Shown here: positions 1-50,047 of the stretch, piece by piece
Position numbering within the stretch: position 1 is the first letter of the stretch
Layout of the letters: the number at the start of each line of letters is the position of its first letter
NCBI GenBank assembly: GCA_015228925.1
Contig: JADGCQ010000014.1
Location: 1 to 50,047, forward strand
From: Magnetococcales bacterium
Lineage (GTDB): Bacteria; Pseudomonadota; Magnetococcia; Magnetococcales; UBA8363
DNA: 50,047 nucleotides
Direction of reading: 5' to 3'
Position numbers and translations under genes: made by a program
The notes under the pieces: generated by a model
Databases searched by the model: none
Seen by the model: only the letters and a program-made list of their open reading frames with translations
What the model was told of the DNA's origin: nothing

Positions 1-42
1 TCAAAACCCTGGGGGCAATCCCCCAGACCCCTTTTTTCTTTT
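1..42. repeat. Hairpin repeat, copy 1 (terminator-like)
   Basis: A 7-bp perfect stem, CTGGGGG and CCCCCAG around a CAAT loop, is followed by ACCCC and a T-rich run. The same 42 bases occur in inverted orientation at 50002-50043. The hairpin plus T-tract would serve as a rho-independent terminator for a plus-strand gene lying upstream of the window. A dispersed palindromic (REP-like) repeat family is the other reading, and the two are compatible. Confidence 0.75.
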
Positions 43-101
43 GATAATTTTATTTGTTTGGGATTGTTTCGGTGGGTGGATATCGAATGGGAGTGCCAGG
101 A

Positions 102-1109
102 ATGGACAAAAAGGTTGAAGTTTTGGCACCGGCGGGAAACCTCCCTTCTCTGCGTGCCGCCGTGGATAATGGGGCCGATGCGGTTTATTTTGGTTTTCGC
201 AACGCGACCAACGCCCGTAATTTTGAAGGGTTGAATTTCAGCCTGAGCGATGCCGAAGCGGGGATTGCTTATGCCCATCGCCATGGTGTCAAGGCCAATG
301 TGGTGTTGAACACGTTTCCTCAGGCGGATGATCCTGGGCTTTGGTATCGGACGGTGGACCAGACGGTGGCCCTGGGTGCCGATGCCATCATCATGGCCAA
401 TCTCGCTTTGCTGGACTATTGCCGAGCGCACCATCCCCACCTGCCCATCCATTTATCGGTACAGGCTTCCGCCAGCAATGCCCCGGCGATCAATTTTTAC
501 CAGCGCCATTTTGCCATCCAACGGGTGATTCTCCCCCGCGTGTTGACCGTTGCGGAAATTCGTTCTCTGAAAGATCGTACCGATGTCGATTTGGAGGTAT
601 TTGCCTTTGGAGGGTTATGTGTCATGGCGGAGGGGCGGTGTTATCTCTCTTCGTTTGCCACGGGGGTGTCGCCCAATGTCGAGGGGGTTTGTTCCCCGGC
701 GCGGGCGGTCCATTTTGAGAATTCTGGGGAACGGTTGAAGACACGCTTGGGGGAGATATTGATAGCCGAATACGGTCCCAAAGAGGATGCCGCCTATCCC
801 ACCATTTGCAAGGGGCGTTTTGAGGCGAATGGACAGGTTTATCACACCATGGAGGAGCCGGGATCGTTGAATATTCTGGAGATGTTGCCGGAGGTGATCG
901 CATCGGGTGTCGTCTCCTTGAAGATTGAGGGACGGCAGCGCACCAAGTCCTATGTGGCGACGGTGACCCGCGTTCTCAGGCAGGCGGTGGATGCCTATTA
1001 TGAAAGTCCTGGGACATTTCAGGCCAAGGGAAAATGGATCAGGGAGTTGAATGCGACCTCGGAGGGGGCGACCCATACCCTTGGAACTTATGAACAGGGG
1101 TGGCAGTAA
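102..1109 (+). CDS. ubiU: UbiU, U32-family subunit of O2-independent ubiquinone hydroxylase
   Basis: UbiU and UbiV form a heterodimeric iron-sulfur complex that hydroxylates the ubiquinone ring without oxygen. The protein (335 aa) starts its family core at VEVLAPAGNLPSLRAAVDNG, as E. coli UbiU does near its N-terminus. Four cysteines in the usual cluster pattern are present: LCVMAEGRCYLSS, then EGVCSPAR, then TICKGRF. The ATG at 102 (MDKKVEV) was chosen because it matches the family length and has GGAG eight bases upstream; in-frame starts at 54 (TTG) and 87 (ATG) are possible. The stop overlaps the ubiV start as TAATG, so the pair is probably translationally coupled. The neighbouring terminator-like repeat suggests this is the first gene of its operon. 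Confidence 0.93.
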   Translation: MDKKVEVLAPAGNLPSLRAAVDNGADAVYFGFRNATNARNFEGLNFSLSDAEAGIAYAHRHGVKANVVLNTFPQADDPGLWYRTVDQTVALGADAIIMANLALLDYCRAHHPHLPIHLSVQASASNAPAINFYQRHFAIQRVILPRVLTVAEIRSLKDRTDVDLEVFAFGGLCVMAEGRCYLSSFATGVSPNVEGVCSPARAVHFENSGERLKTRLGEILIAEYGPKEDAAYPTICKGRFEANGQVYHTMEEPGSLNILEMLPEVIASGVVSLKIEGRQRTKSYVATVTRVLRQAVDAYYESPGTFQAKGKWIRELNATSEGATHTLGTYEQGWQ

Positions 1110-2083
1110 TGCGCATCAGTCTTGGACCGTGTCAGTTTGATTGGGGTAAAAATTTTTTGAAAGATTTTTACCGCAGGATGGCCTTTGAAACGCCGGTGGA
1201 TATTCTTTATGTTGGGGAGGTTGTCTGTTCCAAACGGCAATCCTTGAGTCCTGAAGAGATGGTTGCGTTGGCGGAGGAGTTGCGGGGGGCGGGCAAGGAG
1301 GTGGTTTTTTCCACCTTGGGATTGGTGATGAATGCGGCGGAGGAGGAGCTATTGCACCGCATGGCCCAGGCGGCCCATGCGGGGGGATGGTGGTTGGAGG
1401 CCAACGATATGGGGGGGATTGCGGTGGGGGAGGGACACCCTATGGTTGCGGGGCCGCATATTACGACGTATAACCCTGAGACTGTTACATTTTTAAAACG
1501 GGTTGGGGTCAGGCGCGTGGTATTTCCGGTGGAGTTGTCGGCCCAATCGATGGCGGATATGATTCGACGGCAGGAGGGTGCGGTGGCGTGGGAGGTGTTT
1601 GCCTATGGCAAGCTTCCGCTGACATTTTCAGCACGGTGCTACACGGCGCGTGCGTTTCGTTTTTCCAAGGCGAATTGTCAGTTTAAATGTGGAGACTTTC
1701 CCGATGGCATGACCATGCGGACCCAAGAAGGGGTCCCATTTTTGGCGATCAACGGTACGGAAACCATGTCGCACAGGGTTTACAATCTGGTTGATGATAC
1801 GCAGCGTTTGGAGCGGATAGGGGTGGATGTGGTCCGTCTTTCGCCCCAAAGTCGGTCGATGGTGGAAATTATCGCGGTTTGGCATGACCGGTTGCACCAG
1901 CGTATCAGTGGTGAAGAGGCGTTGCAGCGGTTGTTGGAGCTGAATGGTGGTGAACCTTTTTGTAATGGATATTTTAATGGACGGCCTGGACTTGAGTTTA
2001 TCGAACCACAGGAGCGACCGTCAGAACCCGAAACCCGTTTGAATTTGGGCATCTCCAGGGGAGAAGAAAAGAATGCAAATTGA
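1109..2083 (+). CDS. ubiV: UbiV, partner subunit of O2-independent ubiquinone hydroxylase
   Basis: This is the second U32 subunit of the anaerobic ubiquinone hydroxylase (324 aa). Conserved signs are the N-terminal SLGPCQFDW, the motif GEVVCSKR that carries the first cluster cysteine, and SARCYTARAF followed by CQFKCGDFP that carries the other three. The ATG at 1109 shares a base with the ubiU stop codon; a GTG at 1100 would add three residues. The gene ends inside the start region of ubiK, with an 11-base overlap. Family assignment rests on motif order and length close to E. coli UbiV. Confidence 0.93.
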   Translation: MRISLGPCQFDWGKNFLKDFYRRMAFETPVDILYVGEVVCSKRQSLSPEEMVALAEELRGAGKEVVFSTLGLVMNAAEEELLHRMAQAAHAGGWWLEANDMGGIAVGEGHPMVAGPHITTYNPETVTFLKRVGVRRVVFPVELSAQSMADMIRRQEGAVAWEVFAYGKLPLTFSARCYTARAFRFSKANCQFKCGDFPDGMTMRTQEGVPFLAINGTETMSHRVYNLVDDTQRLERIGVDVVRLSPQSRSMVEIIAVWHDRLHQRISGEEALQRLLELNGGEPFCNGYFNGRPGLEFIEPQERPSEPETRLNLGISRGEEKNAN

Positions 2084-2324
2084 TAATGCGATACTGGATC
2101 AGATCACGCAGAATGTGTTGGGTGTTTTTAACATGGTGGGTCAGACACGCGAAGAGATGACCCGCAAGATTCGGGATTTGGTTCAGGAGGGGGTTGAGCA
2201 TTTTGATCTGGTGAGCCGTGAGGAGTTTGATGCTGCCCATGAGTTGTTGGGAAAGACACGGATCCGATTGGAACAACTGGAGAAGCAAGTGGCTGAGATG
2301 GAACAGGGAACGGATGGGAAATAA
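2073..2324 (+). CDS. ubiK: UbiK-like ubiquinone assembly factor (BMFP domain)
   Basis: This small protein (83 aa) resembles E. coli UbiK (YqiC), an accessory factor of the Ubi complex that binds lipids and the SCP2 protein UbiJ. The central LVSREEFDAAHELLGKTR matches the family signature LVSREEFD plus a run of heptads, and the C-terminal half (RIRLEQLEKQVAEME) should form a coiled coil. It overlaps ubiV by 11 bases, with GGGGAGAAG upstream of the ATG, so all three ubi genes appear to be one transcript. Co-transcription with the anaerobic hydroxylase genes rather than with ubiJ or ubiB is the unusual point. Function is inferred from the family. Confidence 0.88.
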   Translation: MQIDNAILDQITQNVLGVFNMVGQTREEMTRKIRDLVQEGVEHFDLVSREEFDAAHELLGKTRIRLEQLEKQVAEMEQGTDGK

Positions 2325-2382
2325 GCGTTCACGATGATGATTCCGCATTGTTTTCCATGACAGGGGAGGGGGGAGTGTCATT

Positions 2383-3921
2383 ATGCTGTCTCGTGTGCAG
2401 ACGGTGGGCCTGGATGGGATACAAGCGGTTTCCGTTGAGGTAGAGGTGGATTTTAGCGCGGGTCTGCCGACGTTGGGTATCGTGGGGTTGCCGGAAGGGG
2501 CGGTACGCGAAGCCAAGGATCGTGTGCGCGCGGCGTTGAATAATTCGGGTTATCATTTACCGGCCAAGAGGATCATCATCAATCTGGCACCGGCGCATTT
2601 GCCCAAAGGTGGTTCTTCTTACGATCTTCCGATGGCCATCGGTTTGTTGGGTGCTATGGGAAAGCTCCCTGGGGAGTGTTTGTCGGGTTGTCTGTTTTTT
2701 GGTGAACTTTCCCTGGATGGTCGTCTACGGGGTGTCCCTGGGGTGTTGCCGGCGGCGTTGTTTGCGCGGAAGAATGGGTTTCCCCGGATGGTGGTTGCGG
2801 CGGAAAATGGTAGTGAGGCGGCGTTGACGCCGGATCTTTCGGTGTTTACGCCACCGACGTTGGGTGATTTGGTCAAGCATCTTTTGGGTGAAACGGTCCT
2901 TGCGCCGTTGGCGGCGACCGATTGGCTTGGATGGAAGGAAGAGGCCCAGGGAGAAATTCCCGATCTTGCCGAGATCAAGGGGCAGGAGTATGCCAAGCGG
3001 GCCTTGGAGATTGCCGCCGCTGGGGGGCATAACATGTTGATGACGGGGCCACCGGGATCGGGGAAAACATTTTTGGCCCGCGCCCTTGCGGGCATTCTCC
3101 CAGAGATGTCTTTGGAGGAGGCGTTGGAGGTGACGGCGATCCACTCCGTCGCAGGTCGGTTATCGCCCAGCAGGCCGTTTGTGGCGACCCGCCCGTTTCG
3201 CAGTCCGCATCATACGGCGTCAAAGAATTCATTGGTGGGTGGCGGCGGTCATCCCCATCCTGGTGAGGTGAGCCTAGCGCATAAGGGTGTTTTGTTTTTG
3301 GATGAGATCCCGGAGTTCAGCCGCACCGTCTTGGAGGTTTTGCGGGAACCTTTGGAGTCGGGTGAGGCGCACATTTCGCGGACCAGTTATTCGGCCCGTT
3401 TTCCGGCGGATTTTCAATTATTGGCGGCGTGTAATCCTTGCCCTTGTGGTCATTTGGGCAATGGGCTGCGTCCGTGTCGTTGTGCCCCGGCGCAGGTGAT
3501 CGGCTATCAATCCCGGCTGTCTGGTCCGTTATTGGATCGCATCGATCTTCATGTGGACGTACCGCCGGTTCCCACCGATGTTTTGGTGGAATTGCCATCG
3601 GGGGAGGCCTCTGCGAAGGTTCGTGATCGGGTATTGCGTGCCCGTGGGCTTCAGTATGGACGCAATGGGATGGGGATTCGCAATGCGGCATTGAATGGGA
3701 AAGCGTTACAGAGTCATGCCGATGTTACGGGGTCGGCGCGGCAACTGTTGTTGGATGCGGGGAGAAAATTGGGTTTTTCTGCGCGTGCGCACAGTCGATT
3801 GCTACGTGTGGCCAGGACGATTGCCGATTTGGCGGGAACGGCGGACATTGGGATGGAACACATGGGGGAAGCGATACAATTGCGTGTGGGGAGTGGGACT
3901 TGGGGCGGTATTGCGCAATGA
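2383..3921 (+). CDS. comM: YifB/ComM-family Mg-chelatase-like AAA+ ATPase
   Basis: The 512-aa protein has the ComM layout: an N-terminal Lon-protease-like fold (VEVEVDFSAGLPTLGIVGLP), an AAA+ core with Walker A GPPGSGKT and Walker B LFLDEIPEF, and the Mg-chelatase signature CNPCPCGHLGNGLRPCRC. In naturally competent bacteria ComM is a hexameric helicase that promotes branch migration during integration of foreign DNA. In other species the role is uncertain. The gene lies about 60 bp after ubiK, an adjacency also seen in other proteobacteria (from memory), and is probably in the same operon. A 14-bp hairpin follows the stop. Its length is typical and no lesions are seen. Confidence 0.93.
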   Translation: MLSRVQTVGLDGIQAVSVEVEVDFSAGLPTLGIVGLPEGAVREAKDRVRAALNNSGYHLPAKRIIINLAPAHLPKGGSSYDLPMAIGLLGAMGKLPGECLSGCLFFGELSLDGRLRGVPGVLPAALFARKNGFPRMVVAAENGSEAALTPDLSVFTPPTLGDLVKHLLGETVLAPLAATDWLGWKEEAQGEIPDLAEIKGQEYAKRALEIAAAGGHNMLMTGPPGSGKTFLARALAGILPEMSLEEALEVTAIHSVAGRLSPSRPFVATRPFRSPHHTASKNSLVGGGGHPHPGEVSLAHKGVLFLDEIPEFSRTVLEVLREPLESGEAHISRTSYSARFPADFQLLAACNPCPCGHLGNGLRPCRCAPAQVIGYQSRLSGPLLDRIDLHVDVPPVPTDVLVELPSGEASAKVRDRVLRARGLQYGRNGMGIRNAALNGKALQSHADVTGSARQLLLDAGRKLGFSARAHSRLLRVARTIADLAGTADIGMEHMGEAIQLRVGSGTWGGIAQ

Positions 3922-3933
3922 AGGATGGTGCTG

Positions 3934-3974
3934 CAAGGCCGCAGGATGGTTTAGATCCTGCGGCCTTGAATTTT
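3934..3974 (+). terminator. Strong hairpin after comM
   Basis: A perfect 14-bp stem (3934-3947 with 3955-3968) has a 7-base loop and is followed by AATTTTC. It sits between the convergent comM and superoxide reductase genes. The T-tract is weak but on the plus-strand side, so it fits termination of the ubi-comM transcript. The minus-strand side has no T-run. Confidence 0.7.
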
Positions 3975-3984
3975 CATGCCGTGA

Positions 3985-4374
3985 TCAGGCGACGGCGACT
4001 TTCACCGGGTCGCATTCCCAGATGCCATGTTTGGTGCAGTAGGACATGGCGGTGAGGCTCAGACTGCCGACGGCGGCGACGATGTTGAAGGTGACTTCCG
4101 TATTGCCTTTGGCTCCGGCTCCGCCCATCATACCGCTGGTGAAGTTGGCTTCGCCGAGGAGTGTGGTGCCATTGTAGAGCTGGATGGACTTGATGAAATG
4201 GTCGGGATCATCGGGATGGGCATAGTCTTTGCCCATGCGGACGGTTACGGGAAATTTTTCACCCGCTTTGGCGGACGATGCGCAGTGGATAAATGGGGAA
4301 TGCCGGTCGATGTAATCTTTTTTGGCTTCCTTATCCACGGTGGAGATATCGACGTACCGATTGACTGAAGGCAT
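3985..4374 (-). CDS. Class II superoxide reductase (neelaredoxin-like)
   Basis: Superoxide reductase reduces superoxide to hydrogen peroxide at a mononuclear iron with four His and one Cys ligand. This 129-aa protein has no N-terminal rubredoxin-like domain, so it is the one-iron class. Candidate ligands are His25, His53 (AHPDD), His59 (DHFI), Cys113 and His116 in SYCTKHGIWE. The usual Glu-Lys-His motif at the first ligand reads Asp23-Arg24-His25, so both residues that normally assist catalysis are replaced conservatively. The gene follows the peroxiredoxin gene by 33 bp on the same strand. The pairing makes sense because peroxiredoxin would remove the peroxide produced. The electron donor, often rubredoxin, is not in the window. 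Confidence 0.88.
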   Translation of the reverse strand: MPSVNRYVDISTVDKEAKKDYIDRHSPFIHCASSAKAGEKFPVTVRMGKDYAHPDDPDHFIKSIQLYNGTTLLGEANFTSGMMGGAGAKGNTEVTFNIVAAVGSLSLTAMSYCTKHGIWECDPVKVAVA

Positions 4375-4407
4375 GGTGCGCTCCTGTTGTTTGGCTATAG
4401 CTGTTGA

Positions 4408-5007
4408 TTACAGTGTTTTTGCGTGATCGGCGAGGTATTGGGCAACCCCGTCGATGGATGCTTTCATGGATGGTTTGGTTTTATCCCATCCGGCGGGGCA
4501 GACTTCGCCATGAGCTTCGGTGAACTGGAGTGCATCGACCATGCGGAGCATTTCGTCGATATTGCGTCCCAGGGGGAGGTCGTTGACGACTTGGTGGCGG
4601 ACGATACCAGCTTTGTCGATGAGGAAGGATCCCCGCAACGCGATACCGGGTCCAAAATAGAGGTCATAGCTTTTGGTGATTTCTTTGGAGATATCGGCGA
4701 CCAATGGATATTGAACGTTGCCGATACCGCCTTTGTTGACCGGGGTATTTTTCCAGGCCAAGTGGGTGAAGTGGGAATCGATGGAGACGCCGATGACTTC
4801 GACACCGCGGGATTTGAATTCTTTGAGGCGATGGTCGAAGGCGATGATTTCGGAAGGGCAGACGAAGGTAAAGTCGAGGGGATAAAAGAAAAGGACGACG
4901 TATTTGCCTTTGAACGATGACAGAGAGAAGTCGTCTTTGAAGGAATTATCGGGCATGACGGTGGTTGCGGTGAAATCGGGGGCGGGTTTGGTGACAAGGA
5001 CACTCAT
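4408..5007 (-). CDS. Typical 2-Cys peroxiredoxin (AhpC/Prx1 type)
   Basis: The enzyme reduces hydrogen peroxide and organic peroxides in the cytoplasm. The peroxidatic cysteine is Cys50 in PLDFTFVCPSE and the resolving cysteine lies in EVCPAGWDK near residue 171, the hallmark of the typical 2-Cys class. A GGIG motif is present, but the protein ends in ADHAKTL without the YF tail of hyperoxidation-sensitive enzymes, so it is expected to be robust (inference). At 199 aa it has normal length. It is the first gene of a two-gene operon with the superoxide reductase and is divergent from an XRE-cupin regulator. A good promoter lies at 5128-5156. Its dedicated reductase is not visible here. Confidence 0.95.
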   Translation of the reverse strand: MSVLVTKPAPDFTATTVMPDNSFKDDFSLSSFKGKYVVLFFYPLDFTFVCPSEIIAFDHRLKEFKSRGVEVIGVSIDSHFTHLAWKNTPVNKGGIGNVQYPLVADISKEITKSYDLYFGPGIALRGSFLIDKAGIVRHQVVNDLPLGRNIDEMLRMVDALQFTEAHGEVCPAGWDKTKPSMKASIDGVAQYLADHAKTL

Positions 5008-5127
5008 GATTGTAAATCTCCCTGGACTGATGGTCGCTGTTGTATGGGATCGGGAACGGCGATTCTGGATGTCGTTTCCATAGGAGCCAGGATGCGGTTC
5101 CGCGTTGTTTTTGTGAATCTGTGGGCT

Positions 5128-5156
5128 ATTAAATCGATTTTCGGGGTTGGCGTCAA
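5128..5156 (-). promoter_or_regulatory. Sigma-70-like promoter of the peroxiredoxin-SOR operon
   Basis: Reading the minus strand, TTGACG at 5156-5151 is separated by exactly 17 bases from TTTAAT at 5133-5128. The elements match consensus at 5 of 6 and 5 of 6 positions. They point toward the peroxiredoxin start about 120 bases away. Confidence 0.6.
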
Positions 5157-5166
5157 GGATAAAAAA

Positions 5167-5199
5167 TGATATATCAACATTGCTGTTGCCAACGCAACA
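5167..5199. promoter_or_regulatory. Two palindromes, candidate operator of the XRE-cupin regulator
   Basis: TGATATATCA at 5167-5176 is a perfect 10-bp palindrome. TGTTGC (5184-5189) and GCAACA (5194-5199) form a second inverted repeat with a CAAC spacer. Both lie in the divergent intergenic region just upstream of the minus-strand promoter and before the regulator gene, where an autoregulator would bind. Binding is an inference from position and symmetry. Confidence 0.4.
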
Positions 5200-5238
5200 A
5201 AGAGGGGGAAGTGTCAGACCTGGGGGAGTGAGGGAAGA

Positions 5239-5820
5239 GTGATAACCAATCTTGTTGGTATTCGGATACGTTCGTTACGTGCGCAAAGGAAATTGACACA
5301 GAGGCAACTGGCGGATTTATCTGGGATACCTCGTGCGACATTGGCCACGGTAGAGCGTGACGATGCCAATCCAAGTTTATCGGTCGTATTCAAGATTGCC
5401 AATGCGCTGGGGATGACGGTGGACCAGTTGATTGAATCGGCGCATCGGAAGATTCAGTATTGGCCGGGTCGGACGATGGGTGTGGTGGAGTCGGGAGATC
5501 GGGTTTACAAGGCGGTGACGATATCACCGCTGAATGCGTTTCACATCACGCAATTATTGTTTTCTTTGAAGCCGGGTGGGAGCTATGAGGGGAAGCCGCA
5601 TCCCCCTGGGAGCGAAGAATATTTGCATGTTTTGGAGGGGGTCATGGTTTTGGATGTGGCGGGGGAATCTTTGTCGATGGAGACGATGGATACGGCCTGT
5701 TTTCAAGGCAATGTGAGGCATTTTTATCGGAATCCGTCCGACAGGTTGGCACGGGGGTTGGTGACGATTCTGGAGGGGATTGGAATAGAAAAAAAAGAGG
5801 GGATGGAGGAAAGTTCTTGA
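5239..5820 (+). CDS. XRE-family transcription regulator with C-terminal cupin domain
   Basis: The 193-aa protein has an N-terminal helix-turn-helix (about residues 5-65; TQRQLADLSGIPRATLATVE is the recognition region) and a C-terminal cupin barrel (about residues 95-180) with GSEEYLHVLEGV, the usual sensor part of this class. Such proteins often repress or activate a neighbouring gene in response to a small ligand. Here the divergent neighbours are peroxiredoxin and superoxide reductase, so control of oxidative stress genes is a reasonable guess. The start is the GTG at 5239, directly after an AGGGAAGA sequence. The last bases overlap a tRNA promoter. The effector cannot be told from sequence. 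Confidence 0.9.
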   Translation: MITNLVGIRIRSLRAQRKLTQRQLADLSGIPRATLATVERDDANPSLSVVFKIANALGMTVDQLIESAHRKIQYWPGRTMGVVESGDRVYKAVTISPLNAFHITQLLFSLKPGGSYEGKPHPPGSEEYLHVLEGVMVLDVAGESLSMETMDTACFQGNVRHFYRNPSDRLARGLVTILEGIGIEKKEGMEESS

Positions 5821-5845
5821 CAAAGGGGGGTGAATTGGTTAAAGC
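5817..5845 (+). promoter_or_regulatory. Candidate promoter of the tRNA-tuf transcript
   Basis: A perfect TTGACA (5817-5822) is followed after 17 bases by TAAAGC (5840-5845), a poor -10 box. The -35 box contains the TGA stop codon of the preceding regulator gene. The tRNA-Tyr 5' end is 18 bases downstream of the -10 box, suitable for a short leader. Confidence 0.5.
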
Positions 5846-5862
5846 TTCCGGGTTCATTTTCA

Positions 5863-5947
5863 GGAGAGGTTCCCGAGCGGTCAAAGGGAGCAGACTGTAA
5901 ATCTGCCGGCTCAGCCTTCGAAGGTTCGAATCCTTCCCTCTCCACCA
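5863..5947 (+). tRNA. tRNA-Tyr (GTA)
   Basis: The acceptor stem GGAGAGG pairs with CCTCTCC, and the anticodon stem-loop GCAGA-CTGTAAA-TCTGC exposes GTA at 5897-5899. A long variable arm makes it a class II tRNA, as expected for Tyr. The CCA end is encoded at 5945-5947. It opens the tRNA-tuf cluster. Confidence 0.97.
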
Positions 5948-6082
5948 TTCCGCAAAGCCGGATGTGGGGTGTATGATGCCGGGGGCGTTTTTTGTCCTGG
6001 GCTTGGTTTTACTGGATTTTTGTGGTCTGGCCCATAAATTCGGTGTTTGATGCGGCATGGACACTTGGTTAGGCGGGTCTAT

Positions 6083-6156
6083 GCGGGTATAGTTCAACGG
6101 TAGAACGTCAGCCTTCCAAGCTGAACACGGGGGTTCGATTCCCCCTACCCGCTCCA
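6083..6156 (+). tRNA. tRNA-Gly (TCC)
   Basis: The acceptor stem GCGGGTA pairs with TACCCGC, the anticodon loop CTTCCAA gives TCC, and the T-arm is GGGGGTTCGATTCCCCC. CCA is encoded at 6154-6156. The order tRNA-Tyr, tRNA-Gly, tRNA-Thr before tuf is the same as in the E. coli tufB operon. Confidence 0.97.
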
Positions 6157-6214
6157 GGTTTTGGAAGGGAAGTGGCGGAATTTTAAGTAGAATGTCAGGT
6201 AGTACGGACGGTTT

Positions 6215-6290
6215 GCCCATGTAGCTCAGTGGCAGTAGCACTTCCTTGGTAAGGAAGAGGTCATCGGTTCAATCCCGATCATGGGCTCCA
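6215..6290 (+). tRNA. tRNA-Thr (GGT)
   Basis: The acceptor stem GCCCATG pairs with CATGGGC. The anticodon stem-loop CTTCC-TTGGTAA-GGAAG gives GGT, reading ACC and ACT. CCA is encoded at 6288-6290. tuf copy 1 starts 77 bases further on. Confidence 0.97.
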
Positions 6291-6367
6291 CTTTTTGTGC
6301 TAGGGAAACAAGCGAGAGAATACCTTTCGTGCAATTAATCAATAAAGCCTCTTAAGGAGGAAGTCGC

Positions 6368-7558
6368 ATGGCCAAGGAAAAGTTTGCACGTACCAAACCT
6401 CATTTGAACATCGGGACCATCGGGCACGTCGATCATGGCAAGACCTCGTTGACAGCCGCGATCACCAAGACACTGGCTTTGACGGGTGGTGCCAAGTTCA
6501 CGGCGTATGATCAAATCGATTCGGCACCCGAGGAGAAGGAACGTGGGATCACGATTTCCACGGCGCACGTGGAATATGAAACAGCGGCGCGTCACTATGC
6601 GCATGTGGACTGTCCCGGTCATGCGGATTACATCAAAAACATGATCACTGGTGCGGCACAGATGGATGGTGCCATACTGGTGGTTTCCGCTGCGGACGGT
6701 CCGATGCCGCAGACGCGGGAGCATATTCTGCTGGCACGACAGGTTGGGGTTCCGGCACTGGTGGTTTTCATGAACAAGGCGGACCAGGTGGATGACCCTG
6801 AGTTGTTGGAATTGGTGGAGTTGGAAGTCCGGGAGTTGTTGAGCAAGTATGAATTTCCTGGGGACGACATTCCCATCATTGTGGGTTCCGCGTTGAAGGC
6901 GTTGGAGGAAGACGGCACCGAGATGGGGCATGGTTCCATTCTCAAGTTGCTGGAAGCGGTGGACACCTACATTCCGCAGCCTGACCGTCCGTTGGATGGC
7001 AAGTTCTTGATGCCCATCGAGGATGTGTTTACGATTTCGGGTCGTGGAACGGTGGTGACGGGACGTATTGAGCGTGGTGTGGTCAATGTGGGCGATCAGG
7101 TGGCCATTGTGGGCTTGAAAGACACGACGACGACGACTTGCACCGGGGTTGAGATGTTCCGCAAGCTGCTGGACCAGGGGCAGGCTGGTGACAACGTGGG
7201 GGTGTTGTTGCGGGGAACCAAGCGTGAGGATGTGGAGCGTGGCCAGGTTTTGGCTGCCCCCAACTCCATTACGCCGCACACGAAGTTCAAGGCGGAGTGT
7301 TACATTTTGAGCAAGGAGGAAGGTGGTCGTCATACGCCATTTTTCTCCAACTATCGTCCGCAGTTTTACTTCCGCACCACGGATGTGACGGGTGTGTTGA
7401 AGTTGCCTGAAGGGACCGAGATGGTGATGCCTGGGGACAATGTGACGTTGGAAGTGGAATTGATTGCCCCCATCGCCATGGAAAAGGGGTTACGTTTTGC
7501 CATTCGTGAGGGTGGTCGGACGGTTGGTGCCGGTGTGGTCAGCGATGTGATCGCGTGA
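6368..7558 (+). CDS. tuf: Elongation factor Tu, copy 1 (tRNA-linked)
   Basis: EF-Tu delivers aminoacyl-tRNA to the ribosome in its GTP form. The 396-aa protein has G1 GHVDHGKT, G3 DCPGH and G4 NKAD, and domains 2 and 3 are complete. A strong AAGGAGG lies eight bases before the ATG. By my count it differs from copy 2 (23893-25083) at about 34 residues, roughly 91 percent identity, which is unusual because duplicate tuf genes normally stay almost identical. Differences include Ser in place of Thr after the G1 lysine-threonine, TGGAKF for KGGAKF, and a cluster near residues 180-205. It occupies the tufB position. Both copies look functional. Confidence 0.98.
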
Positions 7559-7657
7559 CTCTGATTTACGGGGTGTTGTGACGTTGTATTTCACATCTAC
7601 GGGTTGGGATTTTTTCCCAGGTAGATCCCTTGTTCTCGTCTTTGTTGGAGCCAATTG

Positions 7658-7813
7658 ATGCGTGACCTGATCAGTCTTTGTTGTGAAGAGTGCAAACGGC
7701 GCAACTACACGACGGACAAGAATAAACGGAACACCCCGGATAAGCTGGCCTTTCGCAAGTATTGCTCATCCTGTCACAAGCACACTGTGCATAAAGAGGG
7801 CAAGATCAAGTAG
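7658..7813 (+). CDS. rpmG: 50S ribosomal protein L33, zinc-binding form
   Basis: L33 (51 aa) is a small zinc-ribbon protein of the large subunit near the E site. The translation begins [12 protein letters not shown] and contains two CxxC pairs, Cys9-Cys12 and Cys36-Cys39, so it is the zinc-retaining (C+) form. GGAG lies seven bases before the ATG. It sits between tuf and tRNA-Trp, the common place of rpmG before secE. Confidence 0.95.
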
Positions 7814-7843
7814 GTTTTCCGGTTTTGGATGGATGAAGTTTGA

Positions 7844-7919
7844 AGGACAGTAGCTCAATTGGTAGAGCATCGGTCTCCAAAACCGAGGGTTGGGGGTTCG
7901 ATTCCCTCCTGTCCTGCCA
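7844..7919 (+). tRNA. tRNA-Trp (CCA)
   Basis: The acceptor stem AGGACAG pairs with CTGTCCT, the anticodon loop CTCCAAA gives CCA, and the discriminator base is G as expected for bacterial Trp. The 3' CCA is encoded at 7917-7919. Location just before secE is conserved in many bacteria. Confidence 0.97.
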
Positions 7920-7954
7920 ACTCTGGAGACTCTTGAAAGGGTGGATTGTGATCC

Positions 7955-8146
7955 ATGGGGCGTGTAACCCAGTTTAAGAATTATCTTTTGGATGTCAGGG
8001 CAGAGGCCAGGAAGGTGATCTGGCCGACCCGCAAGGACACGATGCAGACCACGATTGTGGTGTTCAGCATGGTGGTCCTGGTATCTTTGTTTCTTTGGAT
8101 GGTGGATGCCATCCTGGCCTTGGTGGTTCAATCGATCATCGGTTGA
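7955..8146 (+). CDS. secE: Preprotein translocase subunit SecE
   Basis: SecE clamps the SecY channel in the inner membrane. This is the short, single-span form of 63 aa. An amphipathic cytoplasmic helix (VRAEARKVIWPTRKDTMQTT, with the family signature VIWPTR) is followed by one transmembrane segment, about residues 33-58. E. coli SecE has two extra N-terminal spans that are absent here, as in most bacteria. It is followed by nusG, its normal partner. SecY is encoded at 34629-35963. Confidence 0.95.
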   Translation: MGRVTQFKNYLLDVRAEARKVIWPTRKDTMQTTIVVFSMVVLVSLFLWMVDAILALVVQSIIG

Positions 8147-8227
8147 GGATGCAGGGGATTCATGTTTTCGGTAGAGTTTCCTCTGGGTGCCAGGGGATGT
8201 TCGGCCAATCCACGAAAAGAGTCATAA

Positions 8228-8758
8228 ATGGCCAAGAAGTGGTATGTCATTCACGCTTATTCCGGGTTTGAGAAGCGGGTCAAGTCTGCTTTGGAGGAGC
8301 GTGTCCGTCTTGCGGGGCTTGGGGATAAGTTTGACGAGATCCTGATCCCGTCGGAAGATGTTGTCGAGTTGCGGCTTGGGAAGAAGGTGACTTCGGAAAG
8401 GAAGTTTTTTCCGGGCTATGTTTTGGTCAAGATGGAGTTGAACGACGAAACTTGGCACATGGTCAACGACATTCCCAAGGTGAGTGGATTTTTGGGAGGT
8501 GGTGGCCGTCCGCACCCTTTGACGGACAAGGATGTGGAGAAGATTTTGCGTCAGGTTGAGGTTGGGATGGAGAAGCCCAAGCCCAAGGTGACCTTTTTTG
8601 CGGGTGAGAATGTACGGGTGACCGATGGGCCGTTTGTGTCGTTCAACGGCGTGGTTGAAGAGGTGGATGAGGACAAGACGCGGTTGAAGGTTTCGGTAAG
8701 TATTTTTGGCCGAGCGACGCCGGTTGAGTTGGATTTTGTGCAGGTAGAAAAGATTTAG
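8228..8758 (+). CDS. nusG: Transcription termination/antitermination factor NusG
   Basis: NusG binds RNA polymerase through its N-terminal NGN domain and Rho or ribosomal S10 through its C-terminal KOW domain. The 176-aa protein begins KKWYVIHAYSGFEKRVK (NGN) and includes the FFPGYVLVKM motif. The KOW part lies at about residues 125-176, with ENVRVTDGPFVSFNGVVEEV. Length and order after secE are standard. The 120 bases after it form the leader of rplK and hold no gene. Confidence 0.97.
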   Translation: MAKKWYVIHAYSGFEKRVKSALEERVRLAGLGDKFDEILIPSEDVVELRLGKKVTSERKFFPGYVLVKMELNDETWHMVNDIPKVSGFLGGGGRPHPLTDKDVEKILRQVEVGMEKPKPKVTFFAGENVRVTDGPFVSFNGVVEEVDEDKTRLKVSVSIFGRATPVELDFVQVEKI

Positions 8759-8878
8759 CGTTTTTGGATTATTGGTTGGCAGGGTATGACGTGATGTTTG
8801 ATTGGGAGCCTGTTGGGTGGAACGGGACGGTTGTTTCGGTTCTGTCAGGGCGGAAGCTGACGCGAGGATAATGGCGAT

Positions 8879-9307
8879 ATGGCGAAGAAAATTACGGCCT
8901 ATATCAAGCTGGAGGTGGCGGCGGGCCAAGCAAAACCGAGTCCGCCGGTTGGACCAGCTTTGGGGCAGCATGGATTGAACATCATGGAGTTTTGCAAGTC
9001 GTTCAATGCGCAAACTCAGAAGATGGAGTTGGGTTCTCCGGTTCCGGTATTGATATCGGTGTATCAGGATCGCACCTTTAGCTTTGTCATGAAGACGCCG
9101 CCGGCCTCTTTCTTATTGAGGAAGGCAGCGGGGTTGACGAAGGGGAGTGCGACGCCTGGACGCGGGGAGAAGGCTGGCAAGGTGACTTGGCAGCAGATTG
9201 AAGAGATCGCGAAAACGAAGTTGGTTGACATGAACGCGATGGAGATTGAGGGGGCCAAGCGTAGCATTGCGGGTTCGGCTCGTTCCATGGGATTGGAAGT
9301 GGTTTGA
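8879..9307 (+). CDS. rplK: 50S ribosomal protein L11
   Basis: L11 (142 aa) binds the GTPase-associated region of 23S rRNA and, with the L7/L12 stalk, supports translation factors and the stringent response. The sequence has the characteristic proline-rich N-terminal stretch [19 protein letters not shown] and the C-terminal rRNA-binding domain ending in SARSMGLEV. It is transcribed with rplA; in many bacteria L1 represses this pair by binding the mRNA leader, which here would be 8759-8878. Confidence 0.97.
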
Positions 9308-9322
9308 TCAGGGGATAAGTTT

Positions 9323-10012
9323 ATGGCAAAGCGTGGAAAACGGATGCGGGAAATTCGGGAGCAGGTCGTCCGAACGGAGTCTTATCCTTTGGTTGAGGCG
9401 GTGGAGCTGCTGAAGAAGTCAAGCAAGGTGAAGTTTGACGAGACTGTTGACTTGGCGGTCAACTTGACAGTGGATCCACGGCATGCGGACCAGATGGTGC
9501 GGGGGACGGTTGCGTTGCCGCACGGGACGGGCAAGACGGTGCGGGTATTGGTGTTTGCCAAGGGTGAGAAGGCCAAGGAGGCGACCAACGCCGGTGCGGA
9601 TCATGTTGGTGCCGAGGAGTTGGTGGACAAGATTCAGGGGGGATGGCTGGAGTTTGACCGGGTGGTGGCCTGTCCCGATGTGATGGGTGTTGTGGGGCGT
9701 CTTGGCCGGGTTCTTGGGCCGCGTGGTTTGATGCCCAACCCCAAGCTGGGCACTGTGACTTTTGATGTTGCCAAGATTGTGGCGGACATTAAAGCGGGTC
9801 AGGTGGCCTTTCGCGTTGAGAAGGCGGGGATTATCCACGCTGGGATTGGAAAGATCTCCTTCGATGGGACCAAACTTGTCGAGAACGTTGCGGCATTGGT
9901 GGAGCAATTGCGTAAATTGCGCCCGGCGTCGTGCAAGGGGTCTTACATGAAGAGAATTACGCTGAGTTCCACAATGGGACCGGGCATTCAAGTTGATCTG
10001 GGTACTGTATAA
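9323..10012 (+). CDS. rplA: 50S ribosomal protein L1
   Basis: L1 (229 aa) forms the mobile L1 stalk that helps release deacylated tRNA. Recognisable are [20 protein letters not shown] near residue 52 and [12 protein letters not shown] near residue 140, plus the C-terminal [19 protein letters not shown]. It begins 15 bases after rplK. A 250-base gap with a structured RNA leader separates it from rplJ. Confidence 0.97.
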
Positions 10013-10027
10013 GCGCACATAGTTTTC

Positions 10028-10109
10028 GTCCAAGACAGCAGGTGCGACGGTCACACTTTGATGACCGTCGCTTAATCAGGCGTATGCCGACCCGCCGAGA
10101 CCAGGGGAC
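10028..10109 (+). promoter_or_regulatory. L10 leader, autoregulatory mRNA structure upstream of rplJ
   Basis: A perfect 10-bp stem (10044-10053 with 10062-10071, sequence GCGACGGTCA) is preceded by AGACAGCAGGTG and followed by CTTAATCAGGCG, the arrangement I recall for proteobacterial L10 leaders, where L10 bound to L7/L12 represses its own translation. A small GGC-GTAT-GCC hairpin follows. There is no T-run, so it is not a simple terminator. The remaining bases to 10265 hold no gene. Confidence 0.7.
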
Positions 10110-10268
10110 ATCGCAAACCATGCACTCCTTTTGGTGTGGACGCCGTTTGGCTGGTGTAAGCTGGCCGGTTTAACATCTGTTGGTCTTTTGATGTGATTCT
10201 GGGTTTCGTATAAGTTTTACGGATCTTGGGAGGGGACTGTACAGACAGGTACGAAAGGAGGGCACTTG

Positions 10269-10790
10269 GTGAAACAGGATGAGAAGGAAACCATAATTAA
10301 CGAAGTTCGTCAGATCATGGAGCGTTCGTCCATTGTTGTGGCGACCCATTATCGTGGGCTGAAGGTCTCCGAGATGGGGGACTTGCGTAAGAAGATGCAC
10401 GAGAATGGTTGTCAGTATCGTGTGATCAAGAACACATTGGCTCGGCGTGCGGCGGCGGGGACGGAGTTTGAGATTTTGTCGGACATGTTGGTAGGTCCGA
10501 CGGGGTTAGCATTTTCGTCGGATCCTGTTGCGCCGGCTAAGGTTTTGGCTGGGTTCGTCAAGGACAACCCGACCCTGGAGATTCGGGGGGCGGTGTTGAA
10601 CGGGAAGATTCTGGACGACAAGAGTTTGGCTAGGTTGGCTACGATGCCGTCGCGGGAGGTTATGCTCGCCAAGCTGCTTGGGACCATGAACGGGCCGATA
10701 CAAAATTTTGTGGGTGTTTTGGCGGCGGTACCGGCCAGTCTTGTGCGTGTGCTGGATCAGATTCGCCAGTCCAAGGAAGTGGCGGCTTAG
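10269..10790 (+). CDS. rplJ: 50S ribosomal protein L10
   Basis: L10 (173 aa) forms the base of the L7/L12 stalk. The N-terminal rRNA-binding domain carries VATHYRGLKVSEM and NTLARRAAAGTEF, and a C-terminal helix for L7/L12 dimers ends the protein. The GTG at 10269 was preferred because AGGAGG lies seven bases upstream; a TTG at 10266 would be only four bases from it. The gene is preceded by its own leader structure and followed by rplL. Confidence 0.96.
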   Translation: MKQDEKETIINEVRQIMERSSIVVATHYRGLKVSEMGDLRKKMHENGCQYRVIKNTLARRAAAGTEFEILSDMLVGPTGLAFSSDPVAPAKVLAGFVKDNPTLEIRGAVLNGKILDDKSLARLATMPSREVMLAKLLGTMNGPIQNFVGVLAAVPASLVRVLDQIRQSKEVAA

Positions 10791-10859
10791 GGCAGAGTGC
10801 GCGACAAAAGAACATTCAGGCAACTGACATTTTAAAGAATAGTTTGGAGGAAGAGATCC

Positions 10860-11246
10860 ATGGGTATGTCGAAAGATGAGATGATTGCAGCGATTGAGAG
10901 CATGACGGTCCTTGAGCTGTCCGAGCTGGTCAAAGCTTTGGAGGAGAAATTTGGCGTTTCGGCGGCGGCTCCTGCGGCGGTGGCCGTGGCGGCGGCTCCT
11001 GCGGACGGTGGTGGCGCGGCGGCAGCGGAAGAGAAGACGGAATTTGACGTGATTCTGGCGGATGCGGGTGACAAGAAGATTCATGTCATCAAAGCGGTAC
11101 GTACCATCACCGGATTGGGCCTGAAGGAGGCCAAGGATTTGGTGGAAGGTGCCCCCAAGCCTGTTAAGGAAGGGGTTTCCAAGGAAGATGCGGAGAAATT
11201 CCGTAAGGAGCTTGAGGAATCGGGTGCAAAGGTGGAAATCAAGTAA
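10860..11246 (+). CDS. rplL: 50S ribosomal protein L7/L12
   Basis: The multicopy stalk protein recruits translation GTPases. The 128-aa sequence has the N-terminal dimerisation region ([20 protein letters not shown]), an alanine-rich hinge at about residues 39-60, and the C-terminal factor-binding domain with [21 protein letters not shown] very strong GGAGGAAG precedes the ATG, as expected for the most abundant ribosomal protein. A large hairpin downstream separates it from rpoB. Confidence 0.98.
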
Positions 11247-11273
11247 GCAGGGATTCGTAGTAGAGTTCGGTCC

Positions 11274-11317
11274 AAGCAGCCCCTGGGCGGGGGATGTTTT
11301 ATGCCCACGGGCTGCTT
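11274..11317 (+). promoter_or_regulatory. rplL-rpoB intergenic stem-loop
   Basis: AAGCAGCCC (11274-11282) pairs perfectly with GGGCTGCTT (11309-11317), and TGGGC (11284-11288) with GCCCA (11303-11307), separated by a single C-C mismatch. No T-run follows. The position matches the attenuator and RNase III processing site in E. coli that lowers rpoBC expression relative to rplL. The 182-base gap holds no gene. Confidence 0.65.
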
Positions 11318-11428
11318 CCGGCGTAGGTCATACCCACTGGGAACGCCGATAGTTGGCAGGTTTCTACCTCCGTCATCCCAGGATGCGGTTGAGAACAGCC
11401 TCCTTAACGCGAAGTCCGAGGAGATCCG

Positions 11429-14400
11429 ATGGCTCTCACCTTCACAGAAAAAAAACGGCTCCGGAAAAATTTTGGTCAGATACCGACCATTATTGACATA
11501 CCCAACCTGATTGCCATCCAAAAGCAATCCTTTTCCCGTTTTCTCCAGGAGGATACGCCGCCTGAGGAGCGGAGGGATATGGGGTTGCATGGTGTGTTCC
11601 GTTCGGTTCTGCCGATACAGGACTATGCGGGGACCATCAGCTTGGAGTATGTCAGCTATGCGTTGGGAGAGCCGAAGTATGACATGGAGGAGTGTCTCCA
11701 GCGTGGCATGACTTTTTCGGCACCGTTGAAGGTGGTTTTCCGGTTGGTGATTTGGGAGGAGAACCCGGATACGGGGGCGACGACGGTCCAGGAAGTCAAG
11801 GAGCAGGATGTGTATTTGGGGGAAATGCCCCTGATGACGCCGACGGGGACGTTTATCGTCAACGGGACGGAGCGGGTTATTGTCTCGCAGATGCACCGTT
11901 CGCCGGGTGTCTTTTTTGACCATGACAAAGGCAAGTCCCACAGTTCGGGGAAGTTTTTATTTTCGGCGCGGATCATCCCCTACCGTGGATCGTGGTTGGA
12001 TTTTGAATTTGATCCCAAGGATTATTTGTTTGCCCGGATCGACCGGCGGCGGAAGTTGCCGGTGACGACGCTGCTTCGGGCGATGGGGATGGGGCCTGAG
12101 GAGATTTTGGCGCGGTTTTATGACCTTGAGACCTACCGCAAGACGGGGGTGATCTGGGAGAAGAAGCTGGATGCGGATCGACTGATTGGGAGCCGCCCCA
12201 ATTTTGCCATTGTGGATCCCCATAATGGGGAGGAGTTGGTCAAGCCCAAGCGTAAGGTGACCGCCCGAGCGGTGCGTAAGATCAAGGAACTGGGGTTGGA
12301 GTGGATCCAGGTTCCGGCGGAGGATATCGTCGGTCGTTTTATTGCTGCCGATTTGAAAGACAGTGATGGACGTCTTTTGATTGAGGCGGGCAAGGAGATT
12401 TCGGAAGATGTTTTGATCGAGATTGATCAGGCGGGGTTGACGACGATCAATGTTCTTTACGTGGATCATGTCAATATTGGTTCCTATCTGGTTTCGACGT
12501 TGAACATTGATAAAAATCAATCGCCGGAAGAGGCGTTGATTGATATTTATCGGATGATGCGTCCGGGGGAACCGCCGACGATTGATGCGGCGACCAATTT
12601 GTTCAACAATTTATTTTTCAATCCAGACCGCTACGATTTATCGTCGGTGGGTCGGATGAAGATGAACAAGCGGTTGAGCGTCGATTGTCCTTTGGACATA
12701 CGGGTACTGCGTAAGGAAGACATTCTGAGCGTTGTTGAGGTTTTATTGAATCTGAAGGATGGGCATGGACGGGTGGATGACATTGACCATCTTGGCAATC
12801 GCCGGGTGAGGTCGGTCGGGGAGCTGCTGGAGAATCAGGTACGGATCGGTTTGGTGCGGATGGAACGGGCGATTCGTGAGCGGATGTCGTCGGCGGAGAC
12901 CGAGAGTTTGATGCCGCATGACATTATGAACTCCAAGCCTTTTTCGGCGGTGATTCGGGAGTTTTTTGGTTCGTCGCAGTTGTCGCAGTTTATGGACCAG
13001 ACCAATCCGTTGTCCGAGATTACCCATAAGCGACGCCTGTCAGCCTTGGGACCGGGGGGTATGACGCGGGAAAGGGCGGGGTTTGAAGTGCGGGACGTGC
13101 ATCCGACCCATTATGGACGTATTTGCCCGATTGAGACGCCGGAAGGGCCGAATATTGGTTTGATCAATAGTTTGTCCACCTATGCGCGCATCAATGATTT
13201 TGGGTTTATCGAAAGTCCGTATCGTCGCGTTGCCGATGGCCAGGTGCAGGACGATGTGGCGTATTTGTCGGCGATTGAAGAAGAGAATTTTGTGATTGCC
13301 CAGGCGAATGCGGCCTTGGATGACGAGGGGCGTTTTCTGGGTGAGTTGATTCAGTGTCGGCATAAACTGGAATTTTCCGCGACCAGTCCTGATCGCCTTC
13401 AATATATGGACGTTTCGCCCAAGCAGATTGTGTCGGTGGCGGCGGCGTTGATCCCGTTTTTGGAGAATGACGATGCCAACCGGGCGTTGATGGGTTCCAA
13501 CATGCAGCGGCAGGCGGTGCCATTGATCAAGACCGATGCCCCATTGGTGGGGACGGGGATGGAAGGTGTTGTGGCGCGGGATTCGGGGGTGACGATTGTG
13601 TGTCGTCGCACCGGGGTTGTGGAAGAGGTGGAGGCGTCGCGCATTGTGGTCAAGGCGGATGAAGAACCGGGTTCCACGGAGCCTGGTGTGGACATTTATA
13701 ACTTGATCAAATTTTCCCGGTCCAATCAAAATACTTGCATCAATCAGTCGCCACTGGTTCGGGCGGGTGAACGGGTCAACAAGGGGGATATCATTGCCGA
13801 CGGTCCCAGTACGGAGTGGGGCGAGTTGGCCCTGGGGCGCAACGTTTTGGTGGCATTCATGCCCTGGAATGGATATAACTTTGAGGATTCCATTCTGATT
13901 TCGGAACGGTTGGTTCAGGATGATATTTTCACGTCGATTCACATTGATGAATTTGAGGTGATGGCGCGGGATACCAAGTTGGGTGCTGAGGAGATCACGC
14001 GGGACATGCCCAATGTGGGTGAGGATGCCCTGAGGAATTTGGATGAATCGGGGATCATCTATGTTGGGGCGGAGGTCAAGGCGGGCGATATCTTGGTCGG
14101 CAAGGTGACCCCCAAGGGTGAGACGCAGTTGACGCCGGAAGAGAAGTTATTGCGTGCTATCTTTGGCGAGAAGGCTTCGGATGTTCGTGATACCTCTTTG
14201 CGGTTGCCGCCGGGGGTATCGGGGACGGTCGTTGATGTCCGGGTGTTTTCCCGAAGGGGTTTGGAGAAAGATGAGCGGGCCAAGCTCATTGATCAGGATG
14301 AGATTGCCCGGTTGCGCAAGGATATGGTGGCGGAGCGTCGGATCATCGAGAAGGATGCTGATGCGCGGATTCGCAGTATGCTGATTGGCAAGACCATACG

Positions 14401-15514
14401 CGGTGGGGGTGGTTTTGCACCGGGTGCGGTTTTGACAGAGGAAAATCTGAACCGGATGGGTCCGAAGAAGTGGGACACCCTGGTTCTTGACGATGATGCC
14501 CTGACGCAGCAGATTGAAGGGATCCGTAACCATGTGGAAAAGGTTGCGGCCCAATTGCAGAAACGCTTTGATGGCAAGGTGGAAAAATTGGAGCGTGGTG
14601 ATGATCTGCCCCCTGGCGGCTTGAAGATGGTCAAGGTTTACATTGCGGTCAAGCGCAAGTTGCAGCCGGGTGACAAGATGGCGGGTCGCCATGGAAACAA
14701 GGGTGTCATCTCGAAGATCAACCCGATGGAGGATATGCCGCATTTGGAGGATGGTACACCGGTGGATATTGTTTTGAATCCTTTGGGTGTGCCATCGCGG
14801 ATGAACGTGGGTCAAATTTTGGAAACCCACCTGGGGTGGGCGGCCAAGGGGATGGGTCGGCGCATTGGGGAGATGATGGACCTGTATGCCAAGGATGGCG
14901 GGGTGGCTCCGTTGCGGGAATTTATGACTAAAGTATTTGATGGTCATAAAGAAAAGGATGATGTTGCCGCCCTGACCGATGATGAATTGGTGGTGATGGG
15001 AGAGAATTTGCAGCATGGTGTCCCGGTGGCATCGCCGGTTTTTGATGGAGCCACGGAGAATGAGATAGTCAAGTGGCTGAAGATTGCGGGTTTGCCGGAG
15101 TCTGGGCAGGTGCGGCTGATTGATGGACGGACGGGTGAATATTTTGATCGTCCGGTGACGGTTGGTTATATTTACATGCTCAAGCTGCACCATTTGGTTG
15201 ATGATAAGATTCACGCCCGCTCCATTGGTCCTTATTCTTTGGTGACCCAACAGCCGTTGGGAGGTAAGGCGCAGTTTGGTGGTCAAAGGTTTGGGGAGAT
15301 GGAGGTTTGGGCGTTGGAGGCCTATGGTGCCGCTTATACGCTTCAGGAGATGTTGACGGTGAAGTCTGATGATGTGGCGGGGCGCACCAAGATTTACGAA
15401 GCCATTGTCAAAGGTGATGATACGTTTGAGGCTGGGATACCGGAATCTTTTAACGTGTTGATCAAGGAGTTGCAGTCTTTGGCTTTGGATGTCGAGTTAA
15501 AGACGGCGGAGTAG
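11429..15514 (+). CDS. rpoB: DNA-directed RNA polymerase subunit beta
   Basis: The beta subunit (1361 aa) forms half of the RNA polymerase active cleft. All expected regions are present: N-terminal [20 protein letters not shown], the rifampicin pocket [20 protein letters not shown] near residue 515, [16 protein letters not shown], the catalytic [31 protein letters not shown], and the C-terminal [20 protein letters not shown]. The Thr in MDQTNPLSE, where E. coli has Asn, is usual in Alphaproteobacteria as I recall it. rpoC follows after 55 bases. The reading frame is intact. Confidence 0.99.
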
Positions 15515-15569
15515 GGTGCGTTGTGGCTTTGCGGCCTTCGGTCTGACTGGATCATTGGGGAGCTTTGAT

Positions 15570-18500
15570 GTGAGTCAAAATCCACAGCAGAACATATTCA
15601 AGATTTTTTCGCGCCCGGTTCTTGGGCAAAATTTTGATGGTATACGGATATCGATAGCCTCCCCGGAGAAGATACGGGCATGGTCTTATGGAGAGGTTCG
15701 CAAGCCTGAGACGATCAATTATCGGACCTTCAAGCCGGAACGGGATGGGCTTTTTTGCGCGAAGATTTTTGGCCCAGTCAAGGATTATGAATGCTTGTGC
15801 GGCAAGTACAAGCGGCTCAAACATCGCGGCGTGGTTTGTGAGAAGTGTGGCGTCGAGGTGATTCAGTCCAAAGTCAGGCGGGAGCGGGTGGGCCATATTG
15901 AGTTGGCTTCTCCGGTGGCGCACATATGGTTTTTAAAATCGTTGCCAAGCCGGATTGGGTTGTTGTTGGACATGACCTTGAAGGATTTGGAACGGGTTTT
16001 ATATTTTGAGAACTTTGTCGTTCTTGAAGGTGGGATGACCCCGCTGAAAAAGGGCGAATTACTGACCGAAGATCGGTTTAACCAATTGCAGGAAGAATTT
16101 GGCGACGAGTTCAAGGCGGGGATTGGGGCCGAGGCGATCCGGGAAATGTTGTCGGGGATGAACATTCCCGGGCAGATTGATTCGTTGCGTGAGGAATTGA
16201 CGACCACGAGTTCCGAGGCGCGACGCAAGAAGATTGTCAAGCGTCTGCATACCCTGGAGGCGTTTCAGGAGTCGGGTAATCGTCCCGAGTGGATGATTTT
16301 GGAGGTGATTCCTGTGATTCCGCCGGAATTGCGGCCTTTGGTGCCGTTGGATGGTGGACGTTTTGCGACCTCGGATTTGAATGATCTGTATCGGCGGGTG
16401 ATCAACCGGAACAATCGATTGAAACGATTGCACGAGCTTCGGGCACCGGACATCATTATTCGTAATGAGAAGAGGATGTTGCAGGAGAGCGTGGATGCGT
16501 TATTCGATAATGGTCGGCGTGGTCGGGTCATTACGGGGACCAATAAGAGGCCGTTGAAATCGTTATCGGAGATGCTCAAGGGTAAGCAAGGGCGTTTTCG
16601 TTTGAACTTGTTGGGTAAACGTGTGGACTATTCGGGCCGTTCGGTGATTGTGGTCGGTCCAGAGTTGAAACTGCACGAATGTGGATTGCCGAAGAAGATG
16701 GCGTTGGAACTTTTCAAGCCGTTTATTTACAACCGGTTGGAAGAGAAGGGGTTATCGACGACCATCAAGGCGGCCAAACGGATGGTGGAGAAGGAGCGTC
16801 CCGAGGTTTGGGATATTCTGGAAGAGGTGATCCGCGAGCATCCGGTGTTGTTGAATCGGGCACCGACGCTGCATCGGTTGGGTATTCAGGCATTTGAACC
16901 GAAGTTGATTGAAGGCAAGGCGATTCAGTTGCATCCGTTGGTGTGTACGGCGTTTAATGCGGACTTTGATGGTGACCAGATGGCGGTCCATGTACCGTTG
17001 TCGGTTGAGGCTCAGATTGAAGCCCGTGTGTTGATGATGTCCACCAACAACATTTTGTCTCCCGCCAACGGCAAGCCGATTATTGTTCCGACCCAGGATA
17101 TCATCCTTGGTTTGTATTATATGACCTCTGAACGGATCAACGTGAAGGGGGAGGGGATGATCTTTTCCTCACCCATGGAGGTTCGGCAGGCTTATGATTC
17201 GAGTGCGGTGGATTTGCACGCCCGGATTGTTTGTCGTTATCGTGGTGAGCGTGTGAGTACGACGGTGGGTCGTATTTTGATGACGGAGATTTTGCCGGAT
17301 CAACTCCCTTTTTCAAAGATCAATCGGTTGCAGACCAAGAAGGATGTCGCTGGTTTGATTGATTTGGTCTATCGTTTGTGTGGAACGAAGGAGACCTGTA
17401 TTTTTGCGGATCGCCTGATGAATGTTGGTTTTGGGATGGCGGCCAAGGCGGGAATTTCCTTTGGCAAGGATGATTTGGTTATTCCCGATTCCAAGAAGGG
17501 TTTGGTGGATGAATCGCAGAATAAGGTGAAGGAAATTGAGCAGCAGTACACCGATGGTTTGATCACGGAAGGGGAGAAGTACAACAAGGTTGTTGATATT
17601 TGGTCCCAGTGTACGGAGCGGGTGGCTGAGGAGATGATGCGGGCCATTTCGACGGAGGCGGTTGAGGATAATACGGGGAAGATTGTGGAGCAGCCGTCCT
17701 TCAACTCCATTTTTATGATGGCCAATTCGGGAGCCAGGGGGTCTGCGGCTCAGATGCGTCAGCTTGCGGGGATGCGTGGTTTGATGGCCAAACCGTCGGG
17801 TGAAATCATCGAGGCACCCATCACGGCGAACTTTCGTGAGGGTTTGACAGTTTTGCAATACTTTATTTCGACCCATGGGGCGCGCAAGGGGTTGGCGGAC
17901 ACGGCGTTGAAGACGGCGAACTCGGGGTATCTGACGCGGCGTTTGGTTGATGTTGCGCAGGATTGTATTGTCCGCGAGATTGATTGTTGCACGGACGAGG
18001 GGTTGACGGCTTCGGCATTGCTTGAGGGCAACGATGTGGTTGAGTCGTTGGGGGATCGTATTCTGGGCCGTGTGCCGGTTTCGGATGTGATTGACCCGGT
18101 GACCGACACGTTGATGGCCAAGTCCGGGGAGATCATGGACGAGGATATTGTCGCCCGGATTGAGCAGTCGAACATTGAGACGATCATTATTCGGTCGCCG
18201 TTGACCTGCAACACCAAGCGTGGTGTATGCATCAAGTGTTATGGTCGCGATTTGGCGCGAGGGACTCCGGTGGCGATTGGAGAGGCTGTTGGGGTTATTG
18301 CCGCCCAGTCGATTGGTGAGCCGGGTACTCAGTTGACGATGCGCACCTTCCACATTGGTGGCACGGCCTCCCGGACGGTGGAACAATCCACCACGGAGTC
18401 GGTCAAAGGGGGGGTTGTCCGTTACCATGGGTTGATTACGGTGGTGGACCGCAACGGGTTGAATGTGGTGTTGTCACGGAACAGCGAAGTTTCCATCCAT

Positions 18501-19733
18501 GAACCGAGGCATGTGGAAGAGGGGGCTGGGGACGAGCGTTTGGAGCATGGTCGGGAAAGGGAGCGGTATCGGATCCCTTATGGTGCCCGGTTAACGGTTG
18601 CGGACGGTGGGATGATTGAGGCCAAGACCAAGCTGGCTGAATGGGATCCCTTTGCGTCACCGATTATTACGGAAGTGGAAGGTCAGGTTCGGTTTTGGGA
18701 TCTTCAGGAAGGTGTGACGTTGCGTGAGGTGACGGACGAAACCACGGGTTTGACCTCGTTGGAGGTGATGGAGTGGAAGAGTCAGGGTCGCAAGACCGAC
18801 ATGAGGCCACGGATTGCCTTGTTGAATCCTGAAACGGGGGAGCCGTTGGTTTTGGCCAATGGGTCGGATGTTCAGTATTATTTGCCGGTGGGTGCGGTGA
18901 TCGTGACTCGTGAAGGGGAGCGCGTCAAAGCGGGGGATATTATTGCCAAGATGCCTCGGCAGATTTCCAAGACACGCGACATTACGGGTGGTTTGCCACG
19001 GGTGGTTGAATTGTTTGAGGCACGCAAGCCCAAGGAATTTGCCATTATTTGTGAAAACGACGGTTTTGTCACCTTTGGCAAGGATTTGAAGGGTAAGCGG
19101 CGTATTATCGTGACGCCGGAGTCGGGGGTCGCCAAGGAATATTTGATTCCCAAGGGGAAGCAGTTGGCGGTGAACGACGGGGACTATGTGCGTCGTGGCG
19201 AACCTTTGATGGAAGGGGCTTTGGTACCGCAGGATATTTTGAAGGTATTGGGGCTGGAGGCACTGTGCCGGTTTATGGTGAACGAGATTCAGGAGGTTTA
19301 CCGGTTGCAGGGTGTGAAGATCAATGACAAACACATTGAAGTGATTGTCCGGCAGATGTTGCAGAAGGTATCGATCCGCACGACAGGGGATACCACGTTT
19401 GTGGTGGGTGAGGCGGTGGAGAGGACGGCGTTTGACACCGAAAATCAGCGTGTGCGCAAGCGCGGCGGTGCCCCTGCGACGGCGACGCCGTTGTTGCTTG
19501 GGATTACCAAGGCATCGCTGTCAACGCCATCGTTTATTTCGGCGGCCTCTTTCCAGGAAACGACCCGAGTTTTGACGGAAGCGACGATTTCTGGTCGGGT
19601 GGATACTCTGACCGGGTTGAAGGAGAACGTGATCGTGGGGCGGTTAGTCCCTGCGGGGACGGGTAAGGCCAAAGAGGTCTTGTCTCGGGGTGCTTTGATG
19701 GATGAGACGGTTCTGTCTGTGGCCGGGGGGTGA
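15570..19733 (+). CDS. rpoC: DNA-directed RNA polymerase subunit beta prime
   Basis: The 1387-aa beta prime subunit carries the catalytic magnesium site [12 protein letters not shown] (near residue 465) and the N-terminal zinc ribbon with Cys75, Cys77, Cys90 and Cys93. Bridge-helix and trigger-loop sequences ([16 protein letters not shown]) and a second zinc-site region ([19 protein letters not shown]) are present. The GTG at 15570 ([12 protein letters not shown]) was chosen because GGGGAG lies eight bases upstream and it matches usual N-termini; the frame stays open back to 15516. Unlike the usual order, the next gene is not rpsL but an unrecognised pair. Confidence 0.98.
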
Positions 19734-19830
19734 TCTTGGAAAGCTTGAAGTTTGGATTTCAGGCTGCCTGGAAAGGGTGTATAAGTGTAGATGGGGCCTT
19801 GTCTTGTGGGATGAGCATCTGGAGGATGAG

Positions 19831-20382
19831 ATGAGCGAGTCCTGTTTTTTCTCAAAGAAAGATCCTCCAGAGAGTTTGGCAGTTTATGCGGCCATAGAGG
19901 GTGAGGTTGAACGGACTGCCGACTTGATGAACAGAACGATCATTTGTGATCAGAAGATATTTCAAGATTGTTGTGTTCAAACGCATAAAGCAGTGAGGGC
20001 ACTGAATGTTATCGATGGGGTGAATGATCCTAACTGCCTGAAGGTTGCTGGGGCGTTTGCTTTTTGGATCAGGAAACTGAAGCCGTTCAGGTTTATTGGT
20101 GCCAGGGAGTTGGCAGATTATGCCGCGATTGGTATTACGTGTGTGTTAAATGTGGAGCTTCTTGGGGAAAAAGGTGATGATCACGGTGCGCATTTGTTTA
20201 TCAATGAGATCCTTGCGGTTGCCATAGGTTGTTCGATAGCGAGCAACGGCCAGCAGCAGGTGATTGAGCTTTTTTCCAATAGGGTGTACCACGACCTGAT
20301 CGTCGGTTTGCGTTATAGGGCTTATTCCGAGAATGCGGTTGCCATGGTGCTGGAGGCTGCCTCTGCTCCAGTTGTTGGCTGA
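19831..20382 (+). CDS. Uncharacterised protein inserted after rpoC (orphan A)
   Basis: I do not recognise this 183-aa protein. The ATG at 19831 (MSESCFFSKKDPPE) has GGAGG five bases upstream; the frame is open back to 19702, but that stretch overlaps rpoC and looks non-coding. The protein is rich in short hydrophobic helical segments, for example VAGAFAFWIRKL and INEILAVAIGCSIA, and contains several scattered cysteines. No signal peptide or clear membrane span is seen. It is followed by a small gene 11 bases later, and a TATAAG at 19780-19785 could be a -10 box. Its position between rpoC and rpsL is unusual. Function is unknown; a toxin-antitoxin-like or regulatory pair is speculation. Confidence 0.7.
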   Translation: MSESCFFSKKDPPESLAVYAAIEGEVERTADLMNRTIICDQKIFQDCCVQTHKAVRALNVIDGVNDPNCLKVAGAFAFWIRKLKPFRFIGARELADYAAIGITCVLNVELLGEKGDDHGAHLFINEILAVAIGCSIASNGQQQVIELFSNRVYHDLIVGLRYRAYSENAVAMVLEAASAPVVG

Positions 20383-20393
20383 GGAGAGATGAA

Positions 20394-20600
20394 ATGGGTA
20401 AACGAGTCGTGAAATCGTTTAGTGTTAATACGGATGGTTTGTCCAAGGGTGAATTGGATAAGGCTCTCCACCCATTTATGAGAAATAGTGCGGTACCGAA
20501 TGACTGCGAGGAACTCAAAAGGCGTGTTGATCGTTTCCACGAGAAGAATAAAGATGTGATATCTGGAGCGATCCAACTGCTCAAGGGTGGATCTTTTTAG
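20394..20600 (+). CDS. Small uncharacterised protein, partner of orphan A (orphan B)
   Basis: This 68-aa basic protein was not recognised. GGAGAG lies five bases before its ATG and it begins 11 bases after the stop of orphan A, so the two are almost certainly co-translated. The composition is charged and helix-prone (CEELKRRVDRFHEKNKD), with no membrane segment or known motif. The region between it and rpsL holds only a promoter-like sequence. It may bind or regulate the product of orphan A; no homology supports this. Confidence 0.65.
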   Translation: MGKRVVKSFSVNTDGLSKGELDKALHPFMRNSAVPNDCEELKRRVDRFHEKNKDVISGAIQLLKGGSF

Positions 20601-20713
20601 GGAAAATGTCCTTGGTCTCGGTTTTACGGGGATCGTTGGGGGGCATTTTTGGTGTCTTTAGATGGGAAGAAAGAACTTTTCCGGTGTGAAGTGAAAAACA
20701 TGTCACGAAAAGC

Positions 20714-20741
20714 TTGACACTGGCGGATTTTGAGTTAATAT
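20714..20741 (+). promoter_or_regulatory. Promoter of the rpsL (str) operon
   Basis: A perfect TTGACA (20714-20719) is followed after 16 bases by TAATAT (20736-20741). It lies 65 bases before the rpsL start and after the orphan pair, so the str genes probably have their own promoter independent of rpoBC. Confidence 0.65.
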
Positions 20742-20806
20742 GTGGGGCTTTTCCGCTGTAGATAAGTCCATAGACGGTCCTGAGAGGCCTTGGAGCTAAT
20801 TGATCG

Positions 20807-21178
20807 ATGCCGACATTCAACCAGCTGGTTCGTCACGGGCGTAAGGCTCAGAAGAAGAAGACAAATGTTCCGGCGATGCAGGCTTGCCCGCAACGCCGTG
20901 GGGTTTGCACGAGGGTCTATACGACGACCCCCAAAAAGCCCAATTCGGCCTTGCGTAAGGTTGCGCGTGTTCGTCTTACCAATGGTCACGAGGTGACGGT
21001 TTATATCCCGGGCGAGAGTCACAACCTTCAGGAACACTCGGTTGTTTTGGTCCGGGGTGGTCGCGTTAAGGATTTGCCCGGTGTGCGCTACCACATCATC
21101 CGTGGTAGTTTGGATACCCAGGGTGTGCAGAATCGCAGACAGGGAAGGTCCAAATACGGTTCGAAAAGGCCCAAGTGA
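20807..21178 (+). CDS. rpsL: 30S ribosomal protein S12
   Basis: S12 (123 aa) helps decode at the A site. It starts [13 protein letters not shown], and the conserved [20 protein letters not shown] and [18 protein letters not shown] loops carry the wild-type lysines where streptomycin resistance mutations occur, so a sensitive form is predicted. GGAG precedes the ATG. It opens the str operon: rpsL, rpsG, fusA, tuf. Confidence 0.98.
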
Positions 21179-21258
21179 CCTGTTGTATCGTGGTTCGTAC
21201 CCAAGACTAGGATGCCCAGACCGGGATGTTGGATGTCCGGCAGGTCAGTTTTTTTTAA

Positions 21259-21747
<489 letters not shown>

Positions 21748-21796
21748 GATTGCTGGGATCATGGGATTGTTTGTAGGTCCGCTTTAGATTCAGGGG

Positions 21797-23881
21797 ATGA
21801 ATGTGGCAAGGGAAATACCACTGAACAGGGTTCGCAATATCGGCATCATGGCGCATATTGATGCGGGTAAGACCACCGTTACGGAGCGGATTCTTTATTA
21901 TACCGGCAAGTCGCACAAGCTGGGTGAAGTCCACGACGGCACGGCTACGATGGACTGGATGGCGCAGGAGCAAGAGCGTGGCATCACCATCACTTCGGCG
22001 GCGACGACATGTTTTTGGCAGGATCACCGGATCAATATCATCGATACCCCAGGGCATGTGGATTTCACCATTGAGGTGGAGCGTTCTCTGCGCGTTTTGG
22101 ATGGTGCGGTTGCGGTGTTTTGCTCGGTAGGTGGTGTTCAGCCACAGTCGGAGACTGTGTGGCGTCAGGCGGACAGGTATAAAGTCCCCAGGCTGGCTTT
22201 TGTCAACAAGATGGATCGCATGGGAGCGAATTTCAAGCGTGTCCTCAAGATGATGGAGGAACGGCTTAAGGCGAAGGCTGTGCCGCTGCAATTGCCGATT
22301 GGTGAGGAAGAGAAATTTGTTGGCATGGTGGATTTGGTAACTCGGAAGGCTTTGATTTTCCAGGAAGATACCCTGGGTGCGAAGTATGAGATTACCGATG
22401 TTCCCGCTGGGATGGCCGAGGAAGTTGAGAGTTATCGGGAGCGGTTGCTGGAAGTGGCGTTGGAGACGGATGACGCCCTCATGGAGAGGTATCTTGATGG
22501 CGAAGAGATCTCGGAAGAAGATTTTAAGGCGTGTATACGCACGGGGGTCTTGACAAGTTCGTTTGTTCCTGTACTATGCGGTTCCGCTTTTAAAAATAAG
22601 GGTGTGCAGCCGTTGTTGGACGCCGTTATTTCCTATTTCCCTGCGCCGACGGATACGCCGCCGATTGAGGGGGAGGTTGCGGGTTCGGGCGAGAAGATGT
22701 CCCGGGATCATAATGACGCCGAGCCGTTTTCTGCGTTGGCTTTTAAGATCATGTCGGATCCCTTTGTGGGTTCGCTGACGTTTTTCAGGGTATATTCTGG
22801 AACCTTGGAGTCTGGTTCTTACATATACAATTCTGGGAAAGACAAGAGGGAGCGGATTGGTCGTCTCATGCTGATGCATGCCAACAAGCGTGAGGATATC
22901 AAAGAGGTCAGGACAGGGGATATTGCGGCGGCGGTGGGTTTGAAGTACACGACTACCGGGGATACGCTGTGTACCGAGAAAGATCCGGTCATATTGGAGA
23001 AGATGACGTTTCCAGAGCCGGTGATTGATATTGCCATTGAGCCGAAGACCAAAGCGGATCAAGAGAAGATGGGTGTGGCACTGGGTCGTTTGGCCATGGA
23101 GGATCCATCGTTTCGGGTTAAAGTTGATCATGAGACCAATCAGACGATTATGTCTGGGATGGGTGAGTTGCACCTTGAGATTCTTGTGGATCGGATGTTG
23201 CGGGAATTCAAGGTCGAGGCCAACGTTGGGAAACCGCAGGTTGCCTATCGTGAGACGATCACGAAGACGGTGGAGCAGGAAGGTCGTTTTGTGCGGCAAT
23301 CTGGTGGTCGTGGTCAGTTTGGGCATGTGTGGATCAAATTGGAACCCCAGGAACCGGGTAAGGGCTTTGAATTTGTAGACGGGATCAAGGGTGGTGTTGT
23401 CCCCAGGGAGTATATCCCGGCTGTCGAGAAGGGGATTGTGGAGGCGATGACCAGCGGTGTGCGTGCCGGTTATCCGATGGTGGATTTTCGCGTGACCCTG
23501 TTTGATGGTTCTTACCATGAGGTGGACTCCTCGGAAATGGCGTTCAAGGTTGCGGGTTCGATGGCCTACAAGGATGGATGCCGGAAGGCTGGACCGGTCA
23601 TTTTGGAACCGATCATGTTTGTGGAGGTTGAAGTTCCCGAGGATTATATGGGGGATGTGATTGGCAACCTGAATTCGCGTCGTGGGCAGATTCAAGGGAT
23701 GGAGAATGTGGCGGGTCATCAGGCGGTGCAGGCGATGGTCCCCTTGGCCAACATGTTTGGATATGCGACGAGTTTGAGGTCCATGACCCAGGGTCGGGCG
23801 ACCTTTACGATGGAGTTTCACCATTATGAGCAGGTACCCGAGGCGATTGCGGACGAGATTGTCGCAAAGGTCAAGAGCTGA
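21797..23881 (+). CDS. fusA: Elongation factor G
   Basis: EF-G (694 aa) catalyses translocation and, with RRF, ribosome recycling. G-domain motifs are AHIDAGKTT (G1), DTPGHVDFT (G3) and NKMDRMGA (G4), and the [10 protein letters not shown] switch region is present. Domains II to V follow in order, with domain IV ending [20 protein letters not shown]. The start ATG at 21797 follows AGGGG; a GTG at 21803 would give MAREIP. tuf copy 2 follows by 11 bases. Confidence 0.98.
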
Positions 23882-23892
23882 GGGGAATCGAG

Positions 23893-25083
23893 ATGGCCAA
23901 AGCAAAGTTTGAGCGGACCAAGCCCCATGTGAATATCGGGACGATAGGGCATGTGGATCATGGGAAGACGACGTTGACGGCGGCGATCACGAAGGTGTTG
24001 GCGAAGAAGGGCGGTGCCAAGTTTATGGCGTATGATCAGATTGATGCCGCTCCTGAAGAGAAGGAACGTGGGATTACGATTTCTACGGCGCATGTTGAGT
24101 ATGAGACGGAAGCGCGTCATTATGCGCATGTGGATTGCCCTGGGCACGCCGATTATATAAAAAACATGATCACTGGCGCTGCGCAGATGGATGGTGCTAT
24201 ACTGGTTGTTTCCGCTGCAGATGGTCCGATGCCTCAGACCCGCGAACATATCCTGCTGGCACGTCAGGTTGGTGTTCCGGCCCTTGTTGTGTTTTTGAAC
24301 AAGGTTGATCAGGTGGATGATCCAGAGCTTTTGGAACTGGTGGAGTTGGAGGTTCGGGAGCTGTTGAGTCAGTATGAGTATCCTGGGGATGACATTCCCA
24401 TCGTGGTTGGATCGGCGTTGAAGGCTTTGGAAGAGGATGAGGGTGAGGTGGGGCATGGCTCCATCGTCAAGCTGCTGGAAGAAATTGACGCCTACATTCC
24501 GCAGCCGGTTCGTCCGTTGGATGGGAAGTTTTTGATGCCCATCGAGGATGTTTTTACCATTTCTGGTCGTGGCACTGTGGTTACGGGACGGATAGAGCGT
24601 GGCGTGGTCAATGTGGGAGACCAAGTGGCCATTGTTGGTTTGAAAGATACCCAGACGACGACATGTACCGGCGTTGAGATGTTTCGCAAGTTGTTGGACC
24701 AAGGGCAGGCTGGGGACAATGTTGGGGTGTTGTTGCGGGGGACCAAACGAGAGGATGTTGAGCGTGGGCAGGTTCTTGCTGCTCCGGGTTCCATCACGCC
24801 GCATACGAAGTTTAGGGCGGAGTGTTATATTTTGTCGAAGGAAGAGGGCGGTCGGCATACGCCGTTTTTTTCGAACTATCGCCCGCAATTTTATTTTCGG
24901 ACGACCGATGTGACGGGGATATTGCGGTTGCCGGAAGATGTTGAGATGGTGATGCCGGGGGATAGTGTGACGTTGGAAGTTGAGATGATTGCCCCGATTG
25001 CCATGGAAAAGGGATTGCGGTTTGCCATTCGGGAAGGTGGTCGGACTGTGGGTGCAGGGGTCGTGAGTGAAGTGATTCAATAA
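23893..25083 (+). CDS. tuf: Elongation factor Tu, copy 2 (str operon)
   Basis: This is the tufA-position EF-Tu (396 aa), complete with [14 protein letters not shown] and NKVD motifs. It sits between fusA and rpsJ as in most proteobacteria. It is the more canonical of the two copies: for instance [15 protein letters not shown] and the threonine after GHVDHGK match other proteobacterial EF-Tu. Codon choice at synonymous positions also differs from copy 1 in the first 100 bases that I compared, so recent gene conversion along the whole gene is unlikely. Confidence 0.98.
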
Positions 25084-25139
25084 CATTCATAGATTCTTTT
25101 GCAAGCGGATTTAAGGAAAGAACGGGTTGAAGGTGGAAG

Positions 25140-25448
25140 ATGGAAAACCAAAAGATACGGATTAGATTGAAGGCCTTTGACCATCGGATTCTGGATCAGT
25201 CCACGGGGGAGATTGTTCAAACGGCAAGGCGTACCGGGGCTGAGATTCGCGGCCCGATACCGTTGCCGACAAAGATCAATCGGTATACGGTGTTGCGCTC
25301 TCCGCATGTGGATAAGAAATCGCGGGAGCAATTTGAAATTCGTACCCACAAGCGTCTGATAGATATTGTCAATCCGACGCCGCAGACGGTCGATGCCCTG
25401 ATGAAGCTGGATTTAGCGGCAGGGGTGAATGTTGAGATCAAACTGTGA
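25140..25448 (+). CDS. rpsJ: 30S ribosomal protein S10
   Basis: S10 (102 aa), also known as NusE, is part of the small-subunit head and of antitermination complexes with NusB and NusG. The sequence [20 protein letters not shown] and the [20 protein letters not shown] loop are diagnostic. It begins the S10 operon 56 bases after tuf copy 2, so the str and S10 operons are directly joined. Confidence 0.98.
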
Positions 25449-25519
25449 GCGTGTCGTTTTTGGTTGCGACGAGACTAGAAGGTCGTTTTGACGGGTAGCA
25501 AGAAGAAAGGACTTTACTC

Positions 25520-26155
25520 ATGGCCCCGGGATTGATAGGCCGAAAGGTTGGGATGACCCGCATTTTTACTGAGGATGGGATGGCGCAGCCAGTGACTCTG
25601 GTCAAGGCGGGTCCGTGTCCGGTGGTAGCGGTAAAAGGTGTTGGGACGGACGGGTACAATGCGGTCCAGGTTGGTTATGAGGATGTCAAGCCGTCCCGTT
25701 TGAGCAAGTCGGTGCGTGGCGTGTTTGCCAAGGCGAATGTACCGGTCAAGAGGTTATTGCGTGAGTTTCGTTTGGACGACACCGGGGATTTGGCGGTCGG
25801 TCAAACGTTGACGGTGGAGCAATTTTCGGTAGACGGTTATGTGGATGTGACCGGCAGGAGTGTGGGTAAGGGATTTGCCGGGGTGATGAAGCGTTGGGGG
25901 TTTGCGGGCGGGAACGCCTCGCACGGTGCCCATCGGGTTCATCGTTCTGGAGGTTCCATCGGTCAGAACCAATCGCCGGGCAGGGTATTTAAAAATAAGA
26001 AGATGGCTGGACATATGGGTGATGACACGGTTACAGTGCAGAACCTTAAAATTGCAGCCGTGGACCTTGAGAACAATCTTCTTGTGATCAAGGGGAGTAT
26101 ACCGGGTTCAAAAGGATCGGTTGTTCTGATAAGACACGCCGGAAAGAAAACCTAG
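25520..26155 (+). CDS. rplC: 50S ribosomal protein L3
   Basis: L3 (211 aa) is an early-assembly protein whose extension reaches the peptidyl transferase centre. GLIGRKVGMTRIFTEDG opens the protein and the central loop contains the conserved GGSIGQNQSPGRVFKNKKM with the Gln methylated by PrmB in other bacteria. Order after rpsJ is standard. Confidence 0.98.
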   Translation: MAPGLIGRKVGMTRIFTEDGMAQPVTLVKAGPCPVVAVKGVGTDGYNAVQVGYEDVKPSRLSKSVRGVFAKANVPVKRLLREFRLDDTGDLAVGQTLTVEQFSVDGYVDVTGRSVGKGFAGVMKRWGFAGGNASHGAHRVHRSGGSIGQNQSPGRVFKNKKMAGHMGDDTVTVQNLKIAAVDLENNLLVIKGSIPGSKGSVVLIRHAGKKT

Positions 26156-26183
26156 AAAACGAGCGTGAACGCTGAGGCAGACG

Positions 26184-26804
26184 ATGGAATTTTCCCTCAA
26201 AGATAAGCAAAACAATCACCTGAGGACCATAGAGCTTTCTGAAGCACTGTTTGGTCGGGAGGTCCGTGGGGATTTGTTGACACGGATGGTGAACTATCAG
26301 TTGGCGAAGAGACGTTCTGGAACGGCTTCGACCAAAGGTCGTTCCGAGGTCAGGGGTGGTGGCAAGAAGCCGTATCGGCAAAAGGGGACGGGTAACGCGC
26401 GGCAGGGTACGATTCGTGCGCCCCAGTTCAGGACGGGCGGTATTGTTTTTGGCCCGTTGCCGAGGAGCTACGCCCATAAGATGGACAAGAAGGAGCGGCG
26501 TTTGGCTTTGATGACGGCGTTATCGGCCAAGCATGCCGCCTCTGAGATGATCATTGTTGAAAACTTGGCCATGGCTGAGATTAAGACGAAGATGATGCGG
26601 ACGGTTTTGATGGCCATGGATGCTGAGAAGTCGGCCTTGATTATCGTCGCGGAGGCTGATCGGAGTGTCGAGTTGTCTGCCAGGAATCTGCCTGGCGTCA
26701 AGGTACTGCGTTTGGAAGGGATCAACACTTATGATCTCTTGGCGCATGAAAAAGTGATTATGACTGAGGATGCCGTGAAAAGGCTGGAGGAGAGGCTGAC
26801 GTGA
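26184..26804 (+). CDS. rplD: 50S ribosomal protein L4
   Basis: L4 (206 aa) lines the exit tunnel through an extended loop: GRSEVRGGGKKPYRQKGTGN is the tunnel segment, followed by RAPQFRTGGIVFGP. In E. coli L4 represses the S10 operon; no matching leader was identified here. The stop overlaps the rplW GTG start by four bases (GTGA). Confidence 0.97.
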   Translation: MEFSLKDKQNNHLRTIELSEALFGREVRGDLLTRMVNYQLAKRRSGTASTKGRSEVRGGGKKPYRQKGTGNARQGTIRAPQFRTGGIVFGPLPRSYAHKMDKKERRLALMTALSAKHAASEMIIVENLAMAEIKTKMMRTVLMAMDAEKSALIIVAEADRSVELSARNLPGVKVLRLEGINTYDLLAHEKVIMTEDAVKRLEERLT

Positions 26805-27100
26805 GCGATCCCTATACCCTGTACACCATCCTCCAGGCCCCGAGGATTACCGAGAAGGCGACGGTCTGTCAGGAGACTGGCAACCAGTTGACGTTCAAGG
26901 TTTTAAGGACGGCCAACAAGGCGCAGATCAAGGCGGCGGTTGAGAAGATGTTTGATGTCAAGGTCATTGGAGTCCAGACAGTCAATGTCAAAGGGAAGAC
27001 CAAGCGATTTGGTCGGACCTTAGGGCACCGAAAGGACTGGAAGAAGGCGATTGTCCGGTTGGAAGAGGGCCAGACCGTCGATTTTTATGAGAATAAATGA
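26801..27100 (+). CDS. rplW: 50S ribosomal protein L23
   Basis: L23 (99 aa) sits at the tunnel exit and docks trigger factor and SRP. The APRITEKATVCQE start region and NVKGKTKRFGRTLGHRKDWK segment are typical. The GTG at 26801 overlaps the stop of rplD, giving translational coupling. Confidence 0.96.
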   Translation: MSDPYTLYTILQAPRITEKATVCQETGNQLTFKVLRTANKAQIKAAVEKMFDVKVIGVQTVNVKGKTKRFGRTLGHRKDWKKAIVRLEEGQTVDFYENK

Positions 27101-27137
27101 GGCGAGTACAACCGATGAGATCGCCGGAGTATAAGGG

Positions 27138-27962
27138 ATGGCATTAAGGACTTACAAACCAACATCGAATGGCAGGCGTGGTCTGGTTACAGTGGACTAC
27201 TCGGAGCTTTCGACCGAAAAGCCGGAGAGTTCTCTGACTTTTGGGTTGCATAGCACGGGTGGTCGTAATGCCCAAGGGAGGGCGACTGTTCGTTACCAGG
27301 GTGGTGGCCACAAGCGGCGTTATCGTTTGATTGATTTCAAACGGAACAAAGCGGATGTTCCCGCCAAGGTAGCCCGGATTGAGTATGATCCCAACCGGAC
27401 GGCGTTTATTGCGCTTTTACACTATGCAGACGGTGAGAAACGCTATATTCTCGCTCCGCAGCGTTTGAAGGTTGGTGATGAGGTGGTTTCGGGTGATCAG
27501 GTCGATGTCAAGCCGGGCAATTCGATGCCTCTGCGCGGGATGCCGATCGGTACGATTGTCCATAATGTTGAGATGAAGCCAGGCAAGGGTGGCCAGATAG
27601 GCCGATCTGCGGGGAATTCCATCCAACTGATGGGTAAGGAAGGGAAGTATGCCCAGTTGAAGCTCCCCTCGGGGGAGATGAGGATGGTGTTGCTGGATTG
27701 CATGGCGACGGTGGGCTTGGTTTCCAACCCGGACCATGGCAACATCAAGATCGGTAAGGCTGGTAGAAAACGCTGGCTTGGTGTGAGGCCCCATGTACGT
27801 GGTGTTGTGATGAATCCGGTGGATCATCCCCACGGTGGTGGTGAGGGTCGTACCTCTGGCGGGCGGCATCCTTGCACGCCTTGGGGTGTGCCGACCAAGG
27901 GTAAGAAGACCCGGGGTAAAGGGAAGAGTTCGGATCGCCTGATTATGAGGCGGCGTAAATAG
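27138..27962 (+). CDS. rplB: 50S ribosomal protein L2
   Basis: L2 (274 aa) is needed for subunit joining and peptidyl transferase activity. [20 protein letters not shown] and the C-terminal [20 protein letters not shown] are diagnostic, the latter with the conserved histidine near the active centre. Length is standard. A 68-base gap before rpsS holds no gene. Confidence 0.98.
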
Positions 27963-28030
27963 TTTTCAGTAAGGTGATGTTTATTTACTGGAAGTTGTGG
28001 TTTCATGGTTCATTGAACAAGGGGTGACAG

Positions 28031-28306
28031 GTGTCTCGGTCAATCAAGAAAGGTCCTTTTTTTGACGAATATCTTCTGAAGAAGATTCAGCATCTTCGGG
28101 CTGAGGGGCGCAAGGAGATGGTGAAGACTTGGTCACGCCGATCAACGATCATTCCTGATTTTGTGGGCTATACGTTTGGGGTCCACAATGGCAGGAAGTT
28201 TGTGCCGGTCCTGGTGACTGAGAACATGGTAGGCCACAAGCTTGGTGAGTTTAGTCCGACGCGGACTTATCATGGGCACACTGCCGACAAGAAGTCCGGT
28301 AGGTAG
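28031..28306 (+). CDS. rpsS: 30S ribosomal protein S19
   Basis: S19 (91 aa) binds S13 in the small-subunit head. [17 protein letters not shown] and [19 protein letters not shown] are diagnostic. It starts at the GTG at 28031 after AAGGGGTGACAG. Next in line are rplV and rpsC. Confidence 0.97.
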
Positions 28307-28323
28307 TCATTGAGGGAGCGGCA

Positions 28324-28659
28324 ATGGAATCGATAGCCAAAACGAGAAACCTCAGAGTAGCACCGACGCGCATTCAGCTCGTTATCGACCAGATAAGGGG
28401 TAAGGATGTTCAGGCGGCGTTGAACGTACTGGAGTTTTCGCGTAAGAGAGTGGCGAAGGCGATCAAGGAGACATTAAAGTCGGCCATCGCCAATGCGGAG
28501 AACAATCATGGGCTGGATGTGGACACTTTGTATGTGTCGCGGATCCATGTGGACCAGGGGCCGATGCTGAAGAGGTTTTTGCCGAGAGCCCGGGGACGTG
28601 CCTCAAGGATTTTAAAACGGACATCTCATCTGACGGTAGCCGTGCAAGAACGTGAGTAA
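28324..28659 (+). CDS. rplV: 50S ribosomal protein L22
   Basis: L22 (111 aa) contributes the second tunnel-constriction loop, a target region for macrolide resistance. VAPTRIQLVIDQIRGKDVQ is the N-terminal core and GPMLKRFLPRARGRASRILK is the tunnel hairpin, of ordinary length. It lies 17 bases after rpsS. Confidence 0.97.
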   Translation: MESIAKTRNLRVAPTRIQLVIDQIRGKDVQAALNVLEFSRKRVAKAIKETLKSAIANAENNHGLDVDTLYVSRIHVDQGPMLKRFLPRARGRASRILKRTSHLTVAVQERE

Positions 28660-28731
28660 GATTTTGCGGTGTGGCGGCATACGAACTGGTGGAAATGGCC
28701 CTAAGGGGCACACTTGCTGGAGAGAATTATA

Positions 28732-29367
28732 ATGGGGCAAAAGGTTCATCCTATCGGGTTCAGGCTGGGAATCACAAAGACCTGGGACAATCGTTGGTAC
28801 GCCGACAAGGAATATGCCACGCTGCTCCTGGAGGATGATAAACTCAGGACGTGGTTGAAGAAGCGTCTTGAGCATGCGAGTGTTTCCAAGATTGTCATTG
28901 AACGTCCCGCGAAGAAGGCACGGATCAACATTCACTCTGCGCGTCCTGGGATTATCATTGGTAAGAAAGGGACGGACATCGAGAAGTTGAAAGAAGATCT
29001 GAGAAAGATTTCCAGTGCCGATGTTCAGATCAATATTGTCGAGGTGCGTAAGCCTGAAGCCGAGGCGCAGTTGATTGCAGAGAACGTAGCCCAGCAGTTG
29101 GTAAGGCGCGTTGCGTTTCGCAGGGCGATGAAGCGGGCGGTGACTTCGGCGATGCGTTTGGGTGCTCAGGGGATTCGGATCAATTGCGCAGGCCGGTTGG
29201 GTGGTGGCGAAATTGCCAGGACCGAGTGGTATCGTGAGGGGAGGGTTCCTTTGCATACTTTGCGGGCTGATATTGATTACGGTTTTTCTTCGGCCTTGAC
29301 GACCTACGGGATCATCGGTGTAAAGGTCTGGGTATTCAAGGGTGAAGTGATTGACCGGGATAAGTAA
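28732..29367 (+). CDS. rpsC: 30S ribosomal protein S3
   Basis: S3 (211 aa) lines the mRNA entry tunnel and has a KH domain ([17 protein letters not shown]). The ATG at 28732 gives the usual [14 protein letters not shown] and has a GGAGAG stretch 10 bases upstream; an in-frame TTG at 28714 adds six residues. The gap to rplV is 72 bases. Confidence 0.97.
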
Positions 29368-29449
29368 GGTTTAGAGTTACGGGGTTGACGCCGGGCGAAC
29401 TGTCAGGATCCTCCTCAAAGAGAGCCAGACCAGGAGAAGGTGGTTTTCA

Positions 29450-29869
29450 ATGTTGTTACAACCGAGAAAAACCAAATACCGCAAGGCCCATAAGGGACGG
29501 GTTCATGGTTTGTCCTATAAATGTTCCGAGTTAAATTTCGGGCAGTATGGACTTAAGGCCATGACAGCAGGGCGGTTAACGGCCCGTCAGATTGAGGCTG
29601 GACGGCGTGCCATGACTCGCCACATTAAGAGGGGCGGTCGTATTTGGATTCGAATGTTTCCGAACATTCCTGTTTCCAAGAAGCCAGCCGAGGTACGGCA
29701 GGGGAAAGGTAAGGGGAATCCAGAATTTTGGATTGCTCGGATCAAGGCAGGAAGAATTCTGTATGAGATGGAGGGTGTGACAGAGGCCCTTGCCAAGGAG
29801 GCTATGTCGCGGGCAGCGGCGAAGCTTCCCATACCGACGAAATTTGTGGTTCGTGGGAGGATTGGCTGA
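29450..29869 (+). CDS. rplP: 50S ribosomal protein L16
   Basis: L16 (139 aa) contacts tRNA near the A site. It begins [20 protein letters not shown] and carries the [20 protein letters not shown] core. Length is normal. Its TGA overlaps the rpmC ATG as TGATG, so the two are coupled. Confidence 0.97.
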
Positions 29870-30075
29870 TGAAGACTTCTGAGATACGGGGCTTGAGTGG
29901 CGAAGAGCTTGGTGAGAAGCTGAAGGGGCTTTACAAGGAAGCGTTCAATCTAAGATTTCGCCACGCCACGGCACAGTTGGAGAATTCTTCCATGATCAGG
30001 AAGGTTCGTCGAGATATTGCGAAAATAAAGACCATCGTAAGTGAGAAGGAACGGTCCGAGGGGAAGGAGATTTAG
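29869..30075 (+). CDS. rpmC: 50S ribosomal protein L29
   Basis: L29 (68 aa) is a two-helix protein at the tunnel exit near L23. The [20 protein letters not shown] first helix and [18 protein letters not shown] second helix are characteristic. It overlaps rplP by one base and precedes rpsQ by two bases. Confidence 0.95.
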
Positions 30076-30077
30076 GC

Positions 30078-30317
30078 ATGCCACCACGGGTTCTACAGGG
30101 TGTAGTAGTCAGCGATAAAATGGACAAGACCGTCGTGGTTCTGGTGGAGAGGCGTGTTCGTCATCCTTTGTACGGAAAGATTATACGGCGTTCGAAGAAG
30201 TACAAGGCGCATGATCCGCAGAACCGTTGCGCCATTGGTGACATGGTTAAGATACGCGAGTGTCCGCCGGTCAGCAAAGACAAGCATTGGCTGGTGATTG
30301 AGGAGGCCGTGGCATGA
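30078..30317 (+). CDS. rpsQ: 30S ribosomal protein S17
   Basis: S17 (79 aa) is an early-assembly OB-fold protein. [20 protein letters not shown] and [18 protein letters not shown] are diagnostic. Its stop overlaps the start of rplN by four bases (ATGA). Confidence 0.96.
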
Positions 30318-30682
30318 TTCAGGTACAGACGATGCTGGATGTCGCGGATAATTCAGGGGCGAAGAAAGTCCAATGCATTAAAGTTTTGGGCGGGTCGAAG
30401 AGGCGCTACGCCAGGGTTGGCGATGTTATCGCCGTCGCCATCAAGTCTGCCATTCCGCGGGGTAAGGTGCAGAAGGGTGAGGTGGCTCAGGCCGTGGTCG
30501 TGCGGACGAAGAAAGCGATCATCCGTGAGGATGGGAGCTATATACGGTTTGACAGCAATGCGGCGGTTTTGATCAACAAGCAGGGTGAGCCTGTTGGTAC
30601 TCGTATCTTTGGACCGGTGACGAGGGAACTGCGTGGTCGGAATTACATGAAGATTGTATCCCTGGCGCCAGAGGTGCTGTAG
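30314..30682 (+). CDS. rplN: 50S ribosomal protein L14
   Basis: L14 (122 aa) forms intersubunit bridge B8 with 16S rRNA and binds the silencing factor Rsf[21 protein letters not shown] and [12 protein letters not shown]-like segments ([17 protein letters not shown]) identify it. It is coupled to rpsQ by a four-base overlap and opens the spc operon part of the cluster. Confidence 0.98.
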
Positions 30683-30724
30683 AGTATCAAGCGACCAAGC
30701 CCAGGATTCTGGGGACGTTACAAG

Positions 30725-31057
30725 GTGAAGAGAATGAAGAATCAGAGCAGAACCCGTTTAAAGAAGGGTGACCCGGTAGTCGTCATTGCGGGCAAGGATA
30801 AAGGCAAGCGGGGGCAAATCTTGCAGGTTCTGCCCAAGAAGGAGGCTGTTTTGGTCGAGAAGGTCAACATGATCAAAAAGCATACCAAGGCGGACAAAGA
30901 AGGATCCGGCGGGATTGTGGAAAAAGAGGCACCGATTCACCAGTCCAATGTTATGTACTACGATTCCATTGCAGGGAAGGGATCGGGGATCCGAATGAAG
31001 ATATTGGAGGATGGAACCAGGGTGCGTATTTCCAAAAGATCGGGAGAAGCGATCTAG
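30725..31057 (+). CDS. rplX: 50S ribosomal protein L24
   Basis: L24 is an assembly initiator with a KOW motif: LKKGDPVVVIAGKDKGKRGQ. Two starts are possible, the GTG at 30725 (110 aa) with GGGGA nine bases upstream, and the ATG at 30734 (107 aa) with AAGGTGA upstream. The choice changes only three residues. Confidence 0.95.
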   Translation: MKRMKNQSRTRLKKGDPVVVIAGKDKGKRGQILQVLPKKEAVLVEKVNMIKKHTKADKEGSGGIVEKEAPIHQSNVMYYDSIAGKGSGIRMKILEDGTRVRISKRSGEAI

Positions 31058-31111
31058 GTTCTTGTCTTTGAAGCGGGTGTCAACGCGCAATTTCCGTTGG
31101 GAAAGTGAAAC

Positions 31112-31651
31112 ATGGCCAGATTGAAGGAACATTACAATAAAACGGTCGTGGCCGGGCTTATCAAGGAATTCGGCTACAAGAACCCCATGCAGGTTCCCCG
31201 GCTTGAGAAGGTTGTACTCAATATGGGGGTGGGTGAGGCGATTGCAGACAGGAATGCTTTGAATGGGGCTGTGAGCGACATGATGGCGATTTCTGGTCAG
31301 AGGCCTGTGATTACGCACGCCAAACGATCGGTAGCCGGTTTTAAGTTGCGGGAAGGGCAGGCCATCGGGTGCCGTGTGACGTTGCGTGGCAGTCGGATGT
31401 ACGAATTTCTTGACCGGCTGATTAATGCGGCGTTACCAAGGGTCAGGGACTTCCGCGGGGTGTCAGGAAAATCGTTCGATGGCAGGGGGAACTTTGCCAT
31501 GGGAGTGAAGGAACAGATCATTTTCCCGGAGATTGACTACGACAAAGTTGACGCTGTCCGGGGTATGGACGTCATCATTGTTACCTCAGCAAAAACCGAT
31601 AAGGAGGCTAAGGCCTTGCTTAGAGGTTTCAGTATGCCGTTTATAAATTGA
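31112..31651 (+). CDS. rplE: 50S ribosomal protein L5
   Basis: L5 (179 aa) binds 5S rRNA and contacts the P-site tRNA and S13. [18 protein letters not shown] and the C-terminal [20 protein letters not shown] are diagnostic. Length and location between rplX and rpsN are standard. Confidence 0.98.
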
Positions 31652-31673
31652 CAGGTTAGGAAGCAGAAGTCAT

Positions 31674-31859
31674 ATGGCTAAGAAATCGATGGTGGAAAAG
31701 TGGAAACGCACCCCCAAGTTTGCTGTGAGGGCTTATAATCGGTGTGCCCGTTGTGGTCGGTCGAGAGGGTATTATCGTAAATTCTCTTTATGCAGGCTTT
31801 GTCTGCGTTCCATGGCTTTGAGGGGCGAAGTACCGGGCGTTGTCAAGGCATCCTGGTAG
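31674..31859 (+). CDS. rpsN: 30S ribosomal protein S14, short zinc-binding type
   Basis: S14 exists as a short zinc-binding form and a longer zinc-free form. This is the short form (61 aa) with Cys24-x2-Cys27 and Cys40-x2-Cys43 ([20 protein letters not shown]). Alphaproteobacteria and Gammaproteobacteria usually carry the zinc-free form of about 101 aa in this position, so the short type is a lineage marker. The gene lies 22 bases after rplE. Confidence 0.97.
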
Positions 31860-31933
31860 GTATGGGATTGACTGTGCAGTGGGCTGCAAGGCACCTTGGT
31901 ATTGGATTGTTTATACTATTGGAGTGGTGATCG

Positions 31934-32332
31934 ATGGGAATGACCGACCCAGTCAGTGATATGTTGACAAGAATTCGCAATGCGCAGATGGCACGGAAGA
32001 AGTTTGTTGACATACCTTCTTCCCGGCTCAAGGTGCGGATTGGTGAGATCTTGACGGCAGAAGGGTACGTTGCCGGCTTCGAGAAGATCGAAGAAGATGT
32101 TGATGGTAGAAACTTCAGGTTGGTTCTGAAATACCATTTGGGAAAGCCGGTGATCGAAAAGATCAAGAGGGTTTCTCGTCCGGGGCGTAGACACTATGTT
32201 CGGCGTGATAAACTTCCCAGGGTGTACCAAGGGCTGGGGGTGTCCATTGTGTCTACCAGTAAGGGCGTTATGACGGGTAAGGATGCCGGAAGGCAGGGTA
32301 TCGGCGGAGAGTTGCTCTGTACTGTATTTTGA
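31934..32332 (+). CDS. rpsH: 30S ribosomal protein S8
   Basis: S8 (132 aa) is a central assembly protein and, in E. coli, represses the spc operon by binding the rplE mRNA. TDPVSDMLTRIRNAQMARKK at the start and the C-terminal GLGVSIVSTSKGVMTGKDA are diagnostic. The gene starts 74 bases after rpsN. Confidence 0.97.
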   Translation: MGMTDPVSDMLTRIRNAQMARKKFVDIPSSRLKVRIGEILTAEGYVAGFEKIEEDVDGRNFRLVLKYHLGKPVIEKIKRVSRPGRRHYVRRDKLPRVYQGLGVSIVSTSKGVMTGKDAGRQGIGGELLCTVF

Positions 32333-32356
32333 TGAAACAGCAAGGATTCCTGTGAG

Positions 32357-32890
32357 ATGTCAAGAATTGGAAAAAAGCCGGTTCCCGTCCCATCGGGTGT
32401 CGATGTTAGCATTTTGGCCCAGGATGTTGTGGTCAAAGGAAAGCTGGGTACCCTGAGTCGGAGATTCGACCCGGATGTTGAGATTCGCAAGGAAGGCGAC
32501 ATCCTGGTGTTGAATTCGAAGGGTAAGGGGAGGAAGGCGGTTGCGCTGTGGGGACTTTCGCGGTCATTGCTCTTTAACATGGTTAAGGGTGTGTCCGAGG
32601 GGTTTACCAAGGTGTTGGAGATACAGGGTGTGGGGTATCGTGCTGCCGTGGCAGGCAATATGGTGCAGTTGAGCCTTGGTTATTCTCATCCCGTGGAGAT
32701 GGCGTTGCCGACCGGTGTGAGTGCCAAGGTTGACAAGAACACCGTGATTACGTTTACGTGCATTGATAAGCAGCAACTTGGGCAGGTTTGTGCTGAGATT
32801 CGCGAGCTGCGGCCACCGGAACCTTATAAAGGGAAAGGGATACGCTATTCTGGCGAGTACATCGTGCGCAAGGAAGGCAAGAAGAAGTAA
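32357..32890 (+). CDS. rplF: 50S ribosomal protein L6
   Basis: L6 (177 aa) supports the sarcin-ricin loop region. MSRIGKKPVPVPSGVDVSI and the C-terminal signature RPPEPYKGKGIRYSGEYI are present. It lies 24 bases after rpsH and 20 before rplR. Confidence 0.97.
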   Translation: MSRIGKKPVPVPSGVDVSILAQDVVVKGKLGTLSRRFDPDVEIRKEGDILVLNSKGKGRKAVALWGLSRSLLFNMVKGVSEGFTKVLEIQGVGYRAAVAGNMVQLSLGYSHPVEMALPTGVSAKVDKNTVITFTCIDKQQLGQVCAEIRELRPPEPYKGKGIRYSGEYIVRKEGKKK

Positions 32891-32910
32891 CTACCTGAGA
32901 GGGCAAAGCG

Positions 32911-33276
32911 ATGGCAAAGGATCGGCATCAGGCCAGATGGAAGCGTGGTCGAAGGGTTAGGAACCGGATCAGTCATGTTCGCAAAGACCGTCTCAGGTTA
33001 ACGGTATTTCGCAGTTCTGCGCATATTTACGCGCAAATCGTTGACGACTCCAAGGGGGTGACGTTGGTTGCTGCGTCCACGTTGGAGAAAGAGATTCGAG
33101 ATGGTTTGAAAAGTCTTGGAAACAAGGAGGCTGCCGTTGCCGTGGGCAAAGCCCTGGCGGCGAAGGCTTTGGAGGCCAGTATCAAGCAGGTGGTGTTTGA
33201 CCGTGGAGGCTATCTTTACCATGGTCGGGTGAAGGCCTTGGCGGATGCGGCCAGAGAAGGTGGCCTTGATTTTTAG
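32911..33276 (+). CDS. rplR: 50S ribosomal protein L18
   Basis: L18 (121 aa) escorts 5S r[23 protein letters not shown] and the end [15 protein letters not shown] are standard. A 126-base spacer without a gene separates it from rpsE. Confidence 0.96.
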
Positions 33277-33402
33277 TTGGTTTGTGGTGATTTTGGTTAT
33301 TGAAACGATGCGGTCTTGAGGGTGGGTGTGGGTCATGGCCGTGTGGTTTGGGTCTGAAGCGTTGTGTGGTAAAAAGGTTCAGAAATTGATTTAGGAGAAG
33401 AA

Positions 33403-33930
33403 ATGTCAAAACCCCGCCGGGCCTCTGTAGAGGAAAAAGTAGAAAATTGGCAGAGTGATGACCTGATCGAAAAGCTTGTTGCCATTAAGCGGACTGCGAA
33501 GGTTGTGAAAGGTGGGAGTCGTTTCAACTTTTCCGCCATTGTGGTTGTCGGTGATGGCAAGGGCAAGGTCGGCTATGGACTGGGCAAAGCCAAAGAGGTT
33601 CCTGAGTCGATCCGTAAGGCGACTGAGCAAGCCAGGAAGAACATGAAGGTGATGGCCATCAAGGATGGTCGCACTTTGCATCATGAGATTCAGGGACGCT
33701 ATGGTGCTGGACGTGTTGTGTTGCGACCGGCGGCGCAGGGGACGGGGATCATTGCCGGTGGTGCCATGAGGCCGATTTTTGAGGCGGTCGGGGTCACGGA
33801 TGTTTTGGCCAAGTCTCTTGGGACATCGAATCCTCACAATCTTATCAAGGCAACCTTTGACGCCCTGGAGTCGATCAATTCCCCCGCGATGGTTGCTGCG
33901 AAGCGCGGTCTGGCGGCAGATGCGTTGTAA
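33403..33930 (+). CDS. rpsE: 30S ribosomal protein S5
   Basis: S5 (175 aa) lines the mRNA entry and affects fidelity. The double-stranded RNA-binding region [20 protein letters not shown] and the [20 protein letters not shown] motif identify it. TTAGGAGAAG precedes the ATG. Length is ordinary. Confidence 0.97.
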
Positions 33931-33949
33931 ACTGGGAGGTATCTAGGAC

Positions 33950-34132
33950 ATGGCCGGAACCATCAGGGTCCAGAAAATCAGGTCGATCATCGGGCGACCG
34001 GAAAAGCACAGGAAGATTATGGAATCGTTGGGTTTGAGAAAGACCCAGCAGATTCGGGAGCTTCCCGATAATCCTTCGGTGCGTGGGATGGTGAACAAGG
34101 TGATCCATCTGGTCAGGGTTTTGGAAGAATAA
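33950..34132 (+). CDS. rpmD: 50S ribosomal protein L30
   Basis: L30 (60 aa) is a small alpha-beta protein. TIRVQKIRSIIGRPEKHRKI and the later SVRGMVNKVIHLVRV are diagnostic. Not all bacteria have L30, but it is normal in proteobacteria. It starts 19 bases after rpsE. Confidence 0.95.
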   Translation: MAGTIRVQKIRSIIGRPEKHRKIMESLGLRKTQQIRELPDNPSVRGMVNKVIHLVRVLEE

Positions 34133-34147
34133 AAGGCGTCCAAGAAT

Positions 34148-34615
34148 ATGAAATTGAATGAACTCCCTCCGAGGCAGGCTGATCGCAAACACGCAAAAAG
34201 GGTTGCGCGTGGGTTGGGATGTGGGACGGGCAAAACGGCAGGCCGGGGTACCAAAGGGCAGAAGGCTAGGGCGGGTGGCTACCATAAGGTTGGGTTTGAA
34301 GGTGGTCAGATGCCTTTGCAGAGGCGGTTGCCCAAGAGTGGGTTTAAGAATCCGTTCCGCAAAGAGTACGTCATTGTAAGGGTCGGGGATCTGGATGTGT
34401 TTGACCCCAACACGGATGTGCGGATTGAAGATTTGCGGCAGAATGGTCTGATTAGGAAAAAGATGGGTGACGGTCTGAAACTGTTGGCGGATGGGGATGT
34501 GACGAAGCCCTTGAATGTCTACGTGGATAAGGCCTCCAAGAGTGCCATCGAGAAAATCGAGGCGGCTGGTGGTAAGGTCCATCTCACTGCGGTTGTTGTA
34601 GTGAATAAAGGCTAG
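34148..34615 (+). CDS. rplO: 50S ribosomal protein L15
   Basis: L15 (155 aa) begins MKLNELPPRQADRKHAKRVA and has the glycine- and basic-rich N-terminal tail typical of the family (GTGKTAGRGTKGQKARAGGY). A conserved C-terminal fold follows. It lies just before secY as usual. Confidence 0.97.
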   Translation: MKLNELPPRQADRKHAKRVARGLGCGTGKTAGRGTKGQKARAGGYHKVGFEGGQMPLQRRLPKSGFKNPFRKEYVIVRVGDLDVFDPNTDVRIEDLRQNGLIRKKMGDGLKLLADGDVTKPLNVYVDKASKSAIEKIEAAGGKVHLTAVVVVNKG

Positions 34616-34628
34616 GTAGCAAAAGTTA

Positions 34629-35963
34629 ATGGCGACAACGGATGCACAATCACCTTTTGCCGGGCTGGCCAATTTGGGGCGCATCCCAGAGTTGCGTAAT
34701 CGGATCACTTTTACTCTGGGAATGCTTATTGTCTATCGGATTGGGGCGCATGTACCCACGCCGGGGATAGACCCGAACGCTTTGGCGGTATTTTTTGCGC
34801 AGCAACAAGGGACCCTCCTGGGCATGTTCAACATGTTTTCGGGTGGTGCGTTATCCAGGCTGACGGTGTTCGCCCTTGGAATCATGCCGTATATTTCGGC
34901 TTCAATTATCCTACAGTTAATGACTTCCGTGTTTCCAAAGCTGGAAGCCATTAAGAAAGAAGGGGAATCAGGACGGAGAAAGATTAATCAATACACACGC
35001 TATGGTACGGTGGTGCTGTCCATTTTTCAGGGGTTTGGCATCGCTTATGGGTTGGAATCCATGCAGGCGGGTGGGATGAGTGTTGTGGTTGAGCCGGGCT
35101 GGTCTTTTCGGATGATGACGGTGATTACGTTGACTTCCGGGACGGCTTTCATTATGTGGGTGGGGGAGCAAATTACCTCGCGGGGGATTGGGAATGGGAT
35201 ATCCCTGATCATCTATGCGGGTATCGTTGCAAACCTGCCGATAGCCCTGGTGCAGACGTTGCAGTTGGCAAGGACGGGTGATTTGCAGCCATTGTTTGTC
35301 CTTTTCCTGATTGTCATGGCCGTTGGGGTCACCGCTTTTATTATCTTCATGGAGCGGGCCAATCGAAGGATCACGATACAGTATGCTCGCAGGCAGGTGA
35401 GTGGTAGGCGGATGGTCGGTGGGGAAAGTTCCCACTTGCCTTTGAAGGTGAATACGGCAGGTGTCATACCACCGATTTTTGCAAGTTCGATCATTTTGTT
35501 TCCGGTGACATTGGCTAACTTTGCACCGTGGGATCAGGTGAAAGTGTTGGCGGGGTATTTTTCTCCTGGGCAGATTCCGTACATGTTGACGTATGCCCTG
35601 GCGATCTTGTTTTTCTCGTTTTTTTATACGGCAATCGTTTTTAATCCTGAAGAGACGGCTGATAACCTGAGAAAGTATGGTGGGTTTGTCCCTGGGATAC
35701 GGCCTGGTGCTAAGACGGCGGAATATTTGGATATCATCCTGACTCGGCTTACCTTGATTGGAGCGCTTTATGTCGCGGGGGTGTGTTTGCTGCCTGAAAT
35801 TTTGATAGCCAACTACAATGTCCCCTTTTATTTTGGTGGTACATCGATGTTGATTGTGGTTGGTGTTACCATGGATACGGCGTCGCAGATACAGTCGTTC
35901 CTCATTAGCCGCCAGTATGAAGGTTTGATGAAAAAGGCTAAAATACGAGGTCGTAGGAGTTGA
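34629..35963 (+). CDS. secY: Preprotein translocase channel SecY
   Basis: SecY (444 aa) is the ten-span protein-conducting channel of the inner membrane. Typical marks are GRIPELRNRITFTLGMLIVY (span 1), the plug region following GMFNMFSGGALSRLTVFALG, and MPYISASIILQLM. Cytosolic loops with basic residues (AQSPFAG N-terminus, RRQVSGRRMVGGESSHLPL) fit the known topology. It is transcribed with the spc operon; secE is at 7955. No adenylate kinase or map gene follows; rpmJ is next. Confidence 0.98.
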   Translation: MATTDAQSPFAGLANLGRIPELRNRITFTLGMLIVYRIGAHVPTPGIDPNALAVFFAQQQGTLLGMFNMFSGGALSRLTVFALGIMPYISASIILQLMTSVFPKLEAIKKEGESGRRKINQYTRYGTVVLSIFQGFGIAYGLESMQAGGMSVVVEPGWSFRMMTVITLTSGTAFIMWVGEQITSRGIGNGISLIIYAGIVANLPIALVQTLQLARTGDLQPLFVLFLIVMAVGVTAFIIFMERANRRITIQYARRQVSGRRMVGGESSHLPLKVNTAGVIPPIFASSIILFPVTLANFAPWDQVKVLAGYFSPGQIPYMLTYALAILFFSFFYTAIVFNPEETADNLRKYGGFVPGIRPGAKTAEYLDIILTRLTLIGALYVAGVCLLPEILIANYNVPFYFGGTSMLIVVGVTMDTASQIQSFLISRQYEGLMKKAKIRGRRS

Positions 35964-36009
35964 TCCGCGGCCTTGAGTCGCAGATGATGGTTGAGGAACA
36001 GGAGGTATT

Positions 36010-36126
36010 ATGAAAGTCAGGGCGTCGGTCAAGAAAATATGTAAGGATTGTAAGATGGTCAAGAGGAAGGGTGTGTTGCGGGTCATTTGTACCAAGAGTC
36101 CCAAGCACAAGCAGCGTCAGGGATGA
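36010..36126 (+). CDS. rpmJ: 50S ribosomal protein L36, zinc-binding form
   Basis: L36 (38 aa) is the smallest large-subunit protein. The sequence [20 protein letters not shown] carries Cys11 and Cys14, followed by Cys27 and His33, the zinc site of the C+ form. CAGGAGG precedes the ATG. It lies between secY and rpsM as usual. Confidence 0.97.
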
Positions 36127-36170
36127 TGGTTTAAAAGATTTCTGACAGAAAATTATTTGGAGGTTATCAG

Positions 36171-36539
36171 GTGGCTCGTATCGCTGGTGTCAACATACCC
36201 GTCAATAAGCGGCTTGTCGTGGCCTTGACCTATATCTATGGAATCGGACGGCAGGCGGCGCAGGAAATCGTTTCCAAAGCAGGAATCGATGCATCGACTC
36301 GGACCAAGGATCTTTCAGAGGCGGAGGTGGCCAAGATTCGTAGCGTGATCGATGAGGGGTACCAGGTCGAAGGGGATCTGAGGCGGCAGATCGCGATGAA
36401 TACCAAGCGTCTTATGGATCTTGGTTGTTATCGAGGATTGCGGCATAGGCGTGGCCTCCCTGTGCGTGGGCAAAGGACGCATACCAATGCCAGGACGAGG
36501 AAAGGTCCGAGAAAAGCTATTGCCGGGAAAGCACGGTAA
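36171..36539 (+). CDS. rpsM: 30S ribosomal protein S13
   Basis: S13 (122 aa) contacts the 50S subunit and P-site t[23 protein letters not shown] and the C-terminal [20 protein letters not shown] are diagnostic. The GTG at 36171 follows GGAGG. A 173-base gap separates it from rpsK. Confidence 0.97.
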
Positions 36540-36712
36540 AATGTTGCCTAGGGCTTGCTGGGGTGGGGATCCCATGCTAAAGGTAGATCCCTAATCCGGT
36601 GGTTGTGTGTATGCCCTCGGCTTGGATTGCTTTGCGGTTCACTGGAAGGCATTTTTAAAAAAGATTGAAGAGTGTCTTTTAAAGCACTTGTTTTACTCTA
36701 CAAGGAGATGAT
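36540..36712 (+). other. rpsM-rpsK spacer with weak hairpins
   Basis: This 173-base gap has no gene. GGGATC (36566-36571) pairs with GATCCC (36586-36591). CTTGT (36687-36691) pairs with ACAAG (36700-36704) next to the rpsK ribosome binding site AAGGAG, and an imperfect palindrome AGTG-CTTTTAAAG-CACT lies before it. It may hold a promoter or the S4 target of the alpha operon; I found no convincing -35/-10 pair. Confidence 0.35.
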
Positions 36713-37105
36713 ATGGCGAAAGGGCAGAAGACCAAAGGCAAGAAGAAGGAGAAGAAGAACATCGCTTCGGGTATTGCCTATATCAGGTCCACATTCAATA
36801 ACACCCTTATCACCATTACGGATAGCGTGGGTAACGTGATATCTTGGGGGTCGGCTGGTTCTCAAGGTTTTAAAGGATCACGCAAATCCACCCCCTTTGC
36901 TGCCCAGATGGCAGCGGAAGATGCAGGACGGCGTGCTCAAGAACATGGTATGAAAAATCTTGAAGTGCGGTTGAAAGGTCCTGGGTCCGGTCGTGAATCT
37001 GCGTTGCGTGCTTTGGCAAGCATTGGTTTCGCCATTTCACTGGTCCAAGATGTTACACCCATTCCCCATAATGGGTGTAGACCGCCGAAACGCCGTCGAG
37101 TTTGA
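36713..37105 (+). CDS. rpsK: 30S ribosomal protein S11
   Basis: S11 (130 aa) shapes the mRNA exit cleft with S7. [20 protein letters not shown] and the C-terminal [15 protein letters not shown] are diagnostic. AAGGAG lies before the ATG. It starts the rpsK, rpsD, rpoA, rplQ group. Confidence 0.97.
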
Positions 37106-37143
37106 TCCACTATTAATGCTTTGAGCAGGGGAACAGGAAGAAC

Positions 37144-37770
37144 ATGTCCCGATATTTCGGTTCCAAGTGCCGTATGTGCCGGCGCGAAAGCACAAAACTT
37201 TTCCTAAAGGGGGAAAAGTGTTTCTCTGACAAGTGTGCGATTGAAAAAAGAAATTACGCCCCAGGCATGCATGGTCAAAGACGAAGAAAGGTGTCTGACT
37301 ACGGTCTGCATCTGAGAGAGAAGCAAAAGATCAAGCGGTCTTATGGTCTTTTGGAGTCGCAGTTCAGAAATTATTTTATGAAGGCTGAACGGATGAAAGG
37401 GGTGACGGGGGAAAACCTTCTGATCCTGCTTGAGAGGAGGCTGGACAATGTTGTTTATCGTCTGGGTTTCTCAGCGTCCCGTTCGGAAGCGCGGCAGGTT
37501 GTTACCCATAAGCAGATTGTGGTGAACGATCAGGTCGTCAATATACCTTCGTTTCTGGTGCGTCCTGGAGACAAAATTGAAGTCCGGGGTAAAGCCAAAG
37601 GACACCTGCGCATCAAGGGGGCCATTGAGACTTCTCGAAAGAGTCAGACTGTCCCCTGGATGGAAGTGGATGCGGCAGCACTGTCTGGAAGATTTGTGTC
37701 TTATCCAGATCGTTCGGATTTACCCGCAGAGTACAATGAGAATCTTATTGTTGAGTTGTATTCCAAATAA
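37144..37770 (+). CDS. rpsD: 30S ribosomal protein S4, zinc-binding type
   Basis: S4 (208 aa) initiates 16S rRNA assembly and, in E. coli, represses the alpha operon. The N-terminus has Cys9, Cys12, Cys26 and Cys31 (KCRMCRRES, then GEKCFSDKC), the same four positions that bind zinc in the Thermus protein. E. coli S4 keeps only one of them. The S4 RNA-binding domain ([20 protein letters not shown]) is intact. The gene is 38 bases after rpsK. Confidence 0.97.
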
Positions 37771-37791
37771 ATAACCTGCTGGGGGCGTCGG

Positions 37792-38814
37792 ATGTATCGG
37801 AATTGGACGGAATTGATAAAGCCTCGGAAGGTGGAGTTGGCCAGTGAAGGCGATGCGCAGCGTAAGGCAATTTTAGTTGCCGAACCCCTGGAGAGGGGGT
37901 TTGGTACGACTTTAGGGAATGCTCTTCGTCGTGTGCTGTTGTCCTCGTTGCAAGGGGCTGCCGTGTCCTCTGTCAGGATTGAGGGGGTGCTGCATGAGTT
38001 TTCCAGTATTCCAGGTGTCATGGAAGATGTCACTGAGATTATTCTAAATCTTAAGGAACTTGCCATTCGGGTCAGCGGCTCTGGTACTAAAAAGGTTCGG
38101 CTGTATGCGGATAAAGAGGGCCCCGTTACGGCGGGTATGATTGAGACCGGACCGGACATTGAAATTCTTAATCCAAAGCATCATATTGCCACTCTGAATA
38201 AGAGCGGCAAGTTGGATATGTCCATGACGGTTATGACGGGGAAGGGCTATCAACGGGCTTCTCAGGGGGGTGAGGATGACGCGCCGTCACCCATCGGTGA
38301 GATCCCTATGGATTGTAGTTTCAATCCTGTGAAAAAGGTTTCTTACAAGGTTGAGAATGCCCGGGTTGGGCAGCAGACCGATCATGATAAGTTGATTATC
38401 GATATTGAGACCAATGGCGTGGTTTCACCCGAAGATGCTTTGGCACTTGCGGCGAAGATTCTTCAGGATCAGTTGAGTTTGTTCATCAACTTTGACGATG
38501 TGCCGATGAATGAATCTGGTGACGATGATGCCTCTCCGAAATGGAATCCTCACCTATTCCGCAAAGTTGACGAACTTGAGCTTTCGGTGCGGTCTGCCAA
38601 CTGTCTCAAGAATGATGATATTGTGTATATCGGGGATTTGGTTCAAAAAACGGAAGCAGAGATGCTCAAGACTCCGAACTTTGGTCGGAAGTCGTTGAAC
38701 GAGATTAAAGAAGTATTGGATGAGATGAATCTCAGCTTGGGGATGCAACTGGATAGCTGGCCTCCTGAGAATATCGAAGAACTTGCCAAGCAGTTTGAAG
38801 AAGAAAATTTTTAG
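37792..38814 (+). CDS. rpoA: DNA-directed RNA polymerase subunit alpha
   Basis: The 340-aa alpha subunit has an N-terminal domain for dimerisation and beta contact ([20 protein letters not shown], near residue 31) and a C-terminal domain for UP elements and activators ([20 protein letters not shown], with the conserved DNA-binding Arg). A flexible linker with NESGDDDAS lies between. Spacing of 21 bases after rpsD is normal. Confidence 0.98.
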
Positions 38815-38829
38815 TCAAGGGATAGGTTC

Positions 38830-39207
38830 ATGAGACATCGGAAGAGTGGCCGCAAGCTTGGACGTGATACAAGTCATCGGAAGGCGATGCTTTCCAACAT
38901 GGCGAACAGTTTGTTTCTCCATGAGCGTATTGAGACGACGGTTACCCGCGCCAAGGAGTTACGCATTCTTGCAGAGAGGATGGTGACTTTGGGGAAAAAG
39001 GGTGATCTGGGTTCGCGTAGGCGTGCCATAGCGTTTTTGAGAGACAAGTCGGTGGTGCATAAGTTGTTTACCGATATCGCTGTCAGAAACAGTAGCCGGA
39101 ATGGTGGATATACTCGGATCATCAAAACGCGGATGCGCTATGGGGATTGTGCGCCGATGTCTTTCATTGAGTTGGTTGAAAGAACTCCGGCGGTACCGAA
39201 TACCTGA
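38830..39207 (+). CDS. rplQ: 50S ribosomal protein L17
   Basis: L17 (125 aa) starts [20 protein letters not shown], the family signature, and continues with [20 protein letters not shown]. It closes the alpha operon and the 33-kb ribosomal cluster; a strong terminator follows 25 bases later. Confidence 0.97.
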
Positions 39208-39232
39208 GCGTGTGAATGCCTGGGAGTGTAAG

Positions 39233-39264
39233 AAAAAAACCGGCCTAGTGGGCCGGTTTTTTTT
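39233..39264 (+). terminator. Rho-independent terminator after rplQ
   Basis: An A-run is followed by CCGGCC (39240-39245), a TAGTG loop, GGCCGG (39251-39256) and eight Ts. The A-run upstream makes it work in both directions, so it can also stop the minus-strand dapE transcript. Confidence 0.93.
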
Positions 39265-39342
39265 GTAGGGCAACCGACGCGAAGTCGATGGTTACATTTC
39301 TGCTGACATGGTTTTCTTGAGACAAAGTGAAGTGCTGCGTCG

Positions 39343-40506
39343 CTATAAAAGGAAAATTTTTTCCATGATTCGTTGGTAGATTTGAGCCAGCATGGTCAAA
39401 TCATCGACCGGAGCCGATTCATCCACTTGGTGCATGGTGGCCCCTACCAAGCCCAGTTCGACGGTTTGTGGGCAGTGTTGGGAAATGAATCGGGCGTCAG
39501 AGGTGCCACCGCCCGTGGAAAGTTCCGGGGGCAGATGCAGGAGTTCTTCGATAGAAGTTTGAATGGCTTGTAGCAACGGGCCGCCTTGTGTCAAGAATGG
39601 CAGCCCTGATACCTGCATGACCAGATCGTAGCGGTAACCGTGCGGTATCAAAGGATCCAGAAGACCCCGAATCCGACTTTCGAGGGATTTGGGTGTGTGT
39701 TCGGTGGAAAAACGAATATTAAACTGAGCTGTGAGCTGCGCCGGGATGACATTGGTGGAACCGTCCCCAGATTGCATGCGTGTCAATTGAAAACTGGTGG
39801 GGGGAAAGTGGGGATTTTTGTTTTCATCAAATGGATGTTGTACCAGGGCTTCCAGGAGAGGTAGACTGGAATGGATGGGGTTGGCCGCCAAATGGGGATA
39901 GGCCACATGGCCTTGTCGGCCATGCAAGGTAATGGTGCCATTGACGGAACCACGGCGACCATTTTTCACACAATCCCCCAGCCTTTTGACGCTGGTAGGC
40001 TCGCCAACCAAGCAATAGTCCAGACGCTCGCCCTGGTTGGTACACCATTCCAGGATGCGAACGGTTCCATCTTCGGCACACCCCTCCTCATCGCCAGTAA
40101 TAAGAAAGGAAAGGCTATGGCGCAAAGGGAGATCGGGATGCACGGCTAATAGGTGTTCTACGGCCATGACCATGGCGGCAATGGCCCCTTTCATGTCACA
40201 AATGCCCCGACCCACAATCACCCCATCGTGATTTTCGGCACCAAATGGATCGCTACGCCATAAACCGGAATCGCCGCTTGGGGTGACATCTGTATGTCCG
40301 GCAAAACAAAAGTTGGTCCCACGATACCCCAGCCGGGCATAAAAATTATGGATTGGACCAACAATGATGGGATAAATGGTAAACCCCAGACGTTCCAGAT
40401 GTTGGATTAACAGACGTTGGCAACCACCATCCATTGGGGTGACGGATGGAATTTTGACCAACGCCCGCGCTAGTTTTTCTGCCAAAGTGGGGGTGTGTGA
40501 TGGCAT
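39343..40506 (-). CDS. dapE: Succinyl-diaminopimelate desuccinylase
   Basis: DapE removes the succinyl group to give LL-diaminopimelate for lysine and peptidoglycan synthesis. The M20-type dizinc site is complete: AGHTDVTPSGDSGLW, GRGICDMKGAIAAMV, TGDEEGCAEDGT, and a C-terminal MHQVDESAPVDDL. The start used (ATG at 40506, MPSHTPTLAEKLARAL) gives 387 aa; a GTG at 40518 would add four residues. It is the last gene of a minus-strand operon with dapD and dapC. Confidence 0.96.
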   Translation of the reverse strand: MPSHTPTLAEKLARALVKIPSVTPMDGGCQRLLIQHLERLGFTIYPIIVGPIHNFYARLGYRGTNFCFAGHTDVTPSGDSGLWRSDPFGAENHDGVIVGRGICDMKGAIAAMVMAVEHLLAVHPDLPLRHSLSFLITGDEEGCAEDGTVRILEWCTNQGERLDYCLVGEPTSVKRLGDCVKNGRRGSVNGTITLHGRQGHVAYPHLAANPIHSSLPLLEALVQHPFDENKNPHFPPTSFQLTRMQSGDGSTNVIPAQLTAQFNIRFSTEHTPKSLESRIRGLLDPLIPHGYRYDLVMQVSGLPFLTQGGPLLQAIQTSIEELLHLPPELSTGGGTSDARFISQHCPQTVELGLVGATMHQVDESAPVDDLTMLAQIYQRIMEKIFLL

Positions 40507-40532
40507 TTTTTTGATCACCCGTTTCCGTATTG

Positions 40533-41384
40533 TCAGAACTCTCTCAGCAGTTCGTTAATCCCTGTTTTGGCCCGGGTTTGTGCATCGACCGTCTTGACGA
40601 TAACCGCGCAGTAGAGGTTGGGTCCCGCTTGACCGTTGGGCAAAGGTTTTCCAGGCATGGTCCCAGAGACAACGACCGAATAGGGGGGAACATAACCCAT
40701 ATGGACCTCGCCGGTTTCCCGATTGACAATGCGCGTGGAGGCACTCAAGAAAACACCCATGGAGAGGACGGCACCACGGCCAACAATGACCCCTTCGGCG
40801 ACCTCGGCACGGGCACCGATGAAACATTCATCTTCGATGATGACAGGGTTGGCTTGAAGCGGTTCCAGGACGCCGCCGATGCCGGTTCCACCGGAGATGT
40901 GGACGTTCTTGCCGATCTGCGCACAGGAACCCACGGTGGCCCAGGTATCGATCATGGTGCCGGAATCAACAAAAGCACCGATGTTGACAAACGAGGGCAT
41001 CAGAACGACGCCAGGGGCGATGTATGCGCCGGTACGGACCGTGGCTGTGGGGACCATGCGGAAACCATTTTCCCGGAAGCGGGTGTCGGACCAAGCAGCG
41101 GTTTTTAGGGGAACCTTGTCAAAATGATTTTGGGGACCGCTGGCAATCAGGGCGTTGTCGTGCAGTTTGAAATACAGCAAAACCGCTTTTTTCAACCATT
41201 GGTTGACAACCCAGCCATGAACCGCCTGGGGATGGTCGGGTTTGCATTCGGCGACGCGCAGATGACCAGCATCCATCTGTTCAAGGGTGGTGGTGACCGC
41301 CTTTTTGACTTTTGGCAAAAAATCGTTGGACAGGGTGTTACGTTCTTCCCAAGCTTTTTCAATGATCGTTTGATTGGTGGACAT
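40533..41384 (-). CDS. dapD: Tetrahydrodipicolinate N-succinyltransferase
   Basis: DapD transfers succinyl from succinyl-CoA to tetrahydrodipicolinate, the first step of the succinylase branch. The 283-aa protein shows the left-handed beta-helix with hexapeptide repeats (about residues 115-230) and the signature [20 protein letters not shown]. The ATG at 41384 has AAGGAAA upstream; longer in-frame starts to 41462 lack an obvious ribosome site. Located between dapC and dapE. Confidence 0.96.
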
Positions 41385-41499
41385 GGTGTGTTTCCTTGCA
41401 GTTTTTTGTGGATGATCAGGCTGCTGGAGGTCGGAGGATGATGGTGTTACGGCAGCGATCAAGAGTCGATGTTAGCCTGTGGCACCCAGGATCTTGGAA

Positions 41500-42696
41500 T
41501 CATCGAAGATCACGCACGGCGGCGGCAATCCGTTCAAAGGCTTCCCGATTTTCCTCTCGCGGTTGAACCATGGCGATACGGATGTAGGGGGCACCAGGGT
41601 TGTGATCTCCCTCACCCCGGCCCAGGTAAGCCCCTGGCAACACGGTGACATGATAGCGTTGAAACAGGTGGCGAGCAAAGGCTATCCCTCCCTGAGGAAC
41701 CTTGAGCCATAGATAAAATCCCGCTTGTGGTGGTTGAACGGGGAGTATCGGTTGGAGGATTGCCAAGGCGTCGGCAAGTTTTTGACGATAGAGGTTACGA
41801 TTGTCTTCGACGTGTACCTCATCGTTCCAGGCGGCTGTGGCTGCGGCCTGAATGAAAGGGGGGGTGGCGCATCCGGTGTAGGTGCGCAGGTGGAAATAGT
41901 GTTCGAGCAGATTGGCGTCTCCCGCGACGAAACCCGAACGCGCACCGGGCATATTGGACCGTTTGGACAGTGAGTGAAACACTAGGCAACGTTCAAACTT
42001 GGTGCGCCCCTGATCCTGGGCAACTTTGAGAAGACCAGGTGGTGGTTCCTGATACCAGATCTCGGAATAACATTCGTCGGCAGCGAGAATGAAATCATAG
42101 GTTTCGGCTAGATGGATAAGTTGTTTAAGTTTTGGTTCTGGGGTGACTGCCCCGGTTGGGTTGCTGGGGGAGCAGAGAAAAAGCAGTTTGGTCCGTGCAA
42201 GAATCTCTGGGGAAAGGGCTGCGTAGTCGGGTAAAAAACCGGTGTCTTGGGTAGCCGGGACGTGGATGGGTGTCGCCCCGGCCATGATGGTGGCCCCTTC
42301 ATAGATTTGGTAGAAGGGGTTGGGCATGAGTACCACGGCACCGTCATCTTTGGGTCCGACGACCGCCTGGGCGATGGAAAACAAAGCCTCGCGCGTCCCG
42401 TTGACGGGGAGGAGTTGGGTTTCGGGGTTGACCGAACCGGGTATGAGGGCAAAACGTCGTTCGAGCCAAAGAGAGGCCGCTTGTCGCAGACTGGCCTCAC
42501 CTCGTGTGGTCGGATAACGGCTGATACCGTCGAGCGATGCGGCCATCATCTCCCGAATCAGGCTGGCGACTGGATGCCGAGGTTCGCCGATGGAAAGATT
42601 TAAATGGTCATGGTCGGCTGCGGGGGTGATCCCTCTGAGGAGGGTATGGAGCTTCTCAAAAGGGTAGGGTTGTAGTTCATTGAGCAGGGTATTCAT
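41500..42696 (-). CDS. dapC: Succinyldiaminopimelate aminotransferase DapC
   Basis: This fold-type I PLP aminotransferase (398 aa) converts N-succinyl-2-amino-6-ketopimelate to succinyl-DAP. The PLP lysine is in FHSLSKRSNMPGARSGFV, and LNLSIGEPRHPVASLIREMM is typical of DapC; LFLCSPSNPTGAV is the cofactor-binding loop. The start ATG at 42696 (MNTLLNELQPYPFEKLHTLL) overlaps the stop of the preceding peptidase gene as ATGA. The track frame runs further upstream, but family length favours this start. Substrate is inferred from context and family. Confidence 0.93.
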   Translation of the reverse strand: MNTLLNELQPYPFEKLHTLLRGITPAADHDHLNLSIGEPRHPVASLIREMMAASLDGISRYPTTRGEASLRQAASLWLERRFALIPGSVNPETQLLPVNGTREALFSIAQAVVGPKDDGAVVLMPNPFYQIYEGATIMAGATPIHVPATQDTGFLPDYAALSPEILARTKLLFLCSPSNPTGAVTPEPKLKQLIHLAETYDFILAADECYSEIWYQEPPPGLLKVAQDQGRTKFERCLVFHSLSKRSNMPGARSGFVAGDANLLEHYFHLRTYTGCATPPFIQAAATAAWNDEVHVEDNRNLYRQKLADALAILQPILPVQPPQAGFYLWLKVPQGGIAFARHLFQRYHVTVLPGAYLGRGEGDHNPGAPYIRIAMVQPREENREAFERIAAAVRDLR

Positions 42697-43835
42697 TGTG
42701 GTAATGGCCTGGTTTTTAAATTTTTGGGGGAGGATTCGGTAGGAGTCCGTTGCCGGACATGGCCGGTAAGCCATTGGATCAGGTCCATCCAGATTGCTGA
42801 TATTTCCTGTTTTTCCGGCATAATGCCTGCCCGTTCCAATTCGATGGTTATGATGGGAACCTTGATGATATCACCACAATAACGACCGAGAGAACCGGGA
42901 TAGGTTCCCAGAAGGGAGAGATACAGTTTTCCCAATCTTTCGGGAGGGGCATTGGGTGGGCCATCAAAATCCAAGAGACCATAGGGGGCATGAATGGAAA
43001 TGACGGCATCGGGTTTAAATGTGGCGATCTCCTCGGCGATCCATAGGGATTCTGGTTCGCTCAGAGGTGCGGGTCCGGGATAACGCCTGGGGTCGCGGTG
43101 GGTTTCATTGATCCAATAATCTTGACTTGCTTGCAGCCATTCATCCTGGGTGGGAGAGGTGGGAAAATTTCGGTTCAAATCGACATGATGGGCATTGGTA
43201 CGTTGGGAATCTTTTTGCAGCAATCCGTCGGGGTTTACGAGTGGAACAACATGCCAATGGAACATGCCGGAGTGAAATTTATTGAGTATTTCCATCCATC
43301 TAAAAACAATGCTAATGGCAGAATACTCATCGCCGTGGATGCCGCCCAGAAGCAAAATGCGGGCTTGAGTTTCCCGGTTGGGCAACGGGGGATACTCCTT
43401 GATCAGGATTGGAATGCCATTGACCGAGGAGCCGCTGGATACGGTCAAGCGATGTGCCAGACAATCGGCAGCACTGACACTACCCAATTTATCGCCGATG
43501 AGGGCGCAGGTTTGCTCCATGGTGCGTATTTCTTTTGCGGGTGATGTCGGGCCAGGGAGGGGGGGAGGGGTGGATGATTCTGGTGTTGACGGAGCGGGGG
43601 CCGGATTATTGACGCTTGGTGCTGCGACGGCATCGTTCGCTGTTTTCTTGACGATCTCGTGGACGGCATCCAACATCTCGGAGCGGTCTTTATCGTGGGA
43701 ATTCAGGGGTTGTGCATGGGAATCGTTGGGAAAAATAACGGTAATAAAAAAGCTTATGAGGAAAAAAAAGGTACCGGAGGCCATTTTTTGCAAGTGAACG
43801 CATTTTAATGAAATGAATGGGTATGGTTTGTGCAT
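42693..43835 (-). CDS. Exported M14-family zinc carboxypeptidase, candidate murein peptide amidase
   Basis: The protein (up to 380 aa) has a hydrophobic signal region (FFFLISFFITVIF, ending near SHAQ) and a proline-rich linker with PAPAPSTPESSTPPPLPGPT. The catalytic domain starts near residue 110. Zinc and catalytic residues of the M14 family are visible: GGIHGDE (His and Glu ligands), NPDG, LNRNFP, ISIHAP (third ligand) and the catalytic Glu in ITIELERAG. Related enzymes such as MpaA cut the gamma-D-Glu-DAP bond of murein peptides. The gene is first in the operon and its TGA overlaps the dapC ATG. No good ribosome site is seen; the ATGs at 43835 or 43784 are alternatives. Confidence 0.85.
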   Translation of the reverse strand: MHKPYPFISLKCVHLQKMASGTFFFLISFFITVIFPNDSHAQPLNSHDKDRSEMLDAVHEIVKKTANDAVAAPSVNNPAPAPSTPESSTPPPLPGPTSPAKEIRTMEQTCALIGDKLGSVSAADCLAHRLTVSSGSSVNGIPILIKEYPPLPNRETQARILLLGGIHGDEYSAISIVFRWMEILNKFHSGMFHWHVVPLVNPDGLLQKDSQRTNAHHVDLNRNFPTSPTQDEWLQASQDYWINETHRDPRRYPGPAPLSEPESLWIAEEIATFKPDAVISIHAPYGLLDFDGPPNAPPERLGKLYLSLLGTYPGSLGRYCGDIIKVPIITIELERAGIMPEKQEISAIWMDLIQWLTGHVRQRTPTESSPKNLKTRPLPQ

Positions 43836-44185
43836 TGGTCACGTTTAACGTTGCTTGAAGCGTCAGTTGGTGCCGATTCAACGGCAGGACAACCGGCAGG
43901 ATAGCGCACGGGGGTGACGATTGGATCATCCCATGCTCCGGGGTCTCTGACTGATGATCACTCAAACAGTCGTTTTTACTTCAGTATGGGGATAGCGTCA
44001 ATCACCCTTCATCGATTGACGGTTGCGGATGATGCTTAGATTGGGGTGGCGCGATAACGTTTTCAAGGGCTTCGTTTGAGGCGTTTGTTTAGCTTTAGCC
44101 CCCTGCGCGGGGTGGTTCGGTTTTGACCGATAAGGTGAAGACCGGTTCTTGGATGGTTTTCACCATGGACACTCAGGGTTCGAAA
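43836..44185. other. Divergent intergenic region with an 8-bp inverted repeat
   Basis: No gene was found in these 350 bases between the divergent M14 and M15 peptidase genes. CGTCAATC (43996-44003) and GATTGACG (44014-44021) are a perfect inverted repeat with a 10-base spacer. The right arm includes TTGACG, a possible -35 box on the plus strand, but no good -10 box follows. The symmetry could be an operator or a hairpin. In-frame starts at 44123 and 44165 would extend the downstream gene into this region. Confidence 0.4.
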
Positions 44186-45046
44186 ATGAACAGACGAGAT
44201 TTTCTTAAAGTAGCCACGGTGGGGTCCGCCCTGGGTTTGGTGACGGTAGCGCAATCGACCTCTGCGGCGGTCGCCGGATTTCCGATACCTCAGGTTCGTC
44301 CCAAGTTCAGGGATGAGGATCTGGATGACTACCTTCAGAAGGTACGCCAGTTTGATGAGGACCATGTGGGGGATGTCTATTTCGATGAATATAACTGGGG
44401 GTTGCTGAAGTCTTCGCTGGAACGGTTTGTTCGGATGCAACGGGTTGTGGGTCATGGTAATTTTTATTTGTTGGACTTCGATGATGCATTGCAGTTGGCA
44501 AAAACCTATCCCAGTGTCGGTGCGTTCACGACGCCGGAGCTGAATTTTTTGGAGACGTTGTTTTATGAGCAGGCTGCCATTTATGGTTTTTATGGTGAGA
44601 AGCCTTTGAAAAATCTGACGGATCGCATCCCGTTACGTGAAGTGGTCAAGGTTCCCGATAGCGGCAATTATCTCTATCGTGGAAAACCGATGGAGACCTT
44701 TGAGGCCATCAGAAAAATCTTAGGGCCGGAGGTGATCTTGACATCGGGCGTTCGGAGCGTCATCAAGCAGTTCTATCTGTTTCTCAACAAGGCCTATGTC
44801 AGCGGTGGCAATTTGTCCCGTGCCTCCAGATCGTTGGCACCTCCGGGGTATTCGTTTCACGGGATCAGTGATTTTGATGTGGGTCAAGCCGGTTTTGGCC
44901 AGCATAACTTTACCGAACGGTTTGTCACCTCCAATGTGTATAAAACACTGAGGGGCCTTGGCTATTTGACGCTCAGGTATCCGCGAGACAACCTCCTCGG
45001 GGTCCGTTTTGAGCCATGGCACATTAAAGTTGGAACCCGCGTTTAA
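44186..45046 (+). CDS. Tat-exported M15-family peptidase (VanY-like D,D-carboxypeptidase)
   Basis: The protein starts MNRRDFLKVATVGSALGLV, a twin-arginine signal, so it is exported folded. The C-terminal half carries the M15 zinc site: SGVRSVIKQF, PPGYSFHGISDFDVG with a His and Asp ligand, and LGVRFEPWHIKV with the catalytic Glu and the last His. Such enzymes cleave D-Ala-D-Ala or related cell-wall peptides. The ATG at 44186 is the most typical start for a Tat protein; ATGs at 44153 and 44165 are also in frame. It lies opposite the M14 peptidase-dap operon, which suggests a cell-wall module. folK overlaps or abuts its end. Confidence 0.85.
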   Translation: MNRRDFLKVATVGSALGLVTVAQSTSAAVAGFPIPQVRPKFRDEDLDDYLQKVRQFDEDHVGDVYFDEYNWGLLKSSLERFVRMQRVVGHGNFYLLDFDDALQLAKTYPSVGAFTTPELNFLETLFYEQAAIYGFYGEKPLKNLTDRIPLREVVKVPDSGNYLYRGKPMETFEAIRKILGPEVILTSGVRSVIKQFYLFLNKAYVSGGNLSRASRSLAPPGYSFHGISDFDVGQAGFGQHNFTERFVTSNVYKTLRGLGYLTLRYPRDNLLGVRFEPWHIKVGTRV

Positions 45047-45053
45047 AAAGGAT

Positions 45054-45614
45054 ATGGGCGTGGGTATCGGGGGGGAGGCTGTGGCCTGGATCGGAATCGG
45101 CAGTAATCTGGGTTCGCCACTACGTCGGTGTCGGGATTTGGTTGCCTCTTTGAGTCGGCATCCCCGCTGGCGTTTGTTGGATGTTTCTTCCTGTTATCGG
45201 ACCCAACCATTGGGTATGCGGCACCAGCCTTGGTTTATCAATGCGGTGGTACGGATATCGACCCGATTGCCCCCGTTGGCCCTGTTGCGCGATCTTCAAC
45301 GTTTGGAAATACGTTTTGGCCGTGATCGCCGCCGAGAGGTGAAAAATGGCCCTCGGTCCATGGATTTGGACCTGCTGTTGTATGATCGGCGCAGACTGCG
45401 CCATCCCCTGCTGACATTACCGCATCCTGGTATCGCCCACCGCCGGTTTGTCCTGATTCCGTTGGCCGAGATTTCTCCCTTGCTCCTGCATCCCGTGCTT
45501 GGTAAAACCATTGACTTGTTGCTCAGAGAAACCGATGATGTCTCCCGTGTGGAGCGGGTAGCTCCCTGCCGGGAACGGAGTAAACGTGCGCAAACCGCAA
45601 CGCCGACGCTTTAG
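45054..45614 (+). CDS. folK: 2-amino-4-hydroxy-6-hydroxymethyldihydropteridine pyrophosphokinase
   Basis: HPPK transfers pyrophosphate from ATP in folate synthesis. The 186-aa protein has AWIGIGSNLGSPLRRC at the start and the signature GRDRRREVKNGPRSMDLDLL, with the magnesium-binding Asp pair in MDLDLLLYD. The ATG at 45054 follows AAAAGGAT, eight bases after the preceding stop; the frame is open to 45009 but that overlaps the peptidase gene. It is followed by panB; the folate product is the methyl source for PanB. Confidence 0.93.
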   Translation: MGVGIGGEAVAWIGIGSNLGSPLRRCRDLVASLSRHPRWRLLDVSSCYRTQPLGMRHQPWFINAVVRISTRLPPLALLRDLQRLEIRFGRDRRREVKNGPRSMDLDLLLYDRRRLRHPLLTLPHPGIAHRRFVLIPLAEISPLLLHPVLGKTIDLLLRETDDVSRVERVAPCRERSKRAQTATPTL

Positions 45615-45802
45615 GTTGTGACCTTCGCTGCGATTGTAAGGGTGCGTTGTTTTCCTCGGTGTCGGTTCTTTTTTTGTCTGTCGTAATGGACGGCTGACTG
45701 TGACGGCCTGGATCCTCCGCTTGAACCAAGTCGGGACTGGGACTGGAAAACATGATCCTGAATTTATATACATCCCGCTTTGCTTGTTTTTCCCATATCG
45801 AT

Positions 45803-45866
45803 GGCGTTTCCTTTCGATGTGTCGGTTTTTTGTTGCGGCCCCTGCTTTTTCTTTTTGGGAAACGCC
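45803..45866 (+). promoter_or_regulatory. Long-range inverted repeat abutting the panB start
   Basis: GGCGTTTCC at 45803-45811 is the exact reverse complement of GGAAACGCC at 45858-45866, with about 46 bases between. The right arm covers the stretch directly before the panB ATG at 45868. If it folds, the ribosome site would be masked. It is an RNA-structure inference; no known riboswitch was recognised. Confidence 0.4.
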
Positions 45867-45867
45867 C

Positions 45868-46671
45868 ATGCCATCGCGTCTGACTGTTCTCGATTTTCCC
45901 CGCCTTAAAGCGGAAAAGCGGCCCATCGTCTGTGTGACCGCGTATGATTATACCATGGCTCGGTTGCTTGATGAGGCGGGAGTCGATATGCTGCTTGTCG
46001 GTGATTCCCTGGGCATGGTGGTTCAAGGGCACGATACAACGTTGCCGGTGACTTTGGATCAGATGATCTACCATACGCAGGCGGTGGTCCGCGGTTCAGA
46101 AAAAGCGTTTGTCGCTTGCGATCTTCCCTTTGGTCTTTGTCACCGTTCCTCGGATGTGGTATTGGAAGCGGCTATTCGGGTTATCAAGGAGTCGGGGGCG
46201 CAGGCGGTCAAGGTGGAAGGGGGGGTGCCGGTGGCCCAGACGATCCAGGCGTTGACGACCCGGCATATTCCGGTTTTGGGACATGTGGGGCTGACGCCGC
46301 AGTCAGTGCATGCATTTGGTGGTTTTAAGGTTCAGGGACGCGGCGCAGCCGCCGATAGAGTGTTGGCCGATGCTGTGGCCATCGAGGAGGCGGGGGCCTT
46401 TGCGGTGGTGTTGGAGGGGATTCCAGCCCGGTTGTCCGAAAAGATCAGTGCCCGATTGACCATCCCCACCATTGGGATTGGTGCTGGTCCCGGGTGCGAT
46501 GGGCAGGTGTTGGTGGTTTATGACCTACTGGGCCTTTACGATGGGGTGAAGCCTCGGTTTGTCAAACGGTACATGGATGGCAGTGTGTTGGTTCGTCAGG
46601 CGGTCGGCCACTTTGCTGAGGAGGTCAGAAACGGATCTTTTCCGGGTGAGGAACATAGTTTTTCCGAGTAG
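45868..46671 (+). CDS. panB: 3-methyl-2-oxobutanoate hydroxymethyltransferase
   Basis: PanB makes ketopantoate from ketoisovalerate and 5,10-methylene-THF, the first committed step toward pantothenate and CoA. The 267-aa TIM-barrel protein has VTAYDYTMARLLDEAGVDML, VGDSLGMVVQGHDTTLPVTL with the magnesium Asp, AVKVEGG, and HVGLTPQSVHAFGGFK. The ATG at 45868 (MPSRLTVLDF) gives normal length; the frame is open to 45700, but that stretch is not PanB-like. The ribosome site is weak (TTGGGA) and lies within the inverted repeat. panC follows after three bases. Confidence 0.95.
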   Translation: MPSRLTVLDFPRLKAEKRPIVCVTAYDYTMARLLDEAGVDMLLVGDSLGMVVQGHDTTLPVTLDQMIYHTQAVVRGSEKAFVACDLPFGLCHRSSDVVLEAAIRVIKESGAQAVKVEGGVPVAQTIQALTTRHIPVLGHVGLTPQSVHAFGGFKVQGRGAAADRVLADAVAIEEAGAFAVVLEGIPARLSEKISARLTIPTIGIGAGPGCDGQVLVVYDLLGLYDGVKPRFVKRYMDGSVLVRQAVGHFAEEVRNGSFPGEEHSFSE

Positions 46672-46704
46672 GGGTTGAAATTTCAGGTTGAGAAGGGTTT
46701 CGTC

Positions 46705-47580
46705 ATGGTTTCTCAGGGAAGTGAGATGGTCACATTGACCGATCGGGCCGCCATGCATGCATGGTCTATGGAGCAGCGTCAGGAGGGGAGGCGTATCGGG
46801 TTTGTCCCGACGATGGGGGCGTTGCACGCGGGGCATCTGCACCTTGTCAAGCAGAGCTTGGCCCAGACGGATCGCACAGTGGTCTCTATTTTTGTGAATC
46901 CATCCCAGTTCGGGCCGAAAGAAGATTTTGACCGTTATCCGCGAGTCCCCGAAGCGGACCGGGAAATGTTGGCGCAGGTGGGATGTCATGCCTTATTCTA
47001 TCCCGATGTGGCATCGGTTTACCCCGAAGGCTTTCAGACGACGGTGGCGGTGGAACCGTTGGGGTCGGAGCTTTGTGGGCGCGAACGTCCGGGGCATTTT
47101 CAAGGGGTCGCTACGGTCGTGACGGTGTTGTTCAACCTTGTGAAACCGGATAAGGCATTTTTTGGGTTAAAAGATTATCAGCAATTTGTTATCATCCGCC
47201 GGTTGGTCCGTGATTTGGGTATGGATGTCGTGGTTGTCGGTGTTCCGACGGTGCGTGAAGCGGATGGTTTGGCCATGTCCAGCCGTAATCGCTATCTGAC
47301 GGGTGAAGATCGAACACGGGCGGTTGCGATTCACAGGGCCATAGGGGCGGCAAAAACGGCGTTTGAAGCGGGGGAAAAAGGTTCGGCACGGCTGGAAGCG
47401 ATTGCCCGCCGTATCTTGATTGATGCCGGAATTCATCGTATCCAATATCTTTCAGTCCGTTCGGCGGATACGTTGATGCCGATGAAGATGATCATGACGG
47501 ATGGCGTTATTCTCACGGCGGTCAAGGTGGGGGCAACTCGTTTGATCGATAACGTGTTGTTGACTGGATCGCCATCATGA
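46705..47580 (+). CDS. panC: Pantothenate synthetase (pantoate-beta-alanine ligase)
   Basis: PanC joins pantoate and beta-alanine at the cost of ATP. The nucleotidyltransferase signature PTMGALHAGHLHLVKQSLAQ (HxGH) and the SSRNRYL loop (KMSKS-like) are present, as is FFGLKDYQQ. The ATG at 46705 was chosen with AAGGG upstream; ATG at 46726 (MVTLTDRAAMHAW) is also possible and the frame starts at 46675. About 291 aa. panD, which supplies beta-alanine, lies 170 bases downstream. Confidence 0.95.
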   Translation: MVSQGSEMVTLTDRAAMHAWSMEQRQEGRRIGFVPTMGALHAGHLHLVKQSLAQTDRTVVSIFVNPSQFGPKEDFDRYPRVPEADREMLAQVGCHALFYPDVASVYPEGFQTTVAVEPLGSELCGRERPGHFQGVATVVTVLFNLVKPDKAFFGLKDYQQFVIIRRLVRDLGMDVVVVGVPTVREADGLAMSSRNRYLTGEDRTRAVAIHRAIGAAKTAFEAGEKGSARLEAIARRILIDAGIHRIQYLSVRSADTLMPMKMIMTDGVILTAVKVGATRLIDNVLLTGSPS

Positions 47581-47751
47581 CGACTCTCCCCTGGCACTGG
47601 GGCCGGGGTCATTGAAAAATGGTATTTTGTAGGCGTTTTTTGGTTTGGAGGGATGACACTGCCAGGGAAGTTCGCCTTCGTGCGGCAGGTCTTTAGAGGT
47701 ACAAAGGTCCAAAGCGGTCAAACATCAGCCATGAGAAAGGACTGGGTGGTA

Positions 47752-48132
47752 ATGGAAGTTTCCTTATTGAAATGCAAGCTTCACCGGGTGAAGGTGACCG
47801 AGTCTCATTTGGATTACGAAGGTTCTTGCGCCATTGATGAAAATCTTATGGAGGCTTCCGGGATCCGCGAATATGAACAAATTCACCTGTGGAATGTGGC
47901 CAACGGTGAACGATTCATCACCTATGCCATTCGCGGTGAGCGTGGTAGTGGGATGATTTCGGTGAATGGTGCTGCGGCGCATAAGGCGAGTCCCGGTGAT
48001 ATCATGATCATTGCCGCCTTTGTGCATATGAGTGAGGCGCAGGCGGATCGTTTTGAACCTAAGCTGATTTATGTCGATAACAACAACCGGATTGTCCGTA
48101 TCGGTCATACCGTTCCGGCTCAAGCCGCTTGA
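47752..48132 (+). CDS. panD: Aspartate 1-decarboxylase
   Basis: PanD makes beta-alanine and is a pyruvoyl enzyme formed by self-cleavage between Gly24 and Ser25. With the ATG at 47752 ([20 protein letters not shown]) the motif YEGSCAID places the Gly24-Ser25 pair exactly, and the length of 126 aa is standard. The frame is open back to 47653, but the extra stretch is not PanD-like. With panB and panC it completes the beta-alanine branch; the ketopantoate reductase panE is not in the window. Confidence 0.95.
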
Positions 48133-48148
48133 GAGGATTTTGCCTACT

Positions 48149-49954
48149 GTGAGGAAGTTTGTTCGCAATGTTGCGGTTGGGATGGTGTTGCTATTGGTCC
48201 CAGTGGTGCAGTGGGTTGGTGCGGGTGATACGGACTTAAAGGTTGGTCCCAACCTGCAAGGGCCGACGGGTGTTGTTGGTTCTACGACGGGGAGGGGAGA
48301 GTCGCAAAATCTGGGTGTTTCCTCCTCCGCATCCTCCCCTTCCTCCTCCCATGAGATCGACGGCGACCTTGCCGCCTCTTCGGGGGGGCCTCTGGAACCT
48401 CAGGATGTGGCCGAGGAATCTTTGCCCGATTCTGGTATGGAAACTGTGGGTTTTTATCCCCCGCTCGCTTTGGTGAAGCGAATAGCGGGACCGGGATCGA
48501 ATTATCTGAATCCTCATACAACGCCCAATCTTTCTTTGTTTCTTGCCGAGTGGGCTTTGAATGCTGGGGCTGCCTTGCGCAGTCCAGAGTGGCTCAGGAT
48601 CAAGGCTGGGGCACTTGTTGTGTTGGAACGGTATTCAGAAGCACTGGAAATTTTGGAAAATCTCCCCCCTTTTCTTTTCAAAGAGGAGCCGTTGCTGTCG
48701 TTGCAACTGGCCCAGGCGCATCTTGCCAGCGGCAATCGTAAGCAGGCGCGTGAGCTTTATTCCCGTTTTTTGCTGGAGCAATCCCGGCATTTTCAGGTCA
48801 AGGAAGCGGAGAAGGGGATGGTGCTGACGGTTTTAGCTGCGGGGGAGTTGGACCAAGCCGAGTTGTTGTTGGGGCTGATGATGGAATCGGGGGAAAAAAG
48901 AATTCGTAATGATCCTGATTTGACGGCGGCCATGGGACGGCTGATGCAGTTGAAGGGGCGGAAGTCTGAAGCGGAGCGGTGGTTGAAGCATTTACTGGCT
49001 ATTCCTGAGCCATCGGCGTGGGATCGTCGTCGGCAATGGCAGCGGGATATTGCGGAGTTGACCATCGCTTTGGGAGACTGGTCCAAGGGGATGGTCATTT
49101 TGGAAGGGTTATTGGCCCAATATCCGGGGCCGCTCACTTTGGCGTTGCATGCCCGTTTTATGGAATCGGGTTCTGTGGTTGGTTCTTGCGTTACCCAGGA
49201 GGGATCTCCGAAGGAAAGATTGGCTTGGGTGCAAAGGCTTAAGGATCCGAGTGTCGATTTCTTGGAGAGGGAATGGGCTTTGGAGGCTTTGCTGGCATCG
49301 GAGATGAAAAATCCGCTGGGTTTGACACGCCCGGAAGGGATTTTGGCTCCAGAGAAGATTTTGCCGGATTTGACTTCTCCTGAGGCGGCGGTACTTTATG
49401 CCGCTTACGCTTGGCGCACGCATCAATTCAAGGAGGCGTGGGCTTTGTTGCAGGATGTTCCTGGAGTTTTGGCGGCTGCATGGCGATTGGCCATTTTGGC
49501 CGGGGATTTTACCCCGCAGGAGGATGTGGATGCCAAGGCTTGGATTTCCGATTTGCCAGATCCGGCGACCGGTTTCGAAGCGGAATTGATTGCGGAGCCA
49601 TTGGCTGCGGCCATGTTGGGATTTACGGAAAAGATGGATTTGTCTGAGGCGGGAAGGATTCGCAGATTTTTATCGCGATTGCCGAGTGGTTCCAAGGTTC
49701 GGGAATCGATGGGGGATATTTTGGGTCTTCAGGCGGCCATGGCGCGTGAGATGAATGAGGAACCTCAGGTGGCTTTGACGCTTTACCTGGAACTGGTTTT
49801 GACGGGAGGTCAAGAGGGGGTTGGGCGTCAGTGGCCGTGGTATGTCTCCGAAACGCCGGCGCAGGCGGTGGTGCGTCTGCTTGAGGAGACAGGGCGGCAA
49901 CAGGAAGCGGAGGAATTTAAGAACATATGGATGCCTCCGCAGCGAAAGAAATAG
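48149..49954 (+). CDS. Exported TPR-like repeat protein of unknown function
   Basis: The protein (about 601 aa from the GTG at 48149) begins with a basic N-terminus and hydrophobic segment (FVRNVAVGMVLLLVPVVQWV), a probable signal peptide or anchor. A serine-rich low-complexity linker (SSSASSPSSSHEIDG) follows at about residues 55-95. From about residue 140 the sequence is helical with TPR-like repeats, for example VVLERYSEALEILENL, LQLAQAHLASGNRKQARELY and ELDQAELLLGLMMESG. No enzyme motif was found. The frame starts at 48071 but that overlaps panD; the GTG with GAGAGG upstream is preferred. It may belong to the pan operon by position, 17 bases after panD. Function unknown. Confidence 0.8.
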   Translation: MRKFVRNVAVGMVLLLVPVVQWVGAGDTDLKVGPNLQGPTGVVGSTTGRGESQNLGVSSSASSPSSSHEIDGDLAASSGGPLEPQDVAEESLPDSGMETVGFYPPLALVKRIAGPGSNYLNPHTTPNLSLFLAEWALNAGAALRSPEWLRIKAGALVVLERYSEALEILENLPPFLFKEEPLLSLQLAQAHLASGNRKQARELYSRFLLEQSRHFQVKEAEKGMVLTVLAAGELDQAELLLGLMMESGEKRIRNDPDLTAAMGRLMQLKGRKSEAERWLKHLLAIPEPSAWDRRRQWQRDIAELTIALGDWSKGMVILEGLLAQYPGPLTLALHARFMESGSVVGSCVTQEGSPKERLAWVQRLKDPSVDFLEREWALEALLASEMKNPLGLTRPEGILAPEKILPDLTSPEAAVLYAAYAWRTHQFKEAWALLQDVPGVLAAAWRLAILAGDFTPQEDVDAKAWISDLPDPATGFEAELIAEPLAAAMLGFTEKMDLSEAGRIRRFLSRLPSGSKVRESMGDILGLQAAMAREMNEEPQVALTLYLELVLTGGQEGVGRQWPWYVSETPAQAVVRLLEETGRQQEAEEFKNIWMPPQRKK

Positions 49955-50001
49955 CCATGGTGGGGCGTATACTTTTGGTTCGTGTCGAAAAGTAAATTAT
50001 T

Positions 50002-50043
50002 AAAAGAAAAAAGGGGTCTGGGGGATTGCCCCCAGGGTTTTGA
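50002..50043. repeat. Hairpin repeat, copy 2 (inverted relative to copy 1)
   Basis: The 42 bases are the exact reverse complement of 1-42, including the CTGGGGG-ATTG-CCCCCAG hairpin, and the adjoining bases (ATTATT on one side, TTTT on the other) remain similar. It follows the TPR gene stop at 49954 by 47 bases; on the plus strand the hairpin is followed by GGGTTTTGATTTT and may terminate that transcript. Confidence 0.8.
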
Positions 50044-50047
50044 TTTT

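Follow-up and report, generated by a model that had tools for sequence, protein, structure and literature searches.

A secreted-type M14 peptidase gene joined to dapC and dapD in Magnetococcales

A gene for a secreted-type zinc peptidase of family M14 is linked to the diaminopimelate (DAP) synthesis genes dapC and dapD. The linkage is real and, among the best 80 of 295 loci kept in this survey, confined to Magnetococcales. It was followed from a window of 50,047 nucleotides (contig JADGCQ010000014.1), which is the whole stretch of DNA analysed here. The encoded protein is probably a secreted, MpaA-related zinc D,L-carboxypeptidase of peptidoglycan stem peptides, which would act after an L,D-carboxypeptidase and be co-expressed with dapC and dapD.

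The M14 gene and the dap cluster

The M14 gene (42693–43835, minus strand) is an ORF of 380 aa with an ATG start. It is followed on the same strand by dapC (succinyldiaminopimelate transaminase, 41500–42696; TIGR03538, 551 bits, cut-off 474.6), dapD (tetrahydrodipicolinate N-succinyltransferase, 40533–41384; TIGR00965, 400 bits, cut-off 375.4) and dapE (succinyl-diaminopimelate desuccinylase, 39343–40506; TIGR01246, 434 bits, cut-off 361.8). The initial annotation of this DNA had placed the peptidase at the head of a dapC-dapD-dapE operon with its stop codon overlapping the dapC start, and both points are borne out, as all four genes share one strand, the dap genes pass their NCBIfam cut-offs, and the minus strand at 42696–42693 reads ATGA, joining the dapC ATG to the M14 TGA. 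Translational coupling of the two genes is plausible because of this 4-base overlap. The remaining gaps in the window are 115 bp (dapC-dapD) and 26 bp (dapD-dapE).

Among 61 genomes searched, M14 matches were found in 44 of 48 Magnetococcales and in one of 13 others, some of the matches being fragments at contig ends. The stretches around the matches were searched for the genes of the window; start codons in relatives were set by position relative to the window proteins, and many of the genomes are fragmented. dapC lies within 20 bp of M14 in 39 of the 42 Magnetococcales loci readable downstream, a count that leaves out four loci ending inside M14 (L045–L048) and one from outside the order (L036). 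The 39 pairs, window included, are all spaced by 20 bp or less, 35 of them by 10 bp or less, and 29 have the −4 junction. dapC is missing after M14 in three Magnetococcales loci with at least 208 bp to read on that side (L042, L072 and L073), the last being a second M14 copy in its genome (G008).

The other joints are looser. Spacing between dapC and dapD is below 200 bp in 30 of 34 pairs and −4 in two. The dapD-dapE interval could be measured in 21 loci (14 below 200 bp, two with the genes on opposite strands), and nine further loci show no dapE in at least 1.2 kb after dapD, so that just 14 of the 30 loci that could be read have dapE less than 200 bp after dapD. By these counts no joint of the cluster is tighter than M14-dapC, which is common to many Magnetococcales families, and dapE is a loosely attached part. 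Of the gene order whose conservation the initial annotation proposed to survey, M14-dapC-dapD is conserved, but dapE is not a regular member. One Magnetococcales genome estimated at 96% completeness (G016) gave no match to M14, no VanY-like gene and no close match to dapC. In that single genome dapD (L189, contig C42) lies beside genes that resemble pyrRBC by eye.

The M14 protein scores 46 bits against Peptidase_M14 (PF00246; cut-off 21.6) in the Pfam scan and also matches AstE_AspA_cat. It is the sole match in its genome to PF00246 at E 0.001. H167, E170, H282, R212, N221, R222 and E332 are the same in all 95 homologues aligned, and the pattern HxxE...H plus a catalytic Glu is present as H167, E170, H282 and E332, residues whose roles we take to be those of zinc ligands and catalytic Glu in other M14 enzymes. 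The assignment also draws on passages of a paper on Csd4 (PMC4220969). A Cys pair (C110/C125) is likewise invariant in all 95 homologues, which suits an oxidising compartment.

The N-terminal segment (residues 1–41; 43713–43835, minus strand) is signal-peptide-like, with a hydrophobic stretch at residues 19–35 followed by SHA/QP, which resembles a signal peptidase site. Such a hydrophobic stretch occurs, by a threshold of our own, in 87 of the 93 homologues with enough N-terminus, and secretion to the periplasm is predicted. The linker between this segment and the catalytic domain (43509–43712) is highly variable among relatives. The M14 ORFs chosen have lengths of 275 to 545 aa, with contig ends truncating the shortest.

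In sequence searches the nearest solved relatives are structures of the murein tripeptide amidase MpaA (4axv and 5hxd; E 2e-14 with the single sequence and 2e-22 with a profile). Among curated families MpaA (NF007897) again comes closest, with 79.6 bits against an equivalog cut-off of 157. The structure model has a mean pLDDT of 70, with values below 50 at residues 286–297 and 306–314 (the flap), and superposes on M14 carboxypeptidases with a best Z of 16.8 (rmsd 3.5 over 222 residues). Fold searches with this model rank general carboxypeptidases above MpaA, whose structures 4axv and 5hxd come at ranks 44 and 48. This ranking and the AstE_AspA_cat match would suit an enzyme that acts as a carboxypeptidase on ordinary peptides, or on an unrelated amide, and that lies near wall genes by accident. 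We give that account little credence, since MpaA comes first in the sequence searches and homologues repeatedly adjoin wall carboxypeptidase genes. Murein is the best-supported candidate substrate, because homologues neighbour both Csd6-type and VanY-type wall carboxypeptidases, as described below.

The divergent M15 gene and the intergenic region

Divergent from M14 lies a gene for an M15 VanY-like carboxypeptidase (44186–45046, plus strand), which scores 38.7 bits against VanY (PF02557; cut-off 25) and has a Tat-like leader (RRDFLK). A structure model of this protein was poor and gave no usable fold match. The VanY-like gene is divergent from M14 in all 34 resolved loci, with start codons, as chosen, 102–575 bp apart, and a VanY-like profile match is present in 42 of 48 Magnetococcales genomes. 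It is about as conserved as dapC, and as informative. Strict co-dependence of the two genes was considered and does not hold: two genomes (G010 and G021) carry M14-dapC without a VanY-like gene. In another genome (G017) M14 is unlinked from dapC and the VanY-like gene is absent, and a 65% complete genome (G034) has a VanY-like gene and no M14 match.

A paralogue of the VanY-like gene, about 49% identical and likewise with an MNRR leader, occurs on another contig of the same genome (G000 contig C145; L182 6424–7275). In the window folK, panB, panC and panD come after the VanY-like gene (44186–48132 in all), an order found repeatedly in the Magnetococcales loci that were read, in many cases together with a TPR gene.

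The divergent region contains a block conserved in an alignment of five genus members, and within it a promoter-like element, TTGACG-N17-TAAAAA, directed towards M14 (43973–44001, minus strand). Of 35 divergent regions, 18 have the pattern TTGACN-N16..18-TANNN(A/T) towards M14, against an expectation of 0.8 from dinucleotide shuffles, and none has it towards VanY; the pattern was picked after viewing the five-sequence alignment, and with those five sequences set aside it is present in 13 of 30 regions. A generic promoter scan called no promoter, the TTGACG-N17-TAAAAA element included. The element supports the view that M14 is the promoter-proximal gene of the cluster.

Homologues outside Magnetococcales

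A scan of named genomes, from which the best 80 of 295 loci were kept, gave 54 loci outside Magnetococcales, mostly from Gammaproteobacteria and Zetaproteobacteria, with some from Acidobacteriota, one from a Deltaproteobacterium and others from unassigned Proteobacteria. None of these 54 carries dapC, dapD or dapE in the flanks, which spanned up to 8 kb on each side and were much shorter in several cases. The pairing of an M14 peptidase with DAP synthesis, to which the initial annotation had drawn attention, therefore holds within Magnetococcales (39 of 42 loci) but in none of the 54 loci elsewhere among the best 80 of 295.

Neighbouring ORFs were clustered and adjacency was checked in 53 loci, L123 being dropped as its M14 ORF was not picked. 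Among these loci (from the best 80 of 295), the gene next to M14 encodes the C-terminal domain of Csd6 (Cds6_C) in at least 33 of 53, a lower bound because greedy ORF choice can hide neighbours. The 33 adjacent proteins all belong to one ORF cluster; 28 are of the Csd6 type, with YkuD and Cds6_C in one protein, and five have SPOR. The SPOR-bearing five are taken to be those of the Mariprofundus-type loci (L132, L139, L157, L167 and L169), from a domain scan of L139 and low identities. These Zetaproteobacterial neighbours, having SPOR and no YkuD, would by domain content not be L,D-carboxypeptidases. A second cluster member comes next in 26 of the 33 loci, and the one scanned (L166) has TPR plus Cds6_C.

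The M14 and Cds6_C genes are convergent in 26 of the 33 loci and in tandem in seven. In 18 of the 33 loci the 3' ends of the convergent genes share 19 or 22 bp (e.g., L166 8652–8673). The flanks of the pair vary (recG and ubiA in L166, argC in L110), so the pair is not one copied block. In two Acidobacteriota loci M14 lies by a VanY-like gene, in tandem in L141 and divergent in L158.

The genome of the window also carries a TPR-Cds6_C gene and, next after it, a YkuD gene, away from the M14 contig (G000 contig C218; L181 3023–5312). For Cds6_C the YkuD gene scores a borderline 25.5 bits against a cut-off of 27, and the pair is the same as that adjoining M14 in Gammaproteobacteria. The idea that the M15 enzyme simply replaces Csd6 in Magnetococcales was rejected, as Cds6_C proteins are encoded elsewhere in 44 of 48 genomes of the order.

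A quick tree was built from 95 M14 sequences. Its 42 Magnetococcales rows need three label changes; a single Magnetococcales clade is not rejected (AU p 0.56), and fine placement is made uncertain by long branches (L042, L073, L032 and the f4 pair). Such a clade, the restriction of the linkage to one order among the best 80 of 295 loci, and the conservation on the other side of pan and folK genes without a wall role would all be expected of a lineage-specific operon without functional coupling, in which M14 was fixed ancestrally before dapC and kept there by inheritance and loss of a separate dapC promoter. This account is somewhat unlikely; against it, the M14-dapC joint is tighter than either dapC-dapD or dapD-dapE in the same loci.

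Proposed function and comparison with known systems

In the reading preferred here, a periplasmic L,D-carboxypeptidase would trim the tetrapeptide to the tripeptide, this being the M15 VanY-like enzyme, with a putative L,D specificity, and/or the Csd6-like protein encoded elsewhere in the genome. The M14 protein, a predicted periplasmic D,L-carboxypeptidase related to MpaA by sequence, would next cleave the gamma-D-Glu-meso-DAP bond, converting the tripeptide to the dipeptide and releasing meso-DAP, and the stem left would lack the DAP needed for cross-linking. As the promoter-proximal gene of the dapC-dapD cluster in Magnetococcales, M14 would be expressed together with DAP supply, and coupling wall trimming to that supply is the probable purpose of the cluster.

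An M14 gene beside a Csd6-type gene is best read as encoding the next step of a cascade, as Csd6 yields the tripeptide that Csd4 cuts. Pgp2 reportedly provides the substrate for Pgp1, going by the title of a 2014 paper. Excerpts of published work state that Csd6 converts the muramyl tetrapeptide to the tripeptide, leaves the pentapeptide untouched and has no cross-linking activity (PMC4599014), and that Csd4 cuts the tripeptide, and not the tetrapeptide, to the dipeptide and meso-DAP (PMC3310797, PMC4220969). In one such excerpt, the Csd4 authors suggest that dipeptide formation may block cross-linking in places (PMC3310797). As a counter-point to the cascade, 20 of the 53 non-Magnetococcales loci (best 80 of 295) have no Cds6_C neighbour by our choice of ORFs.

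The tripeptide might otherwise be the object of DAP salvage. An MpaA-like M14 enzyme would degrade free, shed tripeptide outside the cytoplasm, meso-DAP would be taken up and reused, and the operon would balance salvage against synthesis. MpaA is the closest relative by sequence, the title of an MpaA PDB entry mentions a scavenging pathway, and in Magnetococcales M14 shares an operon with DAP synthesis. Salvage is nevertheless unlikely, as neighbours outside Magnetococcales (best 80 of 295 loci) are of sacculus-trimming types rather than genes for transport or uptake. Furthermore, Mpl, which reuses intact tripeptide, scores above its cut-off in the genome of the window and in 44 of 48 genomes, so the tripeptide need not be broken for reuse. 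A search for LdcA (S66; PF02016) gave no match in the fragmented genome of the window, and 6 of 14 control genomes match. If LdcA is truly missing, the tripeptide would come from other L,D-carboxypeptidases, such as the M15 VanY-like and Csd6-like proteins.

Work on the shortening of stem peptides to dipeptides has centred on its part in helical cell shape in Helicobacter and Campylobacter. The M14 branch described here is another one, and its gene order ties it to Csd6-type genes elsewhere and to DAP synthesis in cocci, ties that suggest a broader role, for example in limiting cross-link acceptors or balancing DAP, and such a role is directly accessible to muropeptide analysis. It can tentatively be proposed, as a possibility rather than an expectation, that Csd6-type enzymes in Gammaproteobacteria and Acidobacteriota widely hand their product on to a secreted D,L-carboxypeptidase that derives from MpaA and is not a Csd4. 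In magnetotactic cocci the adjacent place would go to an M15 enzyme, and one promoter and an overlapping junction would wire the M14 enzyme to DAP synthesis, setting together the removal of DAP from old wall and its production for new wall. In the titles and abstract openings of open-licence literature, no description was found of a dap-linked M14 arrangement or of the M14/Csd6-type pairing.

The architecture of Csd6, Pgp2 and Bd1075 (YkuD plus an NTF2-like domain) is that of 28 of the 33 adjacent genes outside the order, and one gene elsewhere in the genome of the window resembles it with a borderline NTF2 score. In Magnetococcales, however, Csd6-type genes are not adjacent to M14, and the neighbour in the window encodes the M15 enzyme. 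The latter shares the Pfam VanY domain with LdcB and VanY and gives weak profile matches to 4mur, 4mph and 4jid (E 7e-4 to 7e-3), but it belongs to a family of its own, in which the N-terminal half is conserved.

The peptidase, a member of the M14 family, probably works like Csd4. It has in common with Csd4 and Pgp1 the M14 fold family, predicted export, the expected tripeptide to dipeptide cut and a putative functional link to Csd6/Pgp2. By their order along the chain, the invariant R212 and N221-R222 are candidate counterparts of the Arg that binds the scissile carbonyl in Csd4 and of the Asn-Arg that bind the C-terminal carboxylate. The initial annotation had compared the protein with murein enzymes of the MpaA and Csd4 class; the relation to MpaA is supported and the catalytic residues are intact, but the likeness to Csd4 does not extend to motif or architecture. 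Passages on Csd4 (PMC4220969) describe a QxxE motif and a carboxypeptidase domain with beta-barrel and Ig-like domains, whereas the M14 protein has HxxE, with H167 in 95 of 95 homologues, and one catalytic domain, only about 25 residues lying beyond its last helix. The sequence match to Csd4 (4wcm) is not significant (E 0.9).

The same differences bear on a cell-shape determinant of the Csd4/Pgp1 kind, for which the predicted chemistry is the same, and homologues adjoin Csd6-type genes, whose relatives are described as setting shape in Helicobacter, Campylobacter and Bdellovibrio. Since the protein fails both the motif and the three-domain comparison with Csd4, and Magnetococcales are described as cocci (for the order, not this organism itself), this explanation is very improbable, and the role in curvature raised initially was ranked low.

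The stretches HGDE, DLNR-F, RD-x-G-x-SEPE and PGS-x-G are common to MpaA and the M14 protein in the alignments, but the M14 protein stands apart by an N-terminus of the secreted type, a long linker and the invariant Cys pair. The MpaA of E. coli is a cytoplasmic protein. By sequence the M14 protein is close to MpaA yet below the equivalog threshold, and neither motif nor domain count would make it a Csd4.
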